From positions 1 to 48,291 of the forward strand of contig JAJHRF010000010.1 of the NCBI GenBank assembly GCA_020832925.1: a stretch of 48,291 nt of DNA, written 5' to 3'. Shown here in pieces: positions 1 through 48,291 of the stretch. The notes beneath the pieces were generated by a model. That model did not search any database. It was not told where the DNA came from and saw nothing but the letters and a program-made list of their open reading frames with translations. Source of the stretch: Desulfurococcaceae archaeon (GTDB taxonomy: Archaea; Thermoproteota; Thermoprotei_A; Sulfolobales; Ignisphaeraceae). The position numbers were made by a program, and so were the translations under genes. Every line of letters begins with the position of its first letter. Within the stretch, counting starts at the first letter, position 1.

Positions 1-523
1 TTAATAGAACAGCGAAAGCTCTTAACAAATATTTTTGGCTAGATATCCTAGGCGATAACTCCCACCCTCTAGCCTTCAGTACATCGATTAGATCCAGAAT
101 TAATTTTATCGAATACCCAAGGAAGTGGTAAGTTAACGATATAACGTTGAACCCTATAAACATTCTTAAATATCTTGGAGATGTTGAAAGGTAGAAAAGA
201 GTTAGAGATGTAAATGTTGTAAACCCGTATACAAGATTTATAAATACATCTAATGTTAGTGTTGATGTGAAGAAGTCTACAGTCATTATGATGAAGCTCA
301 GTACAACCCATATAGAAAACATAGATAATACAATCCTTTTAGCGTTTATGTATATAAGCAGTAAAGTATTTATAAAGAGCATCAGGATAATCGAGTATAT
401 GTTTATGAATCTAGAGCATATCGTCGTTATGAGTAAGACTAGCTTTAGGTATATAGCTTCGTATCTATGTAGAAAACTGTTTTTGTTTTGAATAGTTACT
501 ATATCTTCGAATAGCTTAGCCAC
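1..523 (-). CDS. ECF transporter T component (EcfT), C-terminus cut by window edge
   Basis: Membrane scaffold subunit of an energy-coupling factor importer; it links the ATPase to the substrate-binding S protein. About 174 codons are visible before the left edge cuts the gene. The translation starts VAKLFEDIVTIQNKNS, has several hydrophobic segments (LLLIYIN, SMFSIWVVLSFIIM, TLFYLST), and carries DVLKARGWEL near the cut end, which fits the Ala-Arg-Gly coupling motif of EcfT proteins. The start is GTG at 523-521, overlapping the stop of the upstream ATPase gene by 8 bases, so translation is probably coupled. Gene order S-A-T in one overlapping unit supports the call. The second ARG motif and the stop lie outside the window. 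Confidence 0.8.
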   Translation of the reverse strand, partial: MAKLFEDIVTIQNKNSFLHRYEAIYLKLVLLITTICSRFINIYSIILMLFINTLLLIYINAKRIVLSMFSIWVVLSFIIMTVDFFTSTLTLDVFINLVYGFTTFTSLTLFYLSTSPRYLRMFIGFNVISLTYHFLGYSIKLILDLIDVLKARGWELSPRISSQKYLLRAFAVLL

Positions 524-1217
524 AGATCATCGCCTTAGAAGGTATACCGAATTTCTTAAGCAGATCGCTACTTAGATCCTCTATCTTCCCCTCGAACACC
601 TTCTCCCCGTTATGGAGAAGGAAAACAGTATTCACTTTAAACATATGGAGGTAAGCAGTATTAGCTGATGCTACAACAATTATCTTCCCCTTTCCAAGAC
701 CATATTCAATAACTTTTAAAACAGCTTCAACACCTTCGTTATCTAGATAATCGAAAGGTTCATCTAGAAGCCATACTGGCTGATCTAGCGCTAGTATACT
801 AGCTATAGAAACTCTCTTAGCTTCTCCACCACTTAATGTGAACGGATTTCTACTGAGCAAGTTCTTAGGTATTAGGATATCGACTATTTCCCAATTCAAA
901 CTAAAACCAGCTATTCTTTCAGAAAACTCTAACTCATCTCTAACTGAAACCTCTAGAAAACCTGCATACGGATTCTGCCACACATAGCCTACAAGTTTAA
1001 CAGCTTCTCTTCTAGAAAGCTTATGTATATCTTTACCGAATACCGTTACTCTACCTCTAGAAGGTTTAACAATACCTGCAATAGTTTTTAATAAAGTTGA
1101 TTTCCCTGAACCATTCTTACCTATCAATAGATGTAAACCTCTGTTAATAGTTAAGCTTATGTTCTTCAAAACCTCGTTACCCGCGTATATAACGCTAATA
1201 TCTTCAACTACTATCAA
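516..1217 (-). CDS. ECF/cobalt-type ABC transporter ATP-binding protein
   Basis: ATPase that powers the ECF importer encoded by the flanking S and T genes. Counting from the TTG start, Walker A is LIGKNGSGKST near residue 31, the Q-loop is VGYVWQNP near 75, the signature is FTLSGGEAKRVSIA near 125, Walker B is WLLDEPFDYLD near 150, and a switch-like VVASANT replaces the usual His-containing loop (Asn-Thr in place of Ala-His). I chose TTG at 1217 because it forms a TTGA overlap with the TGA stop of the QueT gene, with a purine-rich GAAAGGG just upstream. An ATG at 1271 is in frame but would overlap the S gene by 58 bases. Only one A gene is present, so a homodimer is likely, or pairing with an ATPase encoded elsewhere. 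Confidence 0.85.
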   Translation of the reverse strand: MIVVEDISVIYAGNEVLKNISLTINRGLHLLIGKNGSGKSTLLKTIAGIVKPSRGRVTVFGKDIHKLSRREAVKLVGYVWQNPYAGFLEVSVRDELEFSERIAGFSLNWEIVDILIPKNLLSRNPFTLSGGEAKRVSIASILALDQPVWLLDEPFDYLDNEGVEAVLKVIEYGLGKGKIIVVASANTAYLHMFKVNTVFLLHNGEKVFEGKIEDLSSDLLKKFGIPSKAMICG

Positions 1218-1702
1218 TATATCTTCAGCCCTTTCATTAAGAATATCACTAGTAAAACACCTAAAATACATATGCTTACAACACTCCCCACGAGCACACC
1301 TAGAATAGCTATAATAAGCTCTAAACCTCCAACTTTATGTAGAACAAAATAACCGACGATAAGAGATACCACAGCTGTTTCAATGATTGCAGCAGTTATA
1401 AGCAATACAATACTCTTACTTCTTCTACCGATGAGCCATGCCACTAATCCTGCTAAGAAGTTGGCTAAACTACCGAAGACAATATCTATTACACCGAAAG
1501 GCGACATTATGTTCCCTATAGCACAACCAAGAGTTAATCCTACTACACTTGGTAAACCAAAGAAATCTAGAAACGGTAGCAATAGAAGTGCATCTGCTGC
1601 TCTAATTTGGAATTCTAAGAAACTTATGGGAGCTAAAAGTAGCACTAATGCAGCGTAGAGACCTGCGATCACAGCTATTTTCACGATCGTCAACATCTTC
1701 AT
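1214..1702 (-). CDS. queT: QueT-family ECF substrate-binding membrane protein
   Basis: Predicted S component of an ECF importer, 162 residues with about five or six membrane segments. The signature region reads FQIRAADALLLLPF, then GLTLGCAIGNIMSPFG and VIDIVFGSLAN, which matches the QueT pattern (QFR.SE, GLTLGC.IAN..SP.G..D..FG). Known family members are predicted to take up precursors of queuosine. In a crenarchaeote the natural use would be salvage of a deazapurine for archaeosine; that is inference. The gene heads an overlapping QueT-ATPase-EcfT unit transcribed leftward. Two ATGs (1702 and 1696) could start it. Confidence 0.85.
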   Translation of the reverse strand: MKMLTIVKIAVIAGLYAALVLLLAPISFLEFQIRAADALLLLPFLDFFGLPSVVGLTLGCAIGNIMSPFGVIDIVFGSLANFLAGLVAWLIGRRSKSIVLLITAAIIETAVVSLIVGYFVLHKVGGLELIIAILGVLVGSVVSICILGVLLVIFLMKGLKIY

Positions 1703-1832
1703 AACTTCAACACCTTCAAAACTCTTTAACTGAGTATTCCATAGAATCGCTAGATAGGTATTTTTAGGCTTTTAACTCTTCCTTACCAATAGCTATGTAT
1801 GAATTCCTTGAAAAATAGCTAAGAAGTTTCTG

Positions 1833-1888
1833 TATCAGGTGAGGGGGCCACCTCGTCATCTATCAGCATGACTATCGCTCATCATCTC
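1833..1888 (-). ncRNA. C/D box sRNA (2'-O-methylation guide)
   Basis: Read on the minus strand, the boxes are in order: C ATGATGA (1885-1879), guide GCGATAGTCATG, D' CTGA (1866-1863), 3-nt spacer, C' ATGACGA (1859-1853), guide GGTGGCCCCCTCAC, D CTGA (1838-1835). Only C' departs from consensus, by one base. The size, the 3-nt D'-C' spacer and the 12- and 14-nt guides are typical of archaeal dual-guide sRNAs. An upstream CTATAATAC near 1921 could be its TATA box. It lies between the divergent queT gene and the lone ABC membrane domain gene. The methylation targets were not determined. Confidence 0.85.
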
Positions 1889-2074
1889 CAAATATATTAC
1901 ACTTCGAGAATACTGTATTATAGTGAATAGCTAGAAAACTTATAATGTAATTGTACCGAAACTTTTCGCGATGAGTGTCTACCTACAAGAGGTTTATTTT
2001 GGTTTAATAGCGAAATCTTTATAATCATATTCTTAAAGTAATGACATATCTAGGATTAAGGTGATAGCTACACA

Positions 2075-3133
2075 ATGAAAATCAGGCTCGGTGTAAACAT
2101 CACTGATAGTATTAGAGGTGGTGTGAAATTAAGACTTAATATACTCGACAATTTGATCACGATGGTTATAGCTATTAATAGATTATTGGTTAGATATGTA
2201 TCGCGGTTTAGAGAAGCTTTGTTGTTAATGATCTCTGTATTCTTGGTTAGAGCATATATAGGTGGAAATGTAATGCCTGTGAATACTCGTAGAGTTGTTA
2301 ATGCTATAGCTTCGCAAGATCTTCAGATGCTTATCTATGGTGCAATTATATATTTTGCCTCAGGTGTTGTACATATAGCTACAGAATTTATTTTGCAAAG
2401 GTATTTCGTTAAATTAGCTGAAGGTATTGTTAAAATCAAGCTTTTACTACTGAACAACTTGGATAGAGTTATGTCTTCAGAAAAGAAGCTGAGTCTCGAA
2501 GATCTTGTAGGTAGGATCAGCAGTGATGTAGATTTCGTAGTATGGAATTTAAACGCAGTTTTAACAACGTTTATACCCAACATTTTTACAGCTGTAACAG
2601 CTATAGCAACACTTCTCTCTTTCGATACAGTTGTAGGTCTATGTACAGCACCTACATTGATACCCTACATCTTTATAGCTGAGTATTATAGTAGAAGAGC
2701 TGAAAAAGCTCGATTTAAGGAGAGACAAGCGTATTCGAAAAGCATAGTACATATTAGAGATGCTGTTTACGGTGCTGAGAACGGCTATAGTATGGCTAAG
2801 ACCTTGAATCTATGGAAGGAGAGTATAGTGAAGGTTATGTGGTACGATAGAGTTTACTGGGGTACAAGCCTAATAACTATGTTCTCCTCAATCGGATTAG
2901 CATCCTATATAGTGTACAACTTCTCTAGAGATGATAGAGTTGATGTAGGTACTGTTGCAGGTATTTTAACAGCTATTTCAACAGGTCACTCTGCTTTTAT
3001 GAACGCTGTATGGGCTCTATGTATACAAAGTCAAACAGTTGCAGCAGTTAAAAGAATTCTTGAATGTATAGGTGTTGATCAGAAAACTGGAGAGAAACTC
3101 ATTGCTATATACCACGGAGAGAAGGAGGAGTAG
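2075..3133 (+). CDS. ABC exporter-type transmembrane domain protein without ATPase domain
   Basis: 352 residues resembling only the membrane half of an ABC exporter. Hydrophobic segments occur around residues 40-65, 85-105, 160-200 and 265-300, and the intracellular-loop sequence LEDLVGRISSDVDFVVWNL corresponds to the GDLVSRIVND pattern of exporter membrane domains. The protein ends soon after the sixth expected helix with a short charged tail (HGEKEE), and no Walker A, signature or Walker B follows in any forward frame before the next gene. It may work with an ATPase encoded elsewhere or be a diverged remnant, but the frame is intact over more than 1 kb. A CTTTATAATC TATA-like box lies near 2018. 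Confidence 0.75.
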   Translation: MKIRLGVNITDSIRGGVKLRLNILDNLITMVIAINRLLVRYVSRFREALLLMISVFLVRAYIGGNVMPVNTRRVVNAIASQDLQMLIYGAIIYFASGVVHIATEFILQRYFVKLAEGIVKIKLLLLNNLDRVMSSEKKLSLEDLVGRISSDVDFVVWNLNAVLTTFIPNIFTAVTAIATLLSFDTVVGLCTAPTLIPYIFIAEYYSRRAEKARFKERQAYSKSIVHIRDAVYGAENGYSMAKTLNLWKESIVKVMWYDRVYWGTSLITMFSSIGLASYIVYNFSRDDRVDVGTVAGILTAISTGHSAFMNAVWALCIQSQTVAAVKRILECIGVDQKTGEKLIAIYHGEKEE

Positions 3134-3194
3134 GTTTTACCCTATCTTCATCTGTATCAAAAAATTTATATCACTGGATAACTGTTTAAAATTT

Positions 3195-3247
3195 AAGGTG
3201 ATGATGGTTAACAGCGCTGAATAATGATGAACACTCGAATCTGAAAT
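3195..3247 (+). ncRNA. C/D box sRNA, all four boxes perfect
   Basis: C GTGATGA (3198-3204), guide TGGTTAACAGCG, D' CTGA (3217-3220), spacer ATA, C' ATGATGA (3224-3230), guide ACACTCGAAT, D CTGA (3241-3244). Every box matches the archaeal consensus and the spacing is standard. A TATA-like ATTTATATC at about 3165-3175 is at the right distance to start transcription near 3195. It sits between the ABC membrane domain gene and the SpoIIM-like gene on the same strand, so it could also be processed from a read-through transcript. Targets are not known. Confidence 0.9.
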
Positions 3248-3294
3248 ACTTCATCTAAACCCTAAATTGTTAAAACTATAAAACTTGTATTACT

Positions 3295-3900
3295 ATGTTA
3301 GAAAGCGGTGATCCTGTTTTGAATTTACGTAGGAGAGTTCTTATTTGGTTGATCTTGATATTTCTATCTATTGTCGGAATGATTCTAGGCTATATCTATG
3401 CCTATACTATTTTTCCTGAGAATATACTTAGATTAGGTTTTGAACGTTTATCTGGTATAGCTAGAGAAGCTAGCGAGATATCTAAGAGTTTCTCGTTCGA
3501 TCATTTGTTAAGATTAGCTATAGCTATATTTATTAATAATGCTATAGCTAATCTTTTATTTATGTTACCGTTCTTAGGTCTCATAATCTATGCATATGTT
3601 GTAACTTTTACAGGTGCTGTTCTAAGATTTTACATTGATCATATCCTTATAGGAGGTAAGTATAGTCCTCCAAAACTAGGTATTTTATTAACATTGCTAG
3701 CGACACCACATACATATATAGAGTTCTTAGCATATGCTATAACTGTGACAGAATCTATAGTCTTCTCAATTTCGTTAGTAAGAACTAGAGTAACTAGGAG
3801 AAATACTTTGAGTTATCTAGCTATGTCAGGGTTATCTTACTTTGTATTATTTATTGCTGCATTTGTAGAAGCTTTAACGATATTTCTTATAAATCCCTAG
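3295..3900 (+). CDS. SpoIIM / DUF95-like integral membrane protein
   Basis: 201 residues with about five membrane segments. The N-terminal helix LIWLILIFLSIVGMILGYIY is followed by a soluble loop, then IFINNAIANLLFMLPFLG and the family-typical PHTYIEFLAYAI. Archaeal and bacterial SpoIIM-like proteins share the N-x-x-x-N helix and the P-H-x-x-x-E motif seen here at about residues 80-90 and 140-150. In bacteria SpoIIM takes part in peptidoglycan remodelling at the spore septum. In archaea, which lack murein and spores, the role is unknown; membrane remodelling is a guess. The gene stands alone between an sRNA and decayed sequence. Confidence 0.75.
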   Translation: MLESGDPVLNLRRRVLIWLILIFLSIVGMILGYIYAYTIFPENILRLGFERLSGIAREASEISKSFSFDHLLRLAIAIFINNAIANLLFMLPFLGLIIYAYVVTFTGAVLRFYIDHILIGGKYSPPKLGILLTLLATPHTYIEFLAYAITVTESIVFSISLVRTRVTRRNTLSYLAMSGLSYFVLFIAAFVEALTIFLINP

Positions 3901-3947
3901 CTAGTAAAATCTTTAACAAAATTAGTATTAATCTATATTCATAGAAA

Positions 3948-4450
3948 TCAACTTCTTTCTAACTCTAAGAAAGATCTATTCTTATTTTTATTTTCTTTTA
4001 GTGTTAGCGTTATTATTACTGCTATTGCTACTGTTATCAATGTTATTATTGTTGTGTATGTTTAATCTGTTATTCTCTCTTTATAGATATTAATGTTATG
4101 TATTGTGGTATTGTTGCTGTTGTAATTGTTGTTATTGATACCTCTGTTGTGTATATTGTTCTATATGTAGTTGTAATTGTTATCAGTATAGCTGTTGTGT
4201 ATAGATATAGATATGTAGTTGTTTTAATAACAGTTGTAGGGGATGTAGTAGTAGGGAGTAGTAACAGTAGATGTAGCAGTAATCGTTATCGGTATAGTCG
4301 TCGTAACTGTAGATGGTTGAATTGTGTATATAAGTGTATTGATGACTGTTTGGGTTATAGTTGTGTTTGCATAGATAGTGCTCAATATTATTATTGCATG
4401 TCTATCTATAGTTCTCAATATTGCTGTAACTATGTATACCTGGCTGTGTA
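3948..4450 (-). pseudogene. Relic of a Thr-rich stalk with C-terminal membrane anchor
   Basis: Translation of the minus strand gives Thr-rich, stalk-like sequence that continues only by changing frame. One frame gives STVTTTIPITITATSTVTTP (about 4225-4315). The next gives TTTSPTTVIKTTTY and SITTITTATIPQYITL (about 4060-4240). The last gives TIITLITVAIAVIITLTL followed by a Lys/Asn-rich tail ending at 3948, which reads as a membrane anchor with cytoplasmic tail. This layout (Thr-rich linker, single C-terminal helix, basic tail) is common in archaeal surface and solute-binding proteins. No N-terminal domain was found. Simple repeats of GTT/ATT in this stretch could also create the pattern by chance, so the call is moderate. 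Confidence 0.45.
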
Positions 4451-4579
4451 TAGGTATGGATTTTTCTTAGGTATTCTTAACATTCCTTAATATCAATTCC
4501 AGTATCAACCCTGTATACTCGAAATACTACTATGAAGATGCGGATTCTGAACAGCGTGTCTCATCCTCATCTTCCTCAT

Positions 4580-4615
4580 CTGACCTCCACCCTGAAGGGT
4601 GAGAATTCGTGAGTT
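4580..4615 (-). mobile_element. TnpB/IS605-type right-end hairpin, orphan
   Basis: On the minus strand the sequence is CTCACCCTTCAGGGTGGAG followed by GTCAGATG. It contains a perfect 6-bp stem CACCCT-GA-AGGGTG at 4588-4601. The arrangement 'GAAtCTC, hairpin, GGAGGTC' is typical of the right end of IS200/IS605-group elements that carry tnpB. The same motif recurs at 47673-47708 next to tnpB relics. No tnpB coding sequence was recognised beside this copy. Confidence 0.55.
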
Positions 4616-4619
4616 ATTC

Positions 4620-5098
4620 ACAAACTTTCTATATCGATTTGAGAACGCATCTGTTACTACCGAGGCATTCAATTGATCAAAACCCCCACCTAGTTTTACC
4701 CATTTTGTTATTACCTATCCCTCATCTGGCAAAGGACTTAGAAGTGCTCATGTATAACTAGGGTAATGAAATACTATTCTGAGATGTTGATATAATGAAA
4801 TGAAAAGTAATCCTCTAGATAACCTCTGATCGAGTCCTAAGAATATACCATTTGAATATTACGGTATGGGTATAGGAGGTGCTTGAAATGATCCATATAC
4901 AGAGATGTTTCAAATTCTTCTTATGCATATCAAACCTCAATGATGATTATGTTCTCCATTTTTGGCGTTTCATTTGTTCAGTCGAAACCTCCATCATCAT
5001 GGATCAGACCACTTCGAGTACATCATTTGTGCTATGGATAATCTATAAGTGTAAAGGTTTAAGTTTTTAGCAGGCTCTAGAAGACTTTCCTTGGAATC
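4620..5098. other. Non-coding stretch without a supported gene
   Basis: I see no convincing coding sequence here. Short open frames on the plus strand have no protein-like composition. A minus-strand C box (5000-4994) with a CTGA after 12 nt (4981-4978) looks like half of a C/D sRNA, but no second half follows. The stretch lies between an orphan TnpB right end and a broken gene and is probably decayed insertion DNA. Confidence 0.4.
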
Positions 5099-5487
5099 GT
5101 GTATATAGGTACGAAAGCAAAGTTTGTTTTGGTTCAATTCTACATATATCTTCCAAAAATTCTTGATTTGAAAAGTAGAGCTAAAGAGATTACAGCTATG
5201 TTTAACATTCCTTGCGAAGTTAGCGAATTCTATACAGTATCAAAAATTGTTGCTAAACAGTATTCATAGGATTTCAATAGCGTATTTGTATGTTCAGATG
5301 GTGAAGTTTATAGCTGTGATGTATTTGATATAGGTTCTGTAGAGCACTCCAATCCTCTGTGTACATATTTGTAACGGTTTTAATAGAGGGGTGAGATGCT
5401 TTTAAATTAGAGCTTGTGTTTCGTAGATCTAGTGGTGTTGATGTATTAAGGGTTTGTAGAGGTGTTAAGGTTCTCTACACTATCTGA
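5099..5487 (+). pseudogene. Broken gene of unknown function
   Basis: From a GTG at 5099 the frame reads protein-like sequence (KFVLVQFYIYLPKILDLKS, then AKEITAMFNIPCEVSEFYTV), meets TAG at 5267, continues in the same frame as DFNSVFVCSDGEVYSCDVFD, and meets TAA at 5372. A different frame at 5395-5487 gives AFKLELVFRRSSGVDVLRV before TGA. The composition is that of a soluble protein rather than random translation, so I read this as a gene with a nonsense codon and a frameshift. I do not recognise the family. Confidence is limited because no search could be run. Confidence 0.35.
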
Positions 5488-5608
5488 AAGTAATGGAGTT
5501 TAGATACACCGCTTCTCCATGTTTGCGACGACTATCTATGTTAGGCCTGGATTGATTTGCTGTTTATTTTAATTCAAGTATTAAGCTGGTAATATTTAGT
5601 TGTAATGA

Positions 5609-7399
5609 TTATATATATGGTTGGTGTTCGTACTCTAGTTCGGTGAATCTACCTATCTGTGTTTGATATAATCTGTAGAACATGCCTTTCTTATTAATTA
5701 ACTCTTCAAACGATCCTACCTCATTTATAGTACCCTCGCTTATAACTATGATTCTATCACATGAACGTGCTGTTGAAAGTCTGTGAGCTATGATTATACC
5801 TGTTCTTCCGACCATAAGCTTCTTTATAGCATTTCTAAGTAGTTCCTCTGTATAGGGGTCTATACTCGATGTCGCTTCGTCTAGTATAACTATGTCTGGA
5901 TCTCTAAGCATTGCTCTTGCTATTGCTATTAACTGTCTTTCTCCAACTGATAATCTTTTACCTGCTTCTCCTACATCTGTGTAGTAACCGTTAGGTAGCT
6001 TCTCTATAAATTCGTGTATCCCTAGTTTTTTGCAAACCTCTATAACTTCATCATCTGTAGCATCAGGTTTCCCTACCCTTATATTATCTATTACTGTGCC
6101 TGGGAATAGGTATACTTCTTGAGGTACACAGCTTATCCTCTTCCTTAAACAACTCCTCTTTATATCTCTAATATCTATCCCATCAATAAGAATTCTACCT
6201 GCTGTAGGTTCGTAAAATTTCAGCAAGAGGTTTGCTATAGTTGTTTTACCTGCTCCTGTAGGTCCAACCAAAGCTACTAATTCTCCTGATTTTATATAGA
6301 AATTAACGTTTTTTAGCACGGATAAATTTTTCTCGTATTCAAACCATACATTATCGAACACTATTTCTCCTCTAAACCTCTCAACCTCTATACCCTTATC
6401 CTCCTCTACCTCCAGATAGTCGAGAACCTCATACACTCTATCCATAGAAGCTAAGGCTTGCTGAAGTCTTTCATACATACCAGCTATATTATTTATCGGG
6501 CCTGTGAACCTACCTACGTATTGTGTAAAAGCTATTACAATACCTAAACTAACAACATCTTTTTGAACTAGGTATCCTCCTACAATAAGAGTTGCAATAC
6601 TTGATAATGTTGATATAAACCCTGTTGAAGACCAGTAAAATCCTGATAAAAAGGCTGCTCGAAGTGCTTTCTTCATAACGTTAAGCGATACATCTATAAA
6701 GCGTTCTACAACATTTTTCTCTCGATTGAATGATTTTACAACATCTATCCCTGAGTAAACTTCTTCAACAATAGTTGTAAGACCTCCTATTTCTTTCCTA
6801 ACTTCCCTATGAGCTTTACGCATCCTAGATCCTACATATTTTGTTAATACTACTAGGGGTGGGATTGAAACTATTGATGCAAGAGTTAGAGTAGGGCTGA
6901 GGATTACCATCATTATGAATACCCCTATAAGCGAAATTATATCACCTACAACATTCAGTAACCCGTTTACAAAAACATCCACAATAGTTGTTGTATCGTT
7001 TACAATTCTAGAAACTAGATCTCCTGCAAACTTATCTTTGTAGAAGTTCATCTTCACTGTTAAGAGTTTTGAGAACATCCGCGACCTTAAGGTGTAGACC
7101 ATTTTCTGCCCTATCAACTCTATTACATAGCCTCTCACTATCTGTAAAAACCACTGTATTAGTATAAGGGATAGATATACTATCGACAGAAAGCTGAACC
7201 TGTTTAGAAGATCTTGTGAATGTGTTTGAAGATAACGATTGATAACATCTACCACTAAACCTAGTACATAAGGTGGGTATAGAGATACTATAGTGCTTAA
7301 AACAATTGTTATTATAGCTATAGCAACATATTTCCTATGTTCGAGAACCTCTTTAATAAAGCGTACAATCGTTGATTTATCCGAAGTTTTTTCAAGCAT
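5609..7399 (-). CDS. ABC exporter half-transporter, subunit with the catalytic Glu and His
   Basis: About 596 residues, membrane domain then ATPase. The membrane part has six helices and AGDLVSRIVNDTTTI in an intracellular loop. The ATPase has Walker A VALVGPTGAGKTTI, signature KRLSVGERQLIAIA (LSVGE instead of LSGGQ), Walker B IVILDEATSSID with the catalytic Glu, and H-loop IIIAHRLS. The partner upstream has the opposite defects, so the two should form a heterodimer with one working and one degenerate ATP site. I chose ATG at 7399, which overlaps the partner's stop (ATGCTTGA); an in-frame TTG at 7420 is the alternative. The substrate is unknown; lipid, drug or peptide export would all fit this family. 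Confidence 0.9.
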   Translation of the reverse strand: MLEKTSDKSTIVRFIKEVLEHRKYVAIAIITIVLSTIVSLYPPYVLGLVVDVINRYLQTHSQDLLNRFSFLSIVYLSLILIQWFLQIVRGYVIELIGQKMVYTLRSRMFSKLLTVKMNFYKDKFAGDLVSRIVNDTTTIVDVFVNGLLNVVGDIISLIGVFIMMVILSPTLTLASIVSIPPLVVLTKYVGSRMRKAHREVRKEIGGLTTIVEEVYSGIDVVKSFNREKNVVERFIDVSLNVMKKALRAAFLSGFYWSSTGFISTLSSIATLIVGGYLVQKDVVSLGIVIAFTQYVGRFTGPINNIAGMYERLQQALASMDRVYEVLDYLEVEEDKGIEVERFRGEIVFDNVWFEYEKNLSVLKNVNFYIKSGELVALVGPTGAGKTTIANLLLKFYEPTAGRILIDGIDIRDIKRSCLRKRISCVPQEVYLFPGTVIDNIRVGKPDATDDEVIEVCKKLGIHEFIEKLPNGYYTDVGEAGKRLSVGERQLIAIARAMLRDPDIVILDEATSSIDPYTEELLRNAIKKLMVGRTGIIIAHRLSTARSCDRIIVISEGTINEVGSFEELINKKGMFYRLYQTQIGRFTELEYEHQPYI

Positions 7400-9200
7400 T
7401 GAAACCGCTCTCTGATCCAACCATCGAAATATACATTTTGTAGAAAATCCCCTTCCTATTTAGAAGTTCTCGCATAGACCCTTCTTCAACTATGCGCCCA
7501 GATTCTAAGACTAAAACTCTATCAGCTATTTCTGCTAGAATAGGTCTTTGAGTAACAATCAGAACTGTTCTACCTCTAGCTATATCTTTAATATCTTTGA
7601 TAAGCTCTTTCTCTGTCTCAGCATCTAAATTAGATGTTGGATCGTCTAGCAGAAGTATCTTAGGGTTATGCACCAAGGCTCTCGCTATAGCTATCCTCTG
7701 CCTTTGCCCACCTGATAGATTTAAACCTCTTTCACCAATGACAGTATTATACTTACCCGGTAACGTCTCTATGAAACCATCTATCTTAGCTATTCTAGCA
7801 GCCTTAATGATATCTTCTATTGATGCTCCAGGATTCCCAAATGCTATGTTCTCAGCTATAGTTCCACTAAATATGTATGGAATCTGAGGTATGTACCCTA
7901 TAATTCTCCTTAAGCTAGACTTCTTAACTCTAGCAATATCTACCCCATCAATTAAAATCCTTCCACTACTCGGCTTGTAGAAGCCTAGTATAAGTTTGAG
8001 TAGTGTTGATTTCCCTGATCCCGGAGGTCCAACTATTACAACTATTTCCCCTGGTTTTATACTAAAACTCACATTGTTTAGTACTGTTGTTTTTTCTGTG
8101 TATCCAAAGGTAACATTATCGAATACTATCTCTCCCTTGATATCATTCAACTCTAGAGAATTATCATCATCTTTATCTAAACTAGATCCAAGCATTTCTA
8201 GAACTCTTTTAGCAGATACCGATACAAGCTGTATATCAAATAGAACAAATCCTAGCATAGAAGCTGGCCACATAATCATAGTCATATACCCTAGGAAAGC
8301 CACTATCATCCCTATGCTCATAACCCCCTTTATAACGCTATAGCCTCCATATAGAATTATAGCAAAAGATGTTAAGCCAAAGACTAAGAAATTTATGTTT
8401 GTAAATATCGCTCGAAACTTTGCTATTCCTATGCTTATATCGAGGAACTTCCTATTCTCTTTATCGAATCTTTCTATTTCTATCTTCTCTAAATTCAATC
8501 CTTTAACAGTCTTTATACCAGCTATATCATTTGTTGCTATAGATGCCATAACCCCTATCTGTTGTCTTGTTAAATCAACAGCTGGTCTAAGTCTCATAGC
8601 ACTGAGGGTATTCGTCAGTATAACGATTATGATGGCGATTAAGCATACTACGGTTAAAACCAAGTTCATAGATAACATGAAGTATAGAGACATAGCCATA
8701 AGAAGTAGTGCATTGAAAAACATCCTAAGACCAAACGATAAAAATCCTGCTATCCTATCGGTATCATTAACAATCCTCGTTATAACGTGGCCTACAAAAG
8801 TGTTATCAAAATATTTCATAGGTTGATAAACAAGAACTTCGAAAGCTCTAGATCTAAGCTTATGAACAACCTTTTGAGCCATAGCGGCACCCGTATACGA
8901 AGCTCCAAACCTTAGAATAGCAGATACACTAGCGAGAACCATTATAGTAATAGCTTTATTGATAACTACATCGAATCGTTTAACGCTTAACCCATAATCA
9001 ATTGCTTCTCCTGTAACTCTAGGTATCATAGTACTTAGAAAAGAAGCTGTAGACAATAAGATAAACGAAACTAAGAACAGATGCCACTCTTCTACAAGAA
9101 TACGAGCTAGCCTAAATACATCTCTAAATCCAGTACTAAACGATTTTGATAAACCTTTCTCTCTATCATTCAACAGGTCGTCGCCTCTAAATAAGGACAA
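7392..9200 (-). CDS. ABC exporter half-transporter, subunit with degenerate Walker B and H-loop
   Basis: 602 residues; six membrane helices with FVGHVITRIVNDTDRI in the loop, then the ATPase. Walker A is VVIVGPPGSGKSTLL, the signature is intact (LNLSGGQRQRIAIA), Walker B reads ILLLDDPTSNLD with Asp where the catalytic Glu is expected, and the H-loop is IVTQRP with Gln in place of His. Its own ATP site should therefore be non-hydrolytic, while its LSGGQ completes the active site of the downstream partner. This asymmetry is established for heterodimeric exporters such as TM287/288. The start at 9200 is TTG; no in-frame ATG lies nearby. The gene is first in a two-gene overlapping unit. Confidence 0.9.
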   Translation of the reverse strand: MSLFRGDDLLNDREKGLSKSFSTGFRDVFRLARILVEEWHLFLVSFILLSTASFLSTMIPRVTGEAIDYGLSVKRFDVVINKAITIMVLASVSAILRFGASYTGAAMAQKVVHKLRSRAFEVLVYQPMKYFDNTFVGHVITRIVNDTDRIAGFLSFGLRMFFNALLLMAMSLYFMLSMNLVLTVVCLIAIIIVILTNTLSAMRLRPAVDLTRQQIGVMASIATNDIAGIKTVKGLNLEKIEIERFDKENRKFLDISIGIAKFRAIFTNINFLVFGLTSFAIILYGGYSVIKGVMSIGMIVAFLGYMTMIMWPASMLGFVLFDIQLVSVSAKRVLEMLGSSLDKDDDNSLELNDIKGEIVFDNVTFGYTEKTTVLNNVSFSIKPGEIVVIVGPPGSGKSTLLKLILGFYKPSSGRILIDGVDIARVKKSSLRRIIGYIPQIPYIFSGTIAENIAFGNPGASIEDIIKAARIAKIDGFIETLPGKYNTVIGERGLNLSGGQRQRIAIARALVHNPKILLLDDPTSNLDAETEKELIKDIKDIARGRTVLIVTQRPILAEIADRVLVLESGRIVEEGSMRELLNRKGIFYKMYISMVGSESGFNA

Positions 9201-9301
9201 TCACGTTTACTTATGTACCTAGAGAAGAAGAGAAGTAGCACAAAGTTAATAAATTTTCATAGATAGAACTCTACATAGTTTTCGGTTTAGAGTAGAAATA
9301 C

Positions 9302-9357
9302 GAAATGATGATTGCGGGGTTTAACTGAGAAATGATGTAGTCCTCGATCGCTGAACT
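9302..9357 (+). ncRNA. C/D box sRNA
   Basis: C ATGATGA (9305-9311), guide TTGCGGGGTTTAA, D' CTGA (9325-9328), spacer GAA, C' ATGATGT (9332-9338), guide AGTCCTCGATCG, D CTGA (9351-9354). Only the last base of C' departs from consensus. It lies in the gap upstream of the divergently oriented ABC exporter genes. Targets were not determined; the guides predict methylation opposite the fifth base upstream of D and D'. Confidence 0.88.
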
Positions 9358-9483
9358 ACTTTCTACGACTTTTCCTACCTCCTTTAACCACGTACCCACC
9401 CTCTATACCGAGTAGTATGTGCATTATGTACGCTTTTCTACTCTTAAATACTCTCCCACACCTTCTACATATATACATACCGA

Positions 9484-9504
9484 ACCCTATACAGTATATA
9501 GGGT
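9484..9504. repeat. Perfect 8-bp inverted repeat with 5-nt loop
   Basis: ACCCTATA, loop CAGTA, TATAGGGT. It starts 12 bases beyond the stop of the minus-strand Mth938-like gene and could act at its 3' end, or be a binding site for a dimeric regulator. No U-rich tract follows at once on the minus strand, so a bacterial-type terminator is not implied. Confidence 0.4.
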
Positions 9505-9515
9505 ATAAAAATGGT

Positions 9516-9890
9516 TCAGCAAGTTAAATGTAGGAACGCTATAACTTTCAATCCCTTCTCTACAAGCTCATTATAAATCTCTACAGCATTACTAGTCTTT
9601 AGAATTACTACCTCCTTACCCTTCTTCTTGAATTCGTAAACAACATCCGGATCTACTTTCAACATACCATAGTAACCTGTGCCTATAACAACATAATCTA
9701 CATCTTCTAGTAGATAATCTCTAACATCCTGTAACTGAAGTCTATGCCCTTCCAATCTTCTCCAATTCTTCAAAACCTTATCCCTTAATATCACTACATC
9801 GCTGTCAATATACTCACCATTGATAACTATTTCCCCGAAATCGTAGCTATCAATCTTAAGCATAGTATCACGAAAACTTATTCTACACAT
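9516..9890 (-). CDS. Mth938-like domain protein (DUF498 family)
   Basis: 124 residues matching the small Mth938-like fold. The visible signatures are the central DYVVIGTGYYGMLKVDPDVV, the following GKEVVILKTSNAVEIYNEL and the terminal GLKVIAFLHLTC. Family members share the IGTG..G.L, T..A...YN.L and A.LHLTC pattern. A eukaryotic relative, NDUFAF3, helps assemble respiratory complex I, but in archaea the function is unknown. Start is ATG at 9890; a second in-frame ATG nine codons on (MLKIDSYDFG) is also possible. The gene stands alone, with an sRNA on each side. Confidence 0.8.
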   Translation of the reverse strand: MCRISFRDTMLKIDSYDFGEIVINGEYIDSDVVILRDKVLKNWRRLEGHRLQLQDVRDYLLEDVDYVVIGTGYYGMLKVDPDVVYEFKKKGKEVVILKTSNAVEIYNELVEKGLKVIAFLHLTC

Positions 9891-9946
9891 AAATTGTTAA
9901 GATGAGATCTAGATATAGCTACTAATTCGAAAACTTTTTAACAAAT

Positions 9947-10006
9947 TTATCAGTGGGTAACCGCTAATTCATCTAATTCATATTCCCCGAAAAATTCATC
10001 ATCTAG
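9947..10006 (-). ncRNA. Probable C/D box sRNA with weak internal boxes
   Basis: On the minus strand: C ATGATGA (10002-9996), guide ATTTTTCGGGGAAT, a D'-like ATGA, spacer ATT, a C'-like AGATGAA, guide TTAGCGGTTACCCA, and D CTGA (9953-9950). Terminal C and D boxes are perfect and the total length is right, but the internal boxes are degenerate, as is often seen for C'/D' in archaea. It sits in the gap between the glutamine amidotransferase and Mth938-like genes. Targets are not known. Confidence 0.65.
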
Positions 10007-10091
10007 CACCATTAATCTGTTGGTTCAGAGTTTATGAAGTTTAGATGTTCTAAGAATTGAACAAAAATGATTACTTTATATCTTTTAGATA

Positions 10092-10916
10092 CTACTTTGC
10101 TACGTTCAATATCTCAATTTGTATAGCTTCTTTAACTGGGTGAAGGATAACTACTGTGCCATTCTCTAGAACTTTTGTTCTGTATCCATAGATGCTGTTG
10201 AGGTAATAAGCAACTGTTGATGATGCTATAATTTTTGTTCTATCACCTATTTCAACTATGTGTAAAGCGTAGTAATCGTATAGATTAGTATATTCTTTAA
10301 CAACGTAGTTCATAGCTATTCCCAAAACCTTTTTCTCTACCTCATCCATGAGTATCGCGGCTATATTCAAAGCTGATTTAACAACACCTAAATCTATAAC
10401 CTTAGTAATTAGATCGATAAGCTCTTTACTGCTTAAACTCTTAATGTTTTCTCCAAGCCATTGCGTTAAAATATAGGAATCTGAATAATTCTTAACCACA
10501 CCTTCTAATCCTATATCCTTTGCAAGTCTTTCCTTATCTACTGAACCATTGTGTACAAACCATATAGATACCTTACCAGCTTTGGAGAAACTATGTGGAT
10601 GAGTATTCACTATATCTATAGGCTCTTCATGAGTTAACCTGCTGTGCATAACCATCAATATCCATTCGAAATACCTAGGAACAGCCAACTTTATCTCATT
10701 AAATGATATTGGTAACGATGATTTATACACCATGTATCCCATATCGTTTCGGAATTTGTATAAATATGCGTATCCCCATCCATGGTTATGAGATCTACGA
10801 CCTCTTCTAAATGTATCTAATACAAAATCGTATGTAGATGCTAATTTGAAACATCTAAATACTTGCATTATCTTACTTCTACCTTCAGATGATGCGTAAA
10901 GAACTATCCTACACAT
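10092..10916 (-). CDS. Class II glutamine amidotransferase domain protein
   Basis: 274 residues. The protein begins MCRIV, putting the nucleophile Cys at position 2 where class II (Ntn-type) amidotransferases expose it after Met removal. Further family features are NHGWGYAYL, the MHSRLTHEEPIDIVNTHPHSF stretch (Arg and His-Pro-His for glutamine binding) and WFVHNGSVD (oxyanion Asn-Gly). No synthetase, isomerase or synthase domain follows, so it is a stand-alone YafJ-like protein that hydrolyses glutamine or a gamma-glutamyl compound for an unknown acceptor. It stands alone on the minus strand with an AT-rich leader. Confidence 0.85.
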   Translation of the reverse strand: MCRIVLYASSEGRSKIMQVFRCFKLASTYDFVLDTFRRGRRSHNHGWGYAYLYKFRNDMGYMVYKSSLPISFNEIKLAVPRYFEWILMVMHSRLTHEEPIDIVNTHPHSFSKAGKVSIWFVHNGSVDKERLAKDIGLEGVVKNYSDSYILTQWLGENIKSLSSKELIDLITKVIDLGVVKSALNIAAILMDEVEKKVLGIAMNYVVKEYTNLYDYYALHIVEIGDRTKIIASSTVAYYLNSIYGYRTKVLENGTVVILHPVKEAIQIEILNVAK

Positions 10917-11032
10917 AGTACCACCTCTCCTCTAAAGTTAACTATGTAAAGCTTAATAAATTATAATAATTAATGTAAAAAAGGAAACAGTCTAAGCCTT
11001 GAATTTCAAAGAATATGCTTCCCCATTTCATA

Positions 11033-11341
11033 TCATAGGTATATAGATATTGCTATGAAGTTCCTCCTCACGATAATTTCGTAATCTTTTCTCCACTCTG
11101 GATCAAGACTATTTAGAATTTTTGTTAGCTTTATAAGGTGCTGTAATTCATCGCCTTCAACCTCCTTCACGGTATCGATTAAAGTTGAAATATCTTCGAC
11201 CATGATATACGATGGATGTCTACATACTGTAACCTCTTTGCCATTCAGTAGCTGAATTTCAATATATAACGCTATATGCCAAGGATACTCTTCCTCGTAT
11301 TTCCAAGTCTTTATAGCTGTACTCTTCATACAGATATGCAT
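11033..11341 (-). CDS. Hypothetical protein, 102 residues
   Basis: I do not recognise this small protein. It is soluble, begins MHICMKSTAIKTW, and appears to have beta strands first (HIALYIEIQLL, KEVTVCRHPSYIMV) and helices in the second half (TLIDTVKEVEGDELQHLIKL). It is the third gene of a leftward unit, 37 bases after the TIM-barrel gene, so co-expression with it is likely. A shorter start at Met5 is possible. Confidence 0.55.
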   Translation of the reverse strand: MHICMKSTAIKTWKYEEEYPWHIALYIEIQLLNGKEVTVCRHPSYIMVEDISTLIDTVKEVEGDELQHLIKLTKILNSLDPEWRKDYEIIVRRNFIAISIYL

Positions 11342-11378
11342 TACCTCAACCTTACTTGTTTCGGTACCTGCTTTTGTT

Positions 11379-12167
11379 TTATAGATTAGCTATAGGTGTT
11401 AACCTTATTTGCTCAACAACTTTATCGCATATTGTAGCACTATCTCTACACAGAACTTCGAATATTATTACTCCTTTAAATTTCATTCTTCTAATCCACT
11501 CCTCAACCATATCCCAGTTAACTGTTCCAGAAAACGGTGGTTTATGTAGATCTCTAGAACCATCGTTATCGTGTGCATGTATCGCTATGATATACGAGCT
11601 TAGAGCTAAGAACTCCTCGGTATTCTTATTTATATTAGCATGACCTAGATCTAAACATATACCTATTCCTTCACCTAGTTCTTCAATAAGTTTAACTAGA
11701 TCCGAAGGTTTTGATCCGAATAAGTTCTTCTCCAATCTATTTTCAACAGCTATATTGATACCTTTGTCTAGCGCTTCTCTATGCAGAATCTTCATGAACT
11801 CTAGGTTTAATTCATAAGCATTTTGAATATCTGCATCTACATTAAGAGTATGGACTACAACAGTCTTTATTTCCAATCTATATGCTAAGTTAAGCCATTT
11901 AATGTATCTTTTCATGCCGGGTATTGAGAGAGCTATTTGAGAATTCATCTCGTCGTAAGGCATGTGAAGAGCTTGAACTAACCCTTTTAAATCATTCGAG
12001 GAGTTCTGTATCTCAGCTAGATACTTATCTTCGATAAGTTTCCCCCCGAAAACAACGAAGTTATCGTATGAAAGTTCTGCTAGAAGACCTTTCGCAATAA
12101 TTCTCTTCAACGCTTTTATAGGTGGTAATGATAGGTATAGCATAGTTGAATACGCATATATTACCAC
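11379..12167 (-). CDS. Sugar phosphate isomerase/epimerase-like TIM barrel (AP endonuclease 2 family)
   Basis: 262 residues with the xylose isomerase-like barrel. Likely metal ligands are Glu in NIAVENRLEKN, Asp and His in GICLDLGHAN, His in IAIHAHDNDGSRD, and Glu in GVIIFEVL near the C-terminus. KTVVVHTLNVD is the usual His strand. The ring of E-D-H-H-E ligands fits sugar isomerases, epimerases and endonuclease IV alike; the short length and the DNDG loop favour a sugar or cyclitol substrate over DNA. Nothing nearby names the substrate. It follows the cyclophilin-like fusion gene by 18 bases. Confidence 0.75.
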   Translation of the reverse strand: MVIYAYSTMLYLSLPPIKALKRIIAKGLLAELSYDNFVVFGGKLIEDKYLAEIQNSSNDLKGLVQALHMPYDEMNSQIALSIPGMKRYIKWLNLAYRLEIKTVVVHTLNVDADIQNAYELNLEFMKILHREALDKGINIAVENRLEKNLFGSKPSDLVKLIEELGEGIGICLDLGHANINKNTEEFLALSSYIIAIHAHDNDGSRDLHKPPFSGTVNWDMVEEWIRRMKFKGVIIFEVLCRDSATICDKVVEQIRLTPIANL

Positions 12168-12185
12168 ATCTAATCGCCGATACAG

Positions 12186-12914
12186 TTATACTCTCGATAA
12201 AAACTCTATGTTTTCCAAATTTTTCTCGACATCTATCACAGCTTTACTCAATTCACTAATACTGTCAACTGTTGCTGATATAACTACAAACCCTTCCTCA
12301 GATAGATCTAGTCTAGCATACCCTGTAATAGAGTCTTTATACTCAAGTAAACGCATATACGTAGTCAGGTCATCTTCTCTGAACTTTACAACACCTTCAC
12401 TCTCAATATGAAAACCATAATCTTCTACATATATTTGAAAAGAAATTCTTTTCCTATTGCGATACTTGTAAGCTGTAACAACTTTCTCATTGTTTCTAAT
12501 AGGTGTTGCAACTGTATAGCCTAACGATTTCAGCGTATCTACAACATCTTTAAACTTAAGGTCTAATGTATGCTCTGAGACTGAAACTTTAAACCCATTC
12601 TTAACATGGTGTAGTATTTGAACTGGATCCACGATATCCCCTATGTAGATAACAGGTGTATATGCATGAGTTAATCCATAGAATAGACAAAGAGCATCAC
12701 CAGGAGGCCAGTAATATACACCACCACGATAAACCTTATACACCTTCTCACATTGTTTACAATCTATTTTTATAGGTGTTGAGAAATACACCTCGTGTTT
12801 CCATACACTAGCAGTAGACTTAAACGGTATCTTCTTATAGAACTCATCTTCATACTTCTTAACCTCAATAACTACAGAGCTCTCAATATCATTGAAAGTG
12901 AGCTCTAACAACAA
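12186..12914 (-). CDS. Cyclophilin-like fold protein with an extra C-terminal domain
   Basis: 242 residues in two parts. Residues 1 to about 104 match the archaeal/bacterial cyclophilin-like family (DUF369, TM1367 type): VWKHEVYFSTPI, GGVYYWPPGDALCLFYG and TPVIYIGDIVDP fit the E.YF.TP, YWPPG.A.C.F.G and G.I.D pattern. Residues 105-242 form a second domain of alternating strands and helices (FKDVVDTLKSLGYTV, ISFQIYVEDYG) that I do not recognise. Single-domain family members are about 120 residues, so this is a fusion or extension. Peptidyl-prolyl isomerase activity is not established for this family. First gene of a three-gene leftward unit. Confidence 0.7.
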   Translation of the reverse strand: MLLELTFNDIESSVVIEVKKYEDEFYKKIPFKSTASVWKHEVYFSTPIKIDCKQCEKVYKVYRGGVYYWPPGDALCLFYGLTHAYTPVIYIGDIVDPVQILHHVKNGFKVSVSEHTLDLKFKDVVDTLKSLGYTVATPIRNNEKVVTAYKYRNRKRISFQIYVEDYGFHIESEGVVKFREDDLTTYMRLLEYKDSITGYARLDLSEEGFVVISATVDSISELSKAVIDVEKNLENIEFLSRV

Positions 12915-12945
12915 TCTGTGTCCCCATAATTTACGTTATTACTTA

Positions 12946-12958
12946 TGAGTATATAAAG
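12946..12958 (+). promoter_or_regulatory. TATA box for the thioredoxin-like gene
   Basis: GAGTATATAAAG at 12947-12958 is a near-ideal archaeal TATA box. Transcription would begin around 12980, giving a very short leader before the TTG at 12993. The same AT-rich gap also has to serve the divergent cyclophilin-like gene. Confidence 0.55.
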
Positions 12959-12992
12959 CTGCAACAGGGGCGCAGAATTGTTGATAAAGTAA

Positions 12993-13649
12993 TTGTGGAT
13001 AGGATTGGAGAAAACCTTATACGTAACAATCTATAAGAGATTGAGATGTGTTAGTATATCAAAGGGTAAGATTATGAAGTTACCAGATAGAGAAGGAGTC
13101 TATATCTATCGAGAAGGTGATTGGATTAGAGTTTCACTAGAAGGACCTTATGTACCTGATGCTGACGGTATTTATGTGCTCTACTTCAGAAATTTTAAGT
13201 GTTCCGGATGCAGAGCTTTCGATAATACTTGGCTTAAATTTGTAGATGAACAAGGTTCTATATACAACTTTGTAATGATCCAATGTAGCAATTTCTTCTT
13301 TGAGTGTAACGATGTAGCAGCATCAGATAGCTTTGTATTCTACTTAATTTTCGAAACGCCACAGGTTCTGATAGTTGTTGTTGAGAATGGTATTCCTATC
13401 TATATAGAGCGCGAAGTTGGGGTACTATCGTTAGAAACATTAAGAGATTTTGTATTCAATGTAAGAGATAGAATGAGTAAGGTGCAAGTGGAAGAAGAGG
13501 AAGGTTTAAAAGAGGAAGAGAGTATATACATAGATTTCGCTAGTAAAAACTGGAAAGAGATTACGGAGAAGCTTAAGAAGATTATCTACGAAGGTAGAAT
13601 TCCTCGAGAAGTTTGTACAGAATATGGGTGTAGAATAGTAATAGAGTAG
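12993..13649 (+). CDS. Divergent thioredoxin-like protein with a C-S-G-C centre
   Basis: 218 residues. The middle reads ADGIYVLYFRNFKCSGCRAF, where a beta strand leads into Cys-Ser-Gly-Cys, as in thioredoxin-fold active sites (C-x-x-C). A later strand QVLIVVVENGIPI and the helix following it fit the second half of a thioredoxin fold, although the usual cis-Pro is only approximated by ETPQV. Extra cysteines occur at MIQCSNFFFEC and near the end (VCTEYGC). An acidic linker (VEEEEGLKEEE) separates a C-terminal helical tail. The start is probably TTG at 12993 just after a TATA box; ATG at 13074 with AAGGGTAAG upstream is the alternative. Confidence 0.65.
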   Translation: MWIGLEKTLYVTIYKRLRCVSISKGKIMKLPDREGVYIYREGDWIRVSLEGPYVPDADGIYVLYFRNFKCSGCRAFDNTWLKFVDEQGSIYNFVMIQCSNFFFECNDVAASDSFVFYLIFETPQVLIVVVENGIPIYIEREVGVLSLETLRDFVFNVRDRMSKVQVEEEEGLKEEESIYIDFASKNWKEITEKLKKIIYEGRIPREVCTEYGCRIVIE

Positions 13650-13680
13650 ATCTCGATTAGAAGTTTATAGAGTGCAAAGA

Positions 13681-13688
13681 TTTATTAA
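13681..13688 (+). promoter_or_regulatory. TATA box for deoxyhypusine synthase
   Basis: TTTATTAA preceded by a purine-rich GCAAAGA. The start codon at 13740 is preceded by a GAGGT ribosome-binding sequence at 13731-13735, so this transcript should have a leader of about 30 bases. Confidence 0.5.
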
Positions 13689-13739
13689 GCCTTGGTGTAA
13701 GGTTAGCCTAGCGAATATATCTAACATAGATGAGGTTAA

Positions 13740-14774
13740 ATGGGTTCAAATCCTTATCTAGTTGAAAAGCTGAAAACGTTTGAGGTAAGGGGTAGAAGTT
13801 TTAAGGATTTCTTAAGAGATTTAGCTGATACAGCATACCAAGGAAGAGCTCTAGGCGAAGTCTATAAGATCATCACAGATATGTTGAGAGATCCTGATGT
13901 AACTATATTCCTAGGTTTAGCAGGATCTATGAGTACAGCTGGTATGTGGAAGATAATTAAATGGTTTATAGAGAAGAGATACGTAGATGTATTGGTATCT
14001 ACAGGTGCTAACATATCTGAAGATATATATGAAGCTATGGGGTTTAGCTATTACAAAGGTTCTCCAAATGTCGATGATTATGAACTGTATAAGTATAAGA
14101 TAGATAGGTTTTACGATGTATTTGCAGATGAGCTTGCTTATAGAAAAATGGAGAACCTTATAAAAGAGTTTATATACACACTTCCAAAAGGAGCTCAATA
14201 CTCAACAGCAGAATTCCTCTACCTCTTCGGTAGATACCTTAATTCAAAAGGTATAGACTGTATAGTTTCAGCAGCATATAGAGCAGGTGTACCCGTATTC
14301 TCACCAGCTTTAGTAGATAGTGGTTACGGTATAGCAACTGTAATAGCTATAAGAGAGAAAGGTCATAGAATAGTCCTCGACATGGTTAAAGATTTCGATC
14401 AAATCGTTGAGATAGGTAGAAGATCTAAGAAATTAGCAGCTATATACATCGGCGGAGGTGTCCCTAAAGACTATGTAAACCTTGTAACAGTAGCTCAAAC
14501 ATTGCTAGATATTCTCGAAAAAGGTGAAGAAGGGTATAAACCTCTCGAATATGCTGTTCAAATAACAACAGACGCACCTCAGTGGGGAGGATTATCTGGT
14601 GCAACACTTGAGGAAGCTGTTAGCTGGGGTAAGGTATCGTATAAAGCTAAGAAGAGAGTTGTCTATGTAGATGCAACGATAGCTCTGCCGTTAATAACCC
14701 AAGCACTATATGAAGAAGGTATTGAGAGACCTGCTAAACCTGATCTTTCCTGGCTTTTTAAAAACCTTGGTTAA
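13740..14774 (+). CDS. dys: Deoxyhypusine synthase
   Basis: Makes deoxyhypusine on the lysine of translation factor aIF5A from spermidine and NAD. 344 residues, the usual length. Visible family features: FLGLAGSMSTAGM near residue 58, VDVLVSTGANISED near 80, IYIGGGVPKDYV near 235, YAVQITTDAPQWGGLSGA near 275, and EAVSWGKVSYKA near 297, in which the Lys is the residue that carries the aminobutyl intermediate. All are intact. The GAGGT ribosome-binding site supports the ATG at 13740. It is monocistronic, with a convergent radical SAM gene downstream. The aIF5A gene is not in the window. Confidence 0.95.
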   Translation: MGSNPYLVEKLKTFEVRGRSFKDFLRDLADTAYQGRALGEVYKIITDMLRDPDVTIFLGLAGSMSTAGMWKIIKWFIEKRYVDVLVSTGANISEDIYEAMGFSYYKGSPNVDDYELYKYKIDRFYDVFADELAYRKMENLIKEFIYTLPKGAQYSTAEFLYLFGRYLNSKGIDCIVSAAYRAGVPVFSPALVDSGYGIATVIAIREKGHRIVLDMVKDFDQIVEIGRRSKKLAAIYIGGGVPKDYVNLVTVAQTLLDILEKGEEGYKPLEYAVQITTDAPQWGGLSGATLEEAVSWGKVSYKAKKRVVYVDATIALPLITQALYEEGIERPAKPDLSWLFKNLG

Positions 14775-14812
14775 GAATTTCTATAGCTTCAACCTTGTTT
14801 TAAGCTCGATAT

Positions 14813-15592
14813 CTAGATCATGAACTCAGGTATGTTATTGGGATACACAGCTGTTCTCGGTTTCAATTTAAATCTGTTTAGAATCTCAATAACATGGGGG
14901 TATAGTATAACGTACTCCTCATCTATAGATTCGGCAAGAGCTGGATGTATTGATGCAAGCTTTTTCTTAAATAACCTGTAATTTTCATCTGATGAAAAGC
15001 TCAGCATAACAGCTGGGTAAACATCTTGACCAGGTTTCATACCTTTCTCGATTAGATTCACCAAAGCTTTGAATTGCAACTCAAAATATTTCTCATCTGC
15101 CCCAGTCAGCATGTGGAATTCTTCAGATGTTGTACCTTTAAATGACACTCTAATAATTAAATTGTTAAAGTTTGCTAACTCCTTAGCAAAATTCTCATCA
15201 TATCCGATCAGAATACCGTTAGTTTCAAGTATAAACACATAGTCTGTTTCTTCAACTAATTTTAAAAGTTCTATCAAATGTTTTCTCGATATAGTTGGTT
15301 CACCACCGCTTAATCTTAGATATCTATAACCTTTACTCGAAGCTATTTCGATAAGTTTCTTAAATACTTGCTGAGGATTATAAAAATTCCCTTTGTCTAG
15401 CGAATGGCTGTAGCGCCAACTCCAACAAAATTTACATCTCAAATTACAACCTACAACATCTCCTGTAGCTATACCTCCATACCATCTACCTCCTCTAAAC
15501 CTATAATACCTACGCTCCTCTACACCACCAACATCTCTATTAACCCATCTACTCACAGTATACGTTAACTCTATAGGGTCGAAACCCTTCAT
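14813..15592 (-). CDS. Radical SAM protein
   Basis: 259 residues. The cluster motif is GCNLRCKFCWSWRYS near residue 49 (C-x3-C-x2-C), followed by the SAM-binding LRLSGGEPTIS near 93 and FILETNGILIG near 118. The fold looks like a compact barrel without an added SPASM or B12 domain. It resembles the group of archaeal radical SAM enzymes similar to pyruvate-formate-lyase activase or molybdenum cofactor enzymes, but the substrate cannot be read from the sequence. An RGGRWYGGIATGDVVG segment precedes the cluster. It converges on the dys gene, with 38 bases between the stops. Confidence 0.8.
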   Translation of the reverse strand: MKGFDPIELTYTVSRWVNRDVGGVEERRYYRFRGGRWYGGIATGDVVGCNLRCKFCWSWRYSHSLDKGNFYNPQQVFKKLIEIASSKGYRYLRLSGGEPTISRKHLIELLKLVEETDYVFILETNGILIGYDENFAKELANFNNLIIRVSFKGTTSEEFHMLTGADEKYFELQFKALVNLIEKGMKPGQDVYPAVMLSFSSDENYRLFKKKLASIHPALAESIDEEYVILYPHVIEILNRFKLKPRTAVYPNNIPEFMI

Positions 15593-15951
15593 CTACATCA
15601 TCTAGTTAAGATAGTCAACCCCTGGTGCACAAAATATTAACTGGTTATTGAAGGTATTAAGTTTTAGTTTTACTAAGTTCAAGCCAAGCTTAGTCTTATT
15701 TTTAACTATACAGTATGTCCAGGTATTTCTCATGAGAACCTTCACGAAAACTTATATTCTAAACATTATATTCATATACTACAACGTATGATGAGGTACT
15801 TATAGATTTGCGGTGAGATAAAACGAGTAGAAAGTTTCGTATAGAGTATCGCGAAGAAATACTAAATGGACCGATAATATCTACGTTTCTTCGTTTAGGA
15901 GTTCCAATACTTGTTGTTAGAGTTGTACAGGATCTGTATCTTCTTGTCGAT

Positions 15952-17280
15952 ATGTTTTGGCTTAGCAGGTATTCACAATACGCTATGGTTGTGCCTAGAC
16001 AGGTTATGCCAACTTATATGCTATTCACAACAGTAGTTACAAGTATTTGTTCAGCTAATTTAGCTCTTTTATCTCAATACATTGGTGCTGAAATGTATAA
16101 AGAATGGCTTGATATGTTTAAGAAAATGCTGTTGTTATCGCTACTAGGAGGAGTTACTACAGGTGTTATGCTATACACATTATCTCCGTATATCTTTGCA
16201 TATTTTGTTCGAGCTCCTCCAGAGATTATCGCAGATGTTATAGGTTACGCAAACGTAATGTTATTCGATATTGTTGTTCAAAGTGTTAATCTTTCGTTTG
16301 CAACTCTTCTACAATCAATGGGGGATACTAGGAGTGTTGCTGTTTCTCAGATAGCAGGGAGCTTAGCTAATGTTGTGCTGGACCCACTGTTTATCAATGG
16401 TCTTGGTATGCTCCCAGCTATGGGTGCTATAGGTGCAGCTATAGCTACAGTATTGAGTAAGTTTGTAAGTATATCTACAATGGTTTTCAGAATATCTTCG
16501 AAATACCATTGGGTAAAGATAGGGTTTGGAAATATCGTTGATCGCGATTACCTATCGAAGATCTTAAGGATAGCCACTCCATTACTAGTTATGGGTATAT
16601 CTAACGGTTTTGCATTTAATCTACAGAATAGACTTGTAAATACGTTCGGAGTATTAGTTTCTACAGCATTTTCACTAGGATTTACGTTATTCGAGTTAGC
16701 TAATACAACTCTCTGGGGGTTAACCGAATCTATAGCTGTAATGGTTGGTCAAAATCTTGGAGCGGGTAATATAGATAGGTCGAAGGTTATAGCTAGAAGA
16801 ACTGCTTTATTCATATTTTCAACAGTTGCTTTATCCTCTATATTCATATACTTCGCAAGGAACCCTATCGCAATGATATTTTTAACAGGTCAAGGGGTTA
16901 GCCAAAGCGATTTAGTGAAAATATATGAAGAGTTTGACAAATTCATAACTTATACAATATGGACCCTAGCCTTCTTTGCATTAACGTTCTCAGCCATGTC
17001 TGTTGGTAGAGGTTCTGGTAACACATTGATACCCACGATAATAAATATTGTTAGGCTCTGGGGTTTTAGAATAGGTCTTGGATATCTATTAGCTCTACAA
17101 ATAGGTTTCGGTACTCTGGGTATATACATAGCATTTGCTTTAAGCAACGTAGTGGGAGGTATAATGTCTATTGCATGGATATTAAAAGGATCCTGGGCTA
17201 AACCTGTAATAAAAACACCTATACCTATAACAGCACATGAAATAGGTAAAGCAAAGAAGCTTGTAGATACCTCGAGATAG
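15952..17280 (+). CDS. MATE family efflux transporter; true start upstream and unclear
   Basis: Cation-coupled multidrug/toxin exporter with about twelve helices; 442 residues from the first ATG. MATE features include QSMGDTRSVAVSQIAGSLAN in the first half and VGQNLGAGNIDRSK in the second. The ATG at 15952 falls inside the first conserved helix. In the same frame the upstream codons from about 15841 read YREEILNGPIISTFLRLGVP and then VVQDLYLLVDMFW, the normal MATE N-terminus. The frame is open back to 15817 (TGA at 15814) but has no ATG, GTG or TTG before 15952. A non-standard start (for example ATA at 15841), a frameshift or a sequence error must be involved. Confidence 0.8.
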   Translation: MFWLSRYSQYAMVVPRQVMPTYMLFTTVVTSICSANLALLSQYIGAEMYKEWLDMFKKMLLLSLLGGVTTGVMLYTLSPYIFAYFVRAPPEIIADVIGYANVMLFDIVVQSVNLSFATLLQSMGDTRSVAVSQIAGSLANVVLDPLFINGLGMLPAMGAIGAAIATVLSKFVSISTMVFRISSKYHWVKIGFGNIVDRDYLSKILRIATPLLVMGISNGFAFNLQNRLVNTFGVLVSTAFSLGFTLFELANTTLWGLTESIAVMVGQNLGAGNIDRSKVIARRTALFIFSTVALSSIFIYFARNPIAMIFLTGQGVSQSDLVKIYEEFDKFITYTIWTLAFFALTFSAMSVGRGSGNTLIPTIINIVRLWGFRIGLGYLLALQIGFGTLGIYIAFALSNVVGGIMSIAWILKGSWAKPVIKTPIPITAHEIGKAKKLVDTSR

Positions 17281-17341
17281 CTTCGATTTAACATAAGAAA
17301 ACTTTTAAACCACGAAATGAAGATACTTACTGCATATCGTT

Positions 17342-18334
17342 GTGGAATCTATGGATAGTTCCGAATCTCAAGACGAGTCTTCGCATCATAATAAAGATTT
17401 GCTGTTATTCAGGAGAGCAAGATTAAGAGATGTAGATTCGATAGCCAAGATCTATAGCAGTAGTATAGAGTATCTAGATCCCGAGAGCAGGGATTGGATT
17501 GAAAGTATTGTTAAGAAGAAGAGTAGAAGATTAAGAATCTACGTTGCTTCTATTGAAGATGAAGTAGCTGGGTTTATCATAGTGTACAAGAAGAGAGATA
17601 AGGCTTATATCGATGCGTTTGCAGTCGATCCGAGGTTTAGAGGGAGAGGTATAGGTCAAGAACTTCTAAATTATGTTGAAACAGTATTGGCATCTGAAGG
17701 TGTTGAAAAAGTATATCTAAGTGTTAAAAACCATAACAATAAAGCACTAGGACTATATATAAAGAACGGCTACAGAATTACTAATGTAGTACTTATATTA
17801 AGGTCTCTATCTAGAGATATCGAAACAGACATTCTTAAGGTTGACAACATCACGATACGTCTCGATAACATTAAGAGGTATTCCTTCCCAAGAACAAAAC
17901 TTTTGGATACAACGATGTGGAGTAACTTTACATGGGATGTGGATGAGTATATCTATAGAGTAAGCAAAGAGGATGCCATAGCTCTAGCTGTGTATAAAGG
18001 TAGAAGATTACTAGGTGTTGCAAGGATATTCTTTGAACAGAACGAAGTATTTGTAGAAAGATTAGCTCTCTCATTCTATAGACCTACAGAATCCTTAAAA
18101 ATAGTTGTATATGCATTAAAAACAAGAGTTGTATCCCAACCTACAACAGCTATAACTATACCTGTAGACTCATCAAAATCAGCATTACTTAGAACTCTTA
18201 TACAACTAGGGTTCAAGGTTATCGATAGCGAGTATATTCTCCAAAAAGAGCTCATAAAATTAAGATACGGCGTTGACCAAGGTAACGTAGCCAACGTGCA
18301 ACATCTTCATGCTGTAAAGAATACAGAATTCTAA
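17342..18334 (+). CDS. GNAT acetyltransferase with C-terminal extra domain
   Basis: 330 residues. The N-terminal half (about 20-165) is a GNAT fold: LRDVDSIAKIYSSS, strand DEVAGFIIVYKK, the acetyl-CoA loop FAVDPRFRGRGIGQELL and the closing YLSVKNHNNKALGLYIKNGY, as in RimI-type N-acetyltransferases. The C-terminal half (about 170-320) looks like a second, diverged GNAT-type fold (EDAIALAVYKGRRLLGVARIFF), but the Q/R-x-x-G-x-G/A loop is missing there. The substrate is unknown. Start is GTG at 17342 or ATG at 17351; a TATA-like ACTTTTAAAC near 17300 suggests a short-leader transcript. Confidence 0.8.
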   Translation: MESMDSSESQDESSHHNKDLLLFRRARLRDVDSIAKIYSSSIEYLDPESRDWIESIVKKKSRRLRIYVASIEDEVAGFIIVYKKRDKAYIDAFAVDPRFRGRGIGQELLNYVETVLASEGVEKVYLSVKNHNNKALGLYIKNGYRITNVVLILRSLSRDIETDILKVDNITIRLDNIKRYSFPRTKLLDTTMWSNFTWDVDEYIYRVSKEDAIALAVYKGRRLLGVARIFFEQNEVFVERLALSFYRPTESLKIVVYALKTRVVSQPTTAITIPVDSSKSALLRTLIQLGFKVIDSEYILQKELIKLRYGVDQGNVANVQHLHAVKNTEF

Positions 18335-18397
18335 CCGGTGATGCAAAGTCTTAAAAACTTATTAATATGAATACTGATGATTACTAAGGGTATCTCT

Positions 18398-18538
18398 ATG
18401 TCTATTGAAAAGAAGTGTATAGAGATATGCGATGACGTTATCGATTGTAGTGTTTGTGTAGACGATGAATGTGAAAAAGTATGTAGCGAGTTAGAGGATA
18501 AATGCTTAAGCATATGCGTTGAAACATTAGGAGAATAA
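18398..18538 (+). CDS. Small acidic cysteine-rich protein, 46 residues
   Basis: A short gene with eight cysteines at positions 7, 11, 17, 20, 25, 29, 36 and 40. They form CX3C, CX2C, CX3C and CX3C pairs separated by 5, 4 and 6 residues. The protein starts MSIEKKCIEICDDV and ends CLSICVETLGE; about 14 Asp/Glu against 4 Lys make it strongly acidic. It has no signal peptide or membrane segment. AAGGG ten bases before the ATG supports this start; an in-frame ATG at 18377 would add seven residues. Regular cysteine spacing over a helix-like pattern suggests metal or cluster binding, or a disulfide-stapled helical hairpin. I do not know a matching family. Neighbours are a GNAT enzyme upstream and an sRNA plus the Fe-S helicase XPD downstream. 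Confidence 0.7.
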   Translation: MSIEKKCIEICDDVIDCSVCVDDECEKVCSELEDKCLSICVETLGE

Positions 18539-18613
18539 CTATTTTGAGAACTACGGCATCTCCTATCTAGAGTATTTAAGATGCTAAAGTATACGATAAC
18601 TATAGATAGCTAG

Positions 18614-18671
18614 ATAATGATGAGGCTTTAGGCCTCTGCTGATGGATGATGTAGCCCCTACCCCCTGAACG
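18614..18671 (+). ncRNA. C/D box sRNA
   Basis: C ATGATGA (18617-18623), guide GGCTTTAGGCCTCTG, D' CTGA (18639-18642), spacer TGG, C' ATGATGT (18646-18652), guide AGCCCCTACCCC, D CTGA (18665-18668). The boxes and the 3-nt spacer are standard; only the last base of C' differs from consensus. The first guide contains the self-complementary AGGCCT. The gene lies between the Cys-rich small protein and XPD. Targets were not determined. Confidence 0.88.
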
Positions 18672-18818
18672 TCTAAATAGACCTACATATTTATCTTACC
18701 TAGTTTGGTGAAAGTATTATACACTAGGGGTGCCTAGACTATCGCAAGCGAGGACTACTTCCCTTATGAAAAACCTAGAATTGGTCAACTGGAGTTAGCA
18801 AAATATCTATCTGAAAAT

Positions 18819-20564
18819 GTGAAAGGTAATTGTGTAGCCATTGTTAAAGCCCCAACAGGTTTTGGTAAAACTGTTACAGTTCTCTACAGCATCTCTAAGA
18901 TGTTGAGAAGAGGAGTCTTCGAACGCGTTATGTATACTGTGAGAACAAGGAATGAACTAGACCCAGTTATAAAGGAATGCAAATCGCTAGATCTAGATTT
19001 TGTTGTTGTATACAGCATAAAGAGGATGTGTCCATTAGCTAGGGATTCTAATATTTCGTCTGAAGGTTTTTGGTCTATTTGTGCTGTACTTAGGCTTAGA
19101 GGTGAATGTAGATTCTATTCAGGAGTAAGCACGGTGTCAAGTTACGATGTAGTTAAAATTGTTAAAGATTCAGAAGATCATCTATCTATAGCGAAAAACT
19201 TAGCTGATAGAATTGGTGTTTGCCCATACTATACTCTTATCCGATTTGTTAACGATGTTGATGTTGCGATCCTTACCTATCCTTATATCTTCAAAGAATC
19301 TATATGGTTAGCCACGTTTAGAGACTACGATGCGTCACAAACATTGCTAGTAATTGATGAGGCGCACAATATACTGAATATAGGGAGTATCATGGGGGAG
19401 ACAATCAGTATTAAAGATCTTAAGAAAGCTATTGATGAATCTTTAGATCTATCTGCTGAAGATGTTGCCGAGAGATTGAAGAACATCTTGTACATATCTA
19501 TTAATAACGTTTCTGGGAAGGGGTATACCTATATAGGGAAGGAGAAGTTGGGTGTGGATACAGGGTTTGTAGATAAGGTTTCCAACTTAGTTTTTACAGC
19601 TATAGTTAAGGCTATGAAGAACTTTGAATATAAGTACAATATAGCTAAGCTAGATATAGCACTCTCAAGAGTTTCTAAATTCTTATCGCTGCTCGTTAAC
19701 CCCAATTACGATGTATATACATCTAAAGACTTCTACAATCAACTAGTTTTATCAGTCCTACTGACAAACTTCATCCCGCTAGAGAAAATATTTGAAAAAT
19801 TCTCTGCCGCTATATTGATGAGCGCAACACCTCCATCAGCAGAATTCCTAAAGAATGCTATTAAGATAGATAAACATGTTCTTCAAGTTGACGTAGAGGA
19901 TTTCGGTGCTCATAACTATCTAAAAGAGAATTCCGTTACTGTAATCTTTACTGGAGCTACAACAAGCTATAGATCGAGGAATAAAGCTGTTTTCAACATC
20001 TATAAGGAATTGATAGTGAGGGTATACGAAGTTGTACCTAGAGGTATCATTCTGGTTGTTTACCCAAGCTACGATGTTATGAATACTATAGCTGAAGAGT
20101 TAGCCATAGAAAACGCTATAGTGGAGAGCGGGCATACCCCATTAGATGTCCTAAATTTTGTCATTCATAAGCCTAAAGTTCTTCTCAATATAGTTGCAGG
20201 TGGAAGACTAGCTGAAGGTATAGAATTTGTTGTGAACGGTAAAAGTTTAGTTGAATCAGTTATTGTTGTCGGTATACCTTATCCGCAACCTGATGACTAT
20301 GTAGAGAAATTGAGACAGAGTATTGTTAAAGGTGGTGGAAGTTATGTTGATTACTATAGGGATATAGCTGCTGTAAGAGTTCTTCAAGCTATTGGTAGAG
20401 CTATTAGAAACGAGAATGATTATGCATTCGTTATTCTCGCGGATAGAAGGTATGTAAACCCAGAGATTTTGAAAAGACTTGGATTAAGACCTAGAGTTAT
20501 AACAAACAATATCAGTAAAATAATTCAAGTAGCTAACAACTATTTCAACCAAATAGGGATGTAG
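18819..20564 (+). CDS. xpd: XPD/Rad3-family Fe-S DNA helicase; N-terminus extends upstream
   Basis: 5'-3' superfamily 2 helicase of repair/transcription type; 581 residues from a GTG. Walker A is KAPTGFGKT near residue 10, the DEAH box is LVIDEAHNI, and motif VI is LQAIGRAIRN near the end. Four cysteines at about 71, 88, 97 and 135 (RMCPLA, ICAVL, GECRFY, GVCPYY) fit the 4Fe-4S ligands of XPD. The GTG at 18819 is only nine codons before Walker A, too close for this family. Upstream in frame the codons from about 18750 read DYFPYEKPRIGQ and LELAKYLSE, the expected N-terminus, but after the in-frame TAG at 18735 there is no ATG, GTG or TTG. ATC at 18741 or an altered 5' end must be considered. 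Confidence 0.9.
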   Translation: MKGNCVAIVKAPTGFGKTVTVLYSISKMLRRGVFERVMYTVRTRNELDPVIKECKSLDLDFVVVYSIKRMCPLARDSNISSEGFWSICAVLRLRGECRFYSGVSTVSSYDVVKIVKDSEDHLSIAKNLADRIGVCPYYTLIRFVNDVDVAILTYPYIFKESIWLATFRDYDASQTLLVIDEAHNILNIGSIMGETISIKDLKKAIDESLDLSAEDVAERLKNILYISINNVSGKGYTYIGKEKLGVDTGFVDKVSNLVFTAIVKAMKNFEYKYNIAKLDIALSRVSKFLSLLVNPNYDVYTSKDFYNQLVLSVLLTNFIPLEKIFEKFSAAILMSATPPSAEFLKNAIKIDKHVLQVDVEDFGAHNYLKENSVTVIFTGATTSYRSRNKAVFNIYKELIVRVYEVVPRGIILVVYPSYDVMNTIAEELAIENAIVESGHTPLDVLNFVIHKPKVLLNIVAGGRLAEGIEFVVNGKSLVESVIVVGIPYPQPDDYVEKLRQSIVKGGGSYVDYYRDIAAVRVLQAIGRAIRNENDYAFVILADRRYVNPEILKRLGLRPRVITNNISKIIQVANNYFNQIGM

Positions 20565-20612
20565 AAGATAGATGAAATTTAATTTAATCAAAACGAAACT
20601 GTGTATCTTAAA

Positions 20613-20894
20613 CTACCTAATCCGTGCTAACCTATACCAGTTCGCGAAGTCTTTTAATGTAGCTTTAGCATGAGGTATATATGATAAGCTATAGTTCACC
20701 GTTATAGAGGCTATGTATTTATCTATAACATCTTCTCCAGGCTCTACCTTGTTGAATCCTCACCACTCTAGAAACGCTTTAACAATTCTTAACTTTGTCT
20801 TCTTTGTACTAGCTGAATACCTGTACAATGTTTTCTCGAATTCGATAACAATGACATTTACTGGCGTAGTTAACCGTTTGTCGCCTCTACCCAA
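20613..20894 (-). pseudogene. Broken integrase-like (core-binding domain) fragment
   Basis: Minus-strand translation gives VIVIEFEKTLYRYSASTKK and LRIVKAFLEW, then TGA (20762-20760), then GFNKVEPGEDVIDKYIAS and SYIPHAKATLKDFANWYRLA before the stop at 20613. The helical pattern with 'TLYRYSASTKKTK...FLEW' and '...ATLKDFANWY' resembles the SAM-like core-binding domain of tyrosine recombinases, in which TGG to TGA has broken an FLEW-W/G step. No catalytic domain (R..HxxR..Y) follows. It overlaps the end of the small gene 20870-21028 in another frame, so both may once have been one gene. The family assignment is inference. Confidence 0.45.
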
Positions 20895-21028
20895 TCTTTA
20901 AATATTCTATTAACTAGAGTTCCAGGGTCTACACCTAGTCTCTTAGATGTCGCCAGGATCTTGAAAACGATATGTTGATCCAAGTTCGCTGGAAGGATTT
21001 CGGACATCCTCTCTATTAAGTACAACAT
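20870..21028 (-). CDS. Small hypothetical protein, 52 residues, possibly DNA-binding or a gene 5' piece
   Basis: Reads MLYLIERMSEILPANLDQH, then VFKILATSKRLGVDPGTLV and ends WVEATNG. The helix-turn-helix-like KRLGVDPGTLVNRIFKDW and the beta-like start could fit a small DNA-binding domain, but I do not recognise a family. It begins 37 bases after the M42 peptidase stop and overlaps by 25 bases the broken integrase-like fragment, so it may be the frameshifted N-terminus of that gene. Met8 (MSEILP) is an alternative start. Confidence 0.4.
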   Translation of the reverse strand: MLYLIERMSEILPANLDQHIVFKILATSKRLGVDPGTLVNRIFKDWVEATNG

Positions 21029-21064
21029 CAGCCATAGGATATATTTGAAAAATAAAGACTTATC

Positions 21065-22177
21065 CTACTTTACCTCTACACCTCTTAGGCTCTTTACCCA
21101 GTCGGTAGTTATAGATTCTACAAATCCTTTGATCAACTTGACCGTGTTTACAATATCGTTTAGATCTACTACTTCAACTGCTGAATGTAGGTACCGAGTT
21201 GGAATTGATACAACGCCTGTTGGTACTCCTTCTCTGTTTAGCTGAATTACAGATGCATCTGTTGTTCCTCCCGGTAATACTTCTAGTTGATACGGTATAT
21301 TAAGCCTTTTCGCAATCTCGATAAGTTTATCTACTATCTCTTTATGTACTATTATACCTGAAGCACTTCTACCATCAGCAATCTTTATAGCTGGTCCCTT
21401 ACCTAGAGATGCACACCATTCATGTGGAGGAGTTCCCGGTACATCGTTTGCTAATGTAACATCTATTGCTAGCCCTATATCGGGGTTTATAGCGAATGCA
21501 GCTGTTCTAGCACCTTTTAACCCTACCTCTTCCTGAACCGTAGCCACCAGGTAAACATCAACATCGCTACTCTCCACTATTTGAAAAGCTTTTACCATTG
21601 CAGCAAGTCCTACACGATCATCAAAAGCTTTCCCTGTAATCCTTGAAGTTGATAATCTGATAACATCTCTATCGAATACAACAATATCTCCTACATCTAT
21701 ACCCATACCTTTGACCTCGTCTTTAGACGAAGCTCCTACATCAACAAATAGCTCCCTAATCTCGGGTACCTGTCTAGCTTCCTCAGGTTTAGCTACATGA
21801 GGAGGTCTAAGACCTATTACACCCCTGTATACCCTACCATCCCTAGTCTTGACCAATACACGTTGAAATGCTAAAGATCTCTCATGGATACCTCCAATAG
21901 GTTGAACTCTCAAGAAACCGTTATCTTCTATATGTGTTACAAACAACCCTATCTCATCCATATGAGCAGCTAACATAAGTTTTGAGGATCCACTTCTACT
22001 ACGTTTCAAAGCTATAACATTTCCGAGAGTATCTACCCATACTTTATCAGCAGAATCCTTAACAAGGTCGATTACTATCCCCCTTACATCGTGTTCTCGA
22101 CCTGAAGGACCTATAGCTTCGCACAACCTCTTTACATAGTTAAACATCTCGTCTAGAGTTACAGACACCGACTTCAC
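21065..22177 (-). CDS. M42 family metallo-aminopeptidase (TET type)
   Basis: Cytosolic peptidase of the M42 family, whose archaeal members form twelve-subunit TET shells that trim short peptides after proteasome cleavage. 370 residues. Two-metal ligands are visible: His and Asp in MLAAHMDEIG, bridging Asp in ITGKAFDDRVG, Glu-Glu in ATVQEEVGLKG (the first being the general base), Asp in IGLAIDVTLAND, and His in SIPTRYLHSAVE. The family has often been labelled endoglucanase by mistake. Start is GTG at 22177; a TATA-like TATTTATTA on the minus strand near 22200 predicts a nearly leaderless mRNA. Confidence 0.92.
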   Translation of the reverse strand: MKSVSVTLDEMFNYVKRLCEAIGPSGREHDVRGIVIDLVKDSADKVWVDTLGNVIALKRSRSGSSKLMLAAHMDEIGLFVTHIEDNGFLRVQPIGGIHERSLAFQRVLVKTRDGRVYRGVIGLRPPHVAKPEEARQVPEIRELFVDVGASSKDEVKGMGIDVGDIVVFDRDVIRLSTSRITGKAFDDRVGLAAMVKAFQIVESSDVDVYLVATVQEEVGLKGARTAAFAINPDIGLAIDVTLANDVPGTPPHEWCASLGKGPAIKIADGRSASGIIVHKEIVDKLIEIAKRLNIPYQLEVLPGGTTDASVIQLNREGVPTGVVSIPTRYLHSAVEVVDLNDIVNTVKLIKGFVESITTDWVKSLRGVEVK

Positions 22178-22324
22178 CTAAGCACAAGAGTAAAGTAATA
22201 AATACGCTAGGGATATAAATACTATTGTTATTACCTGCATTGTGCAAGATCTCTTCAATAAATAAGGTAGTTATTGAAACCATATTAAGGTAGCCTTACA
22301 TCTACTGATGTGGAGTGAATTAGT

Positions 22325-23299
22325 ATGATTAAATTTGGGAAAGTCGTGGTTACAGGTGGAGCAGGCTTTATAGGTAGCCACTTCATTGATTACCTGGTAG
22401 AGAATAATGTTGTAGATGAAGTTATCGTTATAGATAATCTTAGTAGTGGTTCTATCAATAATATAAAGCACCATGTAGAGACGAAGAAGGTAGAACTTGT
22501 AGTTGCAGATCTCAAACAATTTGATCAGGTATGGGTTTCAAAATTTAGGGATGCTGAAGCTGTTATTCATCTAGCTGCTAATCCAGAGGTAAGAGTTTCA
22601 GCTATTGAACCTAGAATTCATTTCAATGAAAACGTTGTAGCTACATTCAATGTTTTAGAAGCCTCAAGATTAAACGATGTCGCTATCCACTTCTTCGCCT
22701 CTAGCTCTACTGTATATGGTGATGCCAAAGTTATACCTACACCAGAGACATACCCATTAGAGCCTATATCAGTATACGGCGCATCTAAAGCCGCGTGCGA
22801 AGTTCTGTATCATTCATACCATAAACTATACGGATTTAGTGTAGCAATAGCAAGATATGCAAATATAATAGGGCCTAGATCTTCTCACGGAGTGATAATT
22901 GATTTTATAAACAAGCTTAGGAAAGATTCATCGAAGCTTGAGATCTTGGGTGATGGAACTCAAAGAAAAAGCTATCTATATATTCGCGATGCAGTTGAAG
23001 CATCTTTCGCTATTCTTAAGCTAGCGAAAGAAGTTAAAGGATATCATGTATACAACGTTGGTAATGAAGATTGGATCGCTGTTAAGGATATAGCCGACAT
23101 CGTTGTAGAAGAAATGGGTTTAAGAAACGTTCAATACATATTTAAACCAGTTACACCTGATGGTAGAGGATGGCCCGGAGATGTTAAGCTGATGTTGTTA
23201 GATATTTCAAAGATTAAGAAACTCGGGTGGAGACCTTCATTTACATCAGCTCAAGCTGTGAGATCAACAGTTAAAGAAATTTTAGGAAAGAAAGGTTGA
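22325..23299 (+). CDS. galE: NAD-dependent epimerase, probable UDP-glucose 4-epimerase
   Basis: Short-chain dehydrogenase-type sugar nucleotide epimerase, 324 residues. The N-terminus has the NAD-binding VVTGGAGFIGSHF, then VIDNLSSG and VIHLAANPEVR; the catalytic pair is Ser-Thr in FFASSSTVYG and Tyr-Lys in SVYGASKAA; the sugar-nucleotide part includes GDGTQRKSYLYIRDAVEA. It faces the galT-galK pair across a short convergent gap, so UDP-galactose/UDP-glucose conversion is the natural assignment. Epimerases acting on other UDP-sugars share these motifs. Confidence 0.85.
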   Translation: MIKFGKVVVTGGAGFIGSHFIDYLVENNVVDEVIVIDNLSSGSINNIKHHVETKKVELVVADLKQFDQVWVSKFRDAEAVIHLAANPEVRVSAIEPRIHFNENVVATFNVLEASRLNDVAIHFFASSSTVYGDAKVIPTPETYPLEPISVYGASKAACEVLYHSYHKLYGFSVAIARYANIIGPRSSHGVIIDFINKLRKDSSKLEILGDGTQRKSYLYIRDAVEASFAILKLAKEVKGYHVYNVGNEDWIAVKDIADIVVEEMGLRNVQYIFKPVTPDGRGWPGDVKLMLLDISKIKKLGWRPSFTSAQAVRSTVKEILGKKG

Positions 23300-23385
23300 T
23301 TAGGTATTCCGAGCTGTATTCCTGATATCGACTATCTTCTTACATAAGTTTTGTATTCCATGCTATACAGAGCAGTTTATAGTAA

Positions 23386-24378
23386 TCACTGTTGTAATGA
23401 GCATTGCAGAATTTTTTCTCTAAGTCTTGACGCATTTTCTTCTGGTACTGCATCGTAGGTGAAGTTCCCTCCACCTGTTTCCACACCTGCTGCATACTTA
23501 AGCTTACCCTCGTCTCTAAGTATACCGTAGATCTCTATATGCATATGGTAATACCTGTAATCTCCTTTTAATGGTGCTTGGTGCAACACCATTATGTATG
23601 GTGAAGGTTTGGAGAACAAGATTTTAAGACCACATAGAACTATTTTTAACATCTTTGCTAAATCATGTATTTCTATCTCTGTTAACTGTGTAAGTAGTTG
23701 AACATGGCGTTTAGGGTATGTATGTATTTCGAATGGCCAATGGGCATAGAAAGGTAGAAAACTTACCCAGTTTTCTGTTGCGTATAACAATCTCACTCTA
23801 TCTTCTACCTCTACCTCCATTATCTTACAGAAGAGACACTCTTTATTCTCGTTCCAGAACTCTTCAGCATTCTTAAGTTCTCTCTCAATTCTTGTCGGTA
23901 TGAAAGGTGTAACATATATTTGGCTATGGGGATGCGTTAGTGAGACCCCGATTTCTTTACCCTTGTTCCTAAACCAGAGGAAGTATACAGCGTAATCTTC
24001 TTTCGATATTTCTTCTTGTTTCTCTTTAACCATGTTTATGACGTAAGCTATATCTTCTACAGGTAGATCACATATATCCTCAAGATCGTGTTGAGGTGTT
24101 TCTACAACTACGAAACATCTCCCTAATGATTTTGATGTTTTGTAGAACCTATGTTTCTGCGGTTCAGGAGGGCTATAGCTTAGCATAGGGTATCTATTCT
24201 CAAGAATAAGGGCTTTCCATCCATAGCCTGTTTCAGGAGCTCCTGGACAAAATGGGCAGAAACTTGTTGGTTGCCAAGGTCTGAAGCTGCGAATATTTGA
24301 TACCATTACCCATTCTCCTAGAGTTGGATCCCATCGCAACTCCATAACTAGCTTGGCATCCTTATTCAAGAACTTCAC
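23386..24378 (-). CDS. galT: Galactose-1-phosphate uridylyltransferase
   Basis: Leloir-pathway enzyme exchanging UMP between UDP-glucose and galactose 1-phosphate. 330 residues of the HIT superfamily. The active site is SLTHPHSQIYVTPF (His-Pro-His-x-Gln), with the second His the uridylylated nucleophile. The N-terminal zinc pair is in SFCPFCPGAPETG, with further NKECLFCKIME in mid-protein, and the WPFEIHTYPKRHV segment follows the family pattern. The ATG overlaps the galK stop by four bases (ATGA), so the two genes are translationally coupled. Confidence 0.93.
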   Translation of the reverse strand: MKFLNKDAKLVMELRWDPTLGEWVMVSNIRSFRPWQPTSFCPFCPGAPETGYGWKALILENRYPMLSYSPPEPQKHRFYKTSKSLGRCFVVVETPQHDLEDICDLPVEDIAYVINMVKEKQEEISKEDYAVYFLWFRNKGKEIGVSLTHPHSQIYVTPFIPTRIERELKNAEEFWNENKECLFCKIMEVEVEDRVRLLYATENWVSFLPFYAHWPFEIHTYPKRHVQLLTQLTEIEIHDLAKMLKIVLCGLKILFSKPSPYIMVLHQAPLKGDYRYYHMHIEIYGILRDEGKLKYAAGVETGGGNFTYDAVPEENASRLREKILQCSLQQ

Positions 24379-25661
24379 CCTGCTTTATAATGAGTTATCA
24401 CCCCCCTATCAACTTCCACAACCCATCCCCGAGCTCCGTAACCAAGTTGAACAATTTTTCTAACAGCTTCCTCTGCTACATCCTTTCTCTCGAAAAGAGC
24501 TATAACTGCTCCTCCTAGTCCAGCTCCTGAGAGTTTTGCACCTAAAGCTCCAAACGATATGAGTTTCTCTACAAGAGTATCTATCTGAGGTAGGCTTACA
24601 TCGTATAACCTGCTTAACAATGTATGCTGGTATGTCATGATCTTCCCTATGATACCTATATCTCCTTTAATCATAACATCCTTAACCTCTTCGTAAGGTG
24701 TTTCGAGTGCTTCGGCTAGTTCATCCGTGGATATCCTCTCGCCTTTGATTACCTTGATAGCTAGCATTGTTGATCTATGCGTTTTTAATGTGAACAATAT
24801 CCTATTCCTGGGTTTCTCCGGTAAAAGTTTTAAGTAAGGTTCTAGAAGTTTCAGATCTAGCAATTCCCATCTAGGTTCCCAATACCTTCGCCCAAGCAAT
24901 GCCTTGATATTCTCTGGTACAACTTCTAGAAGTTTTGATAAACCTTCATCGATTTCGCGCTGCCTAACAGGGTGGATATCAGCTGTACTATGTCTGATCC
25001 CTGTATCTACAACAGTAAAGTATCCTCGTATAGCAGGAAGCACCTCTACATTGTAGGGAGGTTTCGTCTCTATATACACAATATTCCCGAACGCTGCTGC
25101 ATACTGATCTAGACGACCGCAAGGTATACCCATAACATCGTGTTCGGCTATGTAGGCGTATTCAGCTATATCTTTCGGCGATAACCCTAGATCTAGTATC
25201 TCGTTAAGAGCAGCTAGAACTGAGACTAGAAGAGTTCCACTACTTCCTAAACCTGAGCCTATAGGAACCCAGCTCCGTATCCAGATTTCGACACCTTTAA
25301 CTCTATGACCTTGGGATTTAAGTAATGAAATAGCTGCTCGAATATAGTTACCAAACAATTTACGTTTATCTAGAAGTACCGGGTTCTGAATAGAGAACTT
25401 ATCTATGTATTCCTCAGATTCCTCACGTATATTCGCAGAACCTACCACTACATAGTCGCTATCTACACGTCTTGCTGCTACATAAGTCCTCAAGTTTATG
25501 CCCACGGCAACAACAGGCAGACCTTTATAATCTTGGTGTGTATTAAGGAAATCTAGTCTACCAGGTGCTGATACTATTACCTCCGGATTCCCCCCAAAAA
25601 CTTCCTTGAATTCTCTTTGCACAAGCTCTACATTTTCTCTACTCCACATCGAGACCAACAC
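24375..25661 (-). CDS. galK: Galactokinase (GHMP kinase) with an unusual substrate motif
   Basis: Phosphorylates galactose at C1; 428 residues. GHMP motifs are all visible: motif 1 APGRLDFLNTHQDYKGLPVV, motif 2 WVPIGSGLGSSGTLLVS with the ATP loop, and motif 3 SGAGLGGAVIAL near residue 375. Motif 1 differs from the classic GR.NLIGEHTDYNGG: Asn-Thr-His-Gln-Asp-Tyr-Lys-Gly replaces Gly-Glu-His-Thr-Asp-Tyr-Asn-Gly. The galactose-contacting Asp is kept, but the preceding Glu is not. The overlap with galT and the facing galE support a galactokinase role; a related sugar kinase cannot be ruled out. Start ATG could be at 25661 or at Met5. Confidence 0.85.
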   Translation of the reverse strand: MLVSMWSRENVELVQREFKEVFGGNPEVIVSAPGRLDFLNTHQDYKGLPVVAVGINLRTYVAARRVDSDYVVVGSANIREESEEYIDKFSIQNPVLLDKRKLFGNYIRAAISLLKSQGHRVKGVEIWIRSWVPIGSGLGSSGTLLVSVLAALNEILDLGLSPKDIAEYAYIAEHDVMGIPCGRLDQYAAAFGNIVYIETKPPYNVEVLPAIRGYFTVVDTGIRHSTADIHPVRQREIDEGLSKLLEVVPENIKALLGRRYWEPRWELLDLKLLEPYLKLLPEKPRNRILFTLKTHRSTMLAIKVIKGERISTDELAEALETPYEEVKDVMIKGDIGIIGKIMTYQHTLLSRLYDVSLPQIDTLVEKLISFGALGAKLSGAGLGGAVIALFERKDVAEEAVRKIVQLGYGARGWVVEVDRGVITHYKAG

Positions 25662-25766
25662 CTAAAACTCGCCAAATCTTTAACCAATTTAAATAGGTGG
25701 CGAATAGGTAGTAAATATATATTTCTTGATTTAAGTTGACGTTGTATAACAGAATTACTTTTACGT

Positions 25767-26789
25767 TTAGAAAGGCATAACAATAGACTTAATTTTAAGA
25801 TTTTGATTTATATAAGAGCTGAAAGCATGAGCATAAAGACTTCTATAACCATCAACAATTAAGATCTTGGGTCGCGCTTCCTTAACATAGTAAACTAGTT
25901 CCTTAAAATCAGCGTGGCCACTTAAACCTACGATCCATACATTACCTCGACCTATCACGGTTTTTCCGTATCTACCTGTAACCAGTATATGAGCTAAACC
26001 ACTTCTTCTTTTCATATAGGTAAACTTTGAAGCTAAGTTGAACTCTATATACCATCTACTCTTCTTTATCTCTTCAGCTTCTCTCGAATTCTCTAGGTAA
26101 ACCTCATCTACATCGAAACCATATTTCTTGAGCACCATATATATGTTCCACTGGTTTCGTGGTAGTATAAAGGGGGTATCTATACCCCATGCTCTCAACT
26201 TCATCATCACATCGTTTATCTTTCCATGGTATGCATATATGGCAATTGGTTGCTCTACTAGAAGTTTTCTCAATAACTTCACGAACTCATTCATAATATT
26301 CTCTTCACTTTCCCTAACATACGATGGATCTCCATACGTAGCATCAATTACTAGAATATCGAGATCTTTAAGTATATCCGTTTTAATACCTGGATTCCTG
26401 AAATCCCCTGTATACCCTATTCTACAGTTTTTCATCTCTAGAACTACTTGACAAGAACCAGGTACATGGTCAGATCTGTATACCGTGAGTTTAGCGAACT
26501 CATTTGTGTCTAGATCTAGACTCTGATAATAGTCTAATGGAACAGCTTTCTGCTTAGGTATGTTAAACCCCATAACTTTCAGCAAATCTATTGTTATAGG
26601 TGTTCCAATCAAAAGTTCACTAAACACTATGCTCTTATCTAAATCTATTGTATGATCTGAATGAATATGTGTAACAAAACGGTATATACAGCCATTTTCA
26701 TAGCCATCAACACATATATTCAGTGGAAAAATTATTGCCCCTCTCCGCCCTATGGCAACATTCATAACTACACCTTCTACAGCATACAA
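25767..26789 (-). CDS. Beta-CASP metallo-beta-lactamase-fold nuclease-like protein
   Basis: 340 residues. Zinc ligands: VTHIHSDHTID (HxHxDH), His in YRSDHVPGSC and Asp in IGYTGDFRNPG. The beta-CASP part has ILVIDATYGDP and VWIVGLSGHADFKELVYYV near the C-terminus, as in Artemis/SNM1-type nucleases and the archaeal proteins usually called mRNA 3'-end processing factors or DNA ligase-associated exonucleases. Lack of KH domains separates it from archaeal CPSF. Substrate (DNA or RNA) cannot be told here. Met9 (MNVAIG) is an alternative start. Confidence 0.8.
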   Translation of the reverse strand: MYAVEGVVMNVAIGRRGAIIFPLNICVDGYENGCIYRFVTHIHSDHTIDLDKSIVFSELLIGTPITIDLLKVMGFNIPKQKAVPLDYYQSLDLDTNEFAKLTVYRSDHVPGSCQVVLEMKNCRIGYTGDFRNPGIKTDILKDLDILVIDATYGDPSYVRESEENIMNEFVKLLRKLLVEQPIAIYAYHGKINDVMMKLRAWGIDTPFILPRNQWNIYMVLKKYGFDVDEVYLENSREAEEIKKSRWYIEFNLASKFTYMKRRSGLAHILVTGRYGKTVIGRGNVWIVGLSGHADFKELVYYVKEARPKILIVDGYRSLYAHAFSSYINQNLKIKSIVMPF

Positions 26790-26830
26790 CTAATAATATC
26801 CTTACGCCGGAACCGTTATAAGGTCTTTCG

Positions 26831-27886
26831 CTACACAGCTTCATCTAATGCTCCATACTCTCCCGAATATTCATCGCCTACATCTTTATCATACCATGAT
26901 ATCGGCGCATTTCCATGCCTTATAACTGGTTTATCTAATTTCGATAGAAGAACTACTCTACTTGGTATACTTTCTGAAACAACGTTGTACCCTATCTCCT
27001 GGGCAAGCTCTATAGCTATCTTTCTAACCTCTTCGTGATTCGGCATATCTGACCTACTTAGCCTCAGTATCGAAGAGCCTATATGCATATAAGCTTTGAC
27101 TTCTACAAATGTCGGCTCCGCTATGGAGAGAAGCTTAGACCATCCCTCAACGGCTCTTCTATGCATGTTAAAACTCTTGATAAGCGTTATTCTAACGACT
27201 GTTGGCGATGTAAAGCTGGGAAGAAGTTCGAGAGTCTCTATAGTTTTCATCCATAGATCTGGGTACACAGGGTTATTGAATTTCTTATAGCTCTCCTCAT
27301 CATATGCTTCTAGAGAGACATATAGTTGCGAAGGTTCTTCAGATAGATTTGCTAAGACCTCTGGTCTTACTCCTCGTGTTACAAGAAATGTTGTCAAGCT
27401 TTTTCTATGGAATTCCTCTATAAGTTCCCCTAATCTTGGATATAGTGTTGCTTCCCCGGTTAAACTTATCGCTACATGTTTTGGATTCAATGATTCCTCA
27501 AACATCTTCCTATCAACATTTGGGTATTTCTTGTATCCGCTAACGGTTCTCCTATGTTCTTTCAAAGCCATTTCAACTATAAACTCCGGATCGTCCACAT
27601 GTGCAGGGAATTGATGCCATCCACTAGGTCTATACCTCCAGCAGTGAAGGCAGTAGTTTAGACACCATAGTACTGATGGGGAAAACTGTATACATCTATG
27701 AGATTCGATTCCGTAGAACTTAGCTTTATAACAGAATACTCTCTCTGTAAGAGCTTTATGAACCCAATAGCATTTCTTCACAGCACTGTGATGCCCTATC
27801 ACGTGGTATTTCTGTTTACGTAAGATATCTAGATAGTTCATAGCCGAACTATTGGATAAAATGGATAAAATATTTGATGTCTCCAT
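26831..27886 (-). CDS. taw1: tRNA 4-demethylwyosine synthase (TYW1/Taw1), radical SAM
   Basis: Second step of wyosine biosynthesis on G37 of tRNA-Phe; makes the tricyclic base from N1-methylguanosine and pyruvate. The cluster motif SVLWCLNYCLHCWRYRPSGW (C-x3-C-x2-C) is preceded by KAKFYGIESHRCIQFSP, and other family signatures are ISLTGEATLYPRLGEL, FLVTRGVRPEVL, YVSLEAYDEESYKKFNNP and YMHIGSSILRLSRSDMPNHEEV. 351 residues, the archaeal size without the flavodoxin domain of eukaryotic TYW1. The ATG at 27886 follows a TATA-like AAAATATACT; Met16 (MNYLDIL) is the alternative. Confidence 0.93.
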   Translation of the reverse strand: METSNILSILSNSSAMNYLDILRKQKYHVIGHHSAVKKCYWVHKALTERVFCYKAKFYGIESHRCIQFSPSVLWCLNYCLHCWRYRPSGWHQFPAHVDDPEFIVEMALKEHRRTVSGYKKYPNVDRKMFEESLNPKHVAISLTGEATLYPRLGELIEEFHRKSLTTFLVTRGVRPEVLANLSEEPSQLYVSLEAYDEESYKKFNNPVYPDLWMKTIETLELLPSFTSPTVVRITLIKSFNMHRRAVEGWSKLLSIAEPTFVEVKAYMHIGSSILRLSRSDMPNHEEVRKIAIELAQEIGYNVVSESIPSRVVLLSKLDKPVIRHGNAPISWYDKDVGDEYSGEYGALDEAV

Positions 27887-27921
27887 GAGATGCCGAACCT
27901 ATCCATCATTAGAGTATATTT

Positions 27922-27948
27922 TAGCGCTGTAATAAGTATAGCGCTGTA
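27922..27948. repeat. Two direct copies of TAGCGCTGTA between divergent promoters
   Basis: The 10-mer occurs at 27922-27931 and 27939-27948, start-to-start 17 bp, each containing the palindrome AGCGCT. It lies between the taw1 and DHH/nucS promoters and may be an operator. No regulator is identified. Confidence 0.35.
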
Positions 27949-27970
27949 GACTCTGTAGAGGCTTGAGCTA

Positions 27971-28960
27971 ATGAAGAAGGCCACGGTTATACTCCACGGT
28001 GATTGTGATGGCGTTATAGCGGCTGGGCTCTACATTAGGAGATTTCTTAGAGATTTTTACCCAGGTCAGATAGTTTTAAGACATTCACATCCATGGAGGC
28101 TAGGTATAGATTTAAGGAAAACTCTCCCAAGTTCGGATGTAGAGATGGTTGTTTTAGTTGACCTAGCTTTAAACGAGGAAATCGCAGATCTATTGCTTAG
28201 CTATGCCAAGAAAGGGATTTCTATAATTATTGTAGATCATCACCAATCATCAGAGAAAGCTATCCCCCGGTTAAAGAGTGTAGAGAATATTAAAGCGTTG
28301 TGGAGTATAGTTCAATCAACACCCCAAGTCTTAGCTCAGACAATTCTAAAAAATCTCAACAACTACGAAATGCTACTTGTAAATATCGCAAATGTATGTG
28401 AAGGAGGTAATGTAGAGGATGAGATGGTGAGAAGCGTAGCTGATAAAGTGAAACTTGTTTTAGCCGTTGAGTCAACAAATGCTGAACTTATATATAAAAC
28501 TGTTGACTGTATTGTTAAAGGGGAAGAGTTCTGGAATACACAGATATACAATGATATATTCTGGAAAGCTAAATGGTTACTAAACCTTTTGCTAAAGAAA
28601 ATCGAGTCTAAGTCTGAAAGTCTTTGTGGTTGGAATATAGCTTCATTTACATTGCCTGAATCTTTGATTTTCGCAGGGCTCTTTGGTATAGCATCTTCTG
28701 AGTACATGAAGAAGTATAAGAGATCTATTGTTTTGATAAGAGAGGAAGAAGATAAGATCGTTGTTACTATTAGATCTACGAAGAAGAAAGCTCTCGATAT
28801 ATGCCAAGCCATAGTTAAGAATGTGGATGAGAAGGCTAGAAGCACTTTCGGAGGTCATAGAGAAGCCGCTTCGTTAACAATTAAGAAAGTATATAGTTTA
28901 GAAGAGGTTGAGAAAATAGTCGAGAATGTTATAAAAAATTCGGAATGTGTTGATCAATGA
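27971..28960 (+). CDS. DHH family phosphoesterase, RecJ/GAN-like
   Basis: 329 residues. The N-terminal DHH domain shows VILHGDCDGVIAAGL (the D-x-D-x motif), VVLVDLALNEE and IIIVDHHQSS (DHH). The C-terminal DHHA1 half has FGGHREAASLTI, the glycine-rich motif for substrate 5' ends. The combination fits archaeal RecJ-like exonucleases and nanoRNases. It starts a five-gene forward operon and overlaps nucS by four bases (ATGA), so coupling with the mismatch nuclease NucS suggests a DNA repair job, which is inference. Confidence 0.85.
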   Translation: MKKATVILHGDCDGVIAAGLYIRRFLRDFYPGQIVLRHSHPWRLGIDLRKTLPSSDVEMVVLVDLALNEEIADLLLSYAKKGISIIIVDHHQSSEKAIPRLKSVENIKALWSIVQSTPQVLAQTILKNLNNYEMLLVNIANVCEGGNVEDEMVRSVADKVKLVLAVESTNAELIYKTVDCIVKGEEFWNTQIYNDIFWKAKWLLNLLLKKIESKSESLCGWNIASFTLPESLIFAGLFGIASSEYMKKYKRSIVLIREEEDKIVVTIRSTKKKALDICQAIVKNVDEKARSTFGGHREAASLTIKKVYSLEEVEKIVENVIKNSECVDQ

Positions 28961-29730
28961 AAGTGTGCCTCGATATCGATACAGTTAATTGCGCCGATTT
29001 AGCTCAGAAGTTATCGTTTCTGAGGAAAGATATGGTGCTGATACTTGCTGGGGAGATGAATATAGAGTACGTAGGTAGAGCTTCATCATATGCTCCCTCA
29101 GGCTCTAGGTTACTTATACTAAAACCTGATGGCTCTCTTCTAGTGCACGAACAATTACGTGTCGAACCTCTTAATTGGCAACCTCCTCGCTCTACAGCTC
29201 ATTTTGAATGCTATAACGACAAGTTGAGGATCAGGTCTGTAAGGGAGAACCCGCGAGAGGAGGTATTAATAGAGTTCAACGATATCGAGTTCGTTAAAGC
29301 GTGCAAACTTGTCCATACAAAGCTAGCTGTTATAGGAAGAGAATCAGATATTGTTAAGATGCTTCTGGCGAACCCTTCCATCGTTGAAGAGAATGCAACT
29401 ATTGTTGGAGTAGATGTTGCGACACCCTACGGCAAAGTAGATATCCTGATGAAGAAAGATGATAAGCTTATTGTAGTAGAGGTTAAAAATGAAAAAGCCG
29501 GTATAACAGCTGTAGCACAATTGAAGAGATATGTAGAATTCTATACTAGTAGAGGTTGTAGAGTTGAAGGTGTTCTAGTAGCTCCTGATATCTCTAGCGA
29601 TGCGATGACGATGCTTATTAAAGAGGGTTTTAAGTTTGTGAATACCAATACTTTGAGAAGAAGTACATTAGCTGATAAAACTTTAGAAAAGTTCTTTAAG
29701 ACAAAGAGAGTAGAGGTTAGCGGTGGTTAG
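28957..29730 (+). CDS. nucS: NucS/EndoMS mismatch-specific endonuclease
   Basis: Cuts both strands at mismatched bases in archaea and some bacteria that lack MutS/MutL. 257 residues, the family length. N-terminal dimer and DNA-binding domain: EYVGRASSYAPSGSRLLILK, DGSLLVHEQ and PLNWQPPRS. C-terminal RecB-like nuclease: ATPYGKVDILMKKDD (Asp) and LIVVEVKNEKAG (Glu-x-Lys), then AVAQLKRYVEFY (Gln in QLxRY). All expected catalytic residues are present. The gene overlaps the DHH gene upstream, and its stop codon lies immediately before the thioesterase start. No PCNA-binding tail is obvious at the end (KRVEVSGG). Confidence 0.95.
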   Translation: MKVCLDIDTVNCADLAQKLSFLRKDMVLILAGEMNIEYVGRASSYAPSGSRLLILKPDGSLLVHEQLRVEPLNWQPPRSTAHFECYNDKLRIRSVRENPREEVLIEFNDIEFVKACKLVHTKLAVIGRESDIVKMLLANPSIVEENATIVGVDVATPYGKVDILMKKDDKLIVVEVKNEKAGITAVAQLKRYVEFYTSRGCRVEGVLVAPDISSDAMTMLIKEGFKFVNTNTLRRSTLADKTLEKFFKTKRVEVSGG

Positions 29731-29731
29731 A

Positions 29732-30139
29732 ATGAGTAGCGAATTCGTTGAATCCCTGCCTAGCCAAATCAGAGATATTATGAATATTCGCGAAATAATT
29801 AGGGATGAGAAAAGAGGATGTATCACGCTGATCCTAGACCCAAGTCCCGATGTCTTAACATATCATGGAGAACCTCATGGTGGATATATATCGCTTATAT
29901 CGATGGTCAGCGCAGAACTTGCTGCTACGCATCTACTTAAAGAAGAGGAAATTCTTGTAGTTATTAATCATAGTGTAAACTTTTTAAAACATGTAGAAGT
30001 GTATAACCAAGAAGTAGATATTGAGAGTTGTGTTCTTAGTAAAGGTGAGAGAGTTATATACATAGAGACGAAGATTAGATGTAGAGGAGAAGATATAGCT
30101 CAGGCACTTACATCGTTTATTACAGAGAAACGTTACTAA
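29732..30139 (+). CDS. PaaI-like hotdog-fold thioesterase
   Basis: 135 residues with a single hotdog fold: the central helix HGGYISLISMVSAELAA, preceded by TYHGEP, and the strands VINHSVNFLKHV and RVIYIETKIRC. Such proteins hydrolyse acyl-CoA thioesters; the substrate here is not known. ATG at 29732 is chosen because GGTGG lies seven bases upstream; an in-frame GTG at 29723 overlaps the nucS stop. Third gene of the DHH-nucS operon, although a link to repair is not apparent. Confidence 0.75.
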   Translation: MSSEFVESLPSQIRDIMNIREIIRDEKRGCITLILDPSPDVLTYHGEPHGGYISLISMVSAELAATHLLKEEEILVVINHSVNFLKHVEVYNQEVDIESCVLSKGERVIYIETKIRCRGEDIAQALTSFITEKRY

Positions 30140-30151
30140 TGCTGATGGTTA

Positions 30152-31102
30152 ATGGATGTAAAGTTCGTAGCTTTCGAAAGCTTAGGAGTAAGATCTCAAG
30201 CACTTTTTATACAGTTGAAAAATGCAAACATATTTATAGATCCCTCTGCAGCATTAGCACCGAGAAGATTTGGTTTGCCTCCACATATATATGAGGTTGA
30301 GAAACTCCTAGATATATTCAACACTATAGAGAACTATCTAAGAGATAGCGATATAGTGATTCATACGCATTATCATTACGATCACCATGACCCAGGGAGA
30401 TTCCTCGATATAGATCTCTATAGAGGCAAAATTGTGTATCTAAAAGATCCTCAGAATTACATCAATATATCTCAGAAGATAAGAGCTTCAAGATTTATTA
30501 AGATGTTGAAGAATAAAGCTGAAGATATACTGATAGCTGATGGAAGGAAAGAGAGCTCTCAGTACTTTAGTATAAGCTTCTCTACTCCACTTCCACACGG
30601 AGAATCAGATAAGCTTGGTTACGTAGTTTCTGTATGTATTGAGGAGAAAGATGATACTCTACTCTTTACCTCAGATATAGAAGGGGGACCTCTAGATATC
30701 CATAGAAATTTGCTTAGTTTCTGTAAACCTAGAATCGCTGTTATTGATGGCCCTCCTACATACCTTGTTGGCTATAGATATAGCGATAAAAGCTTAAAAT
30801 CATCAATAAGTTTTATCCTTAAGTTTTTAGAGCTGGAACCATTAGAAGTTCTTGTTCTGGATCACCATCTATGTAGAGATCTTAACTACTTTGAGGGAAT
30901 AAGCGAGGTAATTGATAAAGCAAGAAGCTTGAATAAAGAAGTTAAAACAGCTGCAGAAGCTATAGGATTAAAACCATTGCTACTTGAGGCTATGAGAAGA
31001 GAATTATATAGAGAGAAACCTGAGAATGGTTTGAATAAGCTTAAGTCTAGGTATAGATTTTCTGAATTAAAAGAGTTGGATCAAATCTTCGGTGAAGATT
31101 GA
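30152..31102 (+). CDS. UPF0282 family metallo-beta-lactamase-fold protein
   Basis: 316 residues. The metal-binding motif VIHTHYHYDHHDP (HxHxDH type) follows NIFIDPSAALAPRRFGLPPH, a hallmark of the archaeal UPF0282 family (MJ1629 type); further ligands include LPHGES, LLFTSDIEGG and VLDHHLCRD. The family is conserved in archaea and has no assigned role. It sits in the forward operon between the hotdog thioesterase and a metallophosphoesterase, and its TGA overlaps the next ATG (TGATG). Confidence 0.85.
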   Translation: MDVKFVAFESLGVRSQALFIQLKNANIFIDPSAALAPRRFGLPPHIYEVEKLLDIFNTIENYLRDSDIVIHTHYHYDHHDPGRFLDIDLYRGKIVYLKDPQNYINISQKIRASRFIKMLKNKAEDILIADGRKESSQYFSISFSTPLPHGESDKLGYVVSVCIEEKDDTLLFTSDIEGGPLDIHRNLLSFCKPRIAVIDGPPTYLVGYRYSDKSLKSSISFILKFLELEPLEVLVLDHHLCRDLNYFEGISEVIDKARSLNKEVKTAAEAIGLKPLLLEAMRRELYREKPENGLNKLKSRYRFSELKELDQIFGED

Positions 31103-31791
31103 TGAGAATTTTAGCTATAAGTGATATCCATGGATACATTGATCTGTTGCTCAAAGTTTTAGAAAAAGAAGTTAAGGTAGATCTAATCCTATTCGCAGGT
31201 GATATAGCTCCTTATAAAGCACCATACAAAACTCGTGAATACCTATTGAGAGCTTTAGAGATTGCCAATATGTATAAAGTGAAACTGTTTATTAGTGTAC
31301 CTGGTAATATGGATATCCCTAAACATTACAACGAAATCTCTGCTAACATCTATGTATATCTACATAATGATTACAAGATATATGAAAACATAGTATTTGT
31401 TGGATTTGGGGGAACTATTAAAAGCCCTTTCAATACTATTCTTGAATATGATGATGTTATTATCGAGCAATCTCTTCTAAATATCTACAACAATATCAAG
31501 AATTTGTTAAACGAAAACAATATCTTGGTACTCTTAACCCATACCCCTCCGTACAATACAAAATGCGATATAGCTTATACTAAGGAACATATTGGATCCA
31601 AAGGTATAAGGAGGTTCATAGAGATGACAAAACCTTTACTAGTTGTCTGCGGTCATGTCCACGAATCTCGATGCATTGATAAAATCGATAAGAGCTTTAT
31701 CGTCAATCCAGGACCTTTATTCAAAGGTTTCTACGCCATTATCGAGATGAAAGACCGTGAAGTCTTAGTTCATCAGAAGAGTTTGATTTAA
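31102..31791 (+). CDS. Calcineurin-like metallophosphoesterase
   Basis: 229 residues. Two-metal motifs in order: ILAISDIHGYI (DxH), LFAGDIAPYK (GD), SVPGNMDIP (GNxD), VLLTHTPPYN (His) and VVCGHVHESR (GHxH). This is the small archaeal group resembling YfcE-type phosphodiesterases; the substrate is unknown. ATG at 31102 overlaps the UPF0282 stop. It is the last gene of the operon and converges on the 129-residue gene, with 13 bases between them. Confidence 0.85.
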   Translation: MRILAISDIHGYIDLLLKVLEKEVKVDLILFAGDIAPYKAPYKTREYLLRALEIANMYKVKLFISVPGNMDIPKHYNEISANIYVYLHNDYKIYENIVFVGFGGTIKSPFNTILEYDDVIIEQSLLNIYNNIKNLLNENNILVLLTHTPPYNTKCDIAYTKEHIGSKGIRRFIEMTKPLLVVCGHVHESRCIDKIDKSFIVNPGPLFKGFYAIIEMKDREVLVHQKSLI

Positions 31792-31804
31792 GTGTTTTTA
31801 GAAT

Positions 31805-32194
31805 CTATTTCGATTCTTTTAACCAGTTTTTCAAAGTCTCTATATCTTGAACTCCTGTCTCTCGTAACATCTCAATATATTCTTCAACTTTATCTATTGG
31901 TATCACCATTGCAACAGAGGTTGTTATCTCTACCACAACATCTTTTAATTTGTATATAGCTACAGATTCCCCGAACTCGTTGTATCTGTAGGTTCTATAG
32001 ATATTATGTTTCGATTCAAGTATGTTTTCAAGTAAACATGCACAACATTCGGTAAGTATTCGTATATCTATTAGTGAAGTTAATGAGAACTCTGAGATAC
32101 AACGATCGTCAGGTGTACAGTTAGGGCATAGAATTAAAATATTGTCTATGTTGTTAAATAGCTCCTCTACAATATCTCTCCAGCTAGTATCCAT
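31805..32194 (-). CDS. Conserved-looking hypothetical protein behind tmcA
   Basis: 129 residues, no family recognised. The N-terminal half carries five cysteines (ILCPNCTPDDRC and LTECCACLLE) and the C-terminal half ends in two helices (IDKVEEYIEML, IETLKNWLKESK). Its ATG begins at the base after the tmcA stop codon, so the two should be co-translated, and a role beside TmcA is possible. The C-x2-C, then C, and C-C-x-C arrangement could bind a metal. Codon use is like its neighbours. Confidence 0.6.
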   Translation of the reverse strand: MDTSWRDIVEELFNNIDNILILCPNCTPDDRCISEFSLTSLIDIRILTECCACLLENILESKHNIYRTYRYNEFGESVAIYKLKDVVVEITTSVAMVIPIDKVEEYIEMLRETGVQDIETLKNWLKESK

Positions 32195-34720
32195 CTACAC
32201 CACTTTTGTCAGGTCTTTGTATAGATCCAAAGTTACCTGCCCCAACTTCTTATCTATGTCCTCTTTCTTAAGGTTTAAAAACTGATTCACAAGATCTTCT
32301 GTAAGACTTCTTACAATATCTATAGCTCTACCCCTGGGAATACGTAAGATATCTGCTACTAGATCCCAGTCAGAGCCTTGCAAAACCTTAACTATGGATA
32401 CCAACTCTTCAAGTTTGTTAAGTTTTCTACAGTTCTTAGGTTGAAGCCAGTAGTGTTTCACAATTTTCAATATTACATCGTTACACGATTCATACGTCAT
32501 GTAGCCCTCTATGTAGCTGAGTAGTCTATCTAATTGAACAGGAGTTAGATAAAGTTCTCTACACTGTTTCTTCTCATCCCAGATATCTATATAGTTATCT
32601 GCAGTAAGGAGTAGATGTGCTACCTCTACCTCTAGATCTCTATACGTATCATATAGGCTATCTAGTAGTTTGAGTTTGAATTCTTCATAAAGAATTCTCA
32701 CTATCTCTCTCCACTTCTCGTTCAACGGTTTTATTACCAGTACTGTATACTCTGCGCTTACAGGGTTTCTATCAGGAGATATGTGGATAGGTATAAACCC
32801 GTTCTTTAACCAGAACTTGAGCAGTTCTTCAGTTGCACCGAAACCGCTACCTACCCAGTCGTATCCCCTTTCTATGGATTCTTTTACAAGCATTGAAAGT
32901 AGGTACGAACCTATACCTCTACCCTGAACATCGGGGTGTACAGCTATTCTAACAATTCTCCATCCTCTTCCACCAGCTATTTCTCTAATTCTTCCATGTT
33001 TTAGAAGTCTATCGGGTATGATGTTCCCGGGGATCTTACCACCTCTAAGTAGAGAATCTAGGTACTCTTCATTGATAGGTCCTTCTTCTGCTAACTGAGC
33101 TGCTGCAACTATTTTTCCATTCGGTAATGCAAGACCTCTTATACTGTGATGTGGTGCATCAGCTATCATACCTAGATCGTCAGGTTCGTTCCTATAGTGA
33201 GCAAGGACATATATACCGAACAGTTTTCTCAAAGTGTTCTCATTCTCCAACGTGAAGAGTTTCTCAGGGTCTAGAACTAGGTATGTAAATTCTTTCTTCT
33301 CTATATACTTAAGATCTTCTTCTGTAAGGTTATCCGGTTCAGCATCTAGAAGTAGAACCCTGAAAACCCATTTCTCAACAGGATCGTTAACGCTATACCG
33401 TATTGGTTCCTCTAACTCGTATATGAGAAGTTTTGTCTTGGGGTCCTCCTTCAACCTCTTTAGGAATCTTATAGAAAATCCTCTTCCAGCACCTTCATAT
33501 CCATGTATCGTCGTAGCGAATATTGTTCTCTTAAACTTTAGCCATATCTTGTGGAGAAGTGGTACAGGTATTCCTGCAGCTTCGTCTACAGCAACTATAT
33601 CTACATCCTGTTTTATAGTTGCTGCTGGGTTCCAGTATTCTATGCTAAATCTATCACCTTTCAACTCTATTACAGATCCGTCTTTCTCGATAACCTTATG
33701 TCCAAGCCCTAGAACAGACAAAGCTTTATGAGCAAGCGCCATAAGAGATTGAACGTTTGATACCTCTGGAGCTGTTACTGCTACCCTAACTCTATTCCTA
33801 AACTTGAGTAAATAGCTTATGATCCCAGCCAACGCTATCCCTATAGCACAGGACTTCCCTCTACCTCTATCAGCTATAAGTACTGCAGCAACTCTTTTAT
33901 AAGGATTCTTAGGCTGATCTACAAGTTCTTCTATTATCTTAATCGCCTCTACTTGGTCTTGGGTTAGAGCTAGCTTATAAAGTTCCTGAGGAAACTTTGT
34001 ATTCGATGGAATCTCTATAGCTTTGGTTTTCGGCGATTCGATGTGTAGCTCTTCAAATTTTATAATTTTATCTTCATCTACATCGAATATGTAGATACCC
34101 TCGCTAACCATTGTTATAGTTTGGAACCATCTTACAAAAACTTTCCTAGGTTCAGGGTACTGAGGTACCGCTAATGACATCTGGAACAGATTCTTCCTAT
34201 TAGCCCATTCACTCCATCGAGGTGTAAACATGATTACTATGCCGCCACCTTCAACTATATTGACTAGCCTCCCTACATCGTTTGGCTTTAAGCTATTTAC
34301 AAGGTCTAAAATAAGTAGTTGGTAGGTTGTTCCAAGGTATTTTTCGCATCCTTCGTAAACTGATATCTCTATATCCACGAAATCCTCCATCTTTTTCTTC
34401 TCTATAAATTTTCTTACTAATTTCTCGAAGATTCTCCGCCTATACTCCGCATCTTCAAACTCGTTGTGATATATGTAAAGTATCTTTACCTTGTTCTTCT
34501 TACCTACAACCCATCTTAAATAAGACAATACAAGGTCTATACATAGAACACTTTGTTTCTCTACGTTATCTCCAGAAAAAATCGTGGCTAGTCTATATCG
34601 ATGTTTTAACGATTTCTTGACTTCAACTCCTAACTTCTTTCTAAACTCTTTGTATTCTTTAGATATGAATGTAGGAATTCTCTCCCTCAATCTACTGAAC
34701 TTAGAAGTCAACCTCCGCAC
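32195..34720 (-). CDS. tmcA: tRNA(Met) cytidine acetyltransferase TmcA
   Basis: ATP-driven enzyme forming N4-acetylcytidine in RNA; 841 residues. Domain order: N-terminal DUF1726-like part (LLILDLVNSLKP, GGGIVIMFTPRW), RecD-like helicase with Walker A LIADRGRGKSCAIG near 283 and VAVDEAAGIPVPLL, then a GNAT domain with RIAVHPDVQGRGIGSYLL near 600, and a helical tRNA-binding tail. In hyperthermophilic archaea the family acetylates many RNA sites in CCG contexts, which is known for Thermococcus. Followed without a gap by the 129-residue gene. Confidence 0.93.
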   Translation of the reverse strand: MRRLTSKFSRLRERIPTFISKEYKEFRKKLGVEVKKSLKHRYRLATIFSGDNVEKQSVLCIDLVLSYLRWVVGKKNKVKILYIYHNEFEDAEYRRRIFEKLVRKFIEKKKMEDFVDIEISVYEGCEKYLGTTYQLLILDLVNSLKPNDVGRLVNIVEGGGIVIMFTPRWSEWANRKNLFQMSLAVPQYPEPRKVFVRWFQTITMVSEGIYIFDVDEDKIIKFEELHIESPKTKAIEIPSNTKFPQELYKLALTQDQVEAIKIIEELVDQPKNPYKRVAAVLIADRGRGKSCAIGIALAGIISYLLKFRNRVRVAVTAPEVSNVQSLMALAHKALSVLGLGHKVIEKDGSVIELKGDRFSIEYWNPAATIKQDVDIVAVDEAAGIPVPLLHKIWLKFKRTIFATTIHGYEGAGRGFSIRFLKRLKEDPKTKLLIYELEEPIRYSVNDPVEKWVFRVLLLDAEPDNLTEEDLKYIEKKEFTYLVLDPEKLFTLENENTLRKLFGIYVLAHYRNEPDDLGMIADAPHHSIRGLALPNGKIVAAAQLAEEGPINEEYLDSLLRGGKIPGNIIPDRLLKHGRIREIAGGRGWRIVRIAVHPDVQGRGIGSYLLSMLVKESIERGYDWVGSGFGATEELLKFWLKNGFIPIHISPDRNPVSAEYTVLVIKPLNEKWREIVRILYEEFKLKLLDSLYDTYRDLEVEVAHLLLTADNYIDIWDEKKQCRELYLTPVQLDRLLSYIEGYMTYESCNDVILKIVKHYWLQPKNCRKLNKLEELVSIVKVLQGSDWDLVADILRIPRGRAIDIVRSLTEDLVNQFLNLKKEDIDKKLGQVTLDLYKDLTKVV

Positions 34721-34771
34721 CTATAATAAAAATCGATTAATTTTCGTTTAGTTATAGTAGCTACACAATGT

Positions 34772-36988
34772 TTACATATACAGCATTTTCCTCAGTAATT
34801 CCTCTTTCACCTTCTCGTAAGCCTGCATCAATTCCCCTGTTAAGCTAGGCTTCACATACTCCATAGCTTTCTTGAAGTATTTAAACGATATGGGTCTAGG
34901 TCTTATATCCTCTCTTAGAGCTAGCATTACTGCTTCTCGTACCAATGCCTCTAGATCTGCACCACTATATCCTTCCGTCATCTTCGCTAATTCCATCAGA
35001 TCTACATCTTCATCTAGAGGTATCTTCCTCGTATGTATTTTCAGTATCTCGTACCTAGCTCTAAGATCTGGAGGCGGTACATAGATAATTCTATCGAATC
35101 TACCAGGCCTAAGTAATGCTGGATCGAGTAAATCTGGCCTATTAGTGGCGCCCATAACAACGACACCTCTTAGAGCTTCTATACCGTCCATCTCTGTTAA
35201 TAGCTGGTTAACTATCCTATCTATAACACCTGATACATCTCGACCTCTTATACCCGCTATGGCATCTATTTCATCGAAGAATATTATAGCTGGTGCAGCT
35301 CTTCTTGCTCTCCTAAAGATCTCCCTTACAGCTTTCTCAGATTCTCCAACCCATTTACTAAGGATCTCCGGTCCTTTAACAGCTATGAAGTTTGCCTCAC
35401 TTTCTGTTGCAGCAGCTTTTGCTAGTAATGTTTTTCCACAACCAGGAGGACCGTAGAGAAGAATACCCTTAGGAGGTCTTATACCCATCTGTTCAAATAT
35501 ATGCGGGTACTTGAGAGGCCATTCAACTGCTTCTCTTAGCTGTTGCTTAACCTCATCTAGACCTCCAATATCATCCCAGCGAACCTCTGGAACCTCTATA
35601 ACTACCTCCCTCATCAACGACGGTGTTATGTTTCGCATTGCATTGAGGAAATCGATCATTGTTACCTTGAGCTTCTGAAGGAGTTCTGAGGGTATAGGCT
35701 TATCTAAGTCTATAGCATGACTTTTGAGGAATCTCCTCAAAGCATTCATAGCTGCTTCTTTAACTAGAGCTGCTAGATCTGCTCCTGTATATCCATGTGT
35801 TATCTCAGCAAGTTTATCTATATCGACATCCTCTGCAAGTGGAACATTCCTAGTATGTACTGCTAATATCTCTCTTCTAGCTCTCTTATCTGGAGGTGGA
35901 ACCTCTATCTCTCTATCAAATCTTCCTGGTCTTCTAAGAGCTGGGTCAATTGCGTCAGGTCTATTTGTAGCTCCAATAACTATAACCTTACCCCGCTCTT
36001 TCAATCCATCCATCAATGCGAGAAGCTGTGCAACAACCCTCTTCTCTACCTCTCCAACAACCTCTTCCCTCTTAGGAGCTATAGCATCTATTTCATCGAT
36101 GAATATTATCGCTGGAGCGTTCTTCTCAGCTTCTTCGAATATCTGTCTAAGCCTTTGCTCGGATTCTCCATAGTATTTAGACATTATCTCGGGTCCGTTG
36201 ATAGCTATGAAGTATGCACCTGTTTCATTCGCTAAAGCTTTTGCTAGTAATGTTTTTCCACAACCAGGAGGACCGTAGAGAAGAATACCCTTAGGAGGTT
36301 CTATACCAAGTCTTTCGAAGAGCTCTGGGTGTTTTAGAGGGAGCTCCACTATCTCTCTTATCTTCTCCTTAACCTCCTCCAGATCCCCTATGTCCTCCCA
36401 CGTAACCCTTGGGATTCCTGCTGGAGCTATCCGTACAGGTTCAAGCTTTATAACTATATCCGTTGTCTCAGTAACATAAACAACTTGGCTTGGAACTGTA
36501 GATAGAACTCTTAACCTTATCGGGTTCCCGAAGTATCCAAAATATGAGACTACAACTATATCTCCTTTAATCAAGGGTTTTTGGAGAAGATCTCTTTTAA
36601 CATATTGAGCAAGTGTTCTGGCATAATGCTCTTTATACCTAGGATCGTAGTCTGCACCTAAAAACTCTCCATCAGCAAAAGCTAGAACAACTCTTTGTGC
36701 AGGTACAGCATAGGCCTTTCTAACTGTAACAAGATCCCCTACACTTACCCCTAGAACTTCCCTCATAAAACCATCTACTCTAATAATCTCATAACCTTCA
36801 TCTTCAGGATAAGCAGGCCATGCCTGCGCCACAGAAACTCCCTTCCTACTCCTAATCTCTATGTAGTCTCCTACATCTATTTTCAACTCCTTAAAAACTT
36901 TCCTAGGAACTCTCGCAATCTTCTTACCTACATCTCTTTGACGTGCTGATTCAACTCTTAACGTGATCTCAGGTTCGCTGCCAGACAA
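34772..36988 (-). CDS. CDC48/VAT AAA+ ATPase
   Basis: Unfoldase that feeds the proteasome and remodels complexes; 738 residues, standard for archaeal VAT. The N-terminal double-psi barrel (1-190) opens with [19 protein letters not shown]. Two AAA modules follow, each with Walker [14 protein letters not shown] (near 245 and 520), Walker [13 protein letters not shown] or [12 protein letters not shown], and sensor [19 protein letters not shown] or [19 protein letters not shown]. The end RKMLYM is hydrophobic, like the HbYX-type tails that dock onto the 20S proteasome, though the motif is not exact. Start at 36988 is TTG. It lies upstream of tmcA and downstream of ppdK on the same strand. Confidence 0.95.
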
Positions 36989-37101
36989 AACAACACACCC
37001 ATAGACTATATTTTCTGATAATGTTTCAAAGTATATAAGTTTAAGGATAATGAAAAATATCTATATCTTGAGTAGAGAAAAGTTTTGAGTGGTATGCCTA
37101 T

Positions 37102-39960
37102 TTACTTTTTAGAGTACTTCAATGTTGCTTGAGCTGCTGCAAGTCTTGCTACAGGTACTCTAAATGGTGATGCTGATACATAGTCTAGACCAGCTTTATA
37201 TAGGAACATTATCGAATCTGGGTCTCCTCCATGTTCACCACATATACCTATCTCTATCTTTGGATTAGCTTGTCTAGCAGCTTTCACAGCCATCTCTATG
37301 AGCTTACCTACACCTTTAACATCCAATGTCTGGAATGGATTACTTATTAATATCTTTTCCTGTAGGTATATCGGTATGAACTTGTTCTCGACATCATCTC
37401 TGCTAAAGCTGAATACTGCTTGTGTTAAGTCGTTAGTACCGAAGCTTATGAAATCAACCTCTTTCGCTATTTCATCCATTGTTAAGCATGCTCTAACAGT
37501 TTCCACCATGGTTCCTATCTTCACGTTAAGCTTTACACTGTACTTCTTCTCTACATCTTCTAGTGCTGGTAAAACTGCTTTCTGTTTAACGAATATTATC
37601 TCATTCACATCTGCTACCTGTGGTATCATAATCTCTACTACCGGGTTGTAACCTTCTTTAATTAATTCAGCTGTTGCTTCAAGTATCGCCAATGATAGGT
37701 AGTAGTAGATCTCTGGATTGGTTACACCTACTCTAACACCTCTGTGGCCTAGCATTGGGTTCGCTTCTTGTAATGCTCTCACTCTTCTCAATAACCATTC
37801 CTTCTCTTTAATAACATTCTCTGGCGCATTTCTCATCTTCAACTCGAATATCTCCTGTAGAATTTCATCTGGTTTAGGTAAGAATTCGTGTAGAGGTGGA
37901 TCTATTAAGCGAACTATAACAGGCTTTCCATTCATTATCTTGAACATCTCCTTGAAATCCCCTTTAATCATCTGAGCTAGAGGTTCTAGATACTTCACCC
38001 TCTCTTCCTTAGTTTCCGCAAGAATTACTTTCCTCAACAACTCTAATCTCTCTGGCTTTCTGAACATTCTTTCAATCCTTAACAAACCAATACCTTCAGC
38101 ACCAAACTTTAGAGCTATCTCAGCATCTTCCGGTACATCGGCATTCGCTCTTACGCCAAGCTTTCTCACTTCATCAGCCCAGTTCAGTATCGTAGCTAGC
38201 TCTGGTATTAATCCACCTTCTATTGTTGGAACAATGCCTAAGTATACATTACCTGTATTACCGTCTATAGTTATCCAGTCACCTTCTTTAACAATTATGT
38301 TACCTACCTTGAAGTACTTCTCCTCCTCATGAACATCTATAGCTTCTGCACCAACAACAGCTGTTTTACCGATAGCTCTAGCAACTACAGCAGCGTGGCT
38401 TGTCATACCACCTCTACTGGTTAGTACACCTACCGCTGCGTAGAATCCGTGTACATCGTCAGGTTTTGTCTCAGTTCTAACTAGTATAACTTTTCTACCA
38501 TGTTTAGCCCATTCAACTGCTGTATCTGGATGGAATACCGCTTGACCGCTAACAGCACCTGGCGATGCTGGTAAACCTTTTGCTATAGGTGTTGCTTTAG
38601 CGTTAGGGTCTATCCTTGGGTAGAGAAGCTGTATAACATGTTCAGGTTTAACTTTCAGTATTGCTTCTTCTTTAGTTATTATCCCTTCTTTAACCATATC
38701 TACAGCTGTTCTAACTCTGGCTAGTGGCGTCATTTTCCCATCTCTATGTTGTAGGAAGTACAGCTTACCTCTCTCGACGGTGAACTCTATATCTTGGATC
38801 TCTTTTAATGCTTTCTCAAGTTGTTTAGAAGCTTTGTATAGCTGTTCGTAAAGATCTGGATGCAGCTCTTTCAATGCTGATATAGGTAGAGGTGTTCTTA
38901 TACCAGCTACCACATCTTCGCCCTGTGCATTAGGTAGATACTCGCCATATAGCTCGTTTTCACCTGTAGCTACATTTCTTGTAAATAGAACTCCTGTACC
39001 GCTATCCCAACCCATGTTCCCGAAGACCATTGTCACGATGTTTACAGCTGTACAATGAGCTATATCCGGTGTTATCTTGTTAACAATTCTGTAGAATATT
39101 GCCCTAGGATTCATCCATGATCTGAAAACAGCCTTTATAGCGAGTTCAAGCTGTTTCCATGGGTCTTGCGGAAACTCGCCCCACTGCTCCTTAACTACTT
39201 GCTTATATTTCTTAACAAGTTCTTTTAAGTACTCAACAGATCTTCTCCATAGATTCGGCGCTAATTCTCTCGGAGGTTGAGCATCTAATCTAGGTTCGTA
39301 GGTCGGTATCTTAGCTTTTATCTTCGCTACTTCATCAGCATACCTTTCCTTAGCCTCCTTCACGTACATCTCGTTCAGCTCTTCAAATACCTTGTTAAAG
39401 TGCTTTTCATCAATTCCAAGAACTATCTTACCGAACATGTTAATGAATCTTCTGTAAGCATCGTAAGCAAACCATTCATTATCTGTTAATTTTGCAAGAC
39501 CTTTAACAACTTCATCGTTTAAACCCAGGTTAAGGACTGTATCCATCATGCCAGGCATTGATATAGGTGCTCCACTTCTTACCGATACTAACAACGGGTT
39601 GTTGGGATCTCCAAACTTCTTACCTGTCTTCTGTTCGAGAATCTTCATATGCTCTACTACTTGTTCCCATAGACCTGGTGGAAAGGTTAAAGTATCGATA
39701 ATGCTCCAGATCTTCTTTATAAGTTCATCTCTAACATCTGGGGGTGGATTCTTCGATAACTCAAACTCTAGAACATCTATCTCTTTCTTTCTAGGAGCAT
39801 AGAACTCTACACAAGCTTCTGTAGTTATTATGAACCCTGGAGGTACAGGTAGCCCTATCTTGGTCATCCTTATTAAGCTAGCTCCTTTTCCACCGAATAA
39901 CATATGGTTTTCTGGATCACCTTCCTCGAATTGATATACATACTTCCTTACGTTACCCAT
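37102..39960 (-). CDS. ppdK: Pyruvate, phosphate dikinase
   Basis: Interconverts pyruvate/ATP/phosphate and PEP/AMP/PPi. About 952 residues. The N-terminal ATP-grasp part includes LFGGKGASLIRMTKIGLPVPPGF and VSVRSGAPISMPGMMDTVLN. The swivelling domain carries the phosphorylated His in TSRGGMTSHAAVVARAIGK. The C-terminal barrel has GLLRIERMF, MLGHRGVRVG, FISFGTNDLTQ and the catalytic Cys in IGICGEHGGDP. MPGMMDT and the length favour PPDK over PEP synthase. I chose ATG at 39960 (AGGTG upstream); a GTG at 39969 is in frame. In archaea the enzyme serves glycolysis or gluconeogenesis. Confidence 0.95.
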   Translation of the reverse strand: MGNVRKYVYQFEEGDPENHMLFGGKGASLIRMTKIGLPVPPGFIITTEACVEFYAPRKKEIDVLEFELSKNPPPDVRDELIKKIWSIIDTLTFPPGLWEQVVEHMKILEQKTGKKFGDPNNPLLVSVRSGAPISMPGMMDTVLNLGLNDEVVKGLAKLTDNEWFAYDAYRRFINMFGKIVLGIDEKHFNKVFEELNEMYVKEAKERYADEVAKIKAKIPTYEPRLDAQPPRELAPNLWRRSVEYLKELVKKYKQVVKEQWGEFPQDPWKQLELAIKAVFRSWMNPRAIFYRIVNKITPDIAHCTAVNIVTMVFGNMGWDSGTGVLFTRNVATGENELYGEYLPNAQGEDVVAGIRTPLPISALKELHPDLYEQLYKASKQLEKALKEIQDIEFTVERGKLYFLQHRDGKMTPLARVRTAVDMVKEGIITKEEAILKVKPEHVIQLLYPRIDPNAKATPIAKGLPASPGAVSGQAVFHPDTAVEWAKHGRKVILVRTETKPDDVHGFYAAVGVLTSRGGMTSHAAVVARAIGKTAVVGAEAIDVHEEEKYFKVGNIIVKEGDWITIDGNTGNVYLGIVPTIEGGLIPELATILNWADEVRKLGVRANADVPEDAEIALKFGAEGIGLLRIERMFRKPERLELLRKVILAETKEERVKYLEPLAQMIKGDFKEMFKIMNGKPVIVRLIDPPLHEFLPKPDEILQEIFELKMRNAPENVIKEKEWLLRRVRALQEANPMLGHRGVRVGVTNPEIYYYLSLAILEATAELIKEGYNPVVEIMIPQVADVNEIIFVKQKAVLPALEDVEKKYSVKLNVKIGTMVETVRACLTMDEIAKEVDFISFGTNDLTQAVFSFSRDDVENKFIPIYLQEKILISNPFQTLDVKGVGKLIEMAVKAARQANPKIEIGICGEHGGDPDSIMFLYKAGLDYVSASPFRVPVARLAAAQATLKYSKK

Positions 39961-40000
39961 AGCCAGCACCTTTGTTAACCTATTGATATTGTCCTAGGGT

Positions 40001-40010
40001 TTATAAATTT
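40001..40010 (-). promoter_or_regulatory. TATA box for ppdK
   Basis: On the minus strand AAATTTATAA lies about 25 bases before a likely start near 39977, leaving a short leader with AGGTG before the ATG at 39960. Confidence 0.5.
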
Positions 40011-40046
40011 AATGTATTTAAAGATTTAAAGTTATGTATAGAAAAC

Positions 40047-40055
40047 CTTTATATT
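40047..40055 (+). promoter_or_regulatory. TATA box for the hexapeptide acyltransferase gene
   Basis: CTTTATATT, about 25 bases before a likely start near 40079 and 36 bases before the ATG at 40091. It is back to back with the ppdK promoter. Confidence 0.45.
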
Positions 40056-40090
40056 TCAACATATTGATGAAATCGTAGCTGGTTAGACCT

Positions 40091-40819
40091 ATGTTTATAA
40101 GTAGGAATGCTGTCATAGATAAATCTGCTGTACTTGGGGTAAACACGAAGGTTTACGGTTTTAGCCGCATAGGTGCTAACTCTTTTATCGATGATTTTGT
40201 TGTTATAGGGTATCCAACGAGGTCGAAGCTCGTTAACGCAACTAAACTAGGTATGGTGCACAATTTCGATGAATTGATTGATAGTTTGAGCAAGGGAGCC
40301 GTAATAGGCAACAACGTCATTATTAGACGTAGCTCCGTAATATACGAAGATGTTGATCTCGGAAACGAAGTTGTATTAGGACACAACGTAATTATTAGAG
40401 AAGGTACTGTTGCGAAACACAGGTGTAAAATTGGTTCAGGTACCATCATAGACGGCCACGTATTTATAGATGAAGATACAGTAATACAATCCTATGTCTA
40501 CATACCCCCCAAGGTTAAGATAGGGAAGAAAGTCTTCATAGCCCCTCGCGTAGTTTTTACAAACGATAGATATCCCCCAAGCAGAAAACTTGTAGAGACA
40601 GTGGTAGAGGATGAGGTTGTAATAGGGGCAAATGCCGTGATAACCCCTGGTATCGTTATAGGTAGAGGTGCTGTTGTAGCTGCAGGTGCTGTTGTAACTA
40701 AAAGTGTTGAACCTTATACTGTTGTAGCTGGCGTACCAGCAAAACCTATAATGACTAGAGATGAATACGAACATAAGAAAAAAATCTACGAAGAGAAAAC
40801 AATTTTCCCTTATCGCTAG
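40091..40819 (+). CDS. Left-handed beta-helix (hexapeptide repeat) acyltransferase
   Basis: 242 residues almost entirely of imperfect hexapeptide repeats ([LIV]-G-x4), for example IGNNVIIRRSSVIYEDVDLG, VVLGHNVIIREGTV and IGRGAVVAAGAVVTKSV, ending with TVVAGVPAKPIM, the usual closing motif of sugar O- or N-acyltransferases. Trimeric enzymes of this type transfer acetyl groups from acetyl-CoA to nucleotide sugars. A short segment, TRSKLVNATKLGMVHNFDEL, interrupts the helix early and may shape the substrate site. No sugar-cluster gene is adjacent, so the substrate is open. Confidence 0.8.
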   Translation: MFISRNAVIDKSAVLGVNTKVYGFSRIGANSFIDDFVVIGYPTRSKLVNATKLGMVHNFDELIDSLSKGAVIGNNVIIRRSSVIYEDVDLGNEVVLGHNVIIREGTVAKHRCKIGSGTIIDGHVFIDEDTVIQSYVYIPPKVKIGKKVFIAPRVVFTNDRYPPSRKLVETVVEDEVVIGANAVITPGIVIGRGAVVAAGAVVTKSVEPYTVVAGVPAKPIMTRDEYEHKKKIYEEKTIFPYR

Positions 40820-41102
40820 TATTAACCACGAATAGAACTGAGACAAAGCCCTAGTTAATTATTTTAATGAGAAAGAGATTAAACAGATCATCTTGATGTA
40901 AAAGAGAGAACATGTATAAGATATCTTTAGTACTTCGAAATGTCTCCGTAGATACTTTACTATATAAAAAGAGAAAGAAAAATCGAAACTGTGCAAGAAG
41001 TGTTTGCAAGACCCTAAATTTTATAAATCCTTGAAAGTAGAGATTTATAATCAGGAGTAGTAAAAGCATGATTTAGACATCTTTTAACAATAGCTATAGG
41101 GT

Positions 41103-44027
41103 TTGAGATCCTTGGCTAAGCAGAAAACATTACTAGAGTTCATTAAGAAGAATCGGGCTCAAGTACCTCAATTTGCTGAGGAGGAGAAGAAGAATGTAGC
41201 TGGTCTTAATGCTATTAACACCACTATCATTACTAATGCTAGCTCTTATGATGAGAAAACTTCGAAAACCGAGGTAAGAAAGGTAGAGGTGAAAAGCAAG
41301 GAAGTTCCTATGATAAGCAGTTCTGAAACAATTTCTACAGATACAGATACTGAGACACAGCTTGACATAGAGACTAGCGAATCTAAATCCTTGGGTGACT
41401 CAAGATCTGAGAACTCTAGTGGGTATAGGAGATTCTATTACCTAGATGTAAAGGTGTATATTCCTCAAGACATGGATCTAAATAACGAGAAAACCGTTAA
41501 ATTTTATAAAGAGCCTAAATACGTGGATTCTATCGACTATGCTTTCCTGATGGATGTAAAATACAACGGTGACTTAGGTAAAGCTATTCTAGTTCTTTAC
41601 GATATCTCGCATCATGAACTTCTCTATTGGTATGATAGGGTAGGCCATAAACCGTACTTCTTAACAGATATCCCTCCTGAGAAAGTAAGCAAAATCCCTG
41701 ATATAGTAAGGCATAAATCTTTTGAAGCTGTTGAAACAGATGAGAGATTTGATCCGTTGAAGAATACAAAAAGACGTTTTACAAAGATTGTTGTTAAGGA
41801 TCCTCTAGCTGTAAGATATCTTAGATCTAAAGTTCCGATAGCTTGGGAAGCCAACATAAGGTACCATGTTAATTATATCTACGATCTAGGACTTATACCT
41901 GGAATGCCTTATAGAATTGAGGGTAGTAAAGTTGAAGAGATCGTAGAGGTAGATCTAAAGACACTTAGAGAGAACGTGAAGAAATATCTAGATGTAGATA
42001 ATGAGCAAAGCATTGATACAGCATTAAACCTTGCTAAACTCTTTGAAACGAAGTGGATTTCAGCAAAACGTATCGCTATAGATATAGAAGTGTATACACC
42101 ATACGAAGGTAGGATTCCGTCGCCAGATGAAGCTGTATTCCCGATAATGTCTGTAGCTTTTGCTTCAAACGATGGTTTGAAGAAAGTCTTAATCTTGTAT
42201 AGAGATAGTCTTAAAACACTACACCCTCTACCCGAAGATGTCGAGATCGAGGTATTCGATAACGAGATAGCTTTAATCTTAGAGACTTTGTCCATAATCT
42301 CGAGATACCCCGTTGTACTTACATTCAACGGCGATAATTTCGATCTGAGATATCTATACGTAAGAGCTGTGAAGTTGGGTATACCTAAAGAGTTGATTGG
42401 TATCAAGGTTAAGAAAGTTGTTAAAGGCGGTAAGAAGGTTGAGTATGTAGTGGAGCTTAACAGTGGTCTACATCTAGATCTCTATAAATTCTTTAGCAAT
42501 AAAGCTATACAGAATTACGCGTTTGAAAGTAGGTATAAAGATGTTAACCTAGATAGTATTGCTCAAGCTCTTCTTGGTATAGGTAAGGTAAAGCTAGATG
42601 AGGAGCTAGGTAAAGTAGATCTACAGACTTTAGTGAGGTATAACATGAGAGATGCCCAAATAACTCTAGAGTTAACAACGTTCGCTAACGAGCTTGTATG
42701 GAAGTTGATACTCTTGATTATGCGTATAAGTAAACTTGGTATAGAGGATGTGTGTAGAACAACTGTTTCTGTATGGATTAAGAATTTGTTCTACTGGGAA
42801 CACAGGAGAAGAAGATATTTAATACCTAGACCTGAAGATATCATAGTTCTTAAGGGTAAGAAAGTTACAGAAGCCATTATTAAGGGTAAAAAGTATGCAG
42901 GAGCAATAGTTATAGATCCTCCACAAGGGTTGTTCTTCAACGTTGTTGTACTAGATTTTGCATCTCTATATCCATCAATAATAAAGAAGTGGAATTTGAG
43001 CTACGAAACAATAGACCCGGATCAATGTGAAAAGAAAGCTGATGTTGTTGATGAGAAAGGTAGGGTTATCCACAAGGTTTGCTTAGATAGACCTGGAATA
43101 ACGTCAGAGATCGTTGGTTTATTGAGAGACTTTAGGGTTAAGATCTATAAGAAGAAGGCTAAGGATAAAAACATCGATGAGACATTGAGAAGCTGGTACG
43201 ATGTAGTTCAGAGAGCTATGAAAGTATACATCAACGCTGCTTACGGAGTCTTCGGCGCTGAAACCTTCCCACTTTACGCACCTTCTGTTGCTGAAAGTGT
43301 TACAGCTCTGGGTAGAAGAGTCATTACGACTACGATTACTGAAGCAGAGAAGCTTGGGTTAAAGGTTCTCTACGGGGATACAGACTCTCTATTCGTATGG
43401 AATCCAGATCCTTCAAAACTTGAAGAACTTAGAAAATGGGTTGAGAGTACCTATGGGTTAGAGCTTGAGATTGATAAAGTCTATAAATTCGTAGCCTTTG
43501 CTCTAAAGAAGAACTACGTCGGGGTACTAACATCGGGAGAGATAGATATAAAGGGTATGGTCGGTAAGAAGAGGAATACCCCAGACTTCATAAAACATCT
43601 ATTCAATGAAATAATAAAGCAGATAGCTACGATAAACGAACCTGAGAACGCTGTTAAGGTTATTGAAAGTGTTAAAAACATCTTGGAAGAGTACTACCTT
43701 ATGCTAAAGTATAAGCTTCTGTCCTTAGACGAGGTAGCATTCCATGTAGGATTAACTAAGAGTTTATCGGAGTACAAAAAGACTACCCCACAGCATGTTA
43801 AAGCTGCTCTTATGTTGCAAAGATATGGTGTAGAGGTTTCGCCTGGCGATATCATTACGTATGTAAAGATCAAGTCTAAGGAAGGTGTTAAACCAATACA
43901 GTTAGCAAAAATAGGGGAAATAGATGTTCAGAAGTATCTAGAAGCCATGAAATCTACATTAGAACAGCTATTCACAGCTCTAAACATTAGCTGGGAAGAT
44001 ATAGCTGGTAGTTCAAAGATTGTATAG
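41103..44027 (+). CDS. polB1: Replicative DNA polymerase B1 with N-terminal PCNA-box-like motif
   Basis: Family B DNA polymerase, 974 residues. Exonuclease motifs are intact: IAIDIEVYTP (Exo I), LTFNGDNFDLRYL (Exo II) and YNMRDAQITLEL (Exo III). Polymerase motifs: VLDFASLYPSII (A), KVYINAAYGVFG (B) and LYGDTDSLFVW (C). The region around GHKPYFLTDIPPEKVSKIPD and LGLIPGMPY matches crenarchaeal PolB1. A flexible, Ser/Thr/Glu-rich segment of about 100 residues precedes the catalytic core, and residues 6-16 (KQKTLLEFIKK) resemble a PCNA-binding box. The start is TTG at 41103, about 25 bases after a TATA-like CTTTTAAC, so the mRNA is probably leaderless. Confidence 0.94.
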   Translation: MRSLAKQKTLLEFIKKNRAQVPQFAEEEKKNVAGLNAINTTIITNASSYDEKTSKTEVRKVEVKSKEVPMISSSETISTDTDTETQLDIETSESKSLGDSRSENSSGYRRFYYLDVKVYIPQDMDLNNEKTVKFYKEPKYVDSIDYAFLMDVKYNGDLGKAILVLYDISHHELLYWYDRVGHKPYFLTDIPPEKVSKIPDIVRHKSFEAVETDERFDPLKNTKRRFTKIVVKDPLAVRYLRSKVPIAWEANIRYHVNYIYDLGLIPGMPYRIEGSKVEEIVEVDLKTLRENVKKYLDVDNEQSIDTALNLAKLFETKWISAKRIAIDIEVYTPYEGRIPSPDEAVFPIMSVAFASNDGLKKVLILYRDSLKTLHPLPEDVEIEVFDNEIALILETLSIISRYPVVLTFNGDNFDLRYLYVRAVKLGIPKELIGIKVKKVVKGGKKVEYVVELNSGLHLDLYKFFSNKAIQNYAFESRYKDVNLDSIAQALLGIGKVKLDEELGKVDLQTLVRYNMRDAQITLELTTFANELVWKLILLIMRISKLGIEDVCRTTVSVWIKNLFYWEHRRRRYLIPRPEDIIVLKGKKVTEAIIKGKKYAGAIVIDPPQGLFFNVVVLDFASLYPSIIKKWNLSYETIDPDQCEKKADVVDEKGRVIHKVCLDRPGITSEIVGLLRDFRVKIYKKKAKDKNIDETLRSWYDVVQRAMKVYINAAYGVFGAETFPLYAPSVAESVTALGRRVITTTITEAEKLGLKVLYGDTDSLFVWNPDPSKLEELRKWVESTYGLELEIDKVYKFVAFALKKNYVGVLTSGEIDIKGMVGKKRNTPDFIKHLFNEIIKQIATINEPENAVKVIESVKNILEEYYLMLKYKLLSLDEVAFHVGLTKSLSEYKKTTPQHVKAALMLQRYGVEVSPGDIITYVKIKSKEGVKPIQLAKIGEIDVQKYLEAMKSTLEQLFTALNISWEDIAGSSKIV

Positions 44028-44215
44028 AGTCTCTATCACGAAATTAAATATACATTTGCAAGGTTTACCAAATTTACAGTACCTATGCTACACTGATTTA
44101 TTGAGAGATGTTTAAGTCTCTATTTCTATTGGATAGAGCTAGAGTATTTTAAACTTTCGAGAGCATTATTTTTCAGGCTGTTGAATGTATCAATGCTTAT
44201 CTATGGGGGTGGTGA

Positions 44216-44797
44216 GTGTCCCGAACTATTGATATCTGTATCAAGATACCTAAGAATATATATGAAGAGCTTGAGCGAAGAGCTAAGGTCTTAGGTACGA
44301 ATGTTCAAATCTATGTTAGAACTCTGCTTGAGAAACACATTAGTAGAGCTAGAGGTGATGTTCATGAAATGGAGACCAGGGAGGTCGATTTAATGAATAG
44401 ACTTCGATACATCATAAAGAAGATAAATGAGAATGCTAAGAACGATTTCAGAGATATCAGTATCTCTAAGTCTTGTATTGAAGATCTTAATCACGTAGTT
44501 AAAGATGTATTGGAAAAGCTTAAGAACAGTATAACTGAAATATGCGAAAACCAGTCATCGAGTGAATGTAGAGATTATGTTGAGTTAGAGAACTTAAGAT
44601 TAAAACTTGCAGAAATTTCTGACCCTATTGTACGAGTTAGAATGTTAATCTCCAAGTATGAGAACAAGGTGCTCTCTTATCTTAAACAACTATTCTATAT
44701 GGAGAGATGTACTTTAACTGAGCTGGCAAAAATAGTGTCCGGGATTTCCCCAGATTCTTTCCGTAAAATGATGATGGTGCTTCTCGATATCTACTAA
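44216..44797 (+). CDS. Ribbon-helix-helix-like N-terminus fused to a coiled-coil protein
   Basis: 193 residues. Residues 1-45 (TIDICIKIPKNIYEELERRA, KVLGTNVQIYVRTLLEKHI) have the strand-helix-helix pattern of ribbon-helix-helix DNA-binding domains. The middle is a charged coiled coil, and the end (YMERCTLTELAKIVSGISPD) looks like a winged-helix or HTH element. Such an arrangement suggests a DNA-binding regulator, perhaps a dimer that bridges two sites; no specific family is recognised. GTG at 44216 follows a strong GGGGGTGGTGA. The gene lies between polB1 and the AmrS-like gene. Confidence 0.55.
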   Translation: MSRTIDICIKIPKNIYEELERRAKVLGTNVQIYVRTLLEKHISRARGDVHEMETREVDLMNRLRYIIKKINENAKNDFRDISISKSCIEDLNHVVKDVLEKLKNSITEICENQSSSECRDYVELENLRLKLAEISDPIVRVRMLISKYENKVLSYLKQLFYMERCTLTELAKIVSGISPDSFRKMMMVLLDIY

Positions 44798-44844
44798 ACT
44801 GTTATAGCCTCAGTAAACTCGTTCTAGTAGTATGTAGTGCTTAC

Positions 44845-45918
44845 ATGTGGTTCAAAAGTATGAATACTATGCTAGGTTTTGTAGAGGGTAGGTTCTGGAT
44901 TAGAGATGGGGATAAAGTTGTATGCAATGTTTGTGAAAGAAGGTGTAGGATCCCTAATAACATGGTTGGTATCTGTGGTAATTATAAGAATATAGGGGGT
45001 ATACTGTATAACATAGGTTACGGACGTCTTAGCGCTGTTGAAAGTAGACCTATAGAGATTAAACCTCTATTCCATTACTGGCCTAACAGTACTGCTACAA
45101 CATTCTCTTTCTGGGGCTGTAATTTTTACTGCCCTTGGTGTCAGAATTATCATCTAAGTTTTACCCATCCAAAAGATGAAGATAGAGTTCTGTTGCCAGA
45201 CAAGTTACTAGATTTAGCTAAGCTTTTCGGGGATGAAGGATTTAGTGCAAGTTTTAATGAACCTACTGTTAGTGTTGAATACTTAATCGATTTAGCAGAG
45301 TTAGTTACTAAACAAGGTTTCTACTTCATGGTGGTTACGAATGGTTATCAAACTCTCGACGTTATCAATAAGATGCTCGAAGTGAATATAGATGGGTGGA
45401 GTATAGATATCAAAGGATGTCCTAAGATGAAAAGAGCTCTACCTAATATAGATCATGCCGTTGTCTATAGAAATGCGAAATATATACTAGACCGTGGTAA
45501 TCATGTAGAGATGGTGTACTTAGTTGTGACTAATACTAATGATTTCGATGAATGTGTCGAATGGATAATAGGTAAACATCTCGATATGCTAGGACCTAAA
45601 GTTCCTCTCCACGTCAATAGGTATTACCCAGCAAATAGATGGATAGAACCTCCGACACCCATAGATAAACTTCTCGAAATAGCTCGTAAAGCGAAAAGAG
45701 AAGGTATAGAATTTGTGTACGTAGGCAATGTTGGAGATCCTGAGCTAGAATCTACTAGATGTCCGAAATGCGGAAAAATGCTCATATTTCGGTATGGTTA
45801 TAGAGTTCGAGAATTTAATTTAGTTTTTGAAGAAGGTTCTTATAGATGTCCTAGATGTGGTTATGTTATACCTATTAGAGGGAGGTACATAGGTAAAAAG
45901 AGGTTACTATGGCTCTAG
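44845..45918 (+). CDS. AmrS-like radical SAM enzyme with N- and C-terminal Cys motifs
   Basis: 357 residues. The cluster motif is SFWGCNFYCPWCQNYHLS near residue 91 (C-x3-C-x2-C), preceded by VVCNVCERRCRIPNNMVGIC near 27, a four-Cys motif typical of AmmeMemoRadiSam-system (AmrS) and PflA-like proteins. Further SAM-core signs are GFSASFNEPTVSVEY, FMVVTNGYQTLDV and DGWSIDIKG. The C-terminus adds a zinc ribbon: TRCPKCGKML and YRCPRCGYVIP (CxxC...CxxC). The AmmeMemo partner proteins are not adjacent, so the target protein or metabolite is unknown. Confidence 0.85.
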   Translation: MWFKSMNTMLGFVEGRFWIRDGDKVVCNVCERRCRIPNNMVGICGNYKNIGGILYNIGYGRLSAVESRPIEIKPLFHYWPNSTATTFSFWGCNFYCPWCQNYHLSFTHPKDEDRVLLPDKLLDLAKLFGDEGFSASFNEPTVSVEYLIDLAELVTKQGFYFMVVTNGYQTLDVINKMLEVNIDGWSIDIKGCPKMKRALPNIDHAVVYRNAKYILDRGNHVEMVYLVVTNTNDFDECVEWIIGKHLDMLGPKVPLHVNRYYPANRWIEPPTPIDKLLEIARKAKREGIEFVYVGNVGDPELESTRCPKCGKMLIFRYGYRVREFNLVFEEGSYRCPRCGYVIPIRGRYIGKKRLLWL

Positions 45919-46023
45919 CTAGTCTTGGTAAGGTGTTGAGGTTGAAAGAAATTTATTTCCTAAGTATCTAGGTTTTCAGTGGGAGGATTAGACTATGGGT
46001 TCGGGTCTTACAATCAGCTTTAA

Positions 46024-46270
46024 TTAGCTGTGAATGGCTTTAGTTGTTTTCTTCATCTCCTCATGTTTTGTTCCCTTGCTCTGTCTGGTTTCATCCTTCA
46101 TCGCAGAGACTCTCGGGGTGACCCAGACACCTCTGCATATGCTTTACTCTTCTACTTCTATCCACACTTCCTCAGGGATCCGCCATCGGTTGAGTAGATA
46201 AACCTCTTCATCGGTACCAAGAGAAATAACTTCTTTAACCAGCTTATTAGTTGTAGAAGTTACAGAAACT
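46024..46270 (-). pseudogene. TnpB C-terminal relic
   Basis: The minus strand ends in CRGVWVTPRVSAMKDETRQS and EEMKKTTKAIHS before TAA (46026-46024). WVTP..SAM.DE followed by a basic tail ending in HS is characteristic of archaeal TnpB C-termini. Upstream in the same frame a TAA (46146-46144) separates it from EVYLLNRWRIPEEVWIEVEE, which is protein-like but unidentified. The zinc-finger and RuvC parts are absent, so only the tail survives. Confidence 0.55.
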
Positions 46271-46305
46271 ATTTACAGCTATCTACAGTTATCTATAGTT
46301 AATAT

Positions 46306-46512
46306 ATGCCTGGCTACGGCTGGGTTTTGAGAACGCGGCCAAAGATAAAGATTGGCTACAAATGTAGGAGACTATTAATATATTTTGTGTTTGCCAAAAC
46401 CATTAACATCGGCGAAGATAATGTTAAACATATTGTATCTGTTGATGTTAATGAGAATAACGTGATTGTTAAGGTTCTTGATAAAAGTATACATCTTAGA
46501 GACAGTAAGTAG
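46306..46512 (+). pseudogene. TnpB fragment around the first RuvC motif
   Basis: Sequence RLLIYFVFAKTINIGED then NVKHIVSVDVNENNVIVKVL resembles the piece of archaeal TnpB just before and at RuvC-I (VSVDVNENNVTV), including the catalytic Asp. It stops at 46512 after about 68 codons, with no RuvC-II or -III downstream. It is on the opposite strand from the TnpB C-terminal relic 36 bases to its left, so at least two elements decayed here. Confidence 0.6.
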
Positions 46513-46975
46513 CTAACTAGGATAGTATCGTCTATAAGCTTCATTAAGTTTCCATTGTACATCATGTGGATTTATACCTATATGATGCGGGGAAGCATGA
46601 CTATCTCTATAACTTTAAACATTTATAGCTATCTTAGTAGGTATTGCTATAGATTTTCTTTTGTTCAAAATAGTTATATCTATTCTATTCACATATATAT
46701 AGTTGCATGCCTAATCCTACCTTAAAAAGGATTCTTGTTTCTAGTTATGCTAATCATGTTGACTGTTATGATTTATCTGACCAGCGACTATGTAGTTCCA
46801 TTATTTTTCGCAGTAGCAAGGCTTAGCAATGGTCTGTAAAGGCCTCACTACCCTAGGTTTAAATATAACTATTTCGACAATTATATGTATAGCTGTATTC
46901 GTGATAGATTTCTATAACCAAGTAAAAAACAAGGTTTAAAATAAAAAATTTCCATGGTTTTATTGAAAGTTTTGA
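46513..46975. other. AT-rich gap with possible small membrane-protein remnants
   Basis: A frame at about 46725-46838 reads LVMLIMLTVMIYLTSDYVV and an overlapping frame from ATG 46829 to 46939 encodes a 36-residue peptide with a hydrophobic LNITISTIICIAVFVIDFY. Together they look like two helices split by a frameshift. The evidence is too thin to call a gene. The rest shows nothing recognisable. Confidence 0.25.
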
Positions 46976-47494
46976 CTACCTCGATGGTTTAGGCCAAACT
47001 CTGTCAAAGTATATGTTCTTCGAAGTAGCTGAGAGTGGTATACCTAGTACATAATCAGCATCTATAATCCCTAACTCCTGAGCTGCAACACCTACTGTGA
47101 ACATAATTCTGTTATCTACGTTAAGTATGGAAGCTGTTTTTACGGCTGAGCCTATAGCTATACCTAGATTAACTATGCTTAAAACTGTATTAGCGTCTAA
47201 CCTCCATATTCTAGGGGTTTCAACCCCAATATCTATCACCTTACATCCGATAAGTACCACAACATCGCTTCTCCTAACATTATCAGCATCTCTTCTCCAC
47301 CTATCCTCGCCATAGACTTGGGCTAGCTCTTCCATTTTCTTAGCTAAAACTTCTAACTCCTCCTTAGAGTCCAAGATCTTGATAACTATATTATCAACAC
47401 CTTTAGCTTTAGGAGCTGTTTTAGCTGCCACAACCATAAGCTTAGCTGTCAGCATAACACCATCTTTTATAGCTTGGGATCCCTCTACAACCAT
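46976..47494 (-). CDS. DUF2148 family protein (ferredoxin-domain type)
   Basis: 172 residues. MLTAKLMVVAAKTAPKAKGVDNI at the start and the paired DVVVLIGCKV, LGIAIGSAVKTASILNVDN and VGVAAQELGI segments match DUF2148. Family members are described as containing a ferredoxin-like domain, but only one Cys (IGCK) is visible here, so the cluster ligands seen in some relatives seem absent. The fold resembles nitroreductase-type regions (AAKTAPKAKG). The function is unknown. It survives intact between two patches of transposon relics. Confidence 0.75.
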   Translation of the reverse strand: MVVEGSQAIKDGVMLTAKLMVVAAKTAPKAKGVDNIVIKILDSKEELEVLAKKMEELAQVYGEDRWRRDADNVRRSDVVVLIGCKVIDIGVETPRIWRLDANTVLSIVNLGIAIGSAVKTASILNVDNRIMFTVGVAAQELGIIDADYVLGIPLSATSKNIYFDRVWPKPSR

Positions 47495-47672
47495 ATACCC
47501 ACCACCAGCAGAGTTCTTAAAGAAGTATAGTAGAGAGTACCGAGAACTATTAAAGCTTAAATCACTTCAAAACAAAATCGGCCACAAGAAACACCTAAAA
47601 TAATATATTTAGATACCATTGATCTTCAGAACTTTATTCAGGAGCTTTACGCTTCCTACACCATAGGGTAAC

Positions 47673-47708
47673 AGACCTCCTTCCCGCCCTGAAGGGCGAG
47701 GTTCCCTT
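47673..47708 (-). mobile_element. TnpB/IS605-type right-end hairpin
   Basis: On the minus strand: GGAACCTCGCCCTTCAGGGC followed by GGGAAGGAGGTCTG. A perfect stem CGCCCT-GA-AGGGCG (47685-47698) lies inside the conserved 'GAA.CCTC - hairpin - GGAGGTC' right end. It shares GACCTCC and CCCTGAAGGG(C/T)GAG with the copy at 4580-4615. In intact elements this segment is also the 3' part of the TnpB guide (omega) RNA. Confidence 0.65.
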
Positions 47709-47752
47709 GGAATAGTCCGCAAGACCCCCTCATCTATTCGAGGATACATCTA

Positions 47753-47860
47753 TCATTTGGGGAGTAGTCGAGAAGCTGGAGCTCCTCCACAACCTGTTTG
47801 TATAGTTGAGCTCTCCGCATCCAGATACTTAGAGACAACTACAGCTCTGATCCTACTCAT
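47753..47860 (-). pseudogene. Possible TnpB N-terminal relic
   Basis: A 35-codon frame begins MSRIRAVVVSKYLDAESST. Many archaeal TnpB proteins start with a similar I-R-A-x-V-V-x-K/R-Y-L-D sequence. A second frame in the same place reads VVEELQLLDYSPNDRC, as if a frameshift follows. Homology is tentative. Confidence 0.35.
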
Positions 47861-48003
47861 TATCAAGACCAGTTAAGCAGAGGGAGTTTATAGACTTTAC
47901 TGCTTACCCATTTGCCCTTAGATGCTCATTCTTATCAGTTCATGTTTACTTGGCACATCTAGGGGTTTTCATCATACCCACAGGGATTTGAAGCTTCACG
48001 AGG

Positions 48004-48099
48004 TCATGAGTGATTGTGGAACTCAATAGCACGGGGTTCCCATCTAGATTTACCCCGCCTAGGCTTGGGGGCATAGCTTTCATCGCTTAGACAGGTTTA
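48004..48099 (-). pseudogene. TnpB C-terminal relic next to tRNA-Pro
   Basis: Minus-strand frame CLSDESYAPKPRRGKSRWEP then RAIEFHNHS and TGA (48006-48004). Y/GAPKP.RGK..WEPRAIE.H.HS is a typical C-terminal tail of TnpB. The DNA just after the stop, GAAGCTTCAAATCCCTGTGG, is also typical of the element's right side. The upstream body is gone. Confidence 0.6.
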
Positions 48100-48207
48100 G
48101 GGAATGTAGATAAAATCAGAGATTACAAACCTAACATCTAAACATCAACTACAAAACAGCTCGCCATAAATAGCAAGGCCTTCGGTTGTAATGGTCTATA
48201 TTGTATA

Positions 48208-48284
48208 TGGTGGGGCCGCGGGGATTTGAACCCCGGACCACGGGGGCCCAAGCCCCGCATTCTACCAAGCTAAACTACGGCCCC
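48208..48284 (-). tRNA. tRNA-Pro (anticodon UGG), CCA encoded
   Basis: Cloverleaf on the minus strand: acceptor GGGGCCG/CGGCCCC (48284-48278 with 48218-48212), D arm GTTT...GAAT with GG in the loop, anticodon stem CGGGG/CCCCG with loop CTTGGGC giving anticodon TGG, variable TGGTC, T arm CGGGG-TTCAAAT-CCCCG, discriminator A, and genomic CCA (48210-48208). Bases 8-9 are TA. No intron. UGG reads proline codon CCA and perhaps all four CCN. It lies just upstream, on the same strand, of TnpB relics. Confidence 0.95.
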
Positions 48285-48291
48285 GATACTT

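Follow-up and report, generated by a model that had tools for sequence, protein, structure and literature searches.

A conserved eight-cysteine small protein of the archaeal Ignisphaera family, predicted to fold as a helical hairpin

Ferredoxins of the 2[4Fe-4S] type are acidic proteins of about 50–55 aa with eight cysteines, in which the motif CX2CX2CX3CP occurs twice within a beta structure. A different arrangement, in which antiparallel helices carry CX3C...CX3C, allows two disulfides to form in the twin-CX3C proteins (PMC3848088) and likewise in the alpha-hairpinins (PMC11591084). The small Tims, the mitochondrial twin-CX3C proteins, consist of two antiparallel helices with facing CX3C pairs that form disulfides when oxidised, and zinc may hold their reduced cysteines (PMC3848088). 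The copper storage protein Csp3 binds Cu(I) through CXXXC motifs (PMC5171941), and Archaea are also known to hold one-domain zinc-finger micro-proteins, cysteine-containing proteins of <70 aa described from haloarchaea, the majority of which bind zinc (PMC11241148, PMC10716476). Here we describe an archaeal gene whose product resembles each of these in some respect.

The window, i.e., the whole stretch of DNA analysed, is a 48,291-nt contig of a Desulfurococcaceae archaeon. Translation of its positions 18398-18538 on the forward strand gives a 46-aa protein, MSIEKKCIEICDDVIDCSVCVDDECEKVCSELEDKCLSICVETLGE, with cysteines at positions 7, 11, 17, 20, 25, 29, 36 and 40, and thus bears out the original observation of an acidic chain in which three of the cysteine pairs are CX3C and the fourth is CX2C. 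The features of the locus, all on the forward strand, are as follows.

18350..18364, forward strand: TATA-like element rich in A/T (CTTAAAAACTTATTA), some 45 nt upstream of the ATG, a possible own promoter of the gene (sequence; ortholog elements)
18398..18538, forward strand: eight-cysteine gene, 46 aa, ATG at 18398 and stop TAA at 18536-18538 (translation, 12 orthologs, eight invariant cysteines, purifying selection)
18416..18430, forward strand: outer CX3C pair 1 (C7, C11), in predicted helix 1, residues 3-14 (sequence, AlphaFold2, invariant)
18446..18457, forward strand: inner CX2C pair (C17, C20), at the turn that joins both predicted helices (sequence, AlphaFold2, invariant)
18470..18484, forward strand: inner CX3C pair (C25, C29), at the N-terminal end of predicted helix 2, which spans residues 23-44 (sequence, AlphaFold2, invariant)
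18503..18517, forward strand: outer CX3C pair 2 (C36, C40), towards the C-terminal end of predicted helix 2 (sequence, AlphaFold2, invariant)

The window has 559 stop-to-stop frames of 30-120 aa, of which this ORF alone holds at least eight cysteines, and its pattern of TGY spacing occurs once even with up to three mismatches allowed, against none expected from shuffles. An alternative upstream start at 18377 is possible, however the ortholog alignment begins only at about 18398. The Shine-Dalgarno sequence is weak, with AAGGG alone before the ATG, so that the “good ribosome-binding site” first ascribed to the gene was an overstatement; some orthologs have clearer sites (GGAGGTGA or GGTGATC). 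C/TTTTTAAA-like TATA-like elements lie 34-45 nt ahead of ortholog starts, in several genomes embedded in the 3′ end of an oxidoreductase gene, and their position suggests that the small gene has its own promoter. The ortholog in genome G002 (L044 ~8255; G002:C1 ~34255) has no ATG, GTG or TTG between the last stop and the first cysteine; GGTGATC is followed there by ATA, which suggests either an AUA start or a sequence error.

Orthologs were searched for in 60 related genomes, class-wide in 229 genomes and in a phylum sample of 398; the first of these sets already yielded orthologs, within the family of the window genome. The class-wide search returned 13 strong members with E-values of 1e-18 to 1e-21, all belonging to a single heat-loving family (hereafter the Ignisphaera family) whose named records include Ignisphaera as well as Desulfurococcales and Thermoprotei MAGs. 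Conservation in close relatives, proposed at the outset as a check, was thus found in 12 orthologs besides the window protein, each with all eight cysteines at the same spacing. The pattern C-x3-C-x5-C-x2-C-x4-C-x3-C-x6-C-x3-C within an acidic chain of 45-55 aa is common to 13/13 members, whose identity to the window protein is 37-65%; the eight cysteines are the only invariant alignment columns, every other column being conserved at <90%. Their codons alternate freely between TGT and TGC, Ka/Ks is 0.02-0.25 where computable, with synonymous sites near saturation, and the shifted forward frames mostly contain stops. The small size, the weak Shine-Dalgarno sequence and the G002 ortholog with its missing start codon could be taken to mean that the ORF is a chance frame that codes for no protein, a reading we consider hardly credible, because frame and cysteines are conserved in 13 genomes under strong purifying selection and most other forward frames are interrupted by stops. 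By every comparative test applied to the sequences, the ORF is a real gene.

Carriers make up 13 of the 18 genomes of the Ignisphaera family. Among the other five, G009 belongs to the same genus and is a single contig of 99% completeness, and this complete genus member has lost the gene; the remaining four are 55-80% complete. At the syntenic site of G009 (L127 5540-5700) the flanking genes are in place with 82 bp between them, a clean absence that can be used as a natural deletion. Outside the family, the sampled Thermoproteota yielded no relative: the 229-genome class and 398-genome phylum samples gave only weak partial matches, several of them broken by stops, and the exact cysteine-spacing matches among those listed look like low-complexity TGT-type DNA repeats. 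A viral origin was considered and rejected: viral contigs were empty by both pattern and tblastn searches, and PHROGs gave no significant match.

AlphaFold2, run with eight orthologs, predicted helices at residues 3-14 and 23-44 with a mean pLDDT of 91.4, all five models scoring >89, a confident prediction in agreement with the helical hairpin that had been suggested from the cysteine spacing. The protein is thus probably a two-helix hairpin held by its cysteines, which in such a hairpin would line up by position as nested rungs 7/40, 11/36, 17/29 and 20/25 with position sums of 47, 47, 46 and 45. Nesting as tight is seen in 2.5% of random eight-position sets, a modest figure for a feature judged post hoc. 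A Foldseek search of the model against the PDB returned nothing significant (best E 7.5). This geometry could accommodate four cross-helix disulfides or, alternatively, two four-thiolate metal sites.

In the window, the gene is flanked by genes for a two-domain GNAT-like protein and an XPD/Rad3-type helicase. The Fe-S helicase to which attention was initially drawn does adjoin the gene in this genome, but a meaningful link was rejected, since where found in other genomes the helicase is on other contigs or far away. A link to the upstream GNAT-domain protein was also rejected, the adjacency being common to G002 only. Between the eight-cysteine gene and the helicase, positions 18616-18671 (forward strand) likely hold an archaeal C/D box sRNA, with both C and D boxes present; its best Rfam match is sR9 (23.5 bits, E 0.017), under the gathering score.

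A more recurrent neighbour is a divergent FAD-type oxidoreductase (about 340 aa), which profile searches link distantly to UDP-galactopyranose mutase and to amine oxidases. The eight-cysteine gene directly follows it in six genomes (G001, G003, G004, G005, G010 and G015). Five of these also encode, upstream of the oxidoreductase, a 116-aa thioredoxin-like protein that lacks CXXC; the exception is G010, where the contig starts with the oxidoreductase. In G006 the order is kept with a spacer of about 870 bp, and in G017 the two genes are convergent, which brings the genomes where the oxidoreductase adjoins the gene to eight. Because they belong to two genera, this neighbourhood is probably ancestral. 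The two genes are apart in G000, G002, G007 and G008. Since the oxidoreductase is also present without the eight-cysteine gene in G009 and in other families, any partnership would be accessory. The spacer in G006 (L045 7795-8667) holds no convincing gene. The oxidoreductase family itself (L048 7732-8754 and orthologs) has no Pfam match above cut-off, has homologs in five families of the order, and has gained a CX3C in six Ignisphaera genomes. No Cys-rich partner like the eight-cysteine family was found near its distant homologs, and its structure model is too poor to use (pLDDT 39.5). A conserved 220-aa protein without a Pfam match (L048 8893-9561, reverse strand, and orthologs) is convergent to the eight-cysteine gene in seven genomes.

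We tentatively favour, as the leading reading although short of an even chance, a cytosolic acidic hairpin that is mostly disulfide-oxidised and serves as an accessory or adaptor; the fold is predicted, and redox state, partner and role are what we infer. The eight cysteines would face each other across two antiparallel helices as rungs C7-C40, C11-C36, C17-C29 and C20-C25, most of which would be oxidised in the cell to cross-helix disulfides by archaeal protein disulfide oxidoreductase (PDO). The outcome would be a heat-proof 5-kDa scaffold with a strongly acidic surface, which on this reading may be the conserved feature besides the cysteines, and this small protein would serve in an accessory or adaptor role, probably close to the flavin oxidoreductase whose gene often lies beside its own. 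PDO (TIGR02187) is found above cut-off in 16/18 family genomes, including 10/10 high-quality ones, and Crenarchaea are reported to be universally rich in cytosolic disulfides (PMC3177088); because of these two points, and because known CX3C hairpins use disulfides (PMC3848088, PMC11591084), we lean slightly to disulfides over metal sites, which taken in total are nearly as likely. However, PDO occurs widely, with no specificity for this protein, the predicted packing lacks template support (no PDB match by Foldseek), Zn2+ or Fe-S could also be bound by the two four-thiolate sets, and in composition an acidic eight-cysteine protein of about 50 aa is ferredoxin-like.

The same hairpin could instead hold two four-thiolate sites, C7/C11/C36/C40 and C17/C20/C25/C29, each with Zn2+ or Fe-S. 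The protein would then be a zinc mini-protein with a structural role, or else an all-helical, ferredoxin-like protein that carries electrons for the flavin oxidoreductase. We regard such sites as possible but less likely than the oxidised hairpin: the eight strictly conserved cysteines form two nested sets of four in a small acidic chain, the turn CX2C looks like a metal knuckle and the FAD-type oxidoreductase is adjacent in two genera, yet comparison with Fe-S and zinc families gave nothing beyond a weak Fer4_3 match (E 1.2), no conserved basic or aromatic residue lies near the cysteines, and the flavoprotein also occurs without the gene in G009 and in other families. In its boldest form, the 46-residue all-helical hairpin with two four-cysteine metal or Fe-S sites would be a ferredoxin-sized electron carrier of new fold, found in one archaeal family and originally paired with the flavin oxidoreductase, which we think unlikely. 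Storage and detoxification of Cu(I) or another soft metal, by a miniature copper storage protein dimerising to a thiolate-lined four-helix bundle, is still less probable. The CX3C pairs do lie on one face of the predicted helices, with C25, C29, C36 and C40 spaced 4, 7, 4, and the CXXXC motifs of Csp3 bind Cu(I) (PMC5171941), however the weak DUF326 match (E 0.49) covers 10 residues in 1/13 members below the curated cut-off, and no obvious copper-handling gene is among the listed neighbours. We give as little weight to a dithiol/disulfide relay in which the cysteine pairs would cycle, with the flavin oxidoreductase and the thioredoxin-like protein encoded next door using them as substrate or partner. 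Such a relay would fit the order thioredoxin-like, FAD-type oxidoreductase, eight-cysteine gene, separated by 10-72 bp or overlapping, in five genomes (the FAD-type gene also being directly upstream at the contig start of G010), and the flavoprotein's own CX3C in six Ignisphaera genomes where the gene is close downstream; but the thioredoxin-like protein has no CXXC, the eight-cysteine gene has its own TATA-like element and is unlinked from the flavoprotein in four genomes, and only a single set of related genomes has the CX3C in the flavoprotein.

This is a well-conserved gene missing from standard family libraries, and its product, which is easy to produce and to test, would rank among the smallest eight-cysteine helical hairpins. 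Through it one could learn whether stacked disulfides staple mini-proteins in hyperthermophiles or whether such proteins serve there as tiny carriers of metals or clusters.

Comparison with described families agrees with the original view that none matches: Pfam, NCBIfam, PHROGs and the PDB gave no family match, and Pfam matches to DUF326, pollen coat protein and others were insignificant. The 2[4Fe-4S] ferredoxins are alike in size, acidity and number of cysteines, however the spacing differs; the CX2CX2CX3C cluster motif is absent, and the best ferredoxin-type match, Fer4_3 (E 1.2, 2/13 members), is not significant. The haloarchaeal zinc-finger micro-proteins carry two C(P)XCG motifs, and C(P)XCG occurs neither in the window protein nor in its orthologs; here eight cysteines are set in an all-helical prediction. 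Copper storage proteins (Csp/DUF326, PF03860) have in common with it the helix-borne CXXXC motifs and a helical core lined by thiolates (PMC5171941), but a Csp3 monomer is itself a four-helix bundle, assembles into tetramers and has many more cysteines, and the PF03860 match reaches 10.9 bits against a cut-off of 20.4. Plant alpha-hairpinins (4C, 6C) are likewise short helix-loop-helix peptides with CX3C-Xn-CX3C, the cysteines sometimes being the sole conserved residues (PMC11591084), however they are antimicrobial or inhibitor peptides with 4-6 cysteines and no CX2C turn pair. Their core, CX3C(X3C)X4-20CX3C(X3C) (PMC11591084), is not matched by the eight-cysteine spacing of 3-5-2-4-3-6-3, which fits neither motif: C25/C29...C36/C40 has the bare 4C spacing, but both pairs are on one predicted helix, and the facing pairs C7/C11 and C36/C40 are separated by 24 residues. 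These facing pairs, on the antiparallel helices 3-14 and 23-44, do have the twin-CX3C arrangement of the Tim10/DDP type as far as prediction goes, but the small Tims are eukaryotic intermembrane-space proteins of about 10 kDa with four cysteines rather than eight, and none of the 13 members had a twin-CX3C match in Pfam at E<=10, nor was any PDB chain of that family matched. On comparative sequence evidence we conclude that the eight-cysteine protein represents a genuine new clade-restricted small-protein family, which stands outside every known family compared and yet resembles in its mode the cysteine-stapled or thiolate hairpins.
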